NCBI GenBank assembly: GCA_005518205.2
Contig: RFFC02000002.1
Span: 1 to 64,000, forward strand
From: Hormoscilla sp. GUM202
GTDB taxonomy: Bacteria; Cyanobacteriota; Cyanobacteriia; Cyanobacteriales; Desertifilaceae
DNA: 64,000 nt
Direction of reading: 5' to 3'
Below, in pieces: positions 1 to 64,000 of this stretch. The first letter of the stretch is position 1; every line of letters starts with the position of its first letter. The notes beneath the pieces were generated by a model. That model was not told where the DNA came from. It was given only the letters and a program-made list of their open reading frames with translations, and did no database searches. A program made the position numbers and the translations under genes.

Positions 1-60
1 CTCTTCAAGTATAACAATTTTAGTTTAATTTGACGAGTATTTATTTGATAGTTTAGCAAC

Positions 61-651
61 TCAGGTACCGAAGAGCCTGATTTTTTTGCCCCCAAATTCA
101 AAATGCATCTCGGGGCTGTCTGGGGGATTCTGTGCTTTTACCTCCAAGACGGCAGACATACGCCGTTTACCACCGAAGATGCCTAGCCATTTGGCCATTG
201 GACCTTTGGCACCGTCAGCGGCAATCACGAACGCTGCTTGTTCCGCAACTGGTTCCTTGCTGGTACTGACTTGCCATCTGTCATGGGAAAATTTGATGCC
301 AGTAACTTCTGCATTGTCTTGCAGTTCGGCTCCCTGCTGCTGAGCTTGCTCGATCAGAAAATGGTCGAATTTGTCTCGCTGTACCATCCACATTGGTTCT
401 GCTCTTAGACTCACTTCTACCGCATCGGACATCTGCCAGCTGTAACGAATTTGGTCTACTTTCAGGGAAATCGCAGGTTCAAAGTCAAATTCAAACCATT
501 GGCCGATCGCGGGTGACACCCCGCCGCTACAGGGTTTATACCGAGGCAGTGTTTCTTTTTCCAGGATTAATACCGATCGTCCCCGCTTTGCCAAATGATA
601 GGCTGCTGTTCCACCGGCTGGTCCAGCACCGACGATAATGCAATCATACAT
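61..651 (-). pseudogene. Truncated geranylgeranyl-reductase-like FAD oxidoreductase
   Basis: The 196-residue product starts with MYDCIIVGAGPAGG, a Rossmann FAD-binding motif. It continues with the PRYKPCSGG segment typical of the geranylgeranyl reductase/ChlP-like family of flavoproteins that reduce prenyl chains. A second FAD-contact segment, VIAADGAKG, lies near residue 145. Family members are usually about 370 residues or more. Here the frame ends at a TGA inside what should be the substrate domain, just after the segment MHFEFG, and nothing coding follows towards position 1. The last residues (GKKIRLFGT) do not look native, so the 3' half was probably lost by insertion or deletion. The family call is from motifs; loss of function is inferred from length. 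Confidence 0.7.
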
Positions 652-877
652 AATACTGAGTTTTGACTCCTATGTAAAAACAATTCTCTGGCAGATGTTT
701 GAGTATAATTTCGTATCTTTCGCTTCCCTTCCGGGTTATTTGGCGGATAATTACTGATGCTTTTGTCCTCATTCCCTGACTGAGTACAACTATTATAGGT
801 GATCGGGAGCATGTCAAGTTGGTAAATAAATATTTGATATTATCATTCTTAATTACATGTTACATGACAAGATAATA

Positions 878-934
878 ACTAACAACAACTAACTATTAGC
901 AACTAACAACTAACAACTGACAACTAACAACTGA
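878..934. repeat. STRR-type heptamer repeat (TAACAAC/TGACAAC)
   Basis: The stretch is built of imperfect 7-bp units TAACAAC and TGACAAC and ends in a TGACATGCTCC motif. The same units recur at about 31,998-32,046. Heptanucleotide arrays of this kind (STRR) are known from intergenic DNA of filamentous cyanobacteria. The rest of 652-1046 shows no gene. Confidence 0.75.
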
Positions 935-1046
935 CATGCTCCCGAGGAGCGCGCCGGAACGTTCCAATTCCTTGTTGCACTGAATGCAAAGCTTTTGTCA
1001 AGAGATTATAATGGTCGATCATCAGGTTTAATCCATCTGTGCTACT

Positions 1047-1250
1047 ATGAATTGGCAAGTTCGCATTCTCTACGCTAACGGAAATCAGCAAGTGCTGCGC
1101 TCTTTCAAGAAGCGAGAAACCGCAATCAGATGTGTTGATGCAATTTATGCTGCTTGGGGTTATCCGATGCACCTTGCCTATGTTGTCCGTCCCGCCGATT
1201 TTTCGGACTGTACTCAGGCCGATCCTGCTACTGTCAGATCGTCCGCCTGA
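1047..1250 (+). CDS. Small conserved cyanobacterial protein, function unknown
   Basis: This 67-residue protein begins MNWQVRILYANGN and contains RSFKKRETAIRCVDAIYAAW and HLAYVVRPAD. It resembles a short hypothetical protein that I recall from many cyanobacteria, so I treat it as real rather than as an open frame by chance. It is basic in the N-terminal half and has no membrane segment or signal peptide. It is monocistronic, facing the frr-pyrH pair, with a strong hairpin between them. No function can be assigned. The start is the ATG at 1047; no clear ribosome binding site precedes it. Confidence 0.55.
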   Translation: MNWQVRILYANGNQQVLRSFKKRETAIRCVDAIYAAWGYPMHLAYVVRPADFSDCTQADPATVRSSA

Positions 1251-1307
1251 CCCCGACTGCCGATCCCGTAGGACCGGTAGCCCGGTGCAGCCATGTGTTT
1301 TATCCGG

Positions 1308-1363
1308 CGATGTCACTTGACAAGGGTGTATAAATAGAATATCACCCTTGTCAAGTGACATCG
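1308..1363. terminator. Perfect 21-bp inverted repeat between convergent genes
   Basis: Arms 1308-1328 (CGATGTCACTTGACAAGGGTG) and 1343-1363 are exact reverse complements around a 14-nt AT-rich loop. It lies between the small gene at 1047 and frr, which converge on it. It could act as a bidirectional terminator but has no T-tract, so it may instead be a mobile palindromic repeat. Confidence 0.5.
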
Positions 1364-1465
1364 ATTGTCGGTTTTTAGAGAGTGGGGTTCGATCGCTTAG
1401 CCTCTGGGCAGGATAATCCCCCCTAAATCCTTCACCCCTTTGGACTGATGGGAAGGTAATCGCCA

Positions 1466-2014
1466 TCAAACTGTAGTAATTTCTTTTTCTTTTTTGGCCA
1501 GTAATTCGTCAATTTCGGCGATATACTTGTTAGTAAGCTTTTGAATTTTATCTAGCTTGTCCCGCTCTTCGTCTTCAGAAATCTCACCTTTTTTTTCTTG
1601 TTTGCGGACAGACTCTACCGCCTCCCTGCGGTTGTTCCGAATCGAGACCTTGCCTTCTTCTGCGTACTTAGCGGCGAGTTTGACAAATTCCTTGCGCCGA
1701 GCGCTCGTCAGGGGCGGAATATTCAGTCGAATTACCTTTCCATCATTATTCGGCATCAGACCCACATCTGACAGAGAAATTGCTTTTTCAATCAGATTTA
1801 AAATCCCCTTATCATAGGGTTGAATCAAGAGCGTACTGGCATCGGGCGCACTAACGTTCGCCAGAGACTTGAGAGGCGTTGGGGTGTCGTAGTAATCTAC
1901 CATCACCTTGTCCAGTAAGCTGGCATTAGCCCGACCTGTGCGGATGGTATTAAAAGCCCGTTGAGTCGCCTCAACTGCGCTATCCATCATAATTTCAGCT
2001 TCATCTAAGTCCAT
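1466..2014 (-). CDS. frr: Ribosome recycling factor
   Basis: The 182-residue product has the standard RRF length. It carries the conserved stretches [30 protein letters not shown] and [20 protein letters not shown]. With EF-G it splits post-termination ribosomes into subunits so they can be reused; it is cytosolic and normally essential. It follows pyrH on the same strand, the usual bacterial order. The gap between the two genes is nearly 200 bp and is filled by a palindromic repeat that may now separate their expression. Confidence 0.97.
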
Positions 2015-2079
2015 GCTAACCTCACGATCTACCCTATTGAGATATTTTCAGCCATTTCTAATCACATTTATAGTACTCC

Positions 2080-2191
2080 GATGTGCGAGGGGCATAAAGA
2101 TGTCTCCACGCCTTGCGCCTCGTTTTCAGGCTCCGCCTGGGAACGCACTACTCCGGAGACATCGTCTGAGCCATACCCCTTGTCGCACATC
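2080..2191. repeat. Nested palindromic repeat between pyrH and frr
   Basis: An outer pair (GATGTGCGAGGGGCAT and its near complement ending at 2191) encloses an inner pair, GATGTCTCC/GGAGACATC. Inside that lies a half copy of the CCGCCTGGGAACG palindrome found at many places in this window. It looks like one palindromic element inserted into another, in a gap that is usually short in pyrH-frr operons. Confidence 0.7.
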
Positions 2192-2207
2192 AGGGGTGGA
2201 TTTTTTT

Positions 2208-2951
<744 letters not shown>

Positions 2952-3202
2952 TTAACTCAAAGAACCTCCCGTGTCTCCTAGGAGCTCCTTAAGCACTACC
3001 CAAGAGACACGACCCACCGATTATTACAGATCCCGATCGCCTAATTTGTCAAGCTTCATTTATAATTCTTTAGTGGCGCCATTGAATCTCGCTGCCCACT
3101 GGATCTGTAGAGGCTATAGTGACTGGTTCTCCCTGAAGTACCTGGCCGATCGCCTGACGTAAGTAAGGCACCTGCACTGGGGCGGCATCCCAGTTTTGCT
3201 TC

Positions 3203-3255
3203 TTGAGAATTGAGAATTGAGAATTGAGAATTGAGAATTGAGAATCGAGAATCGA
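3203..3255. repeat. Heptamer array (TTGAGAA)n
   Basis: About six TTGAGAA units are followed by two TCGAGAA variants, and then by a mirror-type stretch of TCCATTC/GCAATTC words. It is a simple sequence repeat of STRR type. The gap 2937-3850 holds this array, a 15-bp inverted repeat at 3556-3595 and no convincing gene. Confidence 0.85.
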
Positions 3256-3555
3256 GATCTGGGCTATTTTCCATTCTCCATTCGCAATTCTTCATTCGCA
3301 ATTAGCATAATTTAATGCCAAAATGCAAAAGTGAGATGCTCCCCAATTCTCAAACTTGACATGCTCCGGTTGCTGCAAGGCGATCGCCTGTAGAGATAAT
3401 AAAACTTAATATAGAAATTAATATAATTTAACATTTGGGTAACTAATAATGAGATATTTATTGGTAAAGTAGAGAGAGTCTGACTGCTGCCAAGGTAGAT
3501 ATCCTGTCCAACGGTGAAGAAGAGATGAGCAAAATATGATTACTATTCTGTGTTT

Positions 3556-3595
3556 CTTGACAAGTATGATATCCTATCAGATCATACCTGTCAAG
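3556..3595. repeat. Inverted repeat
   Basis: Arms CTTGACAAGTATGAT (3556-3570) and ATCATACCTGTCAAG (3581-3595) pair with one mismatch around a 10-nt loop. The arms share the TTGACAAG word with the hairpin at 1308-1363. A second family of GGGCCCGGCTAC/AACAAAGC repeat sequence follows at about 3729-3750. Confidence 0.6.
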
Positions 3596-3850
3596 GGACC
3601 GGGGATTGCAGTAGAAGGGAAAATAGATGAAAACGATCGCGATTATGCCCAGTTCTACCAGACTCAAAGGTGGCCGATCGCACGGCCCAATTAGCCGCCC
3701 AGAAAATTTAGCCGCCCTCACCCGTGAGGGGCCCGGCTACACGAACAAAGCAATGTCCGGAGCGAAAAATCTAGATTCCCCTCAGGGGCGATCGCCCCTC
3801 AAGAGGTGAGAAAGTATGATATGATTGTTAGATGATACCAGAGATTAGCT

Positions 3851-5029
3851 ATGAAGACAGAAACCATTACTTTTGAAGTTCCTCTTAATCTACTGGCAGC
3901 CTTAAAAATAGGCAGCGCTGAGTTAAAACATCAGATCCGACTGCTGGCAGCGATCGCTTATTTTCAAGAAAAAAAACTATCTCTCGGGAAAGCGGCAGAA
4001 TTGGCCGGAATTAACCGCCTGGAATTTATGGAAATTTTAGCAAGTAAAGGGATAGTGATTTTCGATTATGATGAATCGGAACTGTGCGGAATGTTCGAGC
4101 GTAAGCAAAGATAGCGTGGTTTCAATGACCCGCTAAAATTGTGACAGCTCAAACTGGTTACATTAGCCAGGGAACTGTGGAATTATTGTGGGTCCTAACC
4201 CCATCCTCCAGATACGGGAGGTACACCGGTCCCAACTGCCTCGGAGTGTTATCGCCGGGGGTGGAAAGCAGGGACTTAAATGAAGGCTATCTGGCAGCCT
4301 AAGCCGGAAACGCCACTAGGAAAGGTGCTCATGGTTAACGATAAGTGAAGTTGTACAAGCCTCGTGATCATCAACCAGCGGAATAAGGCTTTTACGCTGG
4401 GCCAAAAGGCAATGGTAGGTGTAGATATCCTTGGTCTGTGGATATCTCGTATTACTACAATCCTCCCGGGGTATTGCAACGACCTAAAAGCATCGTATTG
4501 ATTCCACGGAACGTTATAACCTCAGTGATGCTATCTGCCTCCGGTAGATAAGTTAGATAATAAGCGCAAGCCCACTGGGGAGGGATGTCCTAAAAAGCCA
4601 ACGCTTGGGGTAATGCCTAGGATATGCCGACATAGGACGGTGATAGTAGAATGCGATTGGAACTGTAGTCTGATGAACTAAAAGCCCGCCGATAGCTGGT
4701 TACTGGTAAAACTACTTCTAAAAGAGCGAGCAGAGAGAAATCTCTCGGTTGGTAGGCAATCCACTCGCCACCACGGAATCACACAAGGCTGACGGTAGAG
4801 GATTAGTCTCCTGTTGTACGCCACAGGATAAAGATGAAGAACAAGTCGCAAGGGGACAAGGGGGTAACCCCGACAAATCCCTACCCATGACAACGGGTCT
4901 ATTACCCAGGAGCCGTGTGCGGTGAAAGTCGCAAGCACGGTTTTGAAAGGGAGGGTTGGGAAGCGATTCCCAGCTCGACCCCGACCAGAGGTAGAATTAA
5001 GGGGAATTGCTGCGAGGCGACATAGGTGA
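3851..5029 (+). CDS. UPF0175 antitoxin gene interrupted by a group II intron
   Basis: Exon 1 (3851-4083) encodes a UPF0175-family protein (MKTETITFEVPLNLLAAL...). The central LGKAAELAGINRLEFMEIL is the family's helix-turn-helix-like segment. These proteins are antitoxins for DUF3368 PIN-like toxins. The frame then enters a 903-nt group II intron at a GTGCG boundary (4084). Read through, the protein would end in nine intron-derived residues, CGMFERKQR. Joining 4083 to 4987 restores the frame: ...YDESEL/EVELRGIAARRHR, stop TGA at 5027-5029. This stop overlaps the toxin's GTG start by 4 bp. The rebuilt C-terminus lines up with that of the intact homologue at 7951-8196 (...YGVEDFEQDIKNLREMGRL). 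The family and frame restoration are seen; splicing in the cell is inferred. Confidence 0.8.
4084..4986 (+). mobile_element. Group II intron, ORF-less, full length (903 nt)
   Basis: The element starts with GTGCG, matching the GUGYG 5' consensus. Near its 3' end it carries a domain V hairpin, GAGCCGTGTGCGGTGAAAGT followed by CGCAAGCACGGTTTT (about 4911-4945), then a domain VI-like stem ending at CCCCGACC. No reverse transcriptase frame is present, so mobility and perhaps splicing would need a protein supplied from elsewhere. It lies in sense orientation in the antitoxin gene. A second copy of exactly 903 nt lies antisense at 40899-41801. The two are nearly identical on reading, with visible differences near 4137-4140, which points to recent movement. 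Confidence 0.88.
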
Positions 5030-5460
5030 AGATCAGTAATACCACTTATTTGATTGCTTTTGCCAAGATTGGTCATCTATCTTTGCTACAAAAGATGGTA
5101 GGGACTATAGTGATTCCTACTGCCGTAGCAAATGAAATTGCGGTCTACCCTCAAGGGCAACTAGGGTTTATTGACTTAAACCAAGAAAAATGGATTAATG
5201 TCCAACCAGTAGCCTCTGAACAACAGCTAGATTTGCTCCTACTCACCCTGGATCCAGGAGAAGCTGAGGCGATTGCTTTAGCTTTAGAGCAACAGGCGGA
5301 ACTGCTGCTAATTGATGAGCTGACGGGGAGGAAAGTTGCACAATCACTGAATCTCAATGTTTCTGGGTCTATAGGCATTTTAATTCGTGCGAAGCAATTA
5401 GGAGAAATTGCTGCTGTGAAACCGTTTATAGATGCAATGCTCCAACAGGGAATATTATAG
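5026..5460 (+). CDS. DUF3368 PIN-like toxin
   Basis: The GTG start at 5026 gives MKISNTTYLIAFAKIGHLSL, the N-terminus of DUF3368 proteins, whose D/N-T-S/T motif belongs to a PIN-type nuclease fold. The DPGEAEAIALALE segment (second acidic site) and LLLIDELTGRKVA (third) follow. Such proteins are predicted ribonuclease toxins. The start overlaps the antitoxin stop (5027-5029), which implies translational coupling that only works on spliced mRNA. After the stop at 5460, another frame continues S-K-K-I-I-D-E-V-L-R-Q-V-G-E-A to a TGA at 5504. The native C-terminus may therefore have been cut short by a small indel. The first acidic residue appears as N in SNT, so activity is uncertain. Confidence 0.8.
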   Translation: MKISNTTYLIAFAKIGHLSLLQKMVGTIVIPTAVANEIAVYPQGQLGFIDLNQEKWINVQPVASEQQLDLLLLTLDPGEAEAIALALEQQAELLLIDELTGRKVAQSLNLNVSGSIGILIRAKQLGEIAAVKPFIDAMLQQGIL

Positions 5461-5631
5461 CAAGAAAATTATTGATGAGGTGCTGCGGCAGGTTGGAGAA
5501 GCGTGATTAGTAAGGAGTAGGGTCAATACTTCTCAAATAAGCAAAAAGCAGGAAAAGAAAAAGTAATATTACTTTTCCTAGAAATCAAGTATTTACTCCC
5601 ACAAATGATGCGTTTTGAGAGGGTAAAAACT

Positions 5632-6180
5632 ATGAATCTCATTGTTAAGGATCTCGAATTATTTCAGAACATCGAACCAGAAGCCGTGGCCGGTTATTTA
5701 GAAAATCAAGGCTGGCAGCGGCAAAGACAGATAGATGACCAGGGAATTATTTGGGAAAGTAATGGGAGGACATCCTCTAACGTTCATCTGCTTTTACCGT
5801 TAAATCGAGAAATGTCTGATTTCCCTTTAACTATGAATTTGTTGGTGGAAAATTTAGCCAATATCGAGGGTAAAACGCAGTTAGAAATTATCCAGACTTT
5901 AATCACTAACTTGCCGAATGTTGAAATCCAAGGGTTGATTGCTGGGATTGAATCACCATTAGGCGATCGCCTGAGTGGAGAGATTACTTTAATGGGAGTG
6001 GTAATTAACAAGTTGCATAAGATCGAAGCAGAATTGTTCGATCGGGACTATGTTCTGGCGATTAAAGCTTATCAAGAGCGTTTGCCCGTATCATGTTGGG
6101 GAGATTTGGTCAAGAAAAATAGTAGTTTAATTTTGAAAAATATCCGCAATTTTACCCTTGACGCTGCTTGGTTTAGTTAG
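5632..6180 (+). CDS. Conserved hypothetical protein
   Basis: This cytosolic protein of about 182 residues begins MNLIVKDLELFQNIEPEAVA and contains LENQGWQRQRQIDDQGIIW. I chose the ATG at 5632 because a GAGAGG sequence lies about 10 nt upstream; an earlier in-frame ATG at 5605 is possible. There is no signal peptide and no membrane span. The alternating hydrophobic pattern suggests a globular alpha/beta protein. It follows the intron-interrupted toxin-antitoxin pair in the same direction, across a 170-bp gap. I do not recognise a family with a known role. Confidence 0.6.
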   Translation: MNLIVKDLELFQNIEPEAVAGYLENQGWQRQRQIDDQGIIWESNGRTSSNVHLLLPLNREMSDFPLTMNLLVENLANIEGKTQLEIIQTLITNLPNVEIQGLIAGIESPLGDRLSGEITLMGVVINKLHKIEAELFDRDYVLAIKAYQERLPVSCWGDLVKKNSSLILKNIRNFTLDAAWFS

Positions 6181-6283
6181 GATCGTTTTTGATGATATGG
6201 AGTAATTGGTAGATATCATATCTTGCACCATCTTAAACTAGAGGCTCTGCCTCGGGTCGCTCGTTCCTGGGAACGAGGGGAAG

Positions 6284-7447
6284 GTGAAAATCGATCTGAA
6301 GATGAAAGAATCTATGGTTAAGAATTTAGTGTTCATTGGTGGCGGCCACTCTCACGCGATCGCCCTGCGCCTCTTTGGCCTCAACCCATTACCAGGGGTG
6401 AGCCTTACTCTGATAACGGACCGTTCCCATACCCCCTATTCTGGCATGCTTCCGGGTCACGTGGCAGGCTTTTATAATTTCGATGAATGTCACATTGACT
6501 TGCCACATCTTTGTCAGTTTGCTCGATCCCAGATATATATCGATCGGGCAATTGGTTTAGACTTAGAAAATAATCGGATCCTCTGTGCCGATCGCCCAGC
6601 AGTAAGCTTTGATTTGCTATCCATTGATATTGGCAGCACGCCAGCCAAAATATCCGTACCCGGTGCAGCAAAATACGCTATTGCCGCCAAACCCGTACCG
6701 CAATTTTTGCAAGCTTGGAATCAACTAATATCTGAGACCGCAGAACGGAGAAAACCGATAATTATTAGTATTGTTGGTGGTGGCGCCGGGGGTGTAGAAC
6801 TAGCGCTGACAATGCAACAACGCCTGAGAAAAGTTATCGGCAGAGAAAATGTGAAGATTCATTTATTCCATCGGGGCAGGGAATTGATGAATTCTCACAA
6901 TCTCTGGGTGCGCCAACGTCTGGAGAGAATTCTGATTCAGCGCGGTATCCAGTTGCACTTACAGGAAAATGTTTGCGAAGTAAAACCAGCAGGAGTGATG
7001 TGCGAGTCGGGTTTGACCGTTGAGTGCGATCGCATATTTTGGGTAACGCAAGCATCAGCACCCAGTTGGTTGGGGGAATCGGGGTTGACAACGGACTCGA
7101 AAGGTTTTATCCTCGTAGAATCTACCCTGCGATCGGTCTCTCACGGGCAGGTATTTGCCGCTGGGGACATTGCCACGATGAAGAATTATCAGCGTCCGAA
7201 AGCGGGAGTATTTGCAGTCCGTCAGGGAAAACCATTGTTTGAGAATTTGCAGCAGATGTTGCTGTCCAAACCTCTACAACCCTATCTACCTCAGCAGGAG
7301 ATTTTGGGTTTGATTGGCACCGGTGATGGACGGGCGATCGCCTCTCGGGGGAACTGGGGTTGCGGTCCCTCAAAGCTGCTGTGGGTTTGGAAAGATTATA
7401 TCGATCGCAAATTTATGCGCCTGTTCGGCGACTTGCCGCGAACGTAG
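6284..7447 (+). CDS. Pyridine-nucleotide-disulfide oxidoreductase (SelD-type N-terminal domain)
   Basis: The 387-residue product is a two-dinucleotide-fold flavoprotein. It has an FAD motif VFIGGGHSHA near residue 17, an NAD(P) motif IVGGGAGGVELA near 165, and the FAD-closing segment GQVFAAGDIATM near 293. This sequence type forms the N-terminal half of cyanobacterial NADH dehydrogenase/selenide-water dikinase (SelD) fusions. Here it stops after FMRLFGDLPRT with no SelD domain, directly at a palindromic AGGGTGGGCACC repeat. It may be a stand-alone oxidoreductase or a truncated fusion. The GTG start at 6284 has a GAGGGGAAG sequence before it; ATGs at 6302 and 6314 are alternatives. Confidence 0.75.
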   Translation: MKIDLKMKESMVKNLVFIGGGHSHAIALRLFGLNPLPGVSLTLITDRSHTPYSGMLPGHVAGFYNFDECHIDLPHLCQFARSQIYIDRAIGLDLENNRILCADRPAVSFDLLSIDIGSTPAKISVPGAAKYAIAAKPVPQFLQAWNQLISETAERRKPIIISIVGGGAGGVELALTMQQRLRKVIGRENVKIHLFHRGRELMNSHNLWVRQRLERILIQRGIQLHLQENVCEVKPAGVMCESGLTVECDRIFWVTQASAPSWLGESGLTTDSKGFILVESTLRSVSHGQVFAAGDIATMKNYQRPKAGVFAVRQGKPLFENLQQMLLSKPLQPYLPQQEILGLIGTGDGRAIASRGNWGCGPSKLLWVWKDYIDRKFMRLFGDLPRT

Positions 7448-7558
7448 GGTGGGCACCGCCCACCATCTCTTACTGGTCGTGTAAAAAATTCGGCTGTAAA
7501 CATGCAACAAGATTTACAATTAAATATGTCAGAAGGTAGGGTGGGCACCGCCCACCAT
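7446..7558. repeat. Two copies of a palindrome AGGGTGGGCACCGCCCACCAT
   Basis: Copies at 7446-7466 and 7538-7558 are identical. Each is followed by a similar tail (CTGTAAACATGC / CTGTCAACATGC ... TATGTCAGAAG), so a unit of about 90 bp is imperfectly duplicated. The second copy leads into the start of the DUF1778-like remnant. Confidence 0.8.
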
Positions 7559-7593
7559 CCGCTACCGGTTGTGTAAAAAAATCTGCTGTCAAC

Positions 7594-7833
7594 ATGCCAC
7601 TAAATTTAGAATTCAGTATGTCAGAAGCTGCAAGTATTAAAGTAGTCTCCGGCAGCGATCGCACCCTGGATAAACAGGAAATAGACTCTCATGAAAGGCT
7701 AGTTTTGTCCGATCGCGATCGGGATTTGTTTATATCAGTGATGTCAAACCCGCCTAAACTGAATGGTAAACTAAAAGATGCGATCGCAGAATATCAAGAA
7801 CAGTACGGAAATATAATGATCGATGACATGTAA
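7594..7833 (+). pseudogene. DUF1778 (TacA-type) antitoxin remnant
   Basis: The C-terminal part contains LVLSDRDRDLFISVMSNPP followed by LNGKLKDAIAEYQ. This matches the end of DUF1778/TacA antitoxins, where the S-x-R-D-R-x-x-F and N-P-P motifs contact the acetyltransferase toxin. The N-terminal ribbon-helix-helix DNA-binding part is absent and is replaced by sequence that resembles no antitoxin (SIKVVSGSDRTLDKQ). No GNAT toxin gene follows. It is best read as a decayed antitoxin, although a short peptide could still be made from the ATG at 7594. Confidence 0.5.
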
Positions 7834-7950
7834 CTTTGTGCATAGGCGATCGCCCGTTCGCTCGCAATTTTCGTGCTTCTCTAGTTGCACATAAACTTTG
7901 AAAACTGATGCGCGACTTGCTATAATAAGGATAGTAGAGAGGATGTAGCC

Positions 7951-8196
7951 ATGAGCGTTATTATCACTGACGAAATTTTAACCAAAATTCGCATGACTGA
8001 AGCTGAAATGCATCAAGAAATCGCTGTCATGCTTTTCCAGAAAGAAAAATTCACTCTTGCTCAAGCCAGCCGCTTTGCAAATATGCATCGCATTGCTTTT
8101 CAACATTTACTCGCAAGTCGTCGCATTCCAGTGCATTACGGTGTGGAAGATTTTGAACAGGATATTAAAAACTTGCGGGAGATGGGCAGACTATGA
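7951..8196 (+). CDS. UPF0175 antitoxin
   Basis: The 81-residue product (MSVIITDEILTKIRMTEAEM...) has the UPF0175 core FTLAQASRFANMHRIAFQHL, a helix-turn-helix-like segment, and ends VEDFEQDIKNLREMGRL. These small proteins bind and neutralise DUF3368 PIN-like toxins and probably repress their own promoter. A TATAATAAGG stretch about 30 bp upstream could be the -10 region. The stop overlaps the ATG of the toxin by 4 bp (8193-8196), the usual coupled arrangement. It serves as the intact comparison for the intron-interrupted homologue at 3851. Confidence 0.85.
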   Translation: MSVIITDEILTKIRMTEAEMHQEIAVMLFQKEKFTLAQASRFANMHRIAFQHLLASRRIPVHYGVEDFEQDIKNLREMGRL

Positions 8197-8684
8197 TCGT
8201 TATCAGCGATACATCCCCAATCAATAATCTTGCAGCAATCAACCGACTCGATCTTTTGCAACAACTTTACGGAACTGTTTTCATTCCTGATGCTGTTTAT
8301 AGAGAACTAACCGAGCCCAGTTTTCCTGTTGCTGGCTCGACTGAAGTACAAACGCTTGATTGGATTGAAACTCGTGCTGTTACCAATCGTACCTTAGTTG
8401 ATTCACTCAGCGATGAACTAGATATTGGAGAAGCTGAAGCGATCGCTCTAGCAGTTGAAATTCAAGCAGAGCAAGTGTTGATTGATGAACGTCGCGGTCG
8501 GCTTGTGGCAGCTAGACTTAATCTTCGATACACGGGAATATTGGGGATCTTGGTGGAAGCAAAAAGTCAAGGTTTGATTGCTCAGGTTAAGCCATTGTTA
8601 GATGCTTTGATCGACCAAGCTGGGTTCTGGGTTGCTGAAGCTCTATATAACAGCGTTTTGCGGCTTGTTGATGAGGAACTTTAA
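8193..8684 (+). CDS. DUF3368 PIN-like toxin
   Basis: The 163-residue product starts MIVISDTSPINNLAAINRLD, the canonical DUF3368 N-terminus with the first acidic residue of the PIN active site in SDTS. It continues with LDIGEAEAIALAVE (second acidic cluster) and VLIDERRGRLVAARL (third). It is a predicted ribonuclease toxin held in check by the UPF0175 protein encoded just upstream with a 4-bp overlap. All expected acidic residues are present, unlike in the copy at 5026, so this pair looks intact. Length is normal for the family. Confidence 0.87.
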   Translation: MIVISDTSPINNLAAINRLDLLQQLYGTVFIPDAVYRELTEPSFPVAGSTEVQTLDWIETRAVTNRTLVDSLSDELDIGEAEAIALAVEIQAEQVLIDERRGRLVAARLNLRYTGILGILVEAKSQGLIAQVKPLLDALIDQAGFWVAEALYNSVLRLVDEEL

Positions 8685-8947
8685 TTTTGGTGGCTTACAG
8701 ATCTGAGGACTACAAATTGCCTATAACCAGCGAATATTCTCGCTTTGGCATCCGCCTCGAAGGGATGTTTGGTTCCCTGGGAGACACAGGGAACCAGTGT
8801 AAAATCACCGAGGTTGGGTTTCGTGCCGAAACCCAACCTACGGCTACCGGTTGAGTACAAAAGGTAAAGAAAATTGGGAGTTGACTTTTTATTCAAGTTG
8901 AGCTATAGTAGATCTATGTGGATTTTGCATAAATACCGGGAGGTGGA

Positions 8948-10066
8948 ATGACTGCTACCTACAATGAACCAGCGCTATCCTTCGACGAGTTGACATTACA
9001 TCTAATTGCCAGTGGCGTTATTAAACTCTACGAAAAAGTCAAAGATGGCGCTGCGCCAACCCTTCCTTATCCCAAAGAACTCCAGCGCGGTCTCGATCGA
9101 CTCGTGTTAAGCTGTTTGCGTCAAGCGGAAAATCCGCCACAGGGAGTTCCCGACTTACTTGCCTGGTGCCAAAAACCCCTGTCAAATTGGCCGATTAAAT
9201 TGTCAGAAGATGCTGACACGGCAAACAAACTGCTTGATGACCAGATTCCTACAGGCATTTGCGACGAATGGGCGATCGCGAGTGGAGATGTGGAAGCGGA
9301 AGCGATCCAGAAACAGTTGTTGCTAAATGTGATGCAGGTGTGCAAATCAGATGATGCCCCTGATGCTTATGTTGCTTTCCGACGGTTGCTGATTAGCCAA
9401 CCCGTACTAACAGAATTTGAACTGCTACAGCATTGTCTCAATGATTCGTTGCAAATACTGGAAGCACAGATTAAAACAGCCTACGAACTGGTGCCTGAAT
9501 CTTGTGCGGTTAATGGTCAGTTACACTGTTGCTCGAATTGCGGTAATATTATGCTCCGCACTGTCAAAGGAGATTTGATTTGTGCTGAAGATCGCTGTCG
9601 TACTCAAGGGTTTAAAGTTGGGCGTCAGGTTTCCCAAAAAGAGGGAGTGCTTTGGTTGAAGCGAGGACCACGGCGGTTTGTAGCGGCACCCGGTCGCGCC
9701 GAACTGCGATTGGCAGATAAACTGGAAGAGTTGGAACTGGAAGTGAAACTATGGCCCAATTTTGACAGCTACGATCTGCGGATTGTTTTCCCAGATGGAG
9801 ATGCCTGGGCGATCGATGTTAAAGATTGGAAGGATCCTTTTTTGTTGGCACGGAAAGTTAAGCAGCAAGAGCCGCCGATTCCCAGCGACCCACCTTGGAC
9901 GCAAGCTTACTTTGTCTTCCCAGACGATCGCAAGCAACAACGTTCCGATTATAAACGAGCATTTTGCAATCATACACGGCTTCCCAAGCAGATTAAGGCC
10001 AAGTTTGAGAAGGAGTTAATTAAAGATGTAAAACGCAAGCTAGAGGATCCATCCAGTAGAAGCTAG
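8948..10066 (+). CDS. pPIWI-RE-associated REase with zinc ribbon
   Basis: The 372-residue product has a long helical N-terminal region (about 1-185). A zinc ribbon follows (C195, C198, C212, C217 in CCSNCGN...ICAEDRC). The C-terminal restriction-endonuclease fold has a PD-(D/E)xK-like arrangement: D276 in SYDLRIVF and D290-V-K292 in WAIDVKDWKD. This matches the REase component of the three-gene pPIWI-RE islands described from comparative genomics (Burroughs, Iyer and Aravind 2013). The helicase and pPIWI-RE genes lie 1 kb downstream on the same strand. A GGGAGGTGG ribosome binding site precedes the ATG. The role as nuclease effector of a defence system is inferred from the family. Confidence 0.8.
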   Translation: MTATYNEPALSFDELTLHLIASGVIKLYEKVKDGAAPTLPYPKELQRGLDRLVLSCLRQAENPPQGVPDLLAWCQKPLSNWPIKLSEDADTANKLLDDQIPTGICDEWAIASGDVEAEAIQKQLLLNVMQVCKSDDAPDAYVAFRRLLISQPVLTEFELLQHCLNDSLQILEAQIKTAYELVPESCAVNGQLHCCSNCGNIMLRTVKGDLICAEDRCRTQGFKVGRQVSQKEGVLWLKRGPRRFVAAPGRAELRLADKLEELELEVKLWPNFDSYDLRIVFPDGDAWAIDVKDWKDPFLLARKVKQQEPPIPSDPPWTQAYFVFPDDRKQQRSDYKRAFCNHTRLPKQIKAKFEKELIKDVKRKLEDPSSRS

Positions 10067-10216
10067 AAAATTCCGGAATTGAGTAGCAAAAGTTTGTTTA
10101 CTGAAATAGTAGGCTTTCAAAGGTTACTACAGGCGATCGCGACCAATACCATGTGAGTGTCGTGCAGATTTTGGCGGTTCGTCAGAACAAAACTTTCATC
10201 CACTAAGGAGAAATTT

Positions 10217-10441
10217 ATGCTTGATATTGAACGCTTAACAAGTGACTTTATCACCCTTTCTGAAACCGATAGACAACGGGTTTTAGATTTTGTGGCTACT
10301 CTCAAGGAACGTTACGAACAAGCACCAAAACCGTTGGATTTAGAAAATTCAGCGTTTGTAGGAATGTGGCGCGATCGCCTAGAAATGCAAGATAGTATTG
10401 CTTGGGTTAGAACCATTCGACAACAACATTGGCGGAATTAA
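10217..10441 (+). CDS. VapB-like antitoxin inside the pPIWI-RE island
   Basis: The 74-residue product starts MLDIERLTSDFITLSETDRQ. It is mostly helical and is followed 1 bp later by a PIN toxin gene, so its place and size mark it as the antitoxin. AAGGAG lies 8 nt before the ATG at 10217. The LDIERLTSDFITLSETDR..VLDFVATL pattern recalls small antitoxins paired with VapC in cyanobacteria. The pair sits between the REase and helicase genes of the pPIWI-RE island, all in the same direction, so it looks inserted into or recruited to that operon. Confidence 0.7.
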   Translation: MLDIERLTSDFITLSETDRQRVLDFVATLKERYEQAPKPLDLENSAFVGMWRDRLEMQDSIAWVRTIRQQHWRN

Positions 10442-10442
10442 T

Positions 10443-10829
10443 ATGACTCAAATTCTCATCGATACGGATATTCTCATTGATATTAGTAACAATGATGAAA
10501 CAGCAAAATCACGCTTGCTGCAAGAAAGTAAAACATCCGTTTTAATGATTTCGACTATCACGGTAATGGAATTACTGGTTGGATGTCGGAATAAATCTGA
10601 ATTGAACTCAATGGAGCAATTTTTAGCTCAATTTCAGGTATTAAAATTGAATAGTTTAATTAGCGATCGCGCTACCATGTTACTCGAAGAATATGTCCTC
10701 AGTCATGGTTTGCTGATTGCTGATGCGTTGATTGCAGCGACCGCAATTGAACATCAAATTCCGTTACTGAGCAAAAATCAACGGGATTTTCGTTTTATAC
10801 AACAACTTGATTTGCTCTCATACCCTTAA
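10443..10829 (+). CDS. VapC-like PIN-domain ribonuclease toxin
   Basis: From the ATG at 10443 the product is 128 residues. It has the VapC signature: IDTDILIDI (first acidic residues), ISTITVMELLVGC (acidic residue in the E-L motif) and GLLIADALIAATAIEHQ (third acidic site), then the terminal IPLLSKNQRDFRFI. VapC toxins cleave tRNA or rRNA when freed from VapB. It starts 1 bp after the antitoxin stop. The location between two genes of a predicted defence island suggests that it stabilises the island or acts as a back-up abortive module; that part is inference. Confidence 0.87.
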   Translation: MTQILIDTDILIDISNNDETAKSRLLQESKTSVLMISTITVMELLVGCRNKSELNSMEQFLAQFQVLKLNSLISDRATMLLEEYVLSHGLLIADALIAATAIEHQIPLLSKNQRDFRFIQQLDLLSYP

Positions 10830-10897
10830 AAAAGCCGAAAGAAGAAAGCCAAAAACCTGTAGTTACTTAAAAAAATGTTACAGGATAGTGTTTTACC

Positions 10898-10947
10898 CTC
10901 GTTCCCTGGCTCCGCCTGGGAACGAGTTCTAGAGGCTCTGCCTCTAG
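10898..10947. repeat. GTTCCC-type palindrome (family A)
   Basis: A palindrome at 10898-10926 reads CTCGTTCCCTGG, CTCC, then GCCTGGGAACGAG. It is followed by a second short palindrome built on CTAGAGGC/GCCTCTAG. The same family occurs at about 6241, 24574, 24755, 35456, 48211, 49572, 53561 and 63606, some of them inside genes. Here it lies between vapC and the helicase gene. Confidence 0.85.
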
Positions 10948-11086
10948 TTGACAATGGTGCAAGATATGAGATAAATCAGAGTGATTGCTAGAAACCGGGT
11001 TGAGGCTGTAGCGATCGACAATATCTAAATGCTCCGATCGCAGAAAACCGGTTATCAGTACCGACGTTCTAGGGAGAAAGAAGTAA

Positions 11087-14000
11087 ATGCGCGATACAAG
11101 TAAATGGCGAGGGAGTCTGAAAGCAATACGCGATCGCCTGAACCAAAGAGCAACAGAGCTAAATTTTACCACATTTTGCGATATCGAATTGGGACTTTAT
11201 CTATTGTCTCAGTTGGCACCGGATGCTCCGGCTATTGCCCTATGGGTGTTGCTGACGGGCTATCCGTTTCCCGTGGCGTCAGCAGCAAACTGGAGTGAAC
11301 AACAACATCGGATGCTAGGTAATGCCCGCCATATTCTCACCCAATTTAGAAGCAAATACAGTTGGGAGCGATCGTTGCAGCGATATCGTCAAGTAGACGA
11401 AATTGTGCGCGGTTTTGATGTAGACGAGAACCTAGAACAGTTTTCCTTCCGGGAAGTCAGCATTTGTTCTAAACGCAATGAAATCTACACAAAGACTCTT
11501 GAAGAACCTCTACCCCATCGGAAAAACTCGGTTGAATGGGCTACTGCTGGGAATTACGAATGTAGCGATGGCAAGTATCGAGTCACTGTCGATCTGGCTG
11601 AGGAATTGGTATTTCCGCAACCGGACGGTCACGACTTGACGGGGAGAAATCAAAGACAGACAATTACTGTTACCTGGCAAGATTTGCTGGAGACTGCTCA
11701 ATGGATGGATACTCAGTCTGACGGAAAGTGGAAAGAACGTCTATCCAGGGTACGCCTAGACCTATTTGACTCCGATGACACCCTCACTCGTGCTGATAAG
11801 CTAACATTTAATGGCTTGATGCACCTGATCGGGATGGTGTCTTCGGGGAAATCAACTTTAATGGATATCTTGGCAGTTTGGGCTGCTAAACATGAACTCC
11901 ACATAACGATCGTCGTCGGAGACGTGATCTCGGCCCTAAACCGCGCTCGACTATTCGATCGCTTAGGTATTCCCGTTGCTCCCATGTTGGGTGCATCCAA
12001 CCGCGATCGCCATACTAACCGCTTGCACCGTGCCTGGAATGCCGAACATCCCTTAGAAAAATTCAATCAGGAACACGTCGGTTTCCGGTGGCTGAGTACC
12101 GCTTGTCCTTTAAGCGAACTGCGTCGGGATGTGGCAAAACCTTTCTTAACGGGCAAACAGCCTTGTCTGGCACTCTCTGGCATCAGCGAATCAGATGATG
12201 AAGAGCAAGAACAACCAGATACAAACAAAACCTATGCCTGTCCTCTCTATAGTGCTTGCCCGTTTCATCAGGTACAGCGGGACTTGGTGGATGCCAAAAT
12301 TTGGATTGCTACCCCAGCTAGCTTAATTTACAGTCGGGTCGCGTCACAAATAAACCAGGAAAGCATTCGTTTTTCCGAGTTAGTATATCGTCGCAGCGAC
12401 TTGGTAATTGTCGATGAAGCGGACCAAGTGCAAGTACAACTCGACAGTTTGTTCAGTCCCGGAGAAAAGTTATTCGGTCAGAAAGGGGATGGGTGGTTCA
12501 GTCAAGTTCAGCAACCCGTGGTGCAGCAGCTAAATCAAGGGGGACGGGGACAATTGATCGATCCGGATGTCGATCGCTGGTGCAAAGCCCATGACATGGT
12601 GCAGACGGCAACGAGTCGCATCTATGCCCTCATCCTGAGTCAACCACAACCAGCACTCAGCGAGTGGATAGATCGGGGAGAATACTTTACAAACTGGCTA
12701 ATTCTAGACAAGTTGACGATCGCTCTTTCTGGCGCTCCCGAGAAGACACGGAACGAGCATCAAGGCTATCGCAGACTGATGGAAGTATTTAATAATTACA
12801 TCGAAGATCCCCTCGGCGATCGCAGCAACAACCCTCTGTGCGAACTGACTCGACTGGCGATCGCGGTTATAGATGACGATCTGCTGCGCCTGCGCCTGGG
12901 TGAATGGATCGATGGGAATAAAGAGCCTGATGTCACCTTGACAGAGGAAGGACGAGAACATGCTATAGTACAAATGGAGTTTGCAATCTTAGTGGCAGTG
13001 CTGCAAAACCGACTCAACCGGATGTTGCGGGACTGGAAACACGTGGAAGTGCCTCTGAAGTTACAAGAGCAAAGTTCGATGTTGTTCTACAGTCCGCCCA
13101 GAGACTATGAAGGAGTGATTCCCGTGGCACCGATGGGTAACGTGCTAGCTTTCCAATATCTCAGTTCCAGCGACAGCGGACCGGGAGATTTGCGGTTTTT
13201 CAAGTGCATGGGCGTGGGACGCTGGTTCTTACTGCACCTGCACGAACTATTTGCCAGTGATGGCATTGCCGGACCATCAGTTTTGTTGCTTTCAGGAACA
13301 AGCTGGGCCGGAAAAGCACCGGGATATCACGTACAGGTGCCGGTGGCGGGAGTGCTGCGATCGCCCGAGGAAGAATTACAGGCAATTCAAGAGAGCTACT
13401 TTGAATTCAGTCCATTTTACGATCGAGAGAACAACCCAATTACTGTTTCTGGCAGCCACGATCGAGAAGGGGCACTCAAAGAACTGCTCAATCAATTGGC
13501 AAAACCAGGCGGTTTAGGCGGTCCGAGTAGACTAGAGCAAAAACGAGATGAACTAGAAGTTGGGCGTCAGCGCATCCTACTGCTTGTCGGTAGTTACGAT
13601 CAGGCGAAACTGGCCCAAACACATCTGGAAAACATTCAAGCTGAGTGGCGCGGGCGAGTTCTGCGTCTGGTTCGCGATGATGATGAGTTTGGTACGCAAT
13701 GGAGTAACAATAACCAAGGAATACAGCGGGGACTCGTACATCAGTTTGCCAAGACGGATGCTTGGATTTTGATTGCACCCTTGATGGCGATCGAGCGCGG
13801 GCATAATATTCTCAATGATAAGGATAAAGCTGCCATTGGGGCGGCTTATTTTCTCGTGCGCCCCCATCCCCGTCCCGATGATATCAGCTATGCCCTTCAT
13901 TCTATCAATCGTTGGGCGATCGAACATTACGCCGACATCCCATGGCTGACCGCTCAATGTTCCGATGGGCAGGATGGTTTGCTTACACTAGATCGAGTGG

Positions 14001-14395
14001 GGGAGAAATTCCGTGAAAAGGCTTACTATCGCTGGCGCCATCTCATGAGATTACCAATGATTTACAGCAGTCTGCCCGAAAAGGAGCGAGAAGCTGTAAC
14101 ATGGAATCAGTTGGTTTCCATCTGGCAGGCGATCGGGCGTCTGATACGGGGTGGCTGTCAAGCGGAAGTCTTTTTCTGCGATGCTGCTTTTGCTCGGCGC
14201 ACTGCATTCAATGATAATATAGGCGACGAACCAATAACCAGTCTGTTAGTCAGCATCAAAGAAGTGTTGCGTCCTTATTGTGCCACCGACTCTGAGAGGG
14301 AAATCGTGCCCCGAGAACGGGAACTGGTGCGGGCACTCTATGAACCATTTTATAAAGCTATTGAAAAGATAGGAGGCATAAATGCCGAGCTATGA
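11087..14395 (+). CDS. DinG/XPD-like helicase of the pPIWI-RE island
   Basis: The 1102-residue superfamily-2 helicase has a Walker A GMVSSGKST (about 249-257), a DEAD box VIVDEADQ (443-446), and motif VI QAIGRLIRG (about 1014-1022). Four cysteines between Walker A and the DEAD box (C340, C360, C385, C391) fit the 4Fe-4S cluster of DinG/XPD enzymes. The first 230 residues are an extra domain, consistent with the N-terminal module of pPIWI-RE-linked helicases. It probably unwinds DNA or RNA-DNA hybrids for the REase and pPIWI-RE proteins. It overlaps the pPIWI-RE gene by 14 bp. Start ATG 11087 is preceded by AGGGAGAAAGAAG. Confidence 0.88.
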   Translation: MRDTSKWRGSLKAIRDRLNQRATELNFTTFCDIELGLYLLSQLAPDAPAIALWVLLTGYPFPVASAANWSEQQHRMLGNARHILTQFRSKYSWERSLQRYRQVDEIVRGFDVDENLEQFSFREVSICSKRNEIYTKTLEEPLPHRKNSVEWATAGNYECSDGKYRVTVDLAEELVFPQPDGHDLTGRNQRQTITVTWQDLLETAQWMDTQSDGKWKERLSRVRLDLFDSDDTLTRADKLTFNGLMHLIGMVSSGKSTLMDILAVWAAKHELHITIVVGDVISALNRARLFDRLGIPVAPMLGASNRDRHTNRLHRAWNAEHPLEKFNQEHVGFRWLSTACPLSELRRDVAKPFLTGKQPCLALSGISESDDEEQEQPDTNKTYACPLYSACPFHQVQRDLVDAKIWIATPASLIYSRVASQINQESIRFSELVYRRSDLVIVDEADQVQVQLDSLFSPGEKLFGQKGDGWFSQVQQPVVQQLNQGGRGQLIDPDVDRWCKAHDMVQTATSRIYALILSQPQPALSEWIDRGEYFTNWLILDKLTIALSGAPEKTRNEHQGYRRLMEVFNNYIEDPLGDRSNNPLCELTRLAIAVIDDDLLRLRLGEWIDGNKEPDVTLTEEGREHAIVQMEFAILVAVLQNRLNRMLRDWKHVEVPLKLQEQSSMLFYSPPRDYEGVIPVAPMGNVLAFQYLSSSDSGPGDLRFFKCMGVGRWFLLHLHELFASDGIAGPSVLLLSGTSWAGKAPGYHVQVPVAGVLRSPEEELQAIQESYFEFSPFYDRENNPITVSGSHDREGALKELLNQLAKPGGLGGPSRLEQKRDELEVGRQRILLLVGSYDQAKLAQTHLENIQAEWRGRVLRLVRDDDEFGTQWSNNNQGIQRGLVHQFAKTDAWILIAPLMAIERGHNILNDKDKAAIGAAYFLVRPHPRPDDISYALHSINRWAIEHYADIPWLTAQCSDGQDGLLTLDRVGEKFREKAYYRWRHLMRLPMIYSSLPEKEREAVTWNQLVSIWQAIGRLIRGGCQAEVFFCDAAFARRTAFNDNIGDEPITSLLVSIKEVLRPYCATDSEREIVPRERELVRALYEPFYKAIEKIGGINAEL

Positions 14396-17033
14396 CCAAT
14401 TACGGACTCTTTCCTTTCGTCTGCCAGAGGGCAAACCCCTGAAACCGCAGACTTTTCAGATTCTCAAGTTTCCTGAAAAATGGAAATCAGAGCTAAGGAA
14501 TTTACAGGCAGAGATTACGCGCCGTCCCGTAGATAAAACTAACGTGCCGATAAGTTCGCTGAACAAAGCCCTCCGGGCACTGGTGCCAGACCTGATCTAC
14601 ATTACTCCTAATGCGGCTAAAAGTAAGGTGCAACCTTGGCTGTACAGTGCAATGCCTATCGATATACCGGCGCTGTATTTAATTTTTAATGCTTGGGTAA
14701 AAACGCAATTTGATGGTAAGGCTTCCAAGAAGCAAATTGCTGCTTTGCTGAAAAAGCTGCCAAAAGAGGATTTGCAGTGGGAAGCAACGACAGTGAATGT
14801 AGGGACCTGGACGACAGCAGCTAACGGCACGGCAGAACTGGGAGGCAATAATAGCTTTATCTTGCTGCCCCACGTTTTAGCAGCCAAGTTGAGTCAAGAC
14901 AACATATCGCTTGAATTTGGTTCGGATCTTCTCCGCTTTCGACGCGCACCCCTGTCTATTGGCAGCAAGGGGGCTGAACTGGTTTCTTGGCCGCCACTCG
15001 ATTATCCTGACAAGCGTGGCAGTTGGTACTGGTCTGTTGTGATTACCTTTACTCTTCAGACAGTGCCTTTCCAAAGTTTCCCGGTACTCCACTGCGACCT
15101 GAGTCTGCGGCGCTGGGTTAGTCGGCCAAACAGTAGTATTCCTGGTGGCGAAGAAACCAGCGTTTATCTACTCACTAAAGTTCCTTGGCTTAAGGGACTG
15201 CACAATTCCAACAGTTTTCAGGTAGCGCCGATCGGATGGACGCGCTTGTCAGGATCAGAACAGCAACAAGATAAGTCGCAGTACCGCCTCAATTGGGGCA
15301 GCAATTTAGTACCCTTATTAGACAGGTTGAACCTTCAACAGCCCTTTCCTACTCCCGAGGCGATCGTGGCAGATCCGACCTCAGCACTAAACCTGAATGC
15401 TAGTCCTAATGAAGCGGTGGTTTTCCGAAACGGGATCAAACCCGAACATCGGGTTGATGCCGGTTTTTCACCAGCAGACCGTCGCCTGCTTGCCGAACAG
15501 ATTGCGGAATTGATAGCACCAGAGTGGGAATTCGTAGAAGCCCCTCAGAGGGTTAAGTTTCATGTTGATTCTATCCCGAAACTAGAGTTGCCGGGACTTC
15601 CAAAAGATGGTGAAGAACTAGAAGAAGCTAAGATGGAGACGCTGAAAGAAACTCAATCTGACATCAGGGGTGCTATAAGTGAAGCAGTCAGCGATCGCCG
15701 CCTAACAATAGAAATCTGGTATCAACGGGAGACAACACGCGATACTTTGATAAAATCTGTCAGTCATTGTCTGGGAATTCCAGCATCCGCCTCATTTCCC
15801 TACAAATTTCCCGACCTGGAATTTACCCTGAATATACAGGCGCAGCCATTGGGTGCCCTTGGTGATGAGTTGCAACTTAACTCCGATCTCAAGAATAAAA
15901 AGGACATCCGCCGACAAGCAATTATTCAGCGCGGTAAAGAAATAGCAGAAAAAGTTCCCAATGCATCATCGGTAACTGTAGCCTTGATCGAAATCGCAGG
16001 CAAGGAGAATTTTAAGAGCGATCGCGATCCCTACAACGCCCTCAGGCGGGGATTTGCCATCGCTGGACGCAATACGCAATTTATCAGCACTGATAATCCC
16101 AATTTGTCCCATAGTTCCATCACTGGATTCCTCGATCTTCTGCGTCAACTGGGAGTACAGGTAGGGCCTCCAAAGATAGTTCTTAAAAAAGATAGAAAGA
16201 AAAATACGCTTGCGCTCAAATTGCCAGAAGGGCTCAACTATGTTGGTTTGTGGTTGATTAAACAGAATGCGCCAACCAGTGCTGATGGTACTACTCAGCG
16301 AGTGCCAGTGATGGTTTACATGGCATCGAACACCACGGAAATAAAGGCGATCGCGCCTGGTTTTGATAATTGGCTACCTTATCGAGAGGCACTGCTAAAA
16401 ATTGCCCGAGAAGGAGTCGATGGTAAAGGACAAGCGATGTCCTTCATCGAGCAGAAACTAAAGGGTGATGTTTTGCCACTGGGAGACACGCTCTTGCTCT
16501 GCCATGCTCAGAACCTGCGAAGCACTTGGTCCTGGTTGAACAATGGACAGATCGCAACCGAAACTGTGGCTTTTGGCAACAATGGAAGTTCACTCGAAAT
16601 TAATCGCCTGAAAGGACTTCGGATCTTGCGCCTTCGCGATAGTCAGAGTCACGAAACCCCAGAGTGGTATGCTCAAAACCCGGATCAGGAGAAACAGGGG
16701 TTTGCCGAGGGCGTTTTTCAAATGGGCGATCGAGTGTTTGCTAGCACCGGCAAAAAGCCCGTGCAGTTTAGTAATCTCAGCGTTAATCAATCGAAAGCAG
16801 GAGATAAAAAATCACCTAATACATATTACCCGAATCCTGGTTTAGTTGAAATAACTGTTGCCTGTCTTCAAACTGGAGATGAGGTATTTCCCTGGGCAGC
16901 GCTGACACATGAACTGCGACATATTGCACTCCAATATAACGAATACCTCAAACTTCCCTTACCTCTTCACTTGGCAAAGCAAATTGAGGAGTATGTCTTG
17001 TTAATGGAGAATGAGGAGATAGAGGATGAGTAA
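14382..17033 (+). CDS. pPIWI-RE protein (predicted Argonaute-like effector)
   Basis: The 883-residue product matches the pPIWI-RE family: an N-terminal module specific to the family, a MID-like region and a C-terminal PIWI/RNase H fold. Visible hallmarks are DPYNALRRGFAIAGRNTQFI (about 550-570), NYVGLWLIKQN, the late HELRHIALQYNEY (R846) and HLAKQIEEYVL (E869/E870). R and E are the residues that give the family its name. The usual catalytic aspartates of Argonaute are not evident, so cleavage may rest with the partner REase. Family predictions place these proteins in guide-dependent defence against invading DNA. The gene starts inside the end of the helicase gene, so the two are translated together. 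Confidence 0.88.
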   Translation: MPSYDQLRTLSFRLPEGKPLKPQTFQILKFPEKWKSELRNLQAEITRRPVDKTNVPISSLNKALRALVPDLIYITPNAAKSKVQPWLYSAMPIDIPALYLIFNAWVKTQFDGKASKKQIAALLKKLPKEDLQWEATTVNVGTWTTAANGTAELGGNNSFILLPHVLAAKLSQDNISLEFGSDLLRFRRAPLSIGSKGAELVSWPPLDYPDKRGSWYWSVVITFTLQTVPFQSFPVLHCDLSLRRWVSRPNSSIPGGEETSVYLLTKVPWLKGLHNSNSFQVAPIGWTRLSGSEQQQDKSQYRLNWGSNLVPLLDRLNLQQPFPTPEAIVADPTSALNLNASPNEAVVFRNGIKPEHRVDAGFSPADRRLLAEQIAELIAPEWEFVEAPQRVKFHVDSIPKLELPGLPKDGEELEEAKMETLKETQSDIRGAISEAVSDRRLTIEIWYQRETTRDTLIKSVSHCLGIPASASFPYKFPDLEFTLNIQAQPLGALGDELQLNSDLKNKKDIRRQAIIQRGKEIAEKVPNASSVTVALIEIAGKENFKSDRDPYNALRRGFAIAGRNTQFISTDNPNLSHSSITGFLDLLRQLGVQVGPPKIVLKKDRKKNTLALKLPEGLNYVGLWLIKQNAPTSADGTTQRVPVMVYMASNTTEIKAIAPGFDNWLPYREALLKIAREGVDGKGQAMSFIEQKLKGDVLPLGDTLLLCHAQNLRSTWSWLNNGQIATETVAFGNNGSSLEINRLKGLRILRLRDSQSHETPEWYAQNPDQEKQGFAEGVFQMGDRVFASTGKKPVQFSNLSVNQSKAGDKKSPNTYYPNPGLVEITVACLQTGDEVFPWAALTHELRHIALQYNEYLKLPLPLHLAKQIEEYVLLMENEEIEDE

Positions 17034-17100
17034 TTGATTCTACAACCGGAACAAGACTATGCGAACTCCCTCCCAGGGAACGGGCCGCAAAACCACACCC

Positions 17101-17160
17101 GTTTTAAACCCCAACGTCGAGGTTTAAAACCCCAACAGAGAGGTTTTAAACCCCAACAGT
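17101..17160. repeat. Three degenerate 21-22-bp repeats (TTTTAAACCCCAAC)
   Basis: Three copies of TTTTAAACCCCAAC (one as TTTAAAACCCCAAC) are spaced by GTCGAGG/AGAGAGG-type linkers. The array is short and has no distinct spacers, so it is not a CRISPR. It lies in the 650-bp non-coding stretch after the pPIWI-RE gene, which also holds a WD40 fragment at 17252. Confidence 0.7.
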
Positions 17161-17251
17161 GGGGCCCCGGTGCCGGTTGAGGTAAAAGTACCCTCCCCAG
17201 GACCGGTGCGGTCGTGACCTGAGGGTGACAGCTACTCTTTCCCCCGATCAA

Positions 17252-17389
17252 ATGTCGAGATCGCTCCAGCCTCAAACCCTCACGATCGCCTTCAGCCCAG
17301 ATGGCAAGACTTTAGCCAGTGGCAGTTTGGACAATACTATCAAGATTTGGCAGGCTGGGTCTGCCTCCAGTCAATGTCCTTTTTGCTAG
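17252..17389 (+). pseudogene. Orphan WD40 repeat fragment
   Basis: A 45-codon frame contains one complete WD40 blade, LTIAFSPDGKTLASGS followed by LDNTIKIWQAG, and then stops at TAG (17387). WD40 proteins carry many such blades, so this is a leftover 3' end of a larger gene, probably separated by recombination. The sequence from 17390 to 17684 shows no gene. Confidence 0.75.
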
Positions 17390-17684
17390 TTTCTAACCTA
17401 AGTTGCGACCTATTTAAAAAAATCTGAATTACCCACTTAGACTTTACAGATATTTTGAGGGTTTTAGTAGCCCTCGATACAAAATTATATTTTTATTGTG
17501 CTATGCAGCGGGTTGGCTATTTAGAGGTTATAATGTACTAAAATAACAGTTAATTATCGGACCGGGTTCGCCTCGCTTATTCACCCTGCGCAACATAATA
17601 AGCAATTTGACTGGCATGTTCTCCCCCAGCAGAGCCTTAAATGTGCCTTCCCAGGCTGCGCCCGGGAAGGAGAGGAATAAGGTT

Positions 17685-20315
17685 TTACAGCAGGTCGAAG
17701 GATTGCATGTGCTCTAGAATTGCTGGTTCAGTGGTACGGGTGGCATCTTCGCTTACTGCACCCTCGATCAAAGCCCGATCCTTGAACCCGAGAGCATAGC
17801 GCAGGAATAAAATGCCATCAGTTAACCCTCCTGCCGTGCCATTGCCATCTACATCTAACATGGTGTCCCCCACTTCGTCCAAGTAGGCAACAATTTCCTC
17901 AGTATCGCGGGTGGCACCTTCACCTAAAGCATCTTTAGTCAAAGTCTCTCCCCTCAACTCGAAGAGATAACGTATGGCTAAAATGCCGTCGGTTAACGCA
18001 TCTATAACTCCATTGCCATCAATGTCCAGTGTAGGAGGTAGAGTACGCGAGGTTAATGCAATTGAACTGGGGACAAAGTTGCTATTTGCAGGTAGGTGAT
18101 CTGGGTTGGCACTAAAGTTGATCCTCGTTTCGTTAAAGCCTGGTAGCGCTGTGAAGTTGGCCGTGTAGAGGGTAGGATTAGAATTGTTGGGCCAATTTCC
18201 TTCTGCATCTATCCAAGCTTGCAGGATGTATTTGTCTGTGTTCGGGTCGCCGTCCAAACCCCCATTGGTGACAGGATCGTCCAAGACTGCACTTGTAGGT
18301 TGTGCACCGAAAGAAAAGTGCGAGGTCAGACCAGTGACTGGATCGAATGCTACTTGAGAACTGTCCCAATGCATGTGAAAGACTATTCCTGTGGTGGGAG
18401 TTTCCGCAGGTTCGGTAGAGTAGTTGACATCAAAGCTGACGCTCGTGTTTGGTACTACTGCTTTGGTCGGTTCTGAAGGGGTGAGTTTCAGTTGAAGGAC
18501 ATCTTCAGGAGCCGAGGTTACTGTTATGTTCGCGTCCGGAGTGTCCGGAGCGGTGGTGTCTTCGTTGACGTTAATGGTAAAATTCTCCGAGTAACTCTCT
18601 CCTCCGGCATCGGTAGTTTGAACTCGGATGCTGTAACTGGACTGAGTTTCAAAGTCTGGGGAACTGTTGATTTGCAGTTGGTCCCCGACAATGGTGAAGG
18701 CAGCGTTATCCGTATCTCCCGTACCCGCTACCAACTGGTAGGTAAAGGTATCCCCTGTGTCGGGGTCGGTGGTCGAGAAGGTGCCGATAACAAAGTCCGC
18801 GACGTTTTCGTCGATGCTGTTGTTGCTGAGGTTGATGTCCGTGGGGGCGGCATTAGTTGCCTCAGAAAATTTAATTACATAGATATCATGATTGCCATTA
18901 CTGGTCAAATCATTGTTGCCGTCTCCGTCGATGTCGATGCTGCCGGAGAACTTTCCTGTAGCCCACACATTACCATTGCTGTCGGTGGCTATGGCATCGC
19001 CACCGTCACTATTCGTACCGCCGATATTTAAGGCCTTAACCAAATTCCCCTCCTCGTCGAACTTGGCTACATAGCTATCATTTTTGCCATTACTGGTCAA
19101 ATCATTCTTGCCGTCTCCGTCGATGTCGATGCTGTCCTTGAAAGCTCCTGTAACCCACAGATTATCATTGCTATCGGTGGCTATGGCACTGCCCTTGGGA
19201 CCGATATCTAAGACCTTAACCAAATTCCCCTTGCTGTCGAACTTGGCTACATAGGTATCAATGGGTATAATAATGCCATCATAAGAGCCATTGGTCAAAT
19301 CATTGATGCCGTTTCCGTCGATGTCGATGTTGCCCTGGAAATATCCTTTAACCCACGCATTACCATTGCTGTCGGTGGCTATGTCAACGCCCGAGTCCAC
19401 ATCGCTACCGCCGATATTTTTGGCAAAGAGCAAACCCCCCTCCGAGTCGAACTTGGCGAAATAGCTATCTTTCTTGCCATTACTGGTCAAATCATTGATG
19501 CCGTCTCCGTCGATGTCGATGCTGCCGGAGAAAGAGCCTGTAGCCCACACATTACCATTGCTGTCGATGGCTATGCCATGGCCATAGTCCTCACTGCTAC
19601 CGCCGTACTGGAAGGCCTTAACCAAATCCCCTTCCGAGGAGAACTTGGCGAAATAGCTATCATTTTTGCCTGCGGTATAAGGCGTCAAATCATTGATGCC
19701 GTCTCCGTCGATGTCGGTGCTGCGGTAGACATGTCCTTTAGTCCACACATTACCATTGCTGTCAGTGGCTATGTTATTGCCCCTATCACTATGATAAATA
19801 TGCTTACCGCCGATCTTTAAGGCCTTAACAAAATCCCCCTCCTCGTCGAACTTGGCTAAATAGTGCTCTGTATTAAAACTGGTCAAATCATTGATTCGAC
19901 GACTACTGGTCAAATCATTAATGCCGTCTCCGTCGATGTCGATGCTGCCATGGAAACGTCCTAACACCCACGCATTATCATTGCTGTCGGTGGCTATGCC
20001 GAAGCCATTGTCTCCGACCCCCCAAACACTACTGCCGAAATCATAGGCCTTAACCAAATCCCCATTGCTGGAGAACTTGGCTACATAGCTATCCTCATAG
20101 CCATTACTGGTCAAATCATTGATGCCGTCTCCGTCGATGTCGATGCTTTCGAAGAAATCTCCTGTAACCCACACATTACCATTGCTGTCGATGGCTATGT
20201 CCTTGGCGTCCTCCTGCCAACCGCTACCGCCGATCTGGAAGGCAACCGAAGGTTTCAAGTTGAAGACACCACTATCGGCTTCCTTTACTGTTGATTTCAT
20301 TTTTTTGAACCTCAT
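17685..20315 (-). CDS. Large beta-propeller (SBBP-like)/cadherin-like/dockerin-like protein
   Basis: The 876-residue product opens with about eight repeats. Each joins a propeller strand (DIAIDSNGNVWVTGDF type) to a Ca-binding-like loop IDIDGDGINDLTSNG and a strand DSYVAKF. A cadherin-like domain follows (about 490-580: DINLSNNSIDENV...FTINV), then a cohesin-like region. Two dockerin-like segments complete it (LDIDGNGVIDALTDGILAIR and MLDVDGNGTAGGLTDGILFL). Such architecture belongs to exported calcium-binding surface or matrix proteins. No classical signal peptide is visible at MRFKKMKSTVKEADSG, so export may use another route. It is transcribed like its neighbour at 21041. Role in adhesion is inference. 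Confidence 0.75.
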   Translation of the reverse strand: MRFKKMKSTVKEADSGVFNLKPSVAFQIGGSGWQEDAKDIAIDSNGNVWVTGDFFESIDIDGDGINDLTSNGYEDSYVAKFSSNGDLVKAYDFGSSVWGVGDNGFGIATDSNDNAWVLGRFHGSIDIDGDGINDLTSSRRINDLTSFNTEHYLAKFDEEGDFVKALKIGGKHIYHSDRGNNIATDSNGNVWTKGHVYRSTDIDGDGINDLTPYTAGKNDSYFAKFSSEGDLVKAFQYGGSSEDYGHGIAIDSNGNVWATGSFSGSIDIDGDGINDLTSNGKKDSYFAKFDSEGGLLFAKNIGGSDVDSGVDIATDSNGNAWVKGYFQGNIDIDGNGINDLTNGSYDGIIIPIDTYVAKFDSKGNLVKVLDIGPKGSAIATDSNDNLWVTGAFKDSIDIDGDGKNDLTSNGKNDSYVAKFDEEGNLVKALNIGGTNSDGGDAIATDSNGNVWATGKFSGSIDIDGDGNNDLTSNGNHDIYVIKFSEATNAAPTDINLSNNSIDENVADFVIGTFSTTDPDTGDTFTYQLVAGTGDTDNAAFTIVGDQLQINSSPDFETQSSYSIRVQTTDAGGESYSENFTINVNEDTTAPDTPDANITVTSAPEDVLQLKLTPSEPTKAVVPNTSVSFDVNYSTEPAETPTTGIVFHMHWDSSQVAFDPVTGLTSHFSFGAQPTSAVLDDPVTNGGLDGDPNTDKYILQAWIDAEGNWPNNSNPTLYTANFTALPGFNETRINFSANPDHLPANSNFVPSSIALTSRTLPPTLDIDGNGVIDALTDGILAIRYLFELRGETLTKDALGEGATRDTEEIVAYLDEVGDTMLDVDGNGTAGGLTDGILFLRYALGFKDRALIEGAVSEDATRTTEPAILEHMQSFDLL

Positions 20316-20532
20316 ATTGTCTGAACATCTTGTTTTCTGTCGAACTTGGGAACGCCCTCTGAAGGCGGGATCTGGAAGTCAGAATCTCGTTACATGCTTC
20401 CAGTCCTGCAATAAAAGGTAGGGATGTTACTATCTCCCTTGATTTCCTGCTTTATCCGGATATCCTAGGCAGGTTGTTTTCCCGAACTGAATACAGCTTA
20501 ACTTAGGTACTTGCGGGAAAATAAGATACCAA

Positions 20533-20735
20533 TCAATAGGGGACAATGGTGATATCCCATTTGGGCAAGTTTTCAGAGCGTTGCCAAAAGACTTTGTAGG
20601 GTTTTAAGGCATCTGCTAAGACTTTAACCCCAGTTTCATAGGTAGTTGTGACCAAATTAACAATCGGTTTAATACCTTTCCAGGTCATATTGCTAGCCCA
20701 TTTAACTGCCGTTTCAGCGGTGGCGGATGCTAAAG
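20533..20735 (-). pseudogene. Transposase C-terminal remnant (ISAzo13-like?)
   Basis: The frame ends TYETGVKVLADALKPYKV, FWQRSENLPKWDITIVPY, which resembles the C-terminus of ISAzo13-type transposases. Upstream, the same open frame runs through palindromic repeat DNA and is not native. A second copy of this 3' end, ending LPKWDIPIVPS, lies at 55867-55980. It is an IS scrap; the family name is tentative. Confidence 0.55.
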
Positions 20736-20754
20736 CGCAACGAGAGCACTTTCT

Positions 20755-21035
20755 GGGCGGTGTGGTCAAAACCCGTTGGTAGGAGACGGAGTAGCCCGAA
20801 GCCAAGCGCGAAGCCAAGCGCGAAGCCTTGCCCTTTAGGGCCCGGCTACATGAACAAAGCCCACGCGCGGGGCCCCCTCCTCGCAGCGGAATTGGCCTGG
20901 AGTGTGCAGGGGCTATATACATGTATCTGGGCAGCGTCCGGTTCGTTACCCGGGGATCTGGCACCTGGCGATCAACTACTTTTGACCACACCCCTTTCTG
21001 GGCGGTGCGCTCGAGATATAGGTCGGAAGCGGTGA
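20755..21035. repeat. Nested palindromic repeats
   Basis: The segment is bounded by GGTGTGGTCAAAACCCG and its opposite TTTTGACCACACC. It encloses tandem GAAGCCAAGCGC words and a GGGCCCGGCTAC...AACAAAGC / CCCCCTCCTCGCAGCGG block. The latter recurs at 63522-63605 and in part at 3729. GGGTTTTGACCACACC words recur near 24616 and, reversed, near 25096. No gene is supported here. Confidence 0.65.
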
Positions 21036-21040
21036 GGTAA

Positions 21041-23575
21041 CTACAAAACAAAATCATCTTGAGTAAGAAGCCCAGAATCAATTCCCGACAAAATTGCCAA
21101 CACTTCCCGAGAACCCGCGACTTCAGTTTCAATGGAAGTCGAACCGCCCTGAGAGACAAATGTTAAATCAGTATAACTCAAACCTCCTCCTAACTTGATA
21201 AGGTCCGTGCCATCGTCAAAGTCGTGGATGGTATCCTCGCCCATGCCCGAGGCTAAGATAAAAATATCCGCACCACCGCCTCCGGAAAGAGTATCGTCTC
21301 CGTTACCCCCATTGAGGGTATCGTCTCCGTTACCCCCATTCAGGAGATCGTCTCCATCTTGGCCATTGAGGGTATCGTTGCCCCCTTCCCCATTGAGGGT
21401 ATCGTTGCCCCTGTATCCAGAAAGTGTGTCGGCGTCTTCAGTGCCCGTGATGATAGACGATACCGTAATATTAAATATATCTTCTGCCTCGCCATTCCCA
21501 TCCGATGCAGTTACCGTCACCGTATGAGTGCCCGAAGCCTCAGGCGTGGTAGCAGGCGTGCCACCGATCGCCCCACTAGAGTCAATAGTTAAACCGTCTG
21601 GCAAACCATTGGCGCTGTAGCTGCTAATGTCGTTGTTGATGTCGCCGAAGTTCGCGCTGACATTGAGGCTGAAGCTTTGACCGGAAGTAGCATCCACGTC
21701 GTCAATCTCAGTTACCAGATAGGGAGGGTTTCCTTCCAGACTGAGGTCTCTTAGGCCGATTAACTTAGAGGGGATCGTACCGCTCAGGGAGTTGTGGTCC
21801 AGCAAGAGATATTGCAAACTGGTGAGCGCACCTAATTCAGAGGGGATGGTACCGCTCAGGGAATTGGTGCTCAGGCCGAGATATTGCAAACTGCTGAGGG
21901 AGCCTAATTCAGAGGGGATCGTACCGCTCAGGGAATTGGTGCTCAGGTTGAGATTTTGCAAATTGGCGAGCGAGCCTAATTCAGAGGGGATCGTACCGCT
22001 CAGGGAGTTGGTGTTCAGGTAGAGATCTTGCAAACTGCTGAGCGAACCTAATTCAGAGGGGATGGTACCGCTCAGGGAATCGGTGCTCATCAAGAGATAT
22101 TCCAAACTGGTGAGCGAGCCTAATTCAGAGGGGATCGTACCGCTCAGAGGGTTCAGGTTCAGTGTGAGGTATGTCAAATTGCCGAGCGAGCCTAATTCAG
22201 AGGGGATCGTACCGCTCAGGGAGTTGCGGCCCAGCTTGAGTTCTTGCAAATTGGCGAGCGCACCTAACTCAGAGGCGATCGTACCGTTCAGTCCTTTGGA
22301 TTCCAGATCGAGTTTCGTCACCCGCGAGTTCTTAACTGTCACCCCATCCAACATCCTGTTAACAGTTATATCAAGGGGGAGGAGACCATAATCCTCATCG
22401 ACCCAATGTTTGTGGATCTCTTCAAAATCCCAATGGTTATTATTGAGAGCCTGCAGGGTTTGATAATCACTCGCATTGATGAAGAAATATCTATCAAGCT
22501 TATACGATACTGCAATATTAAATTTATCTGTTACGGAGCCTCCCGCATCATCCGATGCAGTTACCGTCACAATAAAATTGCTATGTTCAGGCGTAGTAGG
22601 CTTAGTAGTAGGGGTGCCACCGATCGCCCCAGTAATGGAGTCAATGGTTAAACCGTCTGGCAAACCGCTAGCGCTGTAGCTGGTGATGTTGTCGTTGATA
22701 TCGCCGAAGTTCCCGCTGATATTGAGGTTGAAGCTTTGATCGTAAACAGCAACCACGTCCTCAATTTCAGTTTCCACATAGGGGGGGTTCTGCAATTGTT
22801 TGTTCTTTGCTGGCAAAGACAAAGCCTCGATACTTTCGGGTATCGTACCGCGGAAGTGGTTATTCTTCAGCCAGATATTTTGCAAATTGGTGAGCGAGCC
22901 TAGTTCTGAGGGGATCGTACCGCTCAGGTCGTTCTGCCACAGATAGAGGTTTTGCAAACTGGTGTGGGTGCCCAACCAGGAAGGAATGGTGCCGCTCAGG
23001 GGGTTCGCGGACAAGCCGAGGGTTTGCAAATTGGTTAGAGACTCTAACCAGGAGGGGATCGTACCGCTCAGGGAGTTGTTGTGTAGGCGGAGTTTTGTCA
23101 AATTACTGAGCGCATTCAACGAGGAGGGGAGCGTACCGCTGAAAGAATTGTTGATTAAAAATAGATCTTGCAAACTGCCGAGCCCACCTAACGATGAGGG
23201 GAGGGTACCGCTCAGGGAGTTTTTCCTCAGCCAGAGCTCTTGCAAATTGCTGAGGCTCTTTAACTCCGAGGGTATGGTACCGTCGAGGGAGTTATTATTC
23301 AGCTTGAGCATTCGCAAACTGTCAAAATCGCCCAATGAGGACGGTATCGCACCGGCGAGGGAGTTGTAGCTCAGGTCAATTTCCGTCACTCTCGAGCCCT
23401 CCACCGTGACTCCGTGCCAGGTATTCACTACGTCAGCATCGGGGGGAGTGTCGCTGCTGACATCCCAGTTTGTCTTGTTGTTCCAACTATGTCCACCAGT
23501 CTGGTTATACAGATCCTTCAGGCCTGCATAATCATCGCCATGGAGTTTATTGTTTTCATTTTCATCGGTTGGCAT
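21041..23575 (-). CDS. LRR protein with Ig-like domains and RTX C-terminus
   Basis: The 844-residue product begins LKDLYNQTGGHSWNNKTNW, the N-terminal cap of plant-type leucine-rich repeats. Two LRR blocks follow with units of the form NLQxLxLxxNSLSGTIPSEL. After each block comes a putative Ig/dystroglycan-type domain (NGLPDGLTIDSSGAIGGTP). The end carries five or so RTX nonapeptides (GGNGDDTLNGGNGDDTL) and a DDFVL C-terminus. RTX repeats bind calcium outside the cell and are typical of type I secretion substrates, which need no N-terminal signal peptide. Function is probably surface binding; no catalytic domain is visible. The many near-identical LRR units suggest recent internal duplication. 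Confidence 0.85.
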   Translation of the reverse strand: MPTDENENNKLHGDDYAGLKDLYNQTGGHSWNNKTNWDVSSDTPPDADVVNTWHGVTVEGSRVTEIDLSYNSLAGAIPSSLGDFDSLRMLKLNNNSLDGTIPSELKSLSNLQELWLRKNSLSGTLPSSLGGLGSLQDLFLINNSFSGTLPSSLNALSNLTKLRLHNNSLSGTIPSWLESLTNLQTLGLSANPLSGTIPSWLGTHTSLQNLYLWQNDLSGTIPSELGSLTNLQNIWLKNNHFRGTIPESIEALSLPAKNKQLQNPPYVETEIEDVVAVYDQSFNLNISGNFGDINDNITSYSASGLPDGLTIDSITGAIGGTPTTKPTTPEHSNFIVTVTASDDAGGSVTDKFNIAVSYKLDRYFFINASDYQTLQALNNNHWDFEEIHKHWVDEDYGLLPLDITVNRMLDGVTVKNSRVTKLDLESKGLNGTIASELGALANLQELKLGRNSLSGTIPSELGSLGNLTYLTLNLNPLSGTIPSELGSLTSLEYLLMSTDSLSGTIPSELGSLSSLQDLYLNTNSLSGTIPSELGSLANLQNLNLSTNSLSGTIPSELGSLSSLQYLGLSTNSLSGTIPSELGALTSLQYLLLDHNSLSGTIPSKLIGLRDLSLEGNPPYLVTEIDDVDATSGQSFSLNVSANFGDINNDISSYSANGLPDGLTIDSSGAIGGTPATTPEASGTHTVTVTASDGNGEAEDIFNITVSSIITGTEDADTLSGYRGNDTLNGEGGNDTLNGQDGDDLLNGGNGDDTLNGGNGDDTLSGGGGADIFILASGMGEDTIHDFDDGTDLIKLGGGLSYTDLTFVSQGGSTSIETEVAGSREVLAILSGIDSGLLTQDDFVL

Positions 23576-23690
23576 TGTTTTTCCGAAGTTCCTCTATTCT
23601 AGATCTTACACTATTTGATTTGATTTTACGTTCCCGACCGCCATTTTTGGTAATTTCTCCGCATGCCATTTTGGGGTAAATCACAAGGCT

Positions 23691-23946
23691 GGTTGGGGTC
23701 GAGCCAGGAATCACTTCCTAACCCTCCCATTCAAAACCGTGCTTGCAATTTTCACCGCACACGGCTCCTGGGTAATAGGCCTTTTGTCAGCAGTTGGGAC
23801 CGGTGTACATTCTGTACCTGAATGATGGGTATTTATGCCCATCACGACCACATAATTACCCGGCTAATGGCACCGGATAGAGTTGTCACGAGATGTGCAG
23901 GCTCATGGAGCTTCACTTATCTCATTTACACTCGAACGTCTCGCAC
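23691..23946 (-). mobile_element. Degenerate, internally deleted group II intron
   Basis: Read on the minus strand this piece starts with a degenerate GTGCG and ends with CTCGACCCCAACC. It keeps the domain V hairpin (GAGCCGTGTGCGGTGAAA...). Compared with the 903-nt copies it is about 256 nt long, so roughly 650 nt of the middle is missing, and it has many substitutions. It is an old relic. The flanking 23576-23690 and 23947-24203 hold no gene. Confidence 0.75.
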
Positions 23947-24203
23947 CTCAAGGCCAATTTTGGCTAATTTGGCTTTTCATCATCTCTGGGTTTCGCCGGT
24001 TCCTTTTGATGTTTCCACCGGTGACCAGCTTGCCCGACAAGTTGTCAGGACTGATGGAATCCTGCATGCGGTCTCGGTCAATAGGCTTGTGACGAGGTCA
24101 TAGGTTTTATCCCTACCTGAATACAGCATAACTGACTTGACTGCGTGTTGTAAACCCCTGTTAATTCATTTATACTTATACCTCTAATAAGCTGAGCTTA
24201 TCT

Positions 24204-24503
24204 TTAGCCTGGAGGCCATGTCATCTGTCGCCCGCCCAGAATATGCAAGTGCAGGTGGTATACGGTCTGACCGCCGTCGGCCCCATTATCGATCGCCACC
24301 CGGTAGCCATTAGTTAAGCCAGCAATTTCGGCCACGCGCTTCACAGTTAATAGTAGATGTCCCATCAGGGCCTGATGTTGGTCTCCAGCATCGGCAAGCT
24401 TGGGTATGGGTTCTTTAGGAATCACCAGGATATGCACCGGCGCTTGCGGGTTCATATCTTTGAAGGCCAGGGCCAGGTCATCTTCATAAACAATATCGGC
24501 TCC
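24204..24503 (-). pseudogene. HIT family protein, 5' truncated
   Basis: The frame encodes DIVYEDDLALAFKDMNPQAP, VHILVIPKEPIPKL and the histidine triad HLHLHILGG, the active site of HIT nucleotide hydrolases/transferases. The N-terminal 15-20 residues of normal HIT proteins are missing. Just upstream of the ADIVYEDD segment the sequence turns into palindromic repeat DNA with a stop and no start codon. Translation from the internal ATG at 24455 would give an 83-residue protein lacking the first strands. Disruption at 24506 by a repeat is seen directly; loss of function is inferred. Confidence 0.8.
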
Positions 24504-24505
24504 TG

Positions 24506-24782
24506 GCCTCGACGGCGGAGCACATAGGAGTCCCAGAAATCACAAGCTCACAAAAGGCTCCGCCTCAGATTGCTCGTTCCCAGGGAGACCCTGGGAACGA
24601 GAAAAGAGTCTCTTACCAACGGGTTTTGACCACACCCTCATGACCGGGGTCTCCCCGGTCACATTCCTTTGAGGCTCTACCTCCTAGCCTCGACGGCGGA
24701 GCACATAAGAGTCCCAGAAATCACAAGCTCACAAGAGGCTCCGCCTCAGATTGCTCGTTCCCAAGGAGACCCTGGGAACGAG
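24506..24782. repeat. 96-bp direct repeat pair with embedded palindromes
   Basis: Positions 24506-24601 and 24687-24782 match with only a few mismatches at an offset of 181 bp. Each contains GGCTCCGCCTCAGATTGCTC and a GTTCCC...GGGAAC palindrome. The first copy abuts the broken HIT coding sequence. The following 24783-25496 holds further CGGTCCCC/CACCCGTTT repeats (about 25100-25165) and no gene I can support. Confidence 0.85.
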
Positions 24783-25496
24783 AGAACGAGAGACACGAAA
24801 ATAGTACAGAGTTCCAGTCATCAACATAACGAGAGCTCGTAGCAAAGATCGTTCAGGGGCCTCCCAGTCGTTGGATCCCCCCTGGCGAAAAACTCAAATT
24901 CGGCCCTTATGGTACAGATTTTCCGATAGCTTTGTCAATCGTATTTATACTGAGATACAAAAATTTGACGAAAATACTCAGCGTGCAAGGTAATATAGTG
25001 CGGGGTGTGGTTCCGAAGTAGTTGCATTAGTAGTGGGCGGCGTCCACCACCAGAGCAGGTGTAACCAACAACAACCAACGGACGCAAGACAGGTGCGGTC
25101 AAAACCCGTCCATTACCGGTCCCCAGGCACCCGTTTTCCTTCACCGGTCCCCAATCACCCGTTTCCGTTCACCAGTCATGACTAGCTTTCTTTACAAAAG
25201 TTTACATAGATTTGGGTTTTTATTAGACATTGTAACTTACAATAATTGTAGTTAAACTTTCTTAAATATTGTAGAGAGGATAAATCTTGTACCCCCTTCC
25301 CAGTGGCGATCGCCTGCTTGGGCCGGCTGCAAATAAAAACTCACGGGCATGCATTTAGGGTTACGGGGCCGTGCAAACCTCTGGCCTGTGCCACCTGAGA
25401 GACATGACATGCAGGGCAAGGCCACCACCACCAAGGGCAGGAAAAGTGAGAAAAACAGCAACAATAGATAACCTTGAAATTAATGTCAAAGGTGAT

Positions 25497-25811
25497 ATGA
25501 AGACAACAGAGAATGGAGTTCAACTCAATACTATGTCCGAAGAAACCGAAAAGTCAGTACCTTTACCCCCTCTCCCAGGGAACCGCCCCATTGAATCAAG
25601 CAGTCTGGAGGTGCGCAATACTCTGGATCCGAGGGAGAAACGCCCGATCGTCTCCAGCAAAATGGAGGTATCTCAGACATATATGGTCTCGGGTAACCGC
25701 CCCGTTGCTCACAGTAATATTGATTTTGACAACAGATTGACCCTCATGGGAAACCGCCCGATCGCCTCTAACCAAATTGATTCCGATGACCTGATGGGTT
25801 ATCTAGATTAA
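25497..25811 (+). CDS. GNRPI-repeat protein, function unknown
   Basis: From the ATG at 25497 the product is 104 residues. It carries repeats of about 22 residues centred on G-N-R-P-(I/V)-x-x-S: PGNRPIESSSLEV, EKRPIVSSKMEV, SGNRPVAHSNIDF, MGNRPIASNQID. It ends DDLMGYLD. Proteins built of the same repeats, with the same start and end, are known to me as hypothetical proteins across cyanobacteria. It is soluble and acidic with no signal peptide. No function is known. ATG 25533 (MSEETEKSV...) is an alternative start. Confidence 0.7.
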   Translation: MKTTENGVQLNTMSEETEKSVPLPPLPGNRPIESSSLEVRNTLDPREKRPIVSSKMEVSQTYMVSGNRPVAHSNIDFDNRLTLMGNRPIASNQIDSDDLMGYLD

Positions 25812-25939
25812 ACCCCTAGGGGGAATAAGGAATCATTTTCCTCATTTTTAGCTAATTTGAATGAGTAAAATTTAACTGTTAAGAGAGAACAGGGAATGGG
25901 GTAATGGGATAATGGGATTTAACTAGACGCCAACGTCAC

Positions 25940-26797
25940 CAACAATTAAGGCATCAATACGTCCTATCGCGCCGCACCATGCTAGTGCTGATGGGTTTTG
26001 CCTGTGCCCCGGGTCTGGAAGCTTTGCTGACCTATAGCAATGAAACCTCAAGACTTACTGTACCCAGAAATCGGCAGATCCCATCCTTGCCCCAAGGCGA
26101 TAGACTTATAGCCAGACTAAGACGTCAACAGCAGCTTGATAATATTACCCCCAAAGCAGACCGATTTCTTACTAGCCCCATCTCCCTCTATTTTGCCGAT
26201 CGCCGCAACCCCCGATCGCCCTTGATTCCCATTGCGATCCAGCTGGGACAGGTACTATAAAACCAGGGGAGATGTCCGTCAGGATGTTGAGCTGCAAAAT
26301 TGGCTCCAAGCTTTACGAACCCCCATTAGCGATGGCGGTTTGGGAGTAGTGTCCCTGCCAGAACGTCTGACTAATCGCAACCAGTTGATAAACCTGCTCG
26401 CGCAAATCATTTTTACTGTTGGTCCTCAACACTCAGCCATAGCCTGCCTGCAAGACGATTACTCGACCTTTGTCCCCAACATGCCTGGACCCATCTATCA
26501 GCCGCTCCCTAACGTCAAAGGAACAGTTGGTGAAGCAGATCTCAGTGGATCCCTGATACAGAATTAACTCTTGTTCAGCAGCAAGTCCTGATACAAGTCG
26601 GCATCAAGCTCGATCCAAATGCATTTACAAATTTTGGCGATCGCAGTTTTCAAGACCCCCGGGCCATTCGGGTTCTGAGAATGTTTCGACATCGTCTCGA
26701 AAAGATAGAAAAAGTAATCGAACAACGCAATCAACGTCGAGGGGAATGCTACCCCGGATTTCTACCCTCTCGCATGGCTAACAGCACAAGTTCATAG
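25940..26797 (+). pseudogene. Lipoxygenase gene remnant
   Basis: Pieces in different frames give a lipoxygenase-like protein. An N-terminal stretch (LSRRTMLVLMGFACAPGLEA) is followed by SPLIPIAIQLGQ. The C-terminal region follows, with LPERLTNRNQLINLLAQIIF, TVGPQHSAIACLQ (iron-ligand region), VPNMPGPIYQPLP, and the final FLPSRMANSTS. Frames break at about 26255 and 26565. The jump from IAIQLGQ to the C-terminal part skips the stretch that should carry the first iron-binding histidines. The family oxygenates polyunsaturated fatty acids; this copy cannot. Residual similarity is high enough that the decay looks fairly recent. Confidence 0.75.
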
Positions 26798-26803
26798 CAC
26801 GAC

Positions 26804-26842
26804 GCGCGGTAAGGACTTTAGTCCTTACTACGAACGACGCGC
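26804..26842. repeat. GGACTTTAGTCC palindrome
   Basis: GTAAGGACTTTAGTCCTTAC is a perfect palindrome apart from the centre. It is flanked by GCGCG and CGACGCGC and lies at the 3' end of rpe. Related elements occur at 31525-31669, 35605-35655 and 56246-56277. It may form a transcript-end hairpin. Confidence 0.7.
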
Positions 26843-26851
26843 TACAACAGT

Positions 26852-27547
26852 CTAGGCCGTGACCAATTCTCGTACTACGGGACGCTGACTATGGCGAATT
26901 CCCTCGATCGCCTCGGCATAATCGGGGGCTTTGAACACCGCAGAACCAGCAACAATCGCATTGGCACCGACTTCCAACACTTGCCAAGTATTACTTACCT
27001 TCAGACCGCCATCCACTTCAATCCAGGGATCCAGTCCCCGATCGTCGCACATCCGGCGCAGCTTGCGGATTTTATCCACCACCGAGGGGATAAAACTCTG
27101 GCCCCCAAAACCGGGGTTAACACTCATGATCAGCACCAAATCGCAGAGATCCAGGACATACTCAATTAATTCTAGGGGTGTCGAGGGATTGAGGACCACA
27201 CCCGCCTGCTTACCCAGTTCCTTAATCTGACCGAGAGTGCGATGCAAGTGCGGAGAAGCGTTATGCTCGGCATGGACGGAAATAATATCCGCACCGGCTT
27301 TGGCAAAATCTGCCACATATTTCTCCGGCTCCACAATCATCAAGTGGACATCCAAAGGCTTCTCCGTCACAGGACGCAGAGCATCCACAATCAGGGGACC
27401 TATGGTTATATTAGGGACAAACCGACCATCCATGACATCCACATGAATCCAGTCAGCACCAGCTGCATCGACAGCTTGCACTTCCGCTCCCAGACGGCTA
27501 AAGTTGGCTGATAGAATAGATGGGGCAATAACAATGGGCTTGGACAT
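26852..27547 (-). CDS. rpe: Ribulose-phosphate 3-epimerase
   Basis: From the ATG at 27547 the product is 231 residues, the normal size. It has the TIM-barrel signatures [34 protein letters not shown] (metal-binding H and D), [27 protein letters not shown] and IEVDGGLK. It interconverts ribulose-5-phosphate and xylulose-5-phosphate in the Calvin cycle and the pentose phosphate pathway. The frame extends 45 codons further upstream, but those residues look non-native, so I chose the [10 protein letters not shown] start. It stands alone here. Confidence 0.97.
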
Positions 27548-28019
27548 GGCAATAGATGTTCTCCTGCTTTCTAGATGTAAGTTTAACAAAATCTTTAGGA
27601 TTACCCGGAAAAAAATGTAAATTCTCCCTATGCACTCACCTCGAGCAAGCCGTTCATGAGTTGTGCAACTGGGATATTTCAATGAAAGCCTTGTCAGATA
27701 AGGGTTTCATCTGCATTCGCTGCCAGGCAAAAATTTACACAATGATTTAGGTTCGCTATAAGTAGTAAGGCATAATTGTTTTTATATTGTCAAGTAAAGT
27801 CAACAAGGCTGTAACCCTTGCTATGTGGCAATTTGAAGCTCTCTTATTCAAACTACGAACCGCGTAGCGTTGCGAGGTACGAAGCAATCTCGAACTACGA
27901 ACTAAGTACCTGGACCGACTTATTTACACATTACTTTCTTGCAGTATCTGGTTGGAGCGCATCAATTATGTGTAATTAATTTTGTCATACTACTTACTTA
28001 ACATGTGGGAGGATCTGAC

Positions 28020-29687
28020 TTGAACGGCCAGAAGCTATGGAAAAAACTAGCATCCCTGATTTTGGGACTGAGTACAGCGTTTCGATGTCTCCCGGGAGGG
28101 CTACTCGCACTACCCGTGAGACATCGACCTGTACCTGGGCCAGTGCTGGCATCAGAAGATTTATCAGTAGGATCCGCCGGGATCGATGCCCTGCGCCTGC
28201 ACGCAGCGCCCTATAACTTGCGAGGTCGTAAGATAGCGATCGGTCAAGTGGAGATTGGCAGACCAGGCAAGTTTGGCCTCGACAAAGCTGTAGCCCAAAA
28301 TCGTGTGGTTTGGCCAGCGCGGGTGTTCTTTCAGGATGATGAGGCCCAAACTAATAAGCATGTCGATCGCCACGCCCAAAACGTGGCCAGCATCATGATC
28401 AGTTCAGATAAAGCCTTTCCCGGCGTGGCCCCAGCAGCGAGGCTATACTCAGCCGCAGTAGGTCGGATCAGACGCAGCGGACAGCCCCAGGAATGCTTGT
28501 CAACTCAACATCTAGCGATGCAAAATAGTGGCGACCTCAGAGGGATAAACTTTAGTTTTGGCGAATCTCTGCGTCAAGACCCCCGAACAAATGCCGTTCT
28601 GGATGGCAACGCCCTGCTGACCCAATGTATTGACTGGTCAGCTAGGGTTCACAATGTCCTGTATGTGATTGCTGGCAATCAGGGCCGAGGCGGTATTTCC
28701 ATCCCTACCGATAACTACAATGGCATCAATGTGGCCTTTAGCAGGCGGGAACGGGGACGGTTTGCCAAAATCGACTTTGCCAATATCGGCGACCCGGAAG
28801 TCGGGATTGCCAAGCGGATTATCGGTCAGGAGACTAACATAGACAATCGGCGATCGATCGGTTTAGTAGCACCGGGCAATCAAATCCCCTTAGTGAACCT
28901 AGACAGTAGCATTAGCCGCGCCAGCGGCACCAGTTTTGCCGCCCCCCACGCAACTGCTACCTTGGCCCTACTACAGGAATATGGAGACAGGCAAATAGCC
29001 ACTTCAGGCCAAACCTCAGTTCAATGGACTCTGGATGCCCGCCGTCACGAAGTCATGAAAGCAGTAATGCTAAATTCTGCTGATAAAATAGAAGACCGGG
29101 GTGACGGGTTCAACCTGGGTATGAGTCGCACCCTTCTCGATCAAAATCACCATTCTTGGTTAGCCTCCGAAGCCTTTTACAATCAAAAAATTCCCCTGGA
29201 TATTCAAGTAGGATCCGGTCATCTAAATGCCTATCGTGCCTACCAGCAATTTAGTCCCGGTCAGTGGGGTCCAGAAGCGCCAGTGCCCCCGGTAGGCTGG
29301 GATTACAATACAGTAGAGGGGAATGACAGTACCTTTAAGGATTATATATTAGATCGACCCTTGGCGTCTGGGAGTATGGTGAGTATCACCTTAGCATGGA
29401 ATCGACGGGTAGAACTAGAAGATGCCAACAATAACAGCGAGTATGACCTTGGGGAAACATTTCAGGATAGGGGCTTAAACAACCTGGAACTATACCTGAT
29501 GCCAGCAGCAGAAAATGACATCAGAAAAAGCATTTGGTCCTCAGTTAGCCCAGTAGACAGCGTAGAACATATTTTCCACCGCATTCGGACCGCAGGCCGT
29601 TATAAAATCCGCGTCCAGTATCGCCAACAGGTTAACGAACCAGAACAACCCTATGCCTTAGCCTGGTGGACAGTCCCATCACCTTAA
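28020..29687 (+). CDS. Subtilisin-like serine protease with signal peptide
   Basis: The product is about 555 residues from a TTG at 28020, eight bases after GGAGG; a GTG at 28005 is the alternative. A basic hydrophobic leader (KLWKKLASLILGLSTAF) ends near PVLASEDL. The S8 fold shows DRHAQNVASIM (catalytic His about 118), VIAGNQG (oxyanion Asn) and SGTSFAAPHA (catalytic Ser about 304). The position of the catalytic Asp reads IGQVEIG, with E in place of D, so activity needs checking. A 44-bp palindrome (28083-28126) lies inside the leader and encodes part of it. The C-terminal 150 residues look like a beta domain. Predicted to be exported. Confidence 0.82.
   Translation: MNGQKLWKKLASLILGLSTAFRCLPGGLLALPVRHRPVPGPVLASEDLSVGSAGIDALRLHAAPYNLRGRKIAIGQVEIGRPGKFGLDKAVAQNRVVWPARVFFQDDEAQTNKHVDRHAQNVASIMISSDKAFPGVAPAARLYSAAVGRIRRSGQPQECLSTQHLAMQNSGDLRGINFSFGESLRQDPRTNAVLDGNALLTQCIDWSARVHNVLYVIAGNQGRGGISIPTDNYNGINVAFSRRERGRFAKIDFANIGDPEVGIAKRIIGQETNIDNRRSIGLVAPGNQIPLVNLDSSISRASGTSFAAPHATATLALLQEYGDRQIATSGQTSVQWTLDARRHEVMKAVMLNSADKIEDRGDGFNLGMSRTLLDQNHHSWLASEAFYNQKIPLDIQVGSGHLNAYRAYQQFSPGQWGPEAPVPPVGWDYNTVEGNDSTFKDYILDRPLASGSMVSITLAWNRRVELEDANNNSEYDLGETFQDRGLNNLELYLMPAAENDIRKSIWSSVSPVDSVEHIFHRIRTAGRYKIRVQYRQQVNEPEQPYALAWWTVPSP
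28083..28126. repeat. 44-bp palindrome (family C) inside the protease leader
   Basis: CGATGTCTC...GAGACATCG arms enclose GGCTACTCGCACTAC. The same 44-bp unit, with compensating arm changes, lies at 34273-34316, 47731-47774 and 47874-47917. Here it adds about 15 residues between the hydrophobic core and the cleavage region of the signal peptide. Confidence 0.85.
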
Positions 29688-29691
29688 TGAA

Positions 29692-29722
29692 GAAACCAGG
29701 TTGTTTGCGAAAACCTGGTTTC
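29692..29722 (+). terminator. Hairpin after the protease gene
   Basis: GAAACCAGGTT and AACCTGGTTTC pair around a 9-nt loop, five bases past the stop codon. There is no long T-tract. The remaining 29723-30244 contains no gene that I can support. Confidence 0.55.
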
Positions 29723-30244
29723 TGTAGGATGCAGGTGAAGATGGCAATCGTCAGAAGAAATTTGTTGCTAAAAAAGTAACAAGTTCGTGATTAGATAGCG
29801 TTTACAAAATATTTGCTAGACTACCGCAAAGCTTCAATCGAACGGCTACAGGAAACCAATTTTTGGATATCATCTAGCTTGCTTCAATCCCTTCTGGAAC
29901 AGAACTGGTCTAATCCCTAAGCAAGAGTTTCGTAGTTATCGATCTGATGCTTATAGTAGTTATCTTGTCTGTTATGAAGGGAAAGCTTGAAATTATTATG
30001 CTGTCTACATTTCTGGAGAGTGCGAAGTTCTCATAAAAAACGACTGACTATCAAGGCTGAAACCATTGCTTGGCTTACAGTAAATTCAATTCAGGACTTT
30101 GGTCCTCTCGCCTTTAGATCGCTGAAACCCTTAGCATACAAGAGTTATTCAAGGGTGTAGTACATTTTCCGTGCCACATAAATTTGAGAAACTCTATATG
30201 TAATCAAGGTTATCTGAGAATAAAATAACATATCAAGTGGGAAG

Positions 30245-31519
30245 ATGAACAGAAAAAATGTGAAATTAGGAAGAGCGATAGCCTGCGTGATATTGGTGCT
30301 AAGTTTATGGGGATGTGCAGCCATAGGAGATGTTGATGGCTCAAATGCTAAAGTGGACTGGACTCACATCCGGAAACAAAAACAGGCAGCAGAGATGAGA
30401 GAACAGAAGCTGATAGAAGCAAATACCATATTTGGTTTCAAACTGTTTCAGGAAATTCTCCAGACGGAAGGCGATCGGCAGAATATTTTTGTCTCCCCAA
30501 CCAGCGTGGCGATCGCCCTTTCGATGCTATCCAATGGTGCAGAAGGTACGACCTCAGAAGCAATGGCAAAAACTCTGGAGATACAGGGTATAGGTGAGAT
30601 TAACAGAGGCTATGGGGCCCTAAAAGCAAGCCTAGAAAACCCCGACCAAGATGTACAGCTAACCATTGCTAACTCCCTGTGGGCAAGGCAGGGGGTGCCC
30701 TTCAAAGCAGAATTCATTCAGAAAACCAAGCAATTCTATGGTGCCAAGGTAACAGATTTAGATTTTGAGGACAAGGATGCAGCAAAAGTAATTAACGGCT
30801 GGGTGGAAAATAACACGCAAGGCAAAATCAAGCAGATAGTAGAGGAAGTAAAACCAGATGATGTTTTATTTTTAATCAATGCTATCTACTTCAAAGGCAG
30901 GTGGGAAAATGAATTCGACCAGTACAAAACAGTCCCTCGACCATTTTATTTAGGGGATGGCAGCCAGAAAAGCCATCCGAGGATGTCCCAGACAGACGAA
31001 TATCGATATTACGAAACCGAGGAGTTTCAAGCAGTCAGCTTGCCCTACTCTCAAAGACGCCTGAGTCTGTATGTATTTCTGCCTCGGAAGCAGAGTAATC
31101 TGAAAGCATTTTACCAGCAGATGAATGCTCAGAATTGGGAAAAATGGATTGTGAAGTTTAGCAAACGAGATGGGAGGATCGAGCTACCGCGCTTTAAAAT
31201 CGAGTATGACATAGAACTGGACAGGGTACTCAAAGCCTTGGGAATGTCGGTAGCTTTCGACCCCAGGAAGGCGAACTTCTCAGGGATGAGTGAAATCAAA
31301 ACGAACATCGATCGAGTCAAGCACAAAACCTTCGTGGAAGTGAACGAAACAGGAACAGAAGCAGCAGCAGCGACATCCATAGGTATTGCAGCTACATCAG
31401 CACAAATACCATTAGAACCATCATTCCAGATGATTGTCGATCGCCCCTTCTTCTGCGCTATCCGCGATAATCAGACTGGTAGCATCTTGTTCATGGGGTC
31501 GATCGTCGATCCAAAGTAG
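30245..31519 (+). CDS. Serpin family lipoprotein
   Basis: The 424-residue product has a lipoprotein signal peptide (basic MNRKNVKLG, hydrophobic core, lipobox LWGC at about residue 23), so it should be membrane-anchored outside the cytoplasm. The serpin fold is clear: NIFVSPTSVAIALSMLSNGA, LINAIYFKGRWENEF and the C-terminal VDRPFFCAIRDNQTGSILFM. The reactive centre loop starts with the hinge GTEAAAATSIGIAATSAQIP (about 370-389). It has small residues as needed for insertion into the beta-sheet, so it looks inhibitory. The target is probably a serine or cysteine protease. Serpins are uncommon in bacteria. A subtilisin-like protease gene lies just upstream. Confidence 0.93.
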   Translation: MNRKNVKLGRAIACVILVLSLWGCAAIGDVDGSNAKVDWTHIRKQKQAAEMREQKLIEANTIFGFKLFQEILQTEGDRQNIFVSPTSVAIALSMLSNGAEGTTSEAMAKTLEIQGIGEINRGYGALKASLENPDQDVQLTIANSLWARQGVPFKAEFIQKTKQFYGAKVTDLDFEDKDAAKVINGWVENNTQGKIKQIVEEVKPDDVLFLINAIYFKGRWENEFDQYKTVPRPFYLGDGSQKSHPRMSQTDEYRYYETEEFQAVSLPYSQRRLSLYVFLPRKQSNLKAFYQQMNAQNWEKWIVKFSKRDGRIELPRFKIEYDIELDRVLKALGMSVAFDPRKANFSGMSEIKTNIDRVKHKTFVEVNETGTEAAAATSIGIAATSAQIPLEPSFQMIVDRPFFCAIRDNQTGSILFMGSIVDPK

Positions 31520-31524
31520 AGCAG

Positions 31525-31669
31525 TTCGTAGTAAGCACTTTAGTGCTTCGGGGTTCGTAGTAAGCACTTTAGTGCTTCGGGGTTCGTAGTAAGCACTTTA
31601 GTGCTTCGGGGTTCGTAGTAAGCACTTTAGTGCTTCGGGGTTCGTAGTAAGCACTTTAGTGCTTCCCAG
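31525..31669. repeat. Five tandem copies of a 29-bp palindrome-bearing unit
   Basis: The unit TTCGTAGTAAGCACTTTAGTGCTTCGGGG recurs at an exact 29-bp period from 31525, 31554, 31583, 31612 and 31641. The last copy ends in CCCAGGCGCGAAGCGC. Each unit contains the palindrome AAGCACTTTAGTGCTT. It lies directly after the serpin stop codon and would form repeated hairpins in the transcript end. Confidence 0.95.
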
Positions 31670-31811
31670 GCGCGAAGCGCCTAGGGCAGGAGGAAATGGG
31701 GAGCATATCCAGAGCAGAACGGATGCGTATTGGGTATCCTGGGTTTGTGGTGTAAAACTTATAGATACGCAAAATAAATGGTTTCAGCCTTTTTTATTGC
31801 GCCAAATTGTA

Positions 31812-31915
31812 TAAGTAGTTAGACAAAAATAATTGCACATAGCCATGGGCGACATGCTCCGGATATGGAGACTAGCGCGAGAGAGTGTGTGAAATTAATT
31901 TCGTCCATGTACTTA
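31812..31915. mobile_element. 104-bp MITE (copy A)
   Basis: Terminal inverted repeats TAAGTAGTTAGACAAAAATA and the complement of its right end (TAAGTACATGGACGAAATTA) bound a core with GGGCGACATGCTCCGGATAT. Copies of the same length lie at 42383-42486 and 50364-50467. TA at both ends fits a TA target duplication as made by IS630/mariner-type transposases. Confidence 0.85.
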
Positions 31916-32057
31916 TGACAATACATTTTCCGCTATAAACCCAGGAGAGCCTGCGTATTTTAGCTGGAAGACAGAAGCACCTGCTATGGGGATGGTGGTG
32001 ACAACTGACAACTAACAATTAACAACTGACAACTAACCACTGACAACATTAAATTTT

Positions 32058-32420
32058 ATGAGCAGGAATGGGGACCGGTTTGAGAATAAAGACCTCAAGC
32101 GATTACAACTATTTATTTATCTGATTCCAGTAATCGGTTTCTTCCCCGCCCTCTGGACCCAGTACCGGCGCACAGGCGATCGCCGGCAACAAGTCGTGAG
32201 TCGTTTAGCAGTGGTACTGGGTTTGCTGTGGGTAGTCAGTCATGGGTTGGTGGAAACTGGAGCGAGCACTTTTGAGTCATGGAGATTACCTTGGTTATTA
32301 ACCAGTAGTCTGCTGACTTCGAGCTATTTTATGATATCATTCTGGCTGATGGTACGTCTGTGGCGACGCCAGTCTCCGCGCTTGCCTGGAGTGAGTCCCT
32401 TAGGCGATCGTCTTCCATAA
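32058..32420 (+). CDS. Conserved membrane protein, function unknown
   Basis: The 120-residue product has about three membrane spans: LFIYLIPVIGFFPALW, LAVVLGLLWVVSHGLV and SLLTSSYFMISFWLMVRLW. A short charged head and an RRTGDRRQQVVSR loop complete it. The pattern resembles a small cyanobacterial membrane protein family often found next to LCP genes, and here an LCP gene follows after 126 bp in the same direction. The upstream gap 31916-32057 carries a TAACAAC heptamer array (about 31,998-32,046). No function is known. Confidence 0.7.
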   Translation: MSRNGDRFENKDLKRLQLFIYLIPVIGFFPALWTQYRRTGDRRQQVVSRLAVVLGLLWVVSHGLVETGASTFESWRLPWLLTSSLLTSSYFMISFWLMVRLWRRQSPRLPGVSPLGDRLP

Positions 32421-32546
32421 GGTCGTAGCTTGCCGCATTATGTAAATACCTAGTCCGAATTATATACGGCAAGTGGCAAGGCTTACCTTGGCATCAAAGG
32501 GAAAAATAATGAGGTTAAAGGGTACTAATTACAGTAAAAACAGCCT

Positions 32547-33980
32547 GTGAGGAAGCAAGTGACCGCTAGAAAAATTATCAATCAGAATAATCTGGTATCT
32601 ACTTATTTAGAACGTGCTGGGATAAAATTGGCTCAAGCCAGTACAATCAAGTGGATATCGATCGGCTTGGGCTTAGCAGGCACGGCCATGCTGTCAGCAA
32701 CAGCAGGAGCCTTGCTAGCAGTGTCTCTAGTCAGTACTCCCCTGATGCAAGCCAAGCTGAGTCCCCAAGAAGCGAAAGTCTTTAAAAGTGGAGAGCGCAT
32801 TGCCAGTGGTGATAATTTACAGCTACCAAAACTGAATCGTCCGGTCAATATTTTGGTGTTAGGGATCAAAGTCCTGACCTCAGACCTGGACGAACCACCA
32901 GAAGTAGACCTAGGATACCATGCTCTAGTTAACAGCTTCGAGGGTCTGAGCGATACCATGTTATTACTCAGGTTTGACCCCAGGAGTCAGAAGCTAGTAG
33001 CGCTTTCAATCCCCCGGGATACTCGTTCCTGGGTAGAAGGATATGGTATGCGCAAAATCAATGTAGCTAATGAATTTGGCGGTCCGGCCATGTCAGCAAC
33101 CTCTGTGAAAGACCTGCTAGGAGGTGTAGAGATCGATCGCTACATCCGCGTGAATATCAAGGCAGTGGAAAAACTGATTGATGCCTTAGGTGGGGTGACG
33201 GTCTACGTGCCTTACGACATGAAGTACCAGGATGATAGCCAGCATTTGTACATTAACCTGAAAGCAGGAGAGCAACATCTAAATGGCGATCGGGCGCTGC
33301 AATTTTTGCGTTTTAGAAACAACTATTTAGGGGATATTGGTCGCATTCAGCGGCAGCAAATACTGATGCGGGCGTTAATGGATCAAACTATTAACCCTCA
33401 AATCATCCCCCGATTACCCAAAATTATGGAAGTGATCGAGTCTGACATCGATACTAACTTGAGCATCGAAGAGTTACTGGCGCTAGTAAAATTTGCTAGC
33501 CATACAGACAGATCGAAAATCCAGATGTTGCTGACTCCCGGCAGATTTAGCGACCCCAAGGAATACAAAGTGAGCTACTGGTTGCCAGATTATCACAGCA
33601 TCGACCAGATGATGCACCAGCATTTTGACTTTGGCGATCGCGCTTCTGAATCAGAAGAAATCGATCCAGCTTACCTACGGGTGGCGGTTCAAGACAGCAC
33701 GGAAGATTGGGCAGCAGTTGATGATTTTATCGACACCATGTATGATGAGGGCTATAGTAACATCTATGTCAGTGGTTCTTGGACTGAGCCATTAGAGGTG
33801 ACTCGGATTATCGCTCAATACGGAGACATCGATAGTGCGAAAGCTATTCGTCGCCGACTGGGTTTTGGAGAAGTGCGAGTTGAGAGCATTGGTCATTTGG
33901 AATCGGATGTGACAATTCAATTGGGTCGAGATTGGCTTGCGATCAAAAACGAGTTGCTCCGCCAATCCGATGCTTGGTAA
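32547..33980 (+). CDS. LytR-CpsA-Psr (LCP) family cell-envelope transferase
   Basis: The 477-residue product starts at a GTG. It has an N-terminal membrane segment (about 36-62), then the LCP domain: PVNILVLGIKV, LSDTMLLLRFDP, LVALSIPRDTRSWV, RKINVANEFGG, DRYIRVNIKAVEKLIDALGG and ALQFLRFRNN..GDIGRIQRQQ. The last 110 residues form a LytR_C-type domain. LCP enzymes attach glycopolymers to peptidoglycan or other envelope acceptors from lipid-linked donors. It probably acts outside the plasma membrane with the neighbour at 32058. The conserved Arg and Asp residues of the active site are present. Confidence 0.93.
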   Translation: MRKQVTARKIINQNNLVSTYLERAGIKLAQASTIKWISIGLGLAGTAMLSATAGALLAVSLVSTPLMQAKLSPQEAKVFKSGERIASGDNLQLPKLNRPVNILVLGIKVLTSDLDEPPEVDLGYHALVNSFEGLSDTMLLLRFDPRSQKLVALSIPRDTRSWVEGYGMRKINVANEFGGPAMSATSVKDLLGGVEIDRYIRVNIKAVEKLIDALGGVTVYVPYDMKYQDDSQHLYINLKAGEQHLNGDRALQFLRFRNNYLGDIGRIQRQQILMRALMDQTINPQIIPRLPKIMEVIESDIDTNLSIEELLALVKFASHTDRSKIQMLLTPGRFSDPKEYKVSYWLPDYHSIDQMMHQHFDFGDRASESEEIDPAYLRVAVQDSTEDWAAVDDFIDTMYDEGYSNIYVSGSWTEPLEVTRIIAQYGDIDSAKAIRRRLGFGEVRVESIGHLESDVTIQLGRDWLAIKNELLRQSDAW

Positions 33981-34077
33981 GTAGGCGGGTATAAATAAAC
34001 TGAGCATCCAAAAACCAGGGCTGTTTCATTCTTTCCGACCACCCACGACGATGGTATTAGTCAGACATTTGCGGCTT

Positions 34078-34112
34078 CGATCCAATCGAGTAAAATCGGA
34101 TTAACGAGCGCT
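34078..34112. repeat. Duplicated 35-bp piece of the hydrolase gene end
   Basis: The 35 bp at 34078-34112 equal 34648-34682, which encode part of the C-terminus of the alpha/beta hydrolase. The copy here is non-coding. It suggests a past local duplication in 33981-34619, a gap that otherwise holds only a 44-bp palindrome. Confidence 0.8.
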
Positions 34113-34272
34113 GGCAATACTTCTCGGTTAAGGATATAGGTTGTCCGGAGCGAGGGGGGATCTACCGCCAGGGTAAGCGAAAGAATCATGCTTGGGCCAT
34201 CTATTCTCAAGTTTCATGAGAATGATTGCCTTCTTCGCACCGGAGAAGGCACAGTCCACTCGCAATTTTCTT

Positions 34273-34316
34273 CGATGTCTCGGGAGAGCGCTATTCGCAC
34301 TACTCCCGAGACATCG
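34273..34316. repeat. 44-bp palindrome (family C), intergenic copy
   Basis: CGATGTCTCGGGAG and CTCCCGAGACATCG form 14-bp arms around CGCTATTCGCACTA. It is the cleanest intergenic example of the unit also found inside genes at 28083, 47731 and 47874. Confidence 0.9.
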
Positions 34317-34619
34317 AGGCTCCATACCACATGCACAATTTTTCTTGCGCTTGCCCTGGGTGAATGTGGTTAGACATTGGGGTATATTGGGCATTCTAAT
34401 GGCAGCAATGTTTGCGCTCCTACTCTTGGTACAGAAGCGTAAGGACATCTCTGTCTAGAGATCCCATACAGTCCGTCCAGTAGAGTAATCCTTAAGTCAT
34501 ACCCAAACAGTATGGAGCCGGTGGTATGCAGTTTAATTCTTGCTTTTTTACATCGATCGGCCTCTACACCTGTCAACTGTTTTAGTTCACTGAAAGTCAA
34601 GCGAACAAGAAAAAATATT

Positions 34620-35585
34620 TTAATTTTGATTTTTACCCTGCAACTCCTCGATCCAATCGAGTAAAATCGGATTAACGAGCGCCGGTGCCTCATCTTGGGG
34701 GCAATGTCCCACACCTGCCAGGGGAATAAACTTCTCTACTGCTGGAAATTCAGCTAACTGACGCCCCAGGTCTACCGGTTCCCACGGGTCTTCCGTTCCC
34801 CAGAGGATCAAAGCGGGACATTTCAGTTCGGCTAAGAGATCTTCGGGAAGCGGCCCAGTAGAATAGCGGGTGAAGGCGACAAACACATCGACAGCACCGG
34901 TATCTCTGGCGGGTGCCATCAGCAAGTCTACCAGTTCGTCGGTGACAGCTTCTGGACGCTTGTAGGCTTGTAGGAGAATCTTGCGCACAACTTGGGGCTG
35001 GGCAATTTGATTGAAGAATAGCTGCCCAATACATTTGACTGCTAGCAGATTTTGCAGGATGGGGGCTCCAAATCGTTGATGCCATGATAGCTGGTGTCGT
35101 CTGCGCTCGTGCAGCCGCCGCAGGGAACAGTCGATCAACACCACTCCATAAGCCAGATCTGGATAATCTACAGCTGCCTGCATCAGGGCAATACAACCAA
35201 TGGAATTGCCTAGCAAAAAAACCCGATCGCTCACGACTTCCTGACAAAAATCAGCAATTTGCTCTCCCCAGGTGGCAAAGGTATAGTCGATATCTACCCC
35301 AGGAGTAGGTTTGGCGGAACCGCCAAAACCGATCAAGTCGATCGCATAACAACGGCAAGCAGTCCCCAGCACTGGCAAGTTTTTACGCCAGTGGGCGCAG
35401 GAAGCCCCAAAGCCATGCACCATCACCACAGCAGGTCTGGGAGCGCTACTCGCACGTTCCCAGGCGGAGCCGTGGGAACGAGGGGGGGGACTGGTAATTC
35501 CTTGAGTTTGATAGCGGATGGGAAAACCCCGCCAGATCCAGGAATGAGTAGTAGTACTGGCAGTGTCTGCAGATATATTGGTCAT
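34620..35585 (-). CDS. Alpha/beta hydrolase
   Basis: The 321-residue product has an HGFGASCAHW oxyanion segment and the nucleophile elbow LLGNSIGCIAL (serine). The acid lies in ILWGTEDPWEPVD, and the catalytic histidine in AGVGHCPQDEAP. This is the fold of haloperoxidase/epoxide-hydrolase-like esterases of plants and cyanobacteria; the substrate is unknown. Between the N-terminal strand IRYQTQGI and the strand AVVMVHGFG it carries SPPPRSHGSAWERASS. That segment is encoded by a GTTCCC-type palindrome (about 35,440-35,485), so the gene has absorbed a repeat in frame. It is soluble and has no signal peptide. Confidence 0.88.
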   Translation of the reverse strand: MTNISADTASTTTHSWIWRGFPIRYQTQGITSPPPRSHGSAWERASSAPRPAVVMVHGFGASCAHWRKNLPVLGTACRCYAIDLIGFGGSAKPTPGVDIDYTFATWGEQIADFCQEVVSDRVFLLGNSIGCIALMQAAVDYPDLAYGVVLIDCSLRRLHERRRHQLSWHQRFGAPILQNLLAVKCIGQLFFNQIAQPQVVRKILLQAYKRPEAVTDELVDLLMAPARDTGAVDVFVAFTRYSTGPLPEDLLAELKCPALILWGTEDPWEPVDLGRQLAEFPAVEKFIPLAGVGHCPQDEAPALVNPILLDWIEELQGKNQN

Positions 35586-35795
35586 GATAGCGATCTATAA
35601 TAAATTGAATAGGCAAACGCTAAAGCGTTTACTACAAACGGCAAACGCTAAAGAGTATAACCTAGAAAAGGGGGAGTACAGATCGGCGAAGAGTCACCTC
35701 GTGGGCTGAAATTGCTGATAACTGGTCGCTAGCCCACCGTTCCGGAAAAATCGGAAAAATCACAAACCCCGAGCACATTGGCGCGAGGAAATTCC

Positions 35796-37754
35796 ATGCA
35801 AAAAACTGCGGCAAACATAAACTGCCCCAATCCAGATTGTCAAACTCCAAATGACGAGAAAAATAATTTCTGCTCCCAATGCAACAGTAGGATACCAAAA
35901 CGCTATCTGTGGGCTGTCAGCAAAGAAGGCTGTCCATCGACTTTGGGTGACGGACGTTATATACGTAAAGTAGATCGGATTTTTCTGGACGCCAAACCCG
36001 GGGAACCGCCGGAAGCACCCCCAGATGAGATTCCCTCACGGGCAGTACCCTATCTGAGACTTTTCCCCTATCGGCTGCATGTCCCCCAAGCCTATGCACT
36101 GGTATCAGCAGGTTCTGGCTCCGGAAAATCGATCCTGCTGCTGGAAAAAGGACCGATCGACATCTCGAAATTAGAGTCGGCTGAAACTGATAACCCATTA
36201 TTGCCAGAATTAACTAAGGTCTGGAAGCAGGCAAGTGTCATGCGCCAGTTGAATTGGCTGTGGCAGATAGCCCAGCTGTGGAAGGCCCTCAGCAATCAGA
36301 ATGTAGCACCGACATTGCTAGAGGAAAATCTGCTGCGGTGCCGAGGTCCCTTACTGTGTCTGTTGGAGTTGAAATCAGACCAGAAATCTCTTAGCAGTCT
36401 GAAAAATTTAGGTAAACTATGGTCGAAATGGGCCCCCGATGCCCAACCAGAAATTGCCGAATTTATGAAAAAACTATCTAGTCAACTGAGCAAAGAACAA
36501 CTGGAATGGCAGGAACTGAGAGCGCAGTTAGATTATGCATTAGCTCATTGCTCAGCGGCCCAATCTGTCCAATGCCAGATTGCTACCCTCAGCGATAAGG
36601 GCCCCACTCGCGGACGCAATGAAGATGCCTGTTATCCATCCAGTGGTAAGGTACTAAAGCCAGCAGACTCGAACAATGCTTTGACGATCGTCTGTGATGG
36701 CATTGGCGGACATGAAGGGGGCAATGTGGCCTCAAATCTGGCGATCGACACCATCGGGGATCGAGTCAATCAGCTTGCCGGATCGGGTGGGAACCGGTCA
36801 AACCTATATCAAACACTAGACCAGGCAATCCGAGATGCCAACGATCGGATTAGCGATCGCAATGATAATGAAGACCGGCAGGATCGGCAACGCATGGGCA
36901 CAACTGTGGTGATGACAGTAGTGCAGAATTATGAAACCTACATCGCCCATGTGGGAGATTCTCGGGTCTATTGGATTACAGAAGATGGTTGCCATCAAGT
37001 AACCCTAGATGATGATATCGCATCTAGAGAGGTACGTTTGGGCTATGCTTTCTATTGGGATGCCTTGCAACAGATTACATCCGGTTCCCTGATCCAGGCA
37101 TTAGGTATGAGTCCCTCTCAGACGCTGAACCCGACAGTAGGGCGGTTGATATTGGAGTCCGACTGTGTTTTTCTGCTCTGCTCAGATGGGTTGAGTGATA
37201 ACGATCGGGTAGAGGAACATTGGCGGTCAGATATTCTGCCAATTATACAGGAAAACGCAGATCTGGCGAAAGTAGCTAAGCGTCTAGTAGATATTGCTAA
37301 CAATGAAAATGGTCATGATAATGTTACGGTGGGGTTAGTCTATTGTCAAGTGCAGCAAACAGAGCGAGTTGTACAGCCTTTAACAGAGCTAGGAACATCA
37401 GCTCAACTCTCTCCCTTCGAGGATAAAGCAGAAATTTGGCAAGCTTCTCTATATAGAAACTCGGATCCTACTGGTGCGACGACTTCTATAGCAGTAAAGG
37501 ACAGAATTCAGGGGCCCAGATATGGTAGATGGGCTGCTAGATTAGCAGGGATTTTAATCTTGATAGCGATAATAAGTGGAGGGATCATCTGGACTTACTT
37601 AAAATATCCATCATTCAGGAAATTGGTTCACGAGCGGTCAGATGAAATTATATCAAAGTTCGATCGGCTCAAAAAGAAACTTCAAGATGGATTATTACCA
37701 GCAGTGGATCGACCTGATGAAACTCCACCACCAGAAGAACTACCACCAGAATAG
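35796..37754 (+). CDS. PP2C-type serine/threonine phosphatase, membrane-anchored
   Basis: The product is about 652 residues. It begins with a four-cysteine zinc ribbon (INCPNPDCQ..NNFCSQCNSR), followed by a 200-residue region of unknown role. A PP2C domain follows: KGPTRGRNEDACY, IVCDGIGGHEGGNVAS, MGTTVVMTVV, YIAHVGDSRVYWI, LLCSDGLSDND and NGHDNVTVGLV. The metal-binding aspartates are all present. A single membrane span (LAGILILIAIISGGIIWTYL) lies near the C-terminus, leaving the phosphatase in the cytoplasm. It removes phosphate from Ser/Thr proteins, countering Hanks-type kinases. The ATG at 35796 has GAGGAAA upstream. After the TAG, the frame continues PLPEEPLDNIPPP to a TGA at 37803, so the stop may be recent. 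Confidence 0.92.
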   Translation: MQKTAANINCPNPDCQTPNDEKNNFCSQCNSRIPKRYLWAVSKEGCPSTLGDGRYIRKVDRIFLDAKPGEPPEAPPDEIPSRAVPYLRLFPYRLHVPQAYALVSAGSGSGKSILLLEKGPIDISKLESAETDNPLLPELTKVWKQASVMRQLNWLWQIAQLWKALSNQNVAPTLLEENLLRCRGPLLCLLELKSDQKSLSSLKNLGKLWSKWAPDAQPEIAEFMKKLSSQLSKEQLEWQELRAQLDYALAHCSAAQSVQCQIATLSDKGPTRGRNEDACYPSSGKVLKPADSNNALTIVCDGIGGHEGGNVASNLAIDTIGDRVNQLAGSGGNRSNLYQTLDQAIRDANDRISDRNDNEDRQDRQRMGTTVVMTVVQNYETYIAHVGDSRVYWITEDGCHQVTLDDDIASREVRLGYAFYWDALQQITSGSLIQALGMSPSQTLNPTVGRLILESDCVFLLCSDGLSDNDRVEEHWRSDILPIIQENADLAKVAKRLVDIANNENGHDNVTVGLVYCQVQQTERVVQPLTELGTSAQLSPFEDKAEIWQASLYRNSDPTGATTSIAVKDRIQGPRYGRWAARLAGILILIAIISGGIIWTYLKYPSFRKLVHERSDEIISKFDRLKKKLQDGLLPAVDRPDETPPPEELPPE

Positions 37755-37883
37755 CCCCTACCAGAAGAGCCACTGGATAATATACCACCACCCATATCAA
37801 ACTGATAGTTGTAGTGCCTGGTGGGCGCTTCGTTGCTGGCCCTACATTTAGCTATGACTGCAAGTCAATGGGCAATAACCAGA

Positions 37884-38705
37884 TTAAGATTTAATGCGAG
37901 TGGCAAAATTATGCGATCGGGTAGGAGAAAGTTCCCTAGCCTTAAGAATAGCTGCTGCTAAGAAGGCATAGGACAAAGCTCCGACTAAAGCCAAAACCCA
38001 AGAACCCAAGACTCCCGAAGAGTTCCAGAGAGCATGCAATATTGAGGCACTTAGATAGCCAATTAAAAGAATGCGCCAACGCTTTTTAGGTCTCAAAACA
38101 CTCAGCCCAATAAAATACCCGAAATAGCCGCTGTATGCCATATGTCCGGCAACGGAACCTAAAACTCTCGGAATTAGAAGTTGCAAACCTGCCAATTGTC
38201 CGAATCCTTCCCCTGCCTGTCGTGTCACTTCAATGACAATACCCGGGACATACTGTCCTAAAGTTTCTATCAGGGTAAAGCCCACCGCAGAAGCACTTCC
38301 CAACAATATGCCATCCAGGGGTTCGCAAACGCCAATCCGTTGTCGCCAGGGGTAACTTAACAGAAGTCCGAGGAAATAGGCAGCAAACACTGGCAATGCT
38401 TTAAGTAACTCCTCTAGCAAACCCGCCCCAAAAAAGTGAGCGATTAAGTTAGAGAAAAAATTAGCATTTGAGGGCAAGCTAGCGACATCGCCGGGTAATA
38501 AATCACGAAAAACGATGATAAAAACATGCAGAACGGGACTCACTATCATCAGGATAGTGAGCAGGGCGGCAGCAAGTAGTAGCCACCAAGGCTTATATTT
38601 GCCGCATAGTTGGTAGACAAAGTAGAAAGCTGCCCCAGATAAGTAAGCTGCTAATAATAGGGCGAAGGCGACGAAGTTGCCGATCGTGGCAAACATCGAC
38701 ACCAC
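37884..38705 (-). CDS. PrsW-family intramembrane metalloprotease
   Basis: The 273-residue product has about eight membrane spans and the PrsW signature: GAGLLEELLKALPVF (EExxK-like acidic pair), DGILLGSASAVGFTLIETL, GSVAGHMAYSGYFGYFIGL and ILHALWNSS. PrsW proteases cleave membrane-bound regulators. Its frame is directly continuous with the FHA gene upstream: only one TAA codon (38706-38708) separates them. It may therefore be the C-terminal half of a single FHA-PrsW protein. If expressed alone it would need a start inside the first membrane span, at GTG 38705 or ATG 38696. Confidence 0.88.
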   Translation of the reverse strand: MVSMFATIGNFVAFALLLAAYLSGAAFYFVYQLCGKYKPWWLLLAAALLTILMIVSPVLHVFIIVFRDLLPGDVASLPSNANFFSNLIAHFFGAGLLEELLKALPVFAAYFLGLLLSYPWRQRIGVCEPLDGILLGSASAVGFTLIETLGQYVPGIVIEVTRQAGEGFGQLAGLQLLIPRVLGSVAGHMAYSGYFGYFIGLSVLRPKKRWRILLIGYLSASILHALWNSSGVLGSWVLALVGALSYAFLAAAILKARELSPTRSHNFATRIKS

Positions 38706-39182
38706 TTATACCACTGTGACAATACCAGGCACTAGATAAGCTTTCGCGATCAGGGAAGGTCCAGTTGAGATAATGGGCAGAAGCTGGGTGAGAGACACGG
38801 AACCTGTCGTTCTCGGGGCTGATGCTTGAGTAGGAAGGGATGTCCCTTGCACCTCGAAGACTAACTCGGCGATGTTCTGACCTAGCACGATCCGATCGCC
38901 TGGCTGCAAAATTTGGCATCCTGAGATCCGTTGGTTATTTACATAAGTACCATTAGCACTCTTCAGGTCACAAATTTCCCAACTGCCTGCCGCTGCCAGG
39001 GGACAGACGGCAGCATGACGCCTAGAAACACCACTATAAATAAGTGAATCAAGAATAATCTGGCAGCTAGGGTCTCGTCCGATCGCAACCTCCTGACGAC
39101 TGTTCAGCTCAACCGTCTGTGACTGCTCGCCAAGGCTGGTCACAAGTCTTATAAATCCTTTATCAACTGGATTGTTCGTCAT
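38706..39182 (-). CDS. FHA-domain protein (N-terminal half of a split FHA-PrsW)
   Basis: From the ATG at 39182 the product is 158 residues. It has a forkhead-associated domain: EVAIGRDPSCQIIL, SGVSRRHAAVCP, WEICDLKSANGTYVNN and GDRIVLG. FHA domains bind phosphothreonine. The chain then runs into a hydrophobic stretch LIAKAYLVPGIVTVV that stops at TAA in the middle of what looks like a membrane span. The same frame resumes in the PrsW gene. A PP2C phosphatase lies nearby, facing this gene, which fits a phosphorylation-linked membrane pathway. Splitting by a nonsense codon is inferred from frame and hydrophobicity. Confidence 0.85.
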   Translation of the reverse strand: MTNNPVDKGFIRLVTSLGEQSQTVELNSRQEVAIGRDPSCQIILDSLIYSGVSRRHAAVCPLAAAGSWEICDLKSANGTYVNNQRISGCQILQPGDRIVLGQNIAELVFEVQGTSLPTQASAPRTTGSVSLTQLLPIISTGPSLIAKAYLVPGIVTVV

Positions 39183-39274
39183 ACTAATTTTATATTTGAT
39201 ATTGCTGCGCAACTCAAGGATCCTAATTTTCTGTTCTCTTTTTGCTCTTTATATATGCTACAAATGTCGGAGAT

Positions 39275-40212
39275 GGTAGTGATAAATATGTAGTGATATA
39301 ACATTTTATCCCTCTATTAATCCTTGCTTTTCAAAGGGATAATATAACATTTTTCATTACCATTGATAAGTTTAATTTATCAAAAATATCAGAGATAATC
39401 ATGTATAATTAGTTGTCACAATGCTATATTGTTATTGGTAAAAACAATGTCTAAATTTATGAACACATCATCAGATTTATGCTTGCGACCTTCTTGTCCC
39501 CACTGTCAAAGTGAGCGAACAGTAAAAAACGGTAGTACTCATAACAAAAAGCAAAAACATAAGTGTAAAGACTGTGGCAGGCAATTTGTTGAAAACCCTA
39601 CCAATAAAACGATATCATCAGAAACAAAAAAGAAAATAGATGGCCTTTTACTTGAGAGAATTTCTTTAGCTGGAATTGCACGTCAAGTTGGAGTTTCAAA
39701 AACTTTGCTCCAAGATTATGTTAATAAAAAATATGCGGAAACTCCGCGTGAGATAAAGGTTTTAGACAAGCCAAAAGGGAAAATGACTATTGAATGTGAT
39801 GAAATGTGGTCTTTTGTGGAGAATAAAGAAAATAAGCAATGGATTTGGTTAGCGTTAGATACAAAAACTAGAGAAATAGTTGGAGTTTATGTGGGCGCTC
39901 GCAGTCGGGAATCGGCGTGGAAATCTTTACCTCCTGTTTATCGGCGCAGTTTTTTACACATATTTTTGGGAAGCTTATAACACAGTAATCCCCAAAAAAC
40001 GTCATAAACCAGTAGGTAAAGAAACTGGAAAAACTAATCATATTGAAAGGCTAAACAACACATTAAGACAAAGAATTAGTCGTTTGGTTCGTAAAACATT
40101 ATCATTCTCCAAGAAACTAGAAAATCACATCGGAGCTATTTGGTATTTTGTACATTATTACAACAAATGTTTATCGGGATAGATAATGCATCACTACATA
40201 TTTATCACCACC
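39275..40212 (+). mobile_element. IS1-family insertion sequence, 938 bp with 9-bp target duplication
   Basis: Terminal inverted repeats GGTAGTGATAAATATGTAGT and, reversed at the right end, GGTGGTGATAAATATGTAGT bound the element. GTCGGAGAT is repeated directly outside both ends (39266-39274 and 40213-40221), matching the 8-9-bp duplications of IS1. The transposase frame is inside. A 188-bp relative lies at 49906-50093. Confidence 0.93.
39447..40182 (+). pseudogene. IS1 transposase with a frameshift
   Basis: The N-terminal zinc finger CPHCQSERTVKNG..HKCKDCGRQFVENP and a helix-turn-helix are followed by the DDE-type core (MTIECDEMWSFVENKENKQWIWLALD). The frame is then lost in a T-rich run near 39,948. 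The rest continues in another frame: AVFYTYFWEAYNTVIP, KETGKTNHIERLNNTLRQR, ENHIGAIWYFVHYYN. One indel would repair it. Some IS1 elements use programmed frameshifting between InsA and InsB, but this break lies within the InsB core, so it is more likely a mutation. Confidence 0.85.
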
Positions 40213-40898
40213 GTCGGAGATTAACTAGATTCTACCATCGGTCCTGTAAGCCGTCTCGGTACGTCGGGCTGGTGCTTCGGCGCCGTGTTCCTCGGGTAGT
40301 GCGAGTGGCGATCCGTGTCCCCTGGGTAGCGATCCTAGGGGTCGGGGGACACGCTTCGCTGCCCAGGGGGAGACGGCCTGCCACGTGGTCACTTGATATG
40401 ATAATATTTATATACCATCTCTGACAACTGTAGCTCTCTATGTAAACTGTAGCTTTCCTAAATAGAGATGTGTCACCATCCAACTCTTTGGTAGACTGGT
40501 AAAAACTGCTACACCTTGAATCTTATATAAATGGTATTAAATGTCTCAGTTTGAGTATCCAACCCTCAGTATTGCGATCGCCCGGATGATGGCAACGGCG
40601 GAGAGTTTCAACATAGAATCGGCACATTTTGCCATATGGGTGCTCAAGGCTCCTTATTCAGCGGGCCACGTTCACCATGACTGTATATGGCCAGAGCAGC
40701 TGAGCAGAACCTGGCAAGTATGGCAGGAGATGTTTCAGATGCAAAGGTTGCCACCAGCTGCACGTGCCACCAGTGCATGTGGCAGAAATGGAATCAATCC
40801 TAGAGGCGATTTCATCATCCGGGGGTGGGACATCAAGCTATAGTAGCAGACTGATGCAACAGCTGGGGATGGGACTCTGGCAGTGGGTGTATAATAAT

Positions 40899-41801
40899 GG
40901 TCGGGGTCGAGCTGGGAATCGCTTCCCAACCCTCCCTTTCAAAACCGTGCTTGCGACTTTCACCGCACACGGCTCCTGGGTAATAGACCCGTTGTCATGG
41001 GTAGGGATTTGTCGGGGTTACCCCCTTGTCCCCTTGCGACTTGTTCTTCATCTTTATCCTGTGGCGTACAACAGGAGACTAATCCTCTACCGTCAGCCTT
41101 GTGTGATTCCGTGGTGGCGAGTGGATTGCCTACCAACCGAGAGATTTCTCTCTGCTCGCTCTTTTAGAAGTAGTTTTACCAGTAACCAGCTATCGGCGGG
41201 CTTTTAGTTCATCAGACTACAGTTCCAATCGCATTCTACTATCACCGTCCTATGTCGGCATATCCTAGGCATTACCCCAAGCGTTGGCTTTTTAGGACAT
41301 CCCTCCCCAGTGGGCTTGCGCTTATTATCTAACTTATCTACCGGAGGCAGATAGCATCACTGAGGTTATAACGTTCCGTGGAATCAATACGATGCTTTTA
41401 GGTCGTTGCAATACCCCGGGAGGATTGTAGTAATACGAGATATCCACAGACCAAGGATATCTACACCTACCATTGCCTTTTGGCCCAGCGTAAAAGCCTT
41501 ATTCCGCTGGTTGATGATCACGAGGCTTGTACAACTTCACTTATCGTTAACCATGAGCACCTTTCCTAGTGGCGTTTCCGGCTTAGGCTGCCAGATAGCC
41601 TTCATTTAAGTCCCTGCTTTCCACCCCCGGCGATAACACTCCGAGGCAGTTGGGACCGGTGTACCTCCCGTATCTGGAGGATGGGGTTAGGACCCACAAT
41701 AATTCCACAGTTCCCTGGCTAATGTAACCAGTTTGAGCTGTCACGAGTTTAGCGGGTCATTGAAACCACGCTATCTTTGCTTACGCTCGAACATTCCGCA
41801 C
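40899..41801 (-). mobile_element. Group II intron, ORF-less, full length (903 nt), antisense in CHAT gene
   Basis: On the minus strand it starts GTGCGGAATG and ends CTCGACCCCGACC. It has the same length as the copy at 4084-4986 and is nearly identical to it, including the domain V hairpin. Because it is antisense to the CHAT gene it could not splice out of that mRNA, so it is a true disruption. No reverse transcriptase is encoded. Confidence 0.9.
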
Positions 41802-42382
41802 GGCCAGATTCAGAGTAGTTTCTCTCAAAGTTTGGGTATCGCCATTGGCCAAAATAAACCACTGCGGCTACGGCTGGAAATCCGAGACCCAAATATGATC
41901 GGCCTACCTTGGGAAATTATGCAACGTCAGGCGGGAAAACAGGTGATTTCCCTATCTGAGCAATTGTTATTTAGTCGCACCACCAGCGATGTTGACCCGC
42001 TGCCACCCAGACGCAACGACCAAGTGTTAAATATCCTACTGGTTTTTGGTAACGCAACGCTGGCAAGCAGTCAATCCTGGCAGCAGGGGGATGGACAGAG
42101 AAAAATATTACCAGACTGGCCTTGGCAGCAAAAATCAGATCGACCGTTCTTGCAGCTGGAGCAGGAAGCAGCTGTAGTGGCTGAAATTCTGCAAAAATCA
42201 GGACAATCTCAACCGGCGGGAGTTGGCCAAATGCCAGTGCCCTGTAATGTGGATACCCTAATTCAGCCTACCCCAGCTGAATTAATAGCACGTCTGGAAA
42301 CAAAAGTCTACAATGTGTTTTTCTATGGAGGTCACGGTGTCCCAGCTCCAGATGGTGGGTTGCTGTTTTTACAACCGGATGT

Positions 42383-42486
42383 TAAGTAGTTAGACAAAAA
42401 TAATTGCACATAGCCATGGGCGACATGCTCCGGATATGGAGACTAGCGCGAGAGAGTGTGTGAAATTAATTTTGTCCATGTACTTA
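42383..42486. mobile_element. 104-bp MITE (copy B) in the CHAT gene
   Basis: It is the same element as at 31812-31915. The host sequence reads GATGT before it and CCATG after it, and both element ends contain TA. Removing 102 bp leaves one TA and restores GAT-GTT-ACC-ATG in frame. The element itself brings a TAG stop. Confidence 0.92.
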
Positions 42487-42998
42487 CCATGTCCGGCATG
42501 GAACTGGCTCAAGTATTGACTCGCTCTCGGGTGATATTGGCCGTGTTTAATGCCTGCTGGGGCGCTCAACCGGATACTGACGGAGATCGGGTGATTCCCC
42601 GTAGCAGCTTGGCGGAGGTACTGTTACATCATGGGGTGCCAGCAGTTTTGGGAATGCGTGAGGAAATTGCCGATCGAGAGGCCCTCAGTTTTATTCAGGC
42701 TTTTGCTGGGGCCTTGGCGAATCGCCTGCCGATCGATGGGGCGGTGGCAGCAGCGCGGCAGCAGTTGGTCACCCTTTATAAGTTCAATCAACCTGCTTGG
42801 ACTTTGCCAGTTCTGTATATGCATCCGGAGTTTGATGGGGAACTAATTATGCCTCTAGAGGAAGGGGTGACTGAACTACCAGAAAATTCTCTGTCCTGGA
42901 GGCAAAAAAATCAGCCGCTCGCGCTCCTCCGGTCTTTAGGAGATACAGCCCAGGTATGGCAAGTTACAGGGGGACTGATGCGAGTAGGCAGGCGACCG

Positions 42999-43304
42999 GA
43001 GGGTTCTACTGCTGACCTCACTATTGTACCTCATCTTTATGATAAATGCTGTATCTTCCTAATTAAAAATATATTTCGGAATCGGTTACGGAAACAGCCG
43101 CAATTAAGATGTAGCTACCCATACCCAGTTAATAGAGCAGTGCCCTCATAGTGTTATGAACGATAAATATCTCCCCTCAACCAACTCCCTTGAAGGAGGC
43201 GAAAGAAGATTAAATAATCTTTCTCAAGAAACACAACCACAGGATTGTTTACAGCATTTATCATAAAGATGAGGTACAATAGTGAGGTCAGCAGTAGAAC
43301 CCTC
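42999..43304. repeat. 55-bp perfect inverted repeat around 196 bp
   Basis: Positions 42999-43053 and 43250-43304 are exact reverse complements. The right arm contains the left end of the IS630 element (from 43252). The left arm is the last readable part of the CHAT gene. The 196-bp centre has no recognisable gene. Confidence 0.93.
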
Positions 43305-44274
43305 GAAAACCATGAAGCCCTATTCAGTCGATCTCCGCCAGAAAATTATAGAAACCTATGAAAATGAGGAGATATCACAAAGACAACTAGCCAAAAGATT
43401 CCGAGTAGCATTCAGTTTCGTTATCAAAATTCTCAAGCAGTACCGGTCCACTGGCAACTTGAAGCCGGGTATTAGCACCGGTCGTCCCCTCAAGCTCAAC
43501 CAGTCCCAACAGGAAAAGCTCAAAGTTTTAGTAGAGGAAAATAATGATTGGACATTGTCAGAATATCAGTCAGAATTAGAAAAACAGACGGAGGTAAAAG
43601 TCAGCCGTTCCACAATAGACAGAATGATTAAACGGTCGGGATTGACCGTAAAAAAAAAGGCATTACATCCGACGGAAAAGAGAAGTTCTCGAGTTCAGCA
43701 GTTAAGGTTAGACTACTGGAAAGAGATAGAAGGAATTGAGCCTACTGACCTCATTTTTCTGGATGAATCGGGCTGCAACCTGGCTTTAACACGGATGTAT
43801 GCCCGCTCACAATGTGGTCTGAGAGCTTATGGAAGTAAACCCAGTAAGCGAGGACAAAATGTTTCAATAGTTGGGGCAGTTAGTCTCAATGGGATAGTGA
43901 GTTCATTGAATATTTTAGGTGCTTATGATAGCTTAACATTTGAGGCATTTGTGATTCGACACTTAGTGCCAAAGCTGTGGAAAGGAGCTTGTGTTGTGAT
44001 GGACAACTGTACAATTCATAAGGGAGATGTAATCCGACAAGCTATTGAAAAAGTGGGGGCGCGGTTAGTCTATCTTCCTCCTTATTCGCCAGACTTCTCT
44101 CCAATTGAAAATATTTGGTCAAAGCTGAAGAGTTATCTCAAGAAACTAGAAGCCAGAACCTATCGGGCCTTAGTAGATGGCATTCAGGAGGGCTTTGCTA
44201 CCATCAACCTGCAAGATATCCACAACTGGTTCACCCACTGTTGCTACTGTACCTCACCATTTTGATAAATGCTA
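43252..44274 (+). mobile_element. IS630-family insertion sequence
   Basis: Ends CAGCATTTATCATAAAGATG (left) and, reversed, TAGCATTTATCAAAATGGTG (right) form imperfect inverted repeats of about 30 bp. TA lies outside both, as expected for IS630. The element carries one intact transposase gene. Confidence 0.85.
43312..44265 (+). CDS. IS630-family transposase (intact)
   Basis: From the ATG at 43312 the product is 317 residues. An N-terminal helix-turn-helix pair (MKPYSVDLRQKIIETYENEE...SQRQLAKRFRVAFSFV) is followed by the DDE nuclease core. First Asp in LIFLDESGCNLAL, second in ACVVMDNCTIHKG, and the third acidic residue in YSPDFSPIENIWSKLK, which reads E. No frame break is visible. It moves the element into TA targets. 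The frame extends upstream to a GTG at 43282, but those residues lie in the inverted repeat, so I prefer the ATG. It could be the enzyme that mobilises TA-flanked MITEs here. Confidence 0.93.
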   Translation: MKPYSVDLRQKIIETYENEEISQRQLAKRFRVAFSFVIKILKQYRSTGNLKPGISTGRPLKLNQSQQEKLKVLVEENNDWTLSEYQSELEKQTEVKVSRSTIDRMIKRSGLTVKKKALHPTEKRSSRVQQLRLDYWKEIEGIEPTDLIFLDESGCNLALTRMYARSQCGLRAYGSKPSKRGQNVSIVGAVSLNGIVSSLNILGAYDSLTFEAFVIRHLVPKLWKGACVVMDNCTIHKGDVIRQAIEKVGARLVYLPPYSPDFSPIENIWSKLKSYLKKLEARTYRALVDGIQEGFATINLQDIHNWFTHCCYCTSPF

Positions 44275-44639
44275 TATATTCTCGATCTGAAGCTGAGATT
44301 GAATTATTCCAAGCCCTTTGCGTTACCGAATATACTTATCCCTGGAGTTCGCTGACCAGAGAGTCCCAAACCTATTTTACTGAACTCGAAGCATCTACCG
44401 CAAGCTTGACAGACAGACCAGAGCCAGAAGTGGCGGCGGGTGCGCAAAGATTTTTCGCCCATCTCGATCGACTCTGGGATGCTGCGACACCCGAGACAAT
44501 GGCTCATTTATTTCGCGCATTAAAATCCTTCTTAATTTCTCCTAATTTATCGTCATATTATGTCAAATATATCTGGCCGGGGATGAGCATGAAAACCGAC
44601 TCCCCGTTAGTTTGACAAAAATCTGCTACATGTACGAGT

Positions 44640-44700
44640 AGCTATATCTAGTATAACAAGTTTTGTCGATTTTGTGCAATTAATTTTGTCCAACTACTTA
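44640..44700 (-). mobile_element. Solo end of the MITE's parent element
   Basis: On the minus strand it begins TAAGTAGTTGGACAAAATTA, the terminal repeat of the 104-bp MITE. It then continues into different sequence (AATCGACAAAACTTGTTATA). It is probably the end of a larger autonomous IS whose rest is gone. It abuts the point where intron copy 3 is cut. Confidence 0.6.
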
Positions 44701-45519
44701 ATAGACCCGTTGTCATGGGTAGGGATTTGTCGGGGTTACCCCCTTGTCCCCTTGCGACTTGTTCTTCATCTTTATCCTGTGGCGTACAACAGGAGACTAA
44801 TCCTCTACCGTCAGCCTTGTGTGATTCCGTGGTGGCGAGTGGATTGCCTACCAACCGAGAGATTTCTCTCTGCTCGCTCTTTTAGAAGTAGTTTTACCAG
44901 TAACCAGCTATCGGCGGGCTTTTAGTTCATCAGACTACAGTTCCAATCGCATTCTACTATCACCGTCCTATGTCGGCATATCCTAGGCATTACCCCAAGC
45001 GTTGGCTTTTTAGGACATCCCTCCCCAGTGGGCTTGCGCTTATTATCTAACTTATCTACCGGAGGCAGATAGCATCACTGAGGTTATAACGTTCCGTGGA
45101 ATCAATACGATGCTTTTAGGTCGTTGCAATACCCCGGGAGGATTGTAGTAATACGAGATATCCACAGACCAAGGATATCTACACCTACCATTGCCTTTTG
45201 GCCCAGCGTAAAAGCCTTATTCCGCTGGTTGATGATCACGAGGCTTGTACAACTTCACTTATCGTTAACCATGAGCACCTTTCCTAGTGGCGTTTCCGGC
45301 TTAGGCTGCCAGATAGCCTTCATTTAAGTCCCTGCTTTCCACCCCCGGCGATAACACTCCGAGGCAGTTGGGACCGGTGTACCTCCCGTATCTGGAGGAT
45401 GGGGTTAGGACCCACAATAATTCCACAGTTCCCTGGCTAATCTCACCAGTTTGAGCTGTCACGAGTTTAGCGGGTCATTGAAACCACGCTATCTTTGCTT
45501 ACGCTCGAACATTCCGCAC
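44699..45519 (-). mobile_element. Group II intron copy truncated at its 3' end
   Basis: It matches the 903-nt introns from their 5' end (GTGCGGAATG, complement of 45519) over 821 nt without length change. It then stops at 44699. The missing 82 nt contain domains V and VI, so it cannot splice or move. Confidence 0.9.
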
Positions 45520-45864
45520 GGACTGATTTATCTGAGATTGAACAGGCCCGCTTGTGTTTAGCTTATACTCGCTATATTTTGGCAGATCGGGATGGGAGCA
45601 TCCCAGTTTGGCAGTAAGTAAAAACACTTAAGCAGTATTGAGGTCAAGGTTGAGATAAGCACAACGTTGCTTCAACACCTGGTTGACATTCTCAGATTTC
45701 CATTGAGCCCCAGAAATCTTGAGCCTCCGACCAATACGCTTAATCGTTGAGGAGACGGCTCCCGACCCAATATCAATTTTGAGCTGTTGATAAGCTGCGT
45801 AATTGGGTAGACGAGAGCGATGTTGGTCGAGCTCAGCTAGGAAGTTGTTAACCTGTGGAGCTGA

Positions 45865-47360
45865 CAGCGGTTTTCAAGTTTATAGACTACAGGAGGATAT
45901 GTGCAAATGTGTTTAATTTTACAACAATATATTTTCGGGAAAGCTGTGCATACCTGCTCAATTATGTAGGTTGTAAATGGCAATTATAGCGCTTTACGGA
46001 CTACATTGGAGCCTTTTATTTAACCATTGAATAATTGATAACAGCTTGAGATGCACGACTGCTTACCCTTAAGCATCGTGGTTGTAAGTTCTGGTAAGAT
46101 ATCTAAACTTTACTTAGTCAAATTTGAGCGCAGCTTTTTTTCCACAAATGAGCGTGCGTCGCTATTAACTAAAGTAGCAGCAGTGAGTAAACCAATGTTG
46201 CAAATGCTCGGCAGTTATCATGTCAATACCTTTGGAAATAGCTGCTTCTATTTCTTCGCGAGTTTGAGGCTTGATTTTTTTTAACAAAGATTTCAGTTGT
46301 GACCACCAATTTTCTATGGGATTAAAATCCGGCGAATAAGCTGATAAATATACTAGCTTTGCTCCTACAGACTCGATAGCTTCTTTGACACCCTTAGCAT
46401 AGTGAGCTGGTAAGTTGTCAGCAACAACACAAGCTCCTTCCCAGAGCTGAGGCACTAACATTTCTTTGACAAAACCGAGAAATACATTGCCATTAGTTCC
46501 ACCATCAAAAGTCATAACAGTTTTTCAAAACTAATTGCTCCAATTAAAGTAAGGATATTACCATGAGGATAAGGAGCAACTCCATAGGCTCTTTTACCTC
46601 GTTCCGAACGAGCATAACTTTGTGTTATTCCCAACTGGATTCCTGTTTCATCTACAAAAACTAAATTTTTGAAATCGAAGGAAATAATTTTCTGCCAATA
46701 TTCAACTCTGTTTAGTTGTATTTCATCGGTTTGGGCTTTGGGAGCATATGTAGTTTTCTTTTTGCGTGTGATATTGTGTTTTTTCAAGAACCGACGTAGC
46801 AACACTCACTCTTAAAAGAGTGTCTTTTTCTAGACGTTCGCAAAGCTGAGATAAAGTAAGATCGTTACATTCTTCAAGATATTTAAATATCAGCTCTTTA
46901 TAAGAATCAAGTTTAGGTTTAGGACCACCACCTATAGGTAGGTGAGCAAGCCTACCGAAGTTAAAAAATTGTTTGATAATTCTGTAAACAGAACTTAAAC
47001 AAATGTTAAATCTCCGAGCTATTTGACGGAAAGTTCCTTCCCCATTGATATAAGCAGAAACTATTTTTTGACGCCGGTCCATAGAATAAGGCTTCATAAA
47101 TTTGACTTGTAAATTTGACATTTTTATCATATTGTATCATCGCTAATGCCCACAAATTATTTATAACCGACCCCAAAACATACATACTTGCATTTTTTCA
47201 GGTTTTCGATCGCAGATTTGAACCGGTCCTGTAGCAACACTATTTACAAGATTCTATTAAAGACAACCCTGAGTTGTTGCAATTGTTGCATGTTGCATTC
47301 GATACTTTAAATATATTTGTTGACATTGAAGCCTGTAGTCTATAAACTTGAAAACCGCTG
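45865..47360 (-). mobile_element. IS630-type element with 29-bp terminal inverted repeats
   Basis: The 29 bp at 45865-45893 (CAGCGGTTTTCAAGTTTATA...) are the exact complement of 47332-47360. The element is about 1.5 kb and carries a frameshifted IS630-like transposase. It is inserted in another transposase gene, so it is a nested insertion. No clear target duplication is visible. Confidence 0.85.
46165..47097 (-). pseudogene. IS630-family transposase, two frameshifts
   Basis: Three overlapping frames give one transposase. They hold MKPYSMDRRQKIVSAYING (helix-turn-helix), LVFVDETGIQLGITQSYARS (first Asp), GACVVADNLPAHYAKG (second Asp) and YSPDFNPIENWWSQLKSLL (third acidic). Breaks lie near 46,800 and 46,513. 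It is related to, but clearly different from, the intact transposase at 43312. Inactive as it stands. Confidence 0.88.
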
Positions 47361-47730
47361 TAAAACTATTGCAACTAGGTCTATCATCTCGTTATTGTAC
47401 AACGCCCTTTTTTCTTTTCATCTGCTTCGAGTTGGGCGATCGCTCTTGTTTTGGAGCTATTGGATCTGCTGTAAAATCAGCAAAAGCATCATCCAGCTTC
47501 ATGTTGCCCGTCTTCACCCCAACTTTAGGATCCCTGGGAGCCGACCGTTCTGAGTCCGTTGATGGCACATCAGCAAAGAAATCATCAAACTCATCCACCG
47601 TCAGCGCCTGATTTTCCTCTGAAAGGGATTCTCCCGTTCCCGAAACCGAGTCGGAGAGCTGAAGCTCTGGTGCCGAGGTTCCCTCATCTATATCTGACAA
47701 ACCCCAATCGTCAAATCCCCAATCATTCCC

Positions 47731-47774
47731 CGATATCTTCTCTTTTGTGCGGGTAGCGCTCCCAGAAGATATCG
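47731..47774. repeat. 44-bp palindrome (family C), read through in frame
   Basis: CGATATCTTCT and AGAAGATATCG arms enclose TTTTGTGCGGGTAGCGCTCCC. On the minus strand it encodes SISSGSATRTKEKISG within the third part of the split gene. Confidence 0.85.
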
Positions 47775-47873
47775 AAGAGGAGGGGAGTGATTCATCCCTT
47801 TTCGTTTCTGGCCCTGGATCTGCTGAGCTTATATCATCTAAAAACCCATCCAGACTCACATCTGACGAACCTT

Positions 47874-47917
47874 CGATATCTCTGAGGTAGTGCGAATATC
47901 GCTCCCCAGAGATATCG
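47874..47917. repeat. 44-bp palindrome (family C) causing a frameshift
   Basis: CGATATCTCTG and CAGAGATATCG arms (extended by CTT/AAG on each side) enclose the loop. It lies where the frame 48941-47856 ends. Removing 44 bp (or 50 bp) puts the two flanking reading frames in register. Confidence 0.9.
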
Positions 47918-49002
47918 AAGTCCCGAATCGCCTCATTATCGTCCTTGGAGTCTCAGTCGGTTCCTCTAGGTCTTCTTCCTCTGGGAATAGCTCCGCCAAA
48001 TTATCGATCGCCTCTGTTGCTGCCGCCGTTGGCCTATCCGCCGCCGCCGTTTCAGCGCCAGACCCCCCCTCGGAAGCAAACAACCAGTCCTCCAACGACC
48101 TTGCTGTTTCCGGGACAATATCCGGAGCTGGTTCTTCCTCTTCTGCAAACAAATCTTCCGCCAATGTTGCAGTTTGATTTATCGAGGTTTCGTCATTCGA
48201 GCTGCTCCCCTCGTTCCCACGGCTCTGCCTGGGAACGCTGGCTGTTTCTTGATTTGACTGGGTGAGAGATTCGCTACCCGTCGCCAAAGACTCTGGACCA
48301 AACATCGCATCGAATAAATCATCATCATCAGCATCTTGCTCTTTTCTCGGGGTCTGTTCCGACTCTGATGGGACATCGCCTTTACTCGGCTTTTTCCCCG
48401 AAATATCCTGCCGAGGAGCGATCTGGTTTATATTCAGCTTCTCCAGCAACTCTAGCGCTTCTGTCAACTGCTGAGACTGGCTTGACGAATTTGGAGCCCC
48501 TGCTCCTGGCGGCCTTTTTCTTGCTATAGTAGGTTCTGATGCATCTGGAGCCAAATCCTCGAAGCCCTCTATTTCCTTAGATTGTAACTCCTGAGTCGCC
48601 GACCAACTGAGTTCTGTTTCCGGTTGAGCGATTTCCGGTTTTTCCTCTGGAGCATTAGCCTTTGGCAGTTGCAACCCTGATTCAGTGACCTTTTTACCCG
48701 ACCTTTCTGGTCGAGATTGCACAAAACTCGAAGCCTCCCGTCCCAGCTGTTCTGCCAGAGTACTAATCAGGGCGCTAAACATCACCTCCCCCTGGTGCCC
48801 CAAACTATACATTTTGTCTATTCCTTGGGACAGAGACTCTTGATAGCTGTTAATATTTCTCTGGATCGTCTCGAATACTACAGCGATGCTTGAGTCTAGC
48901 TTCGTCAATAGTTGGTCGGACTCAGCTTGCAGCATACGCATTTGAGCCAGACGGTCCGAGGGAGTGAGTAGGGAGTGAGAGGGGTAGCTAGAGTCTGATA
49001 AT

Positions 49003-49111
49003 ACGCGATGTGCAACTTTCTACGGAAGAATAACGGTTTGGTGGTCTTTGGCTGAAAATGTTGTTCTCAAAACTCCCTAAATCTCGTTGGTTGGAAAAAG
49101 TTGCACACGGC
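49003..49111. mobile_element. 109-bp MITE with 10-bp target duplication
   Basis: GTCTGATAAT lies on both sides (48993-49002 and 49112-49121). Inner ends GCGATGTGCAACTTT and, reversed, GCCGTGTGCAACTTT form terminal inverted repeats. Removing element plus one duplication (119 bp) joins the upstream and downstream frames of the split gene exactly. Confidence 0.92.
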
Positions 49112-49905
49112 GTCTGATAATGGTTCCAGTTCCCTCGTGTAACTAACCGCCTCAGCTTCCAGACTCCTCATGATCTGGGCTACCTGCAAAAATTCCCGCA
49201 TCAGCTGTTGTTGTCCAGCTGCCTGCCGATCCATATAATATTGCTGTCGCTGATTTTCCAGCTGCCTGATTTCCCCGAGCAGATCGCTTCGCTGGCGTTG
49301 CAACGCTTCGAGATCCCCTTGTATTGGTTCCATCAGACTATTGCGCAGGTCTTGCACCACGGCATGCATTATTTGCTGATTCAGGGCTCCAGGTGTTACC
49401 CCGCCCCGATAAGGAGAAGGCGATGTCTCTGGGGTAGCGCTTTTAACAGTCGCTGGTGATGATAGCTCCGCACCTAGCATACTTCTCCGAGGGCCTGATG
49501 CTTCTGGTCTTTGCCCAATTTGAGTCCGAGTATAATCGCCATCTGCTTGCCGATGGTGCGGTGTCTGCTCCCTCGTTCCCACGGATCTGCCTGGGAACGT
49601 GCTTCTAGCGCTCCCAGGATATGCAGCACCAGGAGACCCAGATGATTGCAGGGATACCAGATAGCTGCGCACTCGCTCTAGTACCCGCCGTTGTCTTTCA
49701 ACATCTCCAGACATCACCCAAGGTAGGCTAGGGCTTGCTTTGCGGAGGACTGCGTCTATTTCCGCAATCATTGTTTGGAGTTGGTCATTGCCAGATGTCA
49801 CAGCTTCTCTAAAGGTGCCTATCACTTTCTACTTGCATCTTACCACCGCTAGTGCGTGAGAATAACTCACTTATTTCATGTGCTGCGTTTAACCCTCACA
49901 AATCG

Positions 49906-50093
49906 GGTAGTGGGTCACAAGTAGTGATGTTAGCACAAGAAAGCTCAGACGGAGATCGCAATAGTGGCATCCAACGGCAAGTCAAATAACGATATTTCAG
50001 GCATTGACGTCCCAGCCGAAAAATTGAAAATGCCACATCCCCACACCTATTGGGACAGACTAGCCATCACATCACTACATGTTTATCACTACC
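49906..50093. mobile_element. IS1-derived MITE, 188 bp
   Basis: Ends GGTAGTGGGTCACAAGTAGT and, reversed, GGTAGTGATAAACATGTAGT match the IS1 terminal repeats at 39275. ACAAATCG is duplicated at 49898-49905 and 50094-50101. No transposase is inside. The following 50102-50363 has no gene I can support. Confidence 0.85.
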
Positions 50094-50363
50094 ACAAATC
50101 GTTCCAAGTATATCTGTGCAAGTATAACAGAGCACATCTTTCGATGCGCTCAGGCCACAGCCAGCAAAGCTCTTGGCGTAACGCCGCGAGCGCGTATATA
50201 GTGCGTCCTATACATTTGTGCAAATTTTATGGAGTGAAAATAATGGCTTAAACTATTGCAGGGTAAGGCTTTCAGCTAAAAATCCAGTTGCACAACTCAT
50301 GAACGGTTTGCTTAAGTTAGCAGCCAGGGCTAGCCATCGGTCTGCTTTTTCTATTTTAGCTGA

Positions 50364-50467
50364 TAAGTACATGGACAAAATTAATTTCACACACTCTCTC
50401 GCGCTAGTCTCCATATCCGGAGCATGTCGCCCATGGCTATGTGCAATTATTTTTGTCTAACTACTTA
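50364..50467. mobile_element. 104-bp MITE (copy C)
   Basis: It is the reverse complement of the MITE at 31812-31915, same length, nearly identical. It is intergenic. From 50468 to 50907 I see no gene. Confidence 0.9.
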
Positions 50468-50907
50468 ACGCTGCTTTATAGCAAGCAAAAATGCGCAATT
50501 ATTAGTAGTGCGCGAGCGCATCTTGTTTATGACGTAGCCCTTCGTTTTGCGCCACTTCGCTACTCCTCGTGCGCCTGGTATTATTTTCCAGTTTATTCCC
50601 TAACCCCTGATGCCAGCAACTTTTTGGTGCGAGTGCCACTCATCAAATACCGAGTTACTATAGTTTCTGGAATAAATATCTATAGATTACCGATATCTAG
50701 CATTTTAGCAATTCGCAAGGGGTAAAAGATTAGGAGAGATCCTTGCGCGATCTGGAAATGCATTATATTATTTAGGGGGTGGAATGATAGTTGATATAAA
50801 TCCTGCTTGCACCGATGGAAAGGTCCAAATAGTCACCGGCAAGTCTAAAAAGCCCCAACCGGGCCGCTATAATTATACCTCCAGCGTTCACATTGGCAGA
50901 AGGCCCT

Positions 50908-51606
50908 ATGGTAGACAGACTGAACACCCGCGAAGCAAGTGCAGAAGAAATTCGCTCGGCTCCATTGTTTGAAGGATTACCCGATAGTTCGATCGAGCGG
51001 GCGACAGCTCAGGTTGTGGTGCGCACCCATCCATCTAATCAGGTGATTTTGCTGGAAAATGACTGGGGAAGTTCGGTGTACTTCATTCTAGATGGTTGGG
51101 TGAAAATTCGCACCTACAATCTGGATGGCAAGGAGGTGACGCTGAATATTATCGGCAAAGGAGAGTTGTTTGGCGAAATGGCTCCTCTGGAGGAGGTGCC
51201 TCGCTCGACAGATGTGATCGCCCTGGTTCCGACTAGGATAGGTAATATGCCAGCCTCGGATTTTGTCCATCTGATCAATACCGAACCGAAGGCGGGCATT
51301 AGATTAGCTCAGTTGATGGCACGACGTTTGCGTCAGGTAAACCGGCGTCTGCGGTTGCGGGAATCGGATAGTACCTCGCGGGTGGCAGATATTCTGCTGT
51401 TTCTGGCCGATGGACAGGGCAAACGCACTACCGAAGGAGTGGAAATTCCTAATTTACCTCACCGGGAACTGAGTAGTCTGAGTGGACTGGCACGGGAAAC
51501 GGTGACCAGAGTATTGAGTAAACTGGAGAAGAAAAATCTGATAGTGCGCGATCGCGATATCCTTTGCATCCCAGACATTCACGCTCTGGAGCGGATGATG
51601 GTATAA
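50908..51606 (+). CDS. Crp/Fnr-family transcription regulator (SYCRP1-like)
   Basis: From the ATG at 50908 the product is 232 residues. It has a cyclic-nucleotide-binding beta-barrel (VILLENDWGSSVYFILDGWV, GKGELFGEMAPLEEVPRSTD), a long dimer helix (AQLMARRLRQVNRRLRLRES), and a C-terminal winged helix with recognition helix LSSLSGLARETVTRVLSKLE. The FGEMA..PRSTD stretch resembles the cAMP-binding site of cyanobacterial SYCRP1, although the exact phosphate-binding Arg-Ser is met as RST. It probably binds DNA as a dimer in response to cAMP. It is followed closely by the DUF2232 gene. An upstream TTG at 50893 is the alternative start. Confidence 0.9.
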   Translation: MVDRLNTREASAEEIRSAPLFEGLPDSSIERATAQVVVRTHPSNQVILLENDWGSSVYFILDGWVKIRTYNLDGKEVTLNIIGKGELFGEMAPLEEVPRSTDVIALVPTRIGNMPASDFVHLINTEPKAGIRLAQLMARRLRQVNRRLRLRESDSTSRVADILLFLADGQGKRTTEGVEIPNLPHRELSSLSGLARETVTRVLSKLEKKNLIVRDRDILCIPDIHALERMMV

Positions 51607-51633
51607 CTCTATTGCCCAGGGGCATGAGATAAA

Positions 51634-52314
51634 ATGGCACCGGAAAAAACGCCACCGGACACCGACAGTCCCGAAGCAGGGGAAAAACAAAATCAAATGG
51701 CACCATTGCCGCTGGTGGAGGCGGCATTTTTAGCCAGTACATCGAGCATGATCTGGCTGGTGAATTACTACTTTCCGATGGGACCGGTGTTGCGAGTGTT
51801 TTTCCCGGTGCCGATCGCCCTGGCATACCTGCGGCGGGGAACTCGCACGGCCTGGATGACGGCGACGGTATCGGGATTGCTGTTGACGGTGCTGATGGGA
51901 CCGACTCGCAGCATTTTGTTTGTAATTCCTTTTGGTCTGCTGGGAGTGCAGCTGGGGGCCCTGTGGCGACGGGGGTCTGGCTGGATGATGTCGATTGCTT
52001 TGGGTACGCTGCTGGGCTCTTTAGGATTTTTCTTTAGAATTTGGCTGGTGTCAATCCTATTGGGAGATGATTTGTGGGTTTACGTGACGGTGCAAGTAAC
52101 GGGTTTAATAGACTGGGTATTCCTGAAGCTGGGATTGCTTGTCGTGCCTAGTCTATCCCTGATTCAGGCGATCGCGGTAATTTTGGTACTGGCGAACAAT
52201 GCCATTTACATGTTCGTAGTTCATCTGGTGTCATCCCTGCTGCTAGAACGTCTGGGAACTCCCATTCCCCCGCCTCCAGAATGGGTGCAAGTTATGCTCG
52301 ACTACGAGGATTGA
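51634..52314 (+). CDS. DUF2232 multi-spanning membrane protein
   Basis: The 226-residue product has a polar N-terminal tail (about 1-25). Five or six membrane spans follow, including ASTSSMIWLVNYYFPMGPVL, ILFVIPFGLLGVQLGALWRR and IQAIAVILVLANNAIYMFVV. The segment LRVFFPVPIALAYLRRGTRT is typical of the DUF2232 family, which is widespread in cyanobacteria and Firmicutes. No catalytic role is known. It lies 27 bp after the Crp regulator and 15 bp before the CobT-like gene, so the three are probably one operon. Confidence 0.85.
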   Translation: MAPEKTPPDTDSPEAGEKQNQMAPLPLVEAAFLASTSSMIWLVNYYFPMGPVLRVFFPVPIALAYLRRGTRTAWMTATVSGLLLTVLMGPTRSILFVIPFGLLGVQLGALWRRGSGWMMSIALGTLLGSLGFFFRIWLVSILLGDDLWVYVTVQVTGLIDWVFLKLGLLVVPSLSLIQAIAVILVLANNAIYMFVVHLVSSLLLERLGTPIPPPPEWVQVMLDYED

Positions 52315-52329
52315 TTTTTTCCTCTCCCT

Positions 52330-53454
52330 ATGGCCAACTCCCCCTATCTGTATCGTGTTTATACTCAGCTACAACTCGGTCAGCGGTGGCTAGATAGGCA
52401 TCGGGGGCGACGGCCAGTTTTTGCTTGTATTTTAGGATTTACCGATACGGGTCTGATCCCTGGTATTTCAGCGGCTGGTGCAACCCCAGCCGCTCGGCGA
52501 TATACTTGCCTGGCGGATGCCGAGTTTTTGTACAATGGGCCGACCCGAGAATATAAATATCCTTTGCCGCCGTTGGATGCTGGGGTTTCACCCGTGCTGA
52601 TTTCCCGGGCCGTGGTGGCCGCACTGGATATCCCGATTTATCTGTTCAATGGGGGTTTGCCAGAGCTCCCGTCAGTGCCGACAATTGATTTAGGTGGGGC
52701 ACCTGCACGTTGCCTGACTACTGGCAAGGCCCTAGAACTAGGAATGGTGAAACAGCTTTGGCATCAGGGACTCAGCTGGGGAGAGAAACTGGGTCGCTCT
52801 GCTGAGTATCTGATTGTCAGCGAGTGCGTGGTCGGGGGAACCACTACGGCATTGGCCCTATTAACTGGCTTGGGTATCCCTGCGGCAGGTAAGGTCAATA
52901 GCAGCCATCCTACCTGCAATCATGCCCAGAAGTGGGAAGTGGTACGAGCCGGGTTGGAAGCTGCCGGTGAAAAAGCACTGGCCACTGACCCCCTAGAGCT
53001 GGTTGCCGCAGTGGGAGATCCGATGCAAGTTGTGGCTGCTGGTATGGCGATCGCCGCTAGTAGAACTACCGGTGTTATGTTAGCAGGGGGAACCCAAATG
53101 TTAGCGGTCTATGGCCTGATGCAGGCGATCGCCCGCGAGTATGCTTTAGCATGGCAACCGGAACAGGTCGTGGTGGGCACCACCCGCTGGGTTGCCGAAG
53201 ACCCCACCGGCGACACTGTCGGTCTAGCTAACTCCATCGGTTCTGTACCCTTGATCGCCACCCTGCTGAGTTTTGCGAGTTCTCGCTTTCCGCAGCTTGT
53301 GGCATATGAGCGGGGTTTTGTCAAGGAAGGCGTGGGATGCGGCGGATGTGCGATCGCGGCTTCTCTGTACCAAGGTTGGAAGCAGATGCAACTCCTCCAA
53401 GAAATTGAAGACTTAATCGAGATCGTCGCCAGGGAAAAATATGTAAATTGTTAG
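52330..53454 (+). CDS. cobT: CobT-like nicotinate phosphoribosyltransferase (UPF0284/TIGR00303)
   Basis: The 374-residue product is of the cyanobacterial/archaeal CobT-like type. It is predicted to make alpha-ribazole phosphate for the lower ligand of cobamides. Motifs: FTDTGLIPGISAAGATPAAR, ECVVGGTTTALALLTGLG, AAVGDPMQVVAAGMAIAASR, VMLAGGTQMLAVY and the C-terminal KEGVGCGGCAIAA. Length is normal. The gene follows DUF2232 at 15 bp. Chemistry is inferred from the family; cyanobacteria mostly make pseudocobalamin, so the natural substrate may be adenine-related. Confidence 0.85.
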   Translation: MANSPYLYRVYTQLQLGQRWLDRHRGRRPVFACILGFTDTGLIPGISAAGATPAARRYTCLADAEFLYNGPTREYKYPLPPLDAGVSPVLISRAVVAALDIPIYLFNGGLPELPSVPTIDLGGAPARCLTTGKALELGMVKQLWHQGLSWGEKLGRSAEYLIVSECVVGGTTTALALLTGLGIPAAGKVNSSHPTCNHAQKWEVVRAGLEAAGEKALATDPLELVAAVGDPMQVVAAGMAIAASRTTGVMLAGGTQMLAVYGLMQAIAREYALAWQPEQVVVGTTRWVAEDPTGDTVGLANSIGSVPLIATLLSFASSRFPQLVAYERGFVKEGVGCGGCAIAASLYQGWKQMQLLQEIEDLIEIVAREKYVNC

Positions 53455-53519
53455 TTGTCAGTAGCACAGACTTCCTAGTGAGGTCACGGTAATAGACATG
53501 AAAACTAACAACAAACTCC

Positions 53520-53625
53520 GGCGTTGCACATTTTTGGGATGATAGCAGTCAATGGTTGCCGTTCCCAGGCTCCCGCCTGGGGACGGCAATTTTCAACCCT
53601 TATCATCCCGTAGTTGTGCAACGCC
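53520..53625. mobile_element. 106-bp MITE with 8-bp target duplication and nested palindrome
   Basis: Ends GGCGTTGCACATTTTTGGGA and, reversed, GGCGTTGCACAACTACGGGA are inverted. CAAACTCC flanks both sides (53512-53519, 53626-53633). A GCCGTTCCC...GGGGACGGC palindrome of family A occupies its centre (about 53559-53588). Confidence 0.88.
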
Positions 53626-53648
53626 CAAACTCCTATGAATGTTTTTTA

Positions 53649-53755
53649 ATCTGCCATTCGATAATTTTTCATTGCCATTGGATGACTAATCTGTGTCATT
53701 GAATGATTTTTTTCTGCCATTGAATAAATTACCCCTGCCATTGGATGATTATTCA
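53649..53755. repeat. Degenerate TGCCATTGGATGATT repeats
   Basis: Five imperfect units of TGCCATTGGATGATT/TGCCATTGAATAA separated by 5-10 bp. A family B palindrome (about 53771-53822) with CCCACCCTGTCGTGTCGCTC follows. The stretch 53455-53971 is non-coding apart from these repeats. Confidence 0.75.
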
Positions 53756-53971
53756 GCGGGCCGTTTCCAGAGATGCCCACCCTGTCGTGTCGCTCCCGCG
53801 CACGACATGGGTGGGCACTCATGGCTGGCGCTCCCGTGAGGGATACGGAAACGGTTGATTGCTTACCCTGCCTCCTCCTTGCTGCGACCGCCAACCCGGC
53901 GAGCGATCGCAAACCTTTTCAGGTTTAATTTGTTGCGTAGGTATATTGCGCACCCGCTGCTGACCTGTTAC

Positions 53972-54343
53972 CTACTGAACGTGGGTTCTCTGAGATAGGA
54001 GTTGTTCTTCTAACGCTGCAATTCGATTGTAAGCAGCAGTAAGTTGAGCTGTCAGTCTTTGGATCTGGATTTCGGGTGATACCTCTATATCGACGCCGAT
54101 ATCGTTATTTTTTGGATAATTATCATCCACAAGCACATCCTTGTGATCCATCATTGCATGACCTAGGCTACTGTCTTGATACTTGTATCGAATTACACTT
54201 GGACTGGATCGGTCTGGTTTAACGGTATTTAAACTCTGCTCGGACACCAGATGGGCAATTTTATACTTTAACTGCTCGAGACTTTGAGACATAAGATCGA
54301 CTTTGATCGTCAAAGCGGCAATTTGCTGTCTAACTCGTTCCAT
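53972..54343 (-). CDS. Small coiled-coil protein, function unknown
   Basis: The 123-residue product has a helical N-terminal coiled coil (MERVRQQIAALTIKVDLMSQ..LEQLKYKIAHLVSEQ), a polar middle and a second coiled coil at the C-terminus (IQRLTAQLTAAYNRIAALEE). It is acidic, soluble and has no signal peptide. An AT-rich promoter region lies upstream (54345-54465). It resembles no family I know. The two heptad-rich ends make a real protein more likely than chance. Confidence 0.6.
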   Translation of the reverse strand: MERVRQQIAALTIKVDLMSQSLEQLKYKIAHLVSEQSLNTVKPDRSSPSVIRYKYQDSSLGHAMMDHKDVLVDDNYPKNNDIGVDIEVSPEIQIQRLTAQLTAAYNRIAALEEQLLSQRTHVQ

Positions 54344-54652
54344 GGTGTTCTCCAGTAGTTCTGCTGATGAGTGTTTATTATCCTAAAAAATTTTTGATAA
54401 TAAACTTGATAACTTTTTGAATTATTTAACTTTTAGTAATAATTCAGCAATAAATACTTACATTTATGAAAATGGTTGCTACAGATGGGTCGATCTCAGA
54501 TGCGTGGATATTCACCGGTGCTCAGTGGCGATCTCAGACTTGTGGCAGATGCCCGGTGCTGAGAAACCCGGTTTCTGAATGGCAAAATGGGGATAACACC
54601 GGCAACTGGCAAGCTAAGGTAAAAGTGAAAAGTAAAAGTATTGAATGTGAGT

Positions 54653-55840
54653 ATGAATCGTCGGAGTTTTATCCTAGGTACTTGTACAGATGCTCTGGGT
54701 CTGATGGCGGGAGCCTCACTATTGGCAACAGTAGCCGGATGCAGGGCCCGACAGCAGGACCGTCTGAGAGTCAAACTGTTGAAAAACTCGATTCCCGCCC
54801 AGATGTTAGGTCAATTTCGCAAGGAACTAAAACAACCCGCAGTCATGGATTTTACTCCTGTAGCTCAGCTTGAGGAGTTGTTTAAATTGCTGTTGCAGCT
54901 TTCTGGTGCTGAAGCGCCCAAAAAGCCTGGTTTACTGACACGACTTCGTTTCTGGAACTCTAAACCTGAACCCACTCCTGACTTGGTCACTTTGGGAGAT
55001 TACTGGCTACAATCAGCTATTGACAAGAATCTAATTCAACCCCTGAACCCAGAACAACTGCATAGGTGGCAGGAGTTGCCAGAAATCTGGCAAGCATTGG
55101 TCAAGCGGAATGACCGAGGTGAAGCAGACCCGGATGGAAAGGTTTGGAGTGTTCCCTATCGCTGGGGTAGTACTGTGATTGTCTACCGCCGAGACAAGTT
55201 TAAGTCTTTGGGATGGGAACCTACTGATTGGAGTGACCTCTGGCGCGAGGAATTGAAGGGTCGCATCTCTCTTCTCGACCAGCCTAGAGAAGCGATCGGC
55301 TTAACCTTGAAAAAGCTGGGCCACTCTTATAATAGTGAGAATCTGTACGATATTCCTGCTTTGGCAGAGGAATTGCATAAACTGCACCAACAGACTAGGT
55401 TTTACAGCGATGATGCTTACCTGCAACCCTTGATCGAAGGGGATACCTGGGTGGCACTTGGGTGGTCAACGGATGTCGGACCTGCGATGGGGCGCTACAA
55501 GCTTCTTGCTAGCGTGGTGCCCCAGTCTGGCACTGCTCTCTGGGCAGATTTGTGGGTACGACCTGCCTCTGTTACCAACGGTGACAACACTCTAGCAAAC
55601 CAATGGATTGATTTTTGTTTGCAAAAAGATAAAGCTGGTCAATTTTCCTTGCTCGCTAAGGCATCATCCCCCTTGCTCTCTGAGCTCAACCCTGCTGATT
55701 TGCCTCAAGCTTTACAAGATAATCCTATTCTACTGCCCGATCGCGCCATTCTGGAAGCAAGTGAATTTCTCTTGCCTCTGCCAGCAGCTACCGTTGCCCA
55801 ATACCAGTCTCTGTGGAGAAAAATTCTTTCTTATAATTAG
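54653..55840 (+). CDS. Extracellular solute-binding lipoprotein (polyamine-binding-like)
   Basis: From the ATG at 54653 the product is 395 residues. The leader MNRRSFILGT..GLMAGASLLATVAGC combines a twin-arginine-like start with a lipobox (TVAGC). The mature part has the type 2 periplasmic-binding fold seen in spermidine/putrescine-binding proteins: PDLVTLGDYWLQSAIDKNLI, VWSVPYRWGSTVIVYRRDKF, DWSDLWREELKGRISLLDQP and WVALGWSTDVG. No permease or ATPase genes flank it, so its ABC partners are elsewhere. The substrate is a guess from the fold. Confidence 0.88.
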   Translation: MNRRSFILGTCTDALGLMAGASLLATVAGCRARQQDRLRVKLLKNSIPAQMLGQFRKELKQPAVMDFTPVAQLEELFKLLLQLSGAEAPKKPGLLTRLRFWNSKPEPTPDLVTLGDYWLQSAIDKNLIQPLNPEQLHRWQELPEIWQALVKRNDRGEADPDGKVWSVPYRWGSTVIVYRRDKFKSLGWEPTDWSDLWREELKGRISLLDQPREAIGLTLKKLGHSYNSENLYDIPALAEELHKLHQQTRFYSDDAYLQPLIEGDTWVALGWSTDVGPAMGRYKLLASVVPQSGTALWADLWVRPASVTNGDNTLANQWIDFCLQKDKAGQFSLLAKASSPLLSELNPADLPQALQDNPILLPDRAILEASEFLLPLPAATVAQYQSLWRKILSYN

Positions 55841-55866
55841 GGACTTGCGGGAAAATAAGATACCAG

Positions 55867-55980
55867 TCAGGAGGGGACAATAGGGATATCCCATTTGGGC
55901 AAGTTTTCAGAGCGTTGCCAAAAGACTTTGTAGAGTTCTAATGCATCTGCCAAGACCTTAACCCCAGTTTCCTAGGTAGG
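55867..55980 (-). pseudogene. Second transposase 3'-end remnant
   Basis: It reads ETGVKVLADALELYKVFWQ, RSENLPKWDIPIVPS and a stop, matching the remnant at 20533. Both copies are followed by GGTATCTTATTTTCCCGCAA on the minus strand, probably the IS end. Confidence 0.7.
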
Positions 55981-56041
55981 GTTTGCTGAAAAACTCAAAA
56001 AAACATGGGACATGGGATAGAAAGGAGTCAAGAAATCAAAC

Positions 56042-56260
56042 TCACTCAAATATAAGCTGTTTTTGTCCGCACAATAAATTGACATAACAAATTATTATGA
56101 CTCGGATACGAAAAGTGGAATTTTGGTAAATTTGACACAAAAAAAGACATATCTTATGCCTCAGCTTAACCAGATTCATCACTAAAAATGTGAGGGCAAT
56201 GGACGTTTCTGAGGTTCCAGCCAGTTTAGTCATTACTCGTCCACTGAGGTTTGTAGTGAG
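56042..56260 (-). pseudogene. IS transposase C-terminal remnant
   Basis: The frame contains RVMTKLAGTSETSIALTFLV, MNLVKLRHKICLFLCQIYQ and ends CGQKQLIFE. The M-x-K-L-x-x-T-S-E-T...FLVMNL motif is the C-terminus of a common cyanobacterial IS5-type transposase. The 5' part is missing. GTTTGCTGAAAAACTC at about 55,988 may be the IS end. Confidence 0.6.
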
Positions 56261-56342
56261 GACTTCAGTCCTCACTACAAACCTCAGAAAAATCGGCTAA
56301 ATCTCCCTTGCGGTGAGGGAAGTCGAACCTTCGCGTCCGGAG

Positions 56343-56393
56343 ACACCCACCCATGTCGTGCGCGGGAGCGACACGACCGGGTGGGTGCTCCTG
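56343..56393. repeat. CACCCACCC-type palindrome (family B)
   Basis: CACCCACCCATGTCGTGCGC and GACACGACCGGGTGGGTGCT pair with small mismatches. It is further bracketed by CGCGTCCGG/CTGGACGCG. A related copy lies inside the gene at 57001-57052 and another at 53771-53822. Confidence 0.85.
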
Positions 56394-56427
56394 GACGCGA
56401 CTCTGCCCTGTCCTATCCATTAACCTC

Positions 56428-57999
56428 TTAAGGCAGCCAGCGGGGGCGAAAGCCTCTCCAGGGCAGTTCTTGGGGTTGCAGTTGCTGACCCTCTTGTGGT
56501 GCGATGTTTACCAGAGGTAGCAGCCAGAGACTACTGCTATTCGGGCCTTGATTCTGACCGATGGCCTGAGCAGCATTAGGGTTAGTAATAGTTTGATCGA
56601 ATAGCAAAGCCAGACCATCAGGCGACAGAGAAAAATGCATATCTCGCCGATCAGTCGGTAAAGCTAATAAAGGTATCTGATTGCCAGTCTTCAGATCAAT
56701 AGCAGCGAAATAAGGCAACTCCTGGTAGATTTCATCAGACTGGACCAATTGAGATAGCAAACAATAGAGAATAGTTTTACTCGGGTCAAACTGGCAGCTA
56801 GAAATAGATCCTGTAGTATCTAAAAGTTTTTTAGGCTCAGAATTAGTCAGTAAAAAAAGCGACCTAGTGTAATCTGGATTAAACCTTACCATTACAGCAG
56901 AGCCATCTGAGGCGAAATCCAGAACCATACCAAAATTGGGTAGAAAATCGATCGGTTGTACCTCTCGTGTCCGATTCTTCAAACCATCCACAGACCGTGA
57001 GCGCCCACCCATATCGCTGCCGGAGAGGCGAGCGACAGGGTGGGCGTCTCTGGACACGACTTCCAAGTCAGGGTCAAGTGGCAGAATAGCGATACCTTGT
57101 CCTTGGGTCATGGCGATCGCCCGACTATCGGGAGTGATGGTAAACTCTCCTCCGGGTTTGCTGTTGAGAGGTTGGGGTTTTGTCCCTGGACGAACTACCC
57201 ACAAACTCACATCTCCTGAATTTCGCCGGTTAATGCGTTGCACCACAATTGTCTGTCCGTCTGGAGACAGGTCAAACTTGAGGTTGCGGTAATCCTGATT
57301 ATCTAATACTGTTTCGATTATCCCAGCTTCTGCCTGCCTTTGTTTATCTTTCTGCCGACTCGATGCTGGAGTTATACCTGTGGTCGCGGTATATAATTTT
57401 TGTTCCAGGAACCCTTGGTCTGCGTCTAGGCGATCGCTGGCTGCAAACAGGATCTGATCTCGACTTGGGTAGGGCTGAAAATCCATCACTACCAGCTTTT
57501 CTGGAGTCAGAATTTCTTTTGACTGCTTAGTCAGATTATATAATACCAACCGTCCTGCTTCTTCCCCATCAACCCCGATGTAGGCAAAAGCCCGATCTCT
57601 GCTCTTAAATTTTCCCATAAAGGGCTGGTTTGCTACAGTTTTTTCCTGGCCTATCAGCCTATCTTTAGCCCCCAACAGCTGCAAATTAAAACTTGTACCA
57701 TAGGGAACCGGATTAGTTAAAGTATAAGCCATTTTCCGTCCCGCCCAACTAATTTTTCCCGGCAGCGGCGGCTCGATTTTCATGTTATTCTCTACGCTTT
57801 CACGATCCATAGGCCGATTGAATGTCAAGATAAAAGCAGTATCCTCAGCACTCACTGTTTTATCCTGCCAGCTGAAATTCCGCACTCGCGCTGCTGTATA
57901 CACCCCATTCATTAACAGAATTACTATTACAATACTCAGAGTTGTCATTAGGGCGATCGCCACCCTGTCTAGCGGTTGAAGTGATTTTCGCTCGAGCAT
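56428..57999 (-). CDS. SbsA Ig-like/beta-propeller protein with N-terminal anchor
   Basis: The 523-residue product has one membrane span near the N-terminus (VAIALMTTLSIVIVILLMNG). An SbsA-type Ig-like domain follows (FILTFNRPMDRESVENNMKI..SWAGRKMAYTLTNPVPYG). The rest is a TolB/WD40-like propeller (LKFDLSPDGQTIVVQRI, EFTITPDSRAIAMTQGQG, MHFSLSPDGLALLFD). It is predicted to face the periplasm. A family B palindrome (57001-57052) is read through in frame as SRDAHPVARLSGSDMGGRS between two propeller blades. Proteins of this layout are known as hypothetical in cyanobacteria; the role is unknown. Confidence 0.82.
   Translation of the reverse strand: MLERKSLQPLDRVAIALMTTLSIVIVILLMNGVYTAARVRNFSWQDKTVSAEDTAFILTFNRPMDRESVENNMKIEPPLPGKISWAGRKMAYTLTNPVPYGTSFNLQLLGAKDRLIGQEKTVANQPFMGKFKSRDRAFAYIGVDGEEAGRLVLYNLTKQSKEILTPEKLVVMDFQPYPSRDQILFAASDRLDADQGFLEQKLYTATTGITPASSRQKDKQRQAEAGIIETVLDNQDYRNLKFDLSPDGQTIVVQRINRRNSGDVSLWVVRPGTKPQPLNSKPGGEFTITPDSRAIAMTQGQGIAILPLDPDLEVVSRDAHPVARLSGSDMGGRSRSVDGLKNRTREVQPIDFLPNFGMVLDFASDGSAVMVRFNPDYTRSLFLLTNSEPKKLLDTTGSISSCQFDPSKTILYCLLSQLVQSDEIYQELPYFAAIDLKTGNQIPLLALPTDRRDMHFSLSPDGLALLFDQTITNPNAAQAIGQNQGPNSSSLWLLPLVNIAPQEGQQLQPQELPWRGFRPRWLP
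57001..57052. repeat. Family B palindrome inside a gene
   Basis: GCGCCCACCC...GGGTGGGCG arms enclose ATATCGCTGCCGGAGAGGCG. It is translated as part of the SbsA/propeller protein without breaking the frame. Confidence 0.85.
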
Positions 58000-58058
58000 T
58001 TTTCTTGCGAGTTAAAATTGTCAATTTACGATATGCCATTTTACATCCTCCATCCTTC

Positions 58059-58865
58059 CTAATAATTATAAGGATTTTCTGGTTCTGAAATTGGTTTCAG
58101 GGAGTCAGCGGCGATCGTCAGTTGGCGTTTCCCCTCTAAAGTTTCAGCAATCATTTTACCTTCTATTTCCCACCAGGTATCTGGGGGGTAATCATTGCGA
58201 TCGGTCCGCGGACTTTCGTTTCCGACCGAAAAATCGGAATTCAGCTTAACAGGTAATCCTACTGGGTAAGCATCCGCAGCACAGCAAGTAATCACAAAGC
58301 GAGAAATCAACAGATATTCTGCTGGCAAGGTCGGAAGATGCATGACAAAACCATTCACTTTCACCTTTTGGCCAGCATAGGCGTCAGGTTCGGGATAGAC
58401 ATTGAGAGTCCGGACCCAATCGATCAGCGATCGCCCTTCTGGTGGAGTCGCATTTATAAATGCTTGAGGTTGAGATTCTGTCACGGGCAAGAAATCGTTT
58501 ACGCCTCGCTGTAGGGCTGTTTGACTGGAAAACACTGTCGGTTCGATCGAGAAACCCGCAATGGCCGTTGCTAATAATATTGTGCTACTCCAGCCCGGAG
58601 GAAATGCGCTCAAATGTTGAGAGTTTGCGGATCGCGCAGCGTGGCGCCAGCCATACCGATAACGCCGTTTGCGCAGCAGTTCCCTGCCCTGCAACCCACT
58701 TACTAGCAGCAGACCCAATCCCGCCACGATCGTCAGCCAATGATAAGCTGGGTGAATCAGCAGATTTAACTTGTTAGTCAGCCATAATTTCAGCAGCAAA
58801 ACACTCCAGGCTGCGATACTGAAAATATCTAGCCACGGCCTCAGGTATTTTGACCTTTTGACCAT
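58059..58865 (-). CDS. TIGR03943 family membrane protein (YcgQ-like)
   Basis: The 268-residue product has two to three membrane spans near the N-terminus (LDIFSIAAWSVLLLKLWL, HWLTIVAGLGLLLVSGL, TILLATAIAGFSIEP). A C-terminal domain follows with GQKVKVNGFVMHLP, LISRFVITCCAADAYPVGLP and WWEIEGKM. The FVITCCAADA motif with paired cysteines is the family hallmark. These proteins pair with UPF0718 permeases, here 13 bp upstream. The pair is thought to act in metal or small-solute handling, but the substrate is not established. Confidence 0.9.
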   Translation of the reverse strand: MVKRSKYLRPWLDIFSIAAWSVLLLKLWLTNKLNLLIHPAYHWLTIVAGLGLLLVSGLQGRELLRKRRYRYGWRHAARSANSQHLSAFPPGWSSTILLATAIAGFSIEPTVFSSQTALQRGVNDFLPVTESQPQAFINATPPEGRSLIDWVRTLNVYPEPDAYAGQKVKVNGFVMHLPTLPAEYLLISRFVITCCAADAYPVGLPVKLNSDFSVGNESPRTDRNDYPPDTWWEIEGKMIAETLEGKRQLTIAADSLKPISEPENPYNY

Positions 58866-58878
58866 AATCCCTCCTGTG

Positions 58879-59871
58879 CTAATATAGCATTTGATAAATC
58901 AAGGCGAACACAAAGGTTAACTGCGCCGCCAAGGCAAATAAGTAAAATATAGCTCTTTGCTTGAAGATTGACAACATCAGACCAATGCTTTTCAGGTCAA
59001 TCATCGGGCCAAAGACGAGGAAAGCGAGCAGAGAACCACTGGTAAAGGCGGAGGCGAAAGATAGGGCAAAAAAGGCATCTACAGTAGAGCAAATGGATAC
59101 CAGGGCTGCTAAGATCATCATAGCCAGAATCGAGGTGACGGGACTATTGCCGATCGAGAGTATGACCTCCCGGGGCACGGCGACTTGAAGACAGGCGGCG
59201 ATCGCACTTCCGATCGCCAACATGCCTCCCAACTCCCGGGTTTCCTGTATAGTATTGTCCAGGAACAAACGCAAGCGTTCTGATAAAGGTTTGCTCTTCA
59301 CCCCAGTAGACATTTGTAACTCATTGACGCCCAGAGGTTTACCGGGTCGATCGAGGATAAATGTACCGGACTGCAACAAGGGCGACGGGGCAGACACCGC
59401 ACTGTAGCGTTCGGGCATAGAACGCACCATACTCGGTTGCAGTAAAGGTCGCAAGTCAGCTTGAAAACTGAAGACCCAGGCCACAATAGTCGCGATCGCC
59501 AGAGAAAACAGGACTCGCAGGACAACAATTTCGGGCTGGTCTCGGAACGCCGTCCAGGTGGACCAAATCACGATCGGATTAATGGTCGGGGCCGCCAGCA
59601 AAAAACCCACTGCCACCGACGAAGGCAACCCCTGCATCAGCAGGCGACGAGCTACAGGCACATTGCCGCACTCGCAGACGGGGAACAAAAAACCAATCAA
59701 ACTTCCTGCTAAGGCACCCAGTAGGGGGTTTTTGGGGATGAATGCGGCCAGTTTGCGCTCATCGACAAAAAATAGCAGTAAGCCTGAAAGCAACACCCCT
59801 AGCAGCAGGAAGGGTATGGCCTCTACGAGCAAACTGAGAAATACAGTAAAACCACTGTGCAACTTATTCAT
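58879..59871 (-). CDS. UPF0718/DUF318 permease
   Basis: The 330-residue product has about eight membrane spans and the family motif FLFPVCECGNVPVARRLL, followed by SSVAVGFLLAAPTINPIVI. The second half repeats the motif in a looser form (CSTVDAFFALSFASAFTSGS). It forms an operon with the TIGR03943 gene 13 bp downstream, the usual arrangement in bacteria. Transport is inferred from topology. The region upstream (59872-60317) holds palindromic repeats but no clear regulator site. Confidence 0.92.
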   Translation of the reverse strand: MNKLHSGFTVFLSLLVEAIPFLLLGVLLSGLLLFFVDERKLAAFIPKNPLLGALAGSLIGFLFPVCECGNVPVARRLLMQGLPSSVAVGFLLAAPTINPIVIWSTWTAFRDQPEIVVLRVLFSLAIATIVAWVFSFQADLRPLLQPSMVRSMPERYSAVSAPSPLLQSGTFILDRPGKPLGVNELQMSTGVKSKPLSERLRLFLDNTIQETRELGGMLAIGSAIAACLQVAVPREVILSIGNSPVTSILAMMILAALVSICSTVDAFFALSFASAFTSGSLLAFLVFGPMIDLKSIGLMLSIFKQRAIFYLFALAAQLTFVFALIYQMLY

Positions 59872-60317
59872 GACCCTTGGTGTGAGCAGATGAAGAGCCC
59901 TATGGCTGCACGCTCCGGGACCCCTCCGCTACGCAGTGCGCGATCGGCGTCGTCGGGTGCGATTTACCCAAAGCGCAATTATACCATAGATCGTGGCTCG
60001 CTATACATTCGAGATCGTAATTGCTCAAGATATTGGTGGTGAAGGAATATGGGTACTGCCGGTACTGCATAGTTACTCGGGCCATCGGACTGGAGTGAAC
60101 AGCCCTTGTACTGCCTCGGAATGCCTAACAGGACAAGAGCAATTTTTGAGGAGCGAAAACTTCTCAAATGCTTACGGGGTGGGGGGTTTTGACCTCGAAG
60201 TGGTGAGTCGGCAGCCGAGCGCCCGAATATGCAGTTGAGATGCGCGACAGCTGATTTTTTTCAAAATCCCGCGCCCAGGGTTGACAAATTCGATAAATAA
60301 GTAGTAAGTTGGAAGAC

Positions 60318-61865
60318 ATGACTAAGAATTGGCTTGCTGACCTCGACCAAGACACAGAGAATCTCGACCCAAAAAGTCGGGAAGTTTTGCAGCGGTTACT
60401 CAATTACCTAGAAGACCTATACAGCCAAAACCTTGAATTGAAAGCTGACAATCAACGATTGAGAGATGAAATAGCCGCGCTCAAAGGGCACAAGGGAAAA
60501 CCTGACATCAAACCTCAAGCCAAAGCTGATACTTCTAAAGCTGATACTTCTGCGGAGGCCAAACCAGAGCAGCCCAATAGTCGAGAGCGAAAAAAGAAAA
60601 AACCGAAAACCCCCCCCCAGGAACGTCGCCAACTTATTCATATTGACAGAGAAGAGGTTATCAAACTGGCTCGGAGTAACTTGCCGTCAGATATCACCCA
60701 TAGAGGCTACCGAGAAGTAACAATTCAAAATATTATATTTAAAACAGACACGGTTATTTATCGACTAGAAAGACTCTATTCACCTAGTACGGAGAAATTT
60801 TACGAAGCCCAGTTGCCGCAAGGATTAAAAGGCAAATCTTACGGGAGTGAACTCGAAGCATTTGTTCTCACTTTGTATTATCAGTTACGAGTGCCAGAAG
60901 AAAAGATTCTTAAATTGTTGCAGTCTCAGGGAATAGTAATCTCGGCGGGAAAAATATCTAACTTAATAACTCGGCAATATTTAAGAGAATTTACTGAAGA
61001 ACGAAATGCTATTTTAGAAGCGGGACTGGGCAGTACCAGTTATCACCAAATTGATGATACGGGGATGCGGGTTAATGGGAAAAATTGCTATGTATTCACA
61101 CTCTGCAATCCTTACTATAGCAGTTTTTTTACCAGAGAGCGCAAAAACTCTGAAACAGTTCTCCAAATGTTAAACGAATTGCAGTTGGATCCAACTGAAT
61201 TAGCAGTTGTTCAATCAGATGATTTAGTTGACAGTATTTTGCCTGACAAGAAGAAAAAGCAGCTCGGGGACTACATAGATATTTTGGTGGCTGATGACGC
61301 GGGACAATTTCACAACCAGACGAACCATCGTAGTTTATGCTGGATTCATGAAGGACGACACTACGAAAAGCTGACTCCTCTGGTTCCCTCTCATCAAAAA
61401 AGCCTGGCACAATTTCTCTCTTATTTTTGGATTTACTATTATCAACTCAAAGCCTATCAACAGCAAAGCACAGAAGAGCAGCGACAACAAAAACTGTTGC
61501 TTGAAACCGAATTTGACAAATTGTTTTCCCGTCAAACCGGATACAGTGCTTTAGATCATAGAATTGATTTAACAAAACAGAAGAAGCCTTATTTACTATT
61601 AGTTCTAGATTTTCCTGAAGTTCCTCTTGACAATAATGAGGCAGAGCGGACAGTCCGGGAGTATGTGATTAAGCGCAAAATCTCCAATGGAACCCGCACT
61701 CTACAGGGGACTCAGGCGTGGGAAGTGTTTTTGGCTCTGGTTGACACCTGCCGCAAAAACGGAGTGAATTTTTATTCGTACATTAAGGATCGAATTTCCA
61801 AATCTTTCAAGATGCCAGCGTTGTCCACGCTAATTCAACAGATGCAGCCGCCAAAACCAACATAA
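60318..61865 (+). CDS. IS66-family transposase (intact)
   Basis: From the ATG at 60318 the product is 515 residues. The N-terminal part has a coiled coil (VLQRLLNYLEDLYSQNLELK) and a charged linker (ERKKKKPKTPP). The catalytic domain has YHQIDDTGMRVNGKNCYVF, DILVADDAGQF..HRSLCWIHEGRHYEKL and the last acidic site in VPLDNNEAERTVREYVIKRK. No frame break is visible. The related TnpA/TnpB accessory genes of classical IS66 are absent. Element ends are not clear; an AAAATCCCGCGCC stretch about 45 bp upstream and the sequence after 61,870 are candidates. Confidence 0.9.
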   Translation: MTKNWLADLDQDTENLDPKSREVLQRLLNYLEDLYSQNLELKADNQRLRDEIAALKGHKGKPDIKPQAKADTSKADTSAEAKPEQPNSRERKKKKPKTPPQERRQLIHIDREEVIKLARSNLPSDITHRGYREVTIQNIIFKTDTVIYRLERLYSPSTEKFYEAQLPQGLKGKSYGSELEAFVLTLYYQLRVPEEKILKLLQSQGIVISAGKISNLITRQYLREFTEERNAILEAGLGSTSYHQIDDTGMRVNGKNCYVFTLCNPYYSSFFTRERKNSETVLQMLNELQLDPTELAVVQSDDLVDSILPDKKKKQLGDYIDILVADDAGQFHNQTNHRSLCWIHEGRHYEKLTPLVPSHQKSLAQFLSYFWIYYYQLKAYQQQSTEEQRQQKLLLETEFDKLFSRQTGYSALDHRIDLTKQKKPYLLLVLDFPEVPLDNNEAERTVREYVIKRKISNGTRTLQGTQAWEVFLALVDTCRKNGVNFYSYIKDRISKSFKMPALSTLIQQMQPPKPT

Positions 61866-62073
61866 ACATAAACCATTGACTCCAAGTCTCGCTTGTGTAG
61901 TTTCCACCTAAGCACCAAGGGTGTTACAGCTCCTTGTTATAAAGGACAGACTCATTAAGTGCGACATCAGCTCCTGTTTAAAAAGCTGCAGGAGCTACTC
62001 TCGTGTGGAAATCACTCCCCACCAACATATTGAGCAACTTCTCGAGATCGACTGTCTCTATTGCGGCGAGCAG

Positions 62074-63438
62074 TCACCCGCGTCGGCGCTGGGAGGTGCG
62101 TTCTTCCGCCGTGTTTTCGGCCACAACTTCATATAAAATCGCCTGTTTATTGTCGAACGAACCTTTGCGCAAAACCCTTCCCAAACGCTGAATATATTCT
62201 CGCTGGGATCCCGTACCCGATAAAATAATGGCGATCCTGGCGTCGGGAACATCAACACCTTCATTCAAAACATGGGAAGCTACCAGGGTTTTGTATTCTC
62301 CCTGGCGAAAGCGAGTTAAGATTTCGTGGCGTTCTTTGACAGGAGTGTGATGGGTAATGGCGGGAATGAGTAATTCCTGAGAAATGCGATAAACAGCGGC
62401 GTTATCAGCAGTAAAAATTAGGATACGTTCTGTAAAATGCTGGGCGAGTAAGTCCGTTAGCAACCGCATTTTTGCATCAGTACCCAGGGCAATTTCCTTG
62501 GCTTTCCGATGCGCTAACATGGCTCTACGTCCCTTTACAGAACGACAACTGGCTTGCACGAACATCTGCCAACCTTTGATGCTACCTAGGAAAATGTTCG
62601 CTTGTTGGAGAAAGTCGTTGCGTAGGGCGATCGCCCTATTATAACGATCGCGCTCTTGTTTGGACAACTTCACCTTGATCTGCACCACCTGATGTGAGGC
62701 GAGGCAGGTGCCCTGCAAGTCTTCAACAGTTTTATGATATACTATTTTTCCCAGCAGACTTGTCAGATCCCGATCGCGTCCATCCGATCGATCGGGAGTA
62801 GCAGTCAACCCCAGGCGATAGGGAGCAATAGTATATTCAGCGATCGCGCGACTAAACTCCGTAGGCAAGTGATGACATTCATCGCAGATCAACAGAGCAT
62901 ACTTAGCTCCCAGGGCCTCGGCATGAATAGCCGCACTATCGTAAGTAGCCACTAAAATGGGGGTTCTGTCTCGGGAACCGCCGCCCAGTAACCCGACTTC
63001 AGCATCTGGAAAAGCCGCCTTCAGGTGAGCATACCATTGATGCATCAAATCTAGGGTAGGCACGACAATCAGGGTAGTGCGAGGAGTCGCTTGCATGGCC
63101 AGTTGGGCCAGATAAGTCTTCCCCGCCGCCGTGGGTAACACCACCACCCCTTGACGCTTGGCCTGCTTCCAAGCTGCCAGTGCTTCTTGCTGATGGGGGT
63201 AAGGTTCTATTCCCACAGCCCGAACCAGTTCCACTGGATGAAAATCCTTGGCCTCATCGATAAAATTCGCCCCTTCCGCCTGCAACGCTTCCACCAGCGG
63301 GCGGTAGTGAAGGCCCAAAATGCGGAACTTCTCGATCCTGTCATCCCAGGTAGCATAATCTATCCAGGCTTTCCCCCTGGGTGGTGGATGCAGGATTAAC
63401 GTGCCGCGATCGAATGATAAAGTCGGGGTGCGAGCCAT
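62074..63438 (-). CDS. XPB/SSL2-like DEAD/DEAH-box helicase
   Basis: The 454-residue superfamily-2 helicase has VVVLPTAAGKTYLA (Walker A, about 95-108), LLICDECHHLPTEF (DEAH-type box), RLGLTATPDRSDG (motif III), VASHVLNEGVDVPDA and QREYIQRLGRVLRKG (motif VI). The N-terminal 70 residues form a domain typical of XPB-like bacterial helicases. Such enzymes open DNA in repair. In some genomes they pair with a DUF790 nuclease, but none is seen here. After the TGA following SQRRRG, the frame stays open for about 30 codons (LLAAIETVDLEKLLNMLVGS), so the native C-terminus may have been longer. Confidence 0.9.
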   Translation of the reverse strand: MARTPTLSFDRGTLILHPPPRGKAWIDYATWDDRIEKFRILGLHYRPLVEALQAEGANFIDEAKDFHPVELVRAVGIEPYPHQQEALAAWKQAKRQGVVVLPTAAGKTYLAQLAMQATPRTTLIVVPTLDLMHQWYAHLKAAFPDAEVGLLGGGSRDRTPILVATYDSAAIHAEALGAKYALLICDECHHLPTEFSRAIAEYTIAPYRLGLTATPDRSDGRDRDLTSLLGKIVYHKTVEDLQGTCLASHQVVQIKVKLSKQERDRYNRAIALRNDFLQQANIFLGSIKGWQMFVQASCRSVKGRRAMLAHRKAKEIALGTDAKMRLLTDLLAQHFTERILIFTADNAAVYRISQELLIPAITHHTPVKERHEILTRFRQGEYKTLVASHVLNEGVDVPDARIAIILSGTGSQREYIQRLGRVLRKGSFDNKQAILYEVVAENTAEERTSQRRRG

Positions 63439-63521
63439 CGCTAGTGAGTGTCAGTGATTAGTAATCGTAAAATCGGTTATCTGGAATTATTTATAGATAG
63501 CCGGGTGCATTGATGATGCGT

Positions 63522-63634
63522 ACACCGTAGCCCCTGCACGCTCCAGGCCCCTTCCGCTGCGAGGAGGGGGCCTGGAGCGTGGGCTTTGTTCCTGTAGCCG
63601 GACCCCTCGTTCCCTGGCTCCCGCCTGGGAACGG
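63522..63634. repeat. Palindromic repeat cluster
   Basis: GTAGCCCCTGCACGCTCCAG and its complement (CTGGAGCGTGGGC) enclose CCGCTGCGAGGAGGGGGCC. GCTTTGTTCCTGTAGCCGGA and a family A palindrome (63606-63633) follow. The same first block lies at about 20,837-20,930 in opposite orientation. A further hairpin AAACCGGTTTCTG/CAGAAACCGGTTT lies at 63669-63701, between this cluster and the gene end at 63756. Confidence 0.8.
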
Positions 63635-63755
63635 GTTCGGGCGGCGAGGCCTCCTAACATATAAACAAACCGGTTTCTGCTGCTACACAGAAACCGGTTT
63701 TACCTAAGGCTGAAGCTCAACTACGAGCCGATCGTAGATCGAGCAGCCAGTCTAA

Positions 63756-64000
63756 TTATGAACCGAATTGGATCGCCCTCATGATCTCGTCTTCGTCGGT
63801 TATTTCTGGGTCTGTCAGGATGTTCAGGTTGAAAGACATGTCCGCGATCGTCAGATTAAACAAGGCACTACCGCCGGACCTCGTCACCGATACACCAGTG
63901 GAATTATCTTGGAAAGCAAGCCTGATAGTATCCTCCTCAGTAAAGTCCAAAATAAAATCTTGCTCACTCATGGTGCTGTCAGAGTCGGCCAGGAAGTGGA
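63756..64000 (-). CDS. C-terminal part of a gene running off the window
   Basis: The frame is open from the window edge (HFLADSDST...) through MSEQDFILDFTEEDTIRLAF, GVSVTRSGGSALFNLTI and stops after RAIQFGS. The ILDFTEEDTIRLAF pattern resembles the end region of RTX-type secreted proteins, where a DF..G.D.I.L motif follows the repeats. The ATG at 63971 could start a 71-residue protein, but because the frame continues to the edge it is more likely the tail of a longer one. No further call is possible. Confidence 0.5.
   Translation of the reverse strand, partial: HFLADSDSTMSEQDFILDFTEEDTIRLAFQDNSTGVSVTRSGGSALFNLTIADMSFNLNILTDPEITDEDEIMRAIQFGS

Follow-up and report, generated by a model that had tools for sequence, protein, structure and literature searches.

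Why is one gene of the sponge-dwelling cyanobacterial symbiont Hormoscilla broken into two reading frames beside a palindrome, and did the palindrome break it? The gene lies on the minus strand at positions 47392-48941 of the window, by which we mean the whole 64,000-nucleotide stretch of Hormoscilla sp. GUM202 DNA analysed here; it belongs to no Pfam family, and the ORF list of the window gives it as two frames (48941-47856 and 47859-47392) that are, as already reported, mutually out of register. The palindrome, on the same strand, is a 50-bp hairpin (47871-47920) around a 44-bp unit (47874-47917), with the minus-strand head AGCGATATTCGCACTAC. A preliminary description of this DNA had proposed that the palindrome split the reading frame and that removing its 44-bp core would rejoin the halves. 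We found that removal does join the two frames, RRFG to SSDVSLDG, but only when the full 50 bp are taken out; loss of the 44-bp core leaves GGG-ACT-TAA, that is, a stop. That 44 and 50 both equal 2 modulo 3 is a coincidence. Indeed, the frame of the downstream ORF, 47859-47392, runs on through the palindrome (DSKDDNEAIRDFDISGERYSHYLRDIEGSSDVSLDGFLDD; also given as DFDISGERYSHYLRDIEGSSDVSLDG) and translates it as ..FDISGERYSHYLRDIE.. Since this ORF already reads through the palindrome, the break must lie upstream of it and not inside.

To locate the break we compared the window genome (G000) with two other Hormoscilla genomes, those of Hormoscilla sp. GM7CHS1pb (G001) and of a strain that is probably SP12CHS1 (G002). 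The orthologue of the split gene in G001 is an uninterrupted frame of 1045 codons, and this intact frame (locus L017) holds the palindrome too, at the corresponding position, with 2 of the 44 bases of the unit and none of those in the flanking 3-bp extensions differing. The preliminary description had named, as grounds for refuting it, relatives whose longer frame is intact although it contains these 44 bp; G001 is such a relative. In other genera of the family the orthologues are open frames of about 850-1000 codons, which suggests that the long form of the gene is ancestral. The 5′ part of the gene is 99.8% identical at the DNA level between the window and G001 (BLAST). Between common anchors, however, the window has 4 bases where G001 has 872, a loss of 868 bp (1 modulo 3), with the junction at 47942-47946, which in the sense of the gene precedes the palindrome by about 22 bp. 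TCCT stands at both ends of the 868-bp stretch in G001, and the junction can be read as a 4-bp microhomology or as a 1-bp join.

As judged from these alignments, the frame is shifted because 868 bp were deleted at 47942-47946, and the break was caused by this separate deletion adjoining the palindrome, not by the palindrome. Since all three Hormoscilla assemblies are multi-contig, and at least two are metagenome-derived, an assembly error in the window genome could in principle account for the apparent deletion. The opposing account, in which the palindrome inserted recently, itself broke the frame, and would by its removal restore the gene, can draw on the shared remainder of 44 and 50 and on the numerical join after removal of 50 bp. 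We consider it extremely improbable, given the intact G001 frame with the same palindrome, a downstream frame that already passes through the palindrome, a shift accounted for by the 868-bp deletion, and the stop that results from taking out the 44 bp. Just downstream of the split gene lies a broken IS630-like transposase (HTH_28 + DDE_3) in overlapping frames (46165-47130, minus strand).

Several other features of the window and its genome were noted. Two stretches of ~100 bp (49003-49111 and 50367-50465) are absent from G001, with flanks 99.8-100% identical; the second belongs to a 104-nt repeat with three copies (31812, 42383 and 50364), possibly a MITE. A probable insertion sequence of ~2.03 kb occupies 60014-62041 and also G000:C2:109890-111918; G001 has its copy elsewhere, and the G001 flanks are contiguous across about 60014/62042. 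A 29-bp unit, GTTCGTAGTAAGCACTTTAGTGCTTCGGG, with a hairpin of its own (AAGCACTTTAGTGCTT), is repeated in tandem at 31495-31668. Between G000:C2 and G001:C6, identity jumps back and forth between ~89% and 99.9% over short stretches and synteny is broken, a pattern that suggests recombination.

Although the proposal failed at 47871-47920, its general inference, that of a spreading palindromic element that enters genes, was borne out. The element is a 44-bp hairpin of two 14-bp arms around a conserved head, AGCGCTANNNGCACTAC. A pattern search for 44-bp palindromes with the ends CGATRTCT...AGAYATCG returned four in the window, against 0.03 expected by shuffling, and these are the four units described before: 28083-28126 and 34273-34316 on the plus strand, and 47731-47774 and 47874-47917 on the minus strand. 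The copy at 28083 is in frame and close to the N-terminal end of a subtilase, and that at 34273 sits in a short 108-codon frame of uncertain gene status. The copy at 47731, a second one in the split gene, has an AAAAG head variant; alignment to G001 showed a counterpart that is 24 bp longer, contains a CGTTCCCACGGCTCCGCCTGGGAACG element and keeps the frame. At 35437-35481 (plus strand) part of a 44-bp element (TCTGGGAGCGCTACTCGCAC) is joined to a CGTTCCCAGGCGGAGCCGTGGGAACGA element; this composite occurs in relatives as well (L199). Another short palindromic repeat, of the CGTTCCCAGGC..GCCTGGGAACG type, lies at 48212-48238, 49574-49600, 35455-35481 and 53560-53586; in the split gene it is read through as VPRQSRGNEG, and in relatives it is found fused into 44-bp heads (L180, L199).

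The hairpin is present in about 200 copies in G000 and in about 120-130 in each of the other two Hormoscilla genomes. The head pattern gave 239 matches in G000 at up to 2 mismatches, versus 34 for a reversed control, and at up to 1 mismatch 132 in G001 (control 4) and 121 in G002 (control 1). Matches to the arm pattern numbered 77, 52 and 57 in the three Hormoscilla genomes, against 0-2 in each of 56 further genomes from the family and order, and an exact 22-bp core (head plus inner arm) was found, among 84,980 species, only in Hormoscilla. The same kind of arms also enclose two other interiors, giving elements of ~54 bp (TTGTGCTCTTGTCCCAGGGGACTCGGCACA) and 41 bp (GGGTTTTCGCCGTGCGTCC). A text search of papers on Hormoscilla genomes found no mention of the 44-bp hairpin.

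Insertion was followed by querying G001 and G002 with the flanks of individual copies, using local alignment. Clean empty sites were found for six copies: those at 28083 and 34273 of the window, each with its site empty in both G001 and G002, and four elsewhere (L142, L139, L131 and L123). The net gain was +45 bp in all six; for the copy at 34273 the figure is relative to G001, and the subtilase with the copy at 28083 has 561 codons in the window, 547 in G001 and 546 in G002. Loci L130 and L137 were left out of this count, as the flanks of their relatives differ, and a copy in RadA, which sits in a linker variable between genera, was for that reason not used as proof of insertion. At five of the six sites one and the same long frame is open in both the occupied and the empty state, the insert adding 15 codons in frame; the genes hit encode the subtilase, a phosphoribosyltransferase-like protein, an AMP-binding enzyme, a DUF4351 protein and a Ser/Thr kinase with WG repeats. 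In the AMP-binding enzyme (L139:376-1599, plus strand, on G000:C22) the hairpin lies in frame just before FTSGSTGRP, and the G002 site is empty. The reading frame of the element that is used differs between copies. The alignments of occupied and empty sites thus demonstrate that the element lands in new sites, genes included, and the inserts are probably translated, judging from the open frames.

A preference for genes was looked for and not seen: 20 of 51 elements lie in open frames of at least 150 aa, compared with about 68% of random windows. This under-representation in long frames indicates that the in-frame copies are survivors of selection and that genes are tolerated, not preferred, as targets.

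At none of the six empty sites did we find a target-site duplication; instead, 0-4 target bases were replaced. These junctions bear on whether the hairpin could be a MITE, derived by deletion from a DDE insertion sequence that has terminal inverted repeats, a view suggested by inverted-repeat ends that are common to several interiors (44, 54 and 41 bp). Against it stand not only the six sites lacking a duplication, but also arms that are variable in sequence, unlike conserved terminal inverted repeats, and the fact that no parent element was identified, the neighbourhoods examined being those of Y1 transposases only. We therefore regard a MITE origin as very improbable. More generally, the non-uniform junctions, with 0-4 target bases replaced, fit no standard transposase.

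The hairpin also enters itself. In G002 we found nested insertions of the 44-bp type (L134 locus) and of the 41-bp type (L126 locus) into older 44-bp heads, with net gains of +43 and +40, respectively. The nesting point is identical for both: AGC-GC-TA becomes AGC-T-[element]-TA, GC being replaced by T plus the element. Nested self-insertion is seen as well from L179 versus L134, and in others, and deeper nests occur, such as three layers around L014. Because the 44-bp and 41-bp types share this nesting target, these results suggest one common machinery for the different interiors.

How, then, do the arms stay paired? The preliminary description had noted that the arm differences among copies compensate one another, and we found the same in 83 distinct copies, selected only by their head. 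At each of 14 positions 60-76 of the 83 form Watson-Crick pairs, and at the next position 39 do; all four pair types occur at several arm positions, and pairs are far above independence (for example, 68 versus 24.6 expected at the fourth pair). Of 693 stem cells in well-paired copies, 10 are G.T/T.G and 38 hold other mismatches. G.T is therefore not specially tolerated, which speaks for pairing kept at the DNA level and not by selection on RNA. Orthologous copies showed two-sided changes, T-A/G-C at G000:C1:21262, A-T/C-G at C1:29504 and C-G/G-C at L144, and all three are transversion pairs, for which no G.T step is possible. At G000:C2:154989, two adjacent changes perfect a mismatched arm, relative to G002 and to sister copies. 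In a copy of the 54-bp type (L012) one arm has become an exact complement in two of the genomes, G000 and G001, but not in G002; the loop of this copy is inverted between G000 and G001 (compare L111 and L112), TAAA in one corresponding to its reverse complement TTTA in the other. Multiple compensatory changes, together with loop inversions, are described as traces that template switching leaves behind (PMC8794818).

Among 32 orthologous copy pairs, 27 of the changed stem pairs were one-sided and 2 two-sided, the L144 case standing outside this count (excluded for gaps). With 27 of 29 changes one-sided, correction of arms at resident copies must be occasional, and most of the paired variation must have its origin at an earlier stage or in the course of spread. 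We propose that arm sequence drifts while pairing is kept, one arm being copied from the other by template switching, which would take place in an extruded or single-stranded hairpin; mobilisation that favours well-paired copies possibly helps to keep the arms paired. Arms copied from the flanking target were considered and rejected, since the same subfamilies (CCGTGTC, CTGTGTC and CGATGTC) recur at unrelated sites.

Alternatively, covariation may be kept not by arm copying but by selection that acts on a hairpin, of RNA or of DNA, serving as a terminator, a processing signal or a site of transposase recognition. For most copies folded, none of 200 shuffles was as stable; pairing stops exactly at 14 bp; and several recently inserted copies have perfect stems. 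These points count in favour of such selection. The G.T/T.G count set against that of the other mismatch types is, however, unlike RNA selection, one-sided changes build up in resident copies, and the inverted loop and the adjacent arm-perfecting changes point to copying. We thus hold selection in place of copying to be rather unlikely, although recognition of the DNA hairpin in mobilisation may act together with arm copying. Quasipalindrome correction by template switching (PMC8794818, PMC7202029) likewise involves stem changes in pairs, perfected arms and inverted loops, all of which we saw at orthologous copies; in those accounts, however, it is a mutational process at resident hairpins, whereas in Hormoscilla it concerns a multicopy mobile hairpin and may also diversify the arms.

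We looked for a mobilising enzyme through counts of Y1 transposase genes and their neighbourhoods, and found none by these means. Y1 transposase genes (PF01797) were present in 10 of 10 genomes searched, with no excess in Hormoscilla over its relatives, and at the nine Hormoscilla loci examined no hairpin copy lay within ~1.5 kb of a Y1_Tnp gene. These observations weigh on the idea that the hairpin is a GTAG-type REP mobilised by a RAYT (Y1 HUH) transposase. It is a short palindrome in many copies with GTAG in its head (GGGTAGTGCGA), cyanobacterial REPs are on record (PMC3733652), and Y1 transposases do occur in Hormoscilla; yet GTAG lies in the loop region and not at one end, the examined Y1 loci have no hairpin nearby, and Y1 genes are as common in genera without the element. 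We hold a GTAG-type REP to be an improbable identity for the hairpin, although a RAYT might act on it in trans.

With a probability of roughly 0.85, the best joint explanation of insertion, nesting and paired arms is that the hairpin is a small, non-coding, dispersed mobile element confined to the genus Hormoscilla, to which we add, as proposals, arm copying and a protein acting in trans. This protein would recognise the shared arms or the hairpin, and the DNA intermediate of movement is probably single-stranded or a hairpin. A bolder version, which we find doubtful, is a self-templating mobile hairpin: the second arm of each new copy would be copied from the first during transfer, which would let the arms mutate freely and still remain complementary, the heads (44, 54 and 41 bp) would be interchangeable and share their machinery, and a couple of target bases would be replaced. 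If true, this would be a mode of spread without a known enzyme family.

Among known systems, the hairpin works like a Rickettsia palindromic element (RPE) or a cyanobacterial small dispersed repeat (SDR), and by the features tested it is a member of neither. The SDRs of Nostoc punctiforme, attributed to Elhai et al. 2008 (Genome Res 18:1484), are reportedly 21-27 nt long, with compensatory stem changes and nested self-insertions. SDRs occur mostly in Nostocales. Both they and the Hormoscilla hairpin are very small cyanobacterial mobile repeats with nested self-insertion; the hairpin stands apart, being a 44-bp unit, found in Hormoscilla only, a different lineage, and not a 21-27 nt Nostocales unit. 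SDR5 inserts precisely into HIP1 (PMC4390886), whereas the empty sites in Hormoscilla are not HIP1. RPEs are palindromic repeats of about 150 bp that lie in frame in protein genes; like the Hormoscilla hairpin, they are short palindromes that have entered numerous unrelated protein genes in a bacterium associated with a host, and they are translated (PMC10969869), as the hairpin probably is. The hairpin shares the in-frame feature (five of six clean insertions) but not the ~150-bp RPE-family unit, and by the RPE description it is set apart by its 44 bp and its use of several reading frames; it also enters itself at a fixed point and gives a constant +45 bp at empty sites. REP/GTAG elements with their RAYTs (PMC3733652, PMC3116915) are short palindromes in hundreds of copies, some in genes, and are found in other cyanobacteria; the hairpin, in contrast, has GTAG in its loop region in place of an end tag, variable arms around a conserved head, and no RAYT near the examined loci. 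A MITE would carry the target-site duplication that is missing from the six empty sites.

With the hairpin, a sponge symbiont only distantly related to Rickettsia becomes a second and independent lineage whose real genes have repeatedly received a tiny palindrome in frame, and here the insertion step itself is visible through empty sites in sister genomes. The way in which repeats of this size move, and yet keep their palindrome, is a long-standing question. Both the movement and the palindrome upkeep of small repeats become directly testable through the constant +45 bp, the fixed point of nesting and the paired changes in the arms.
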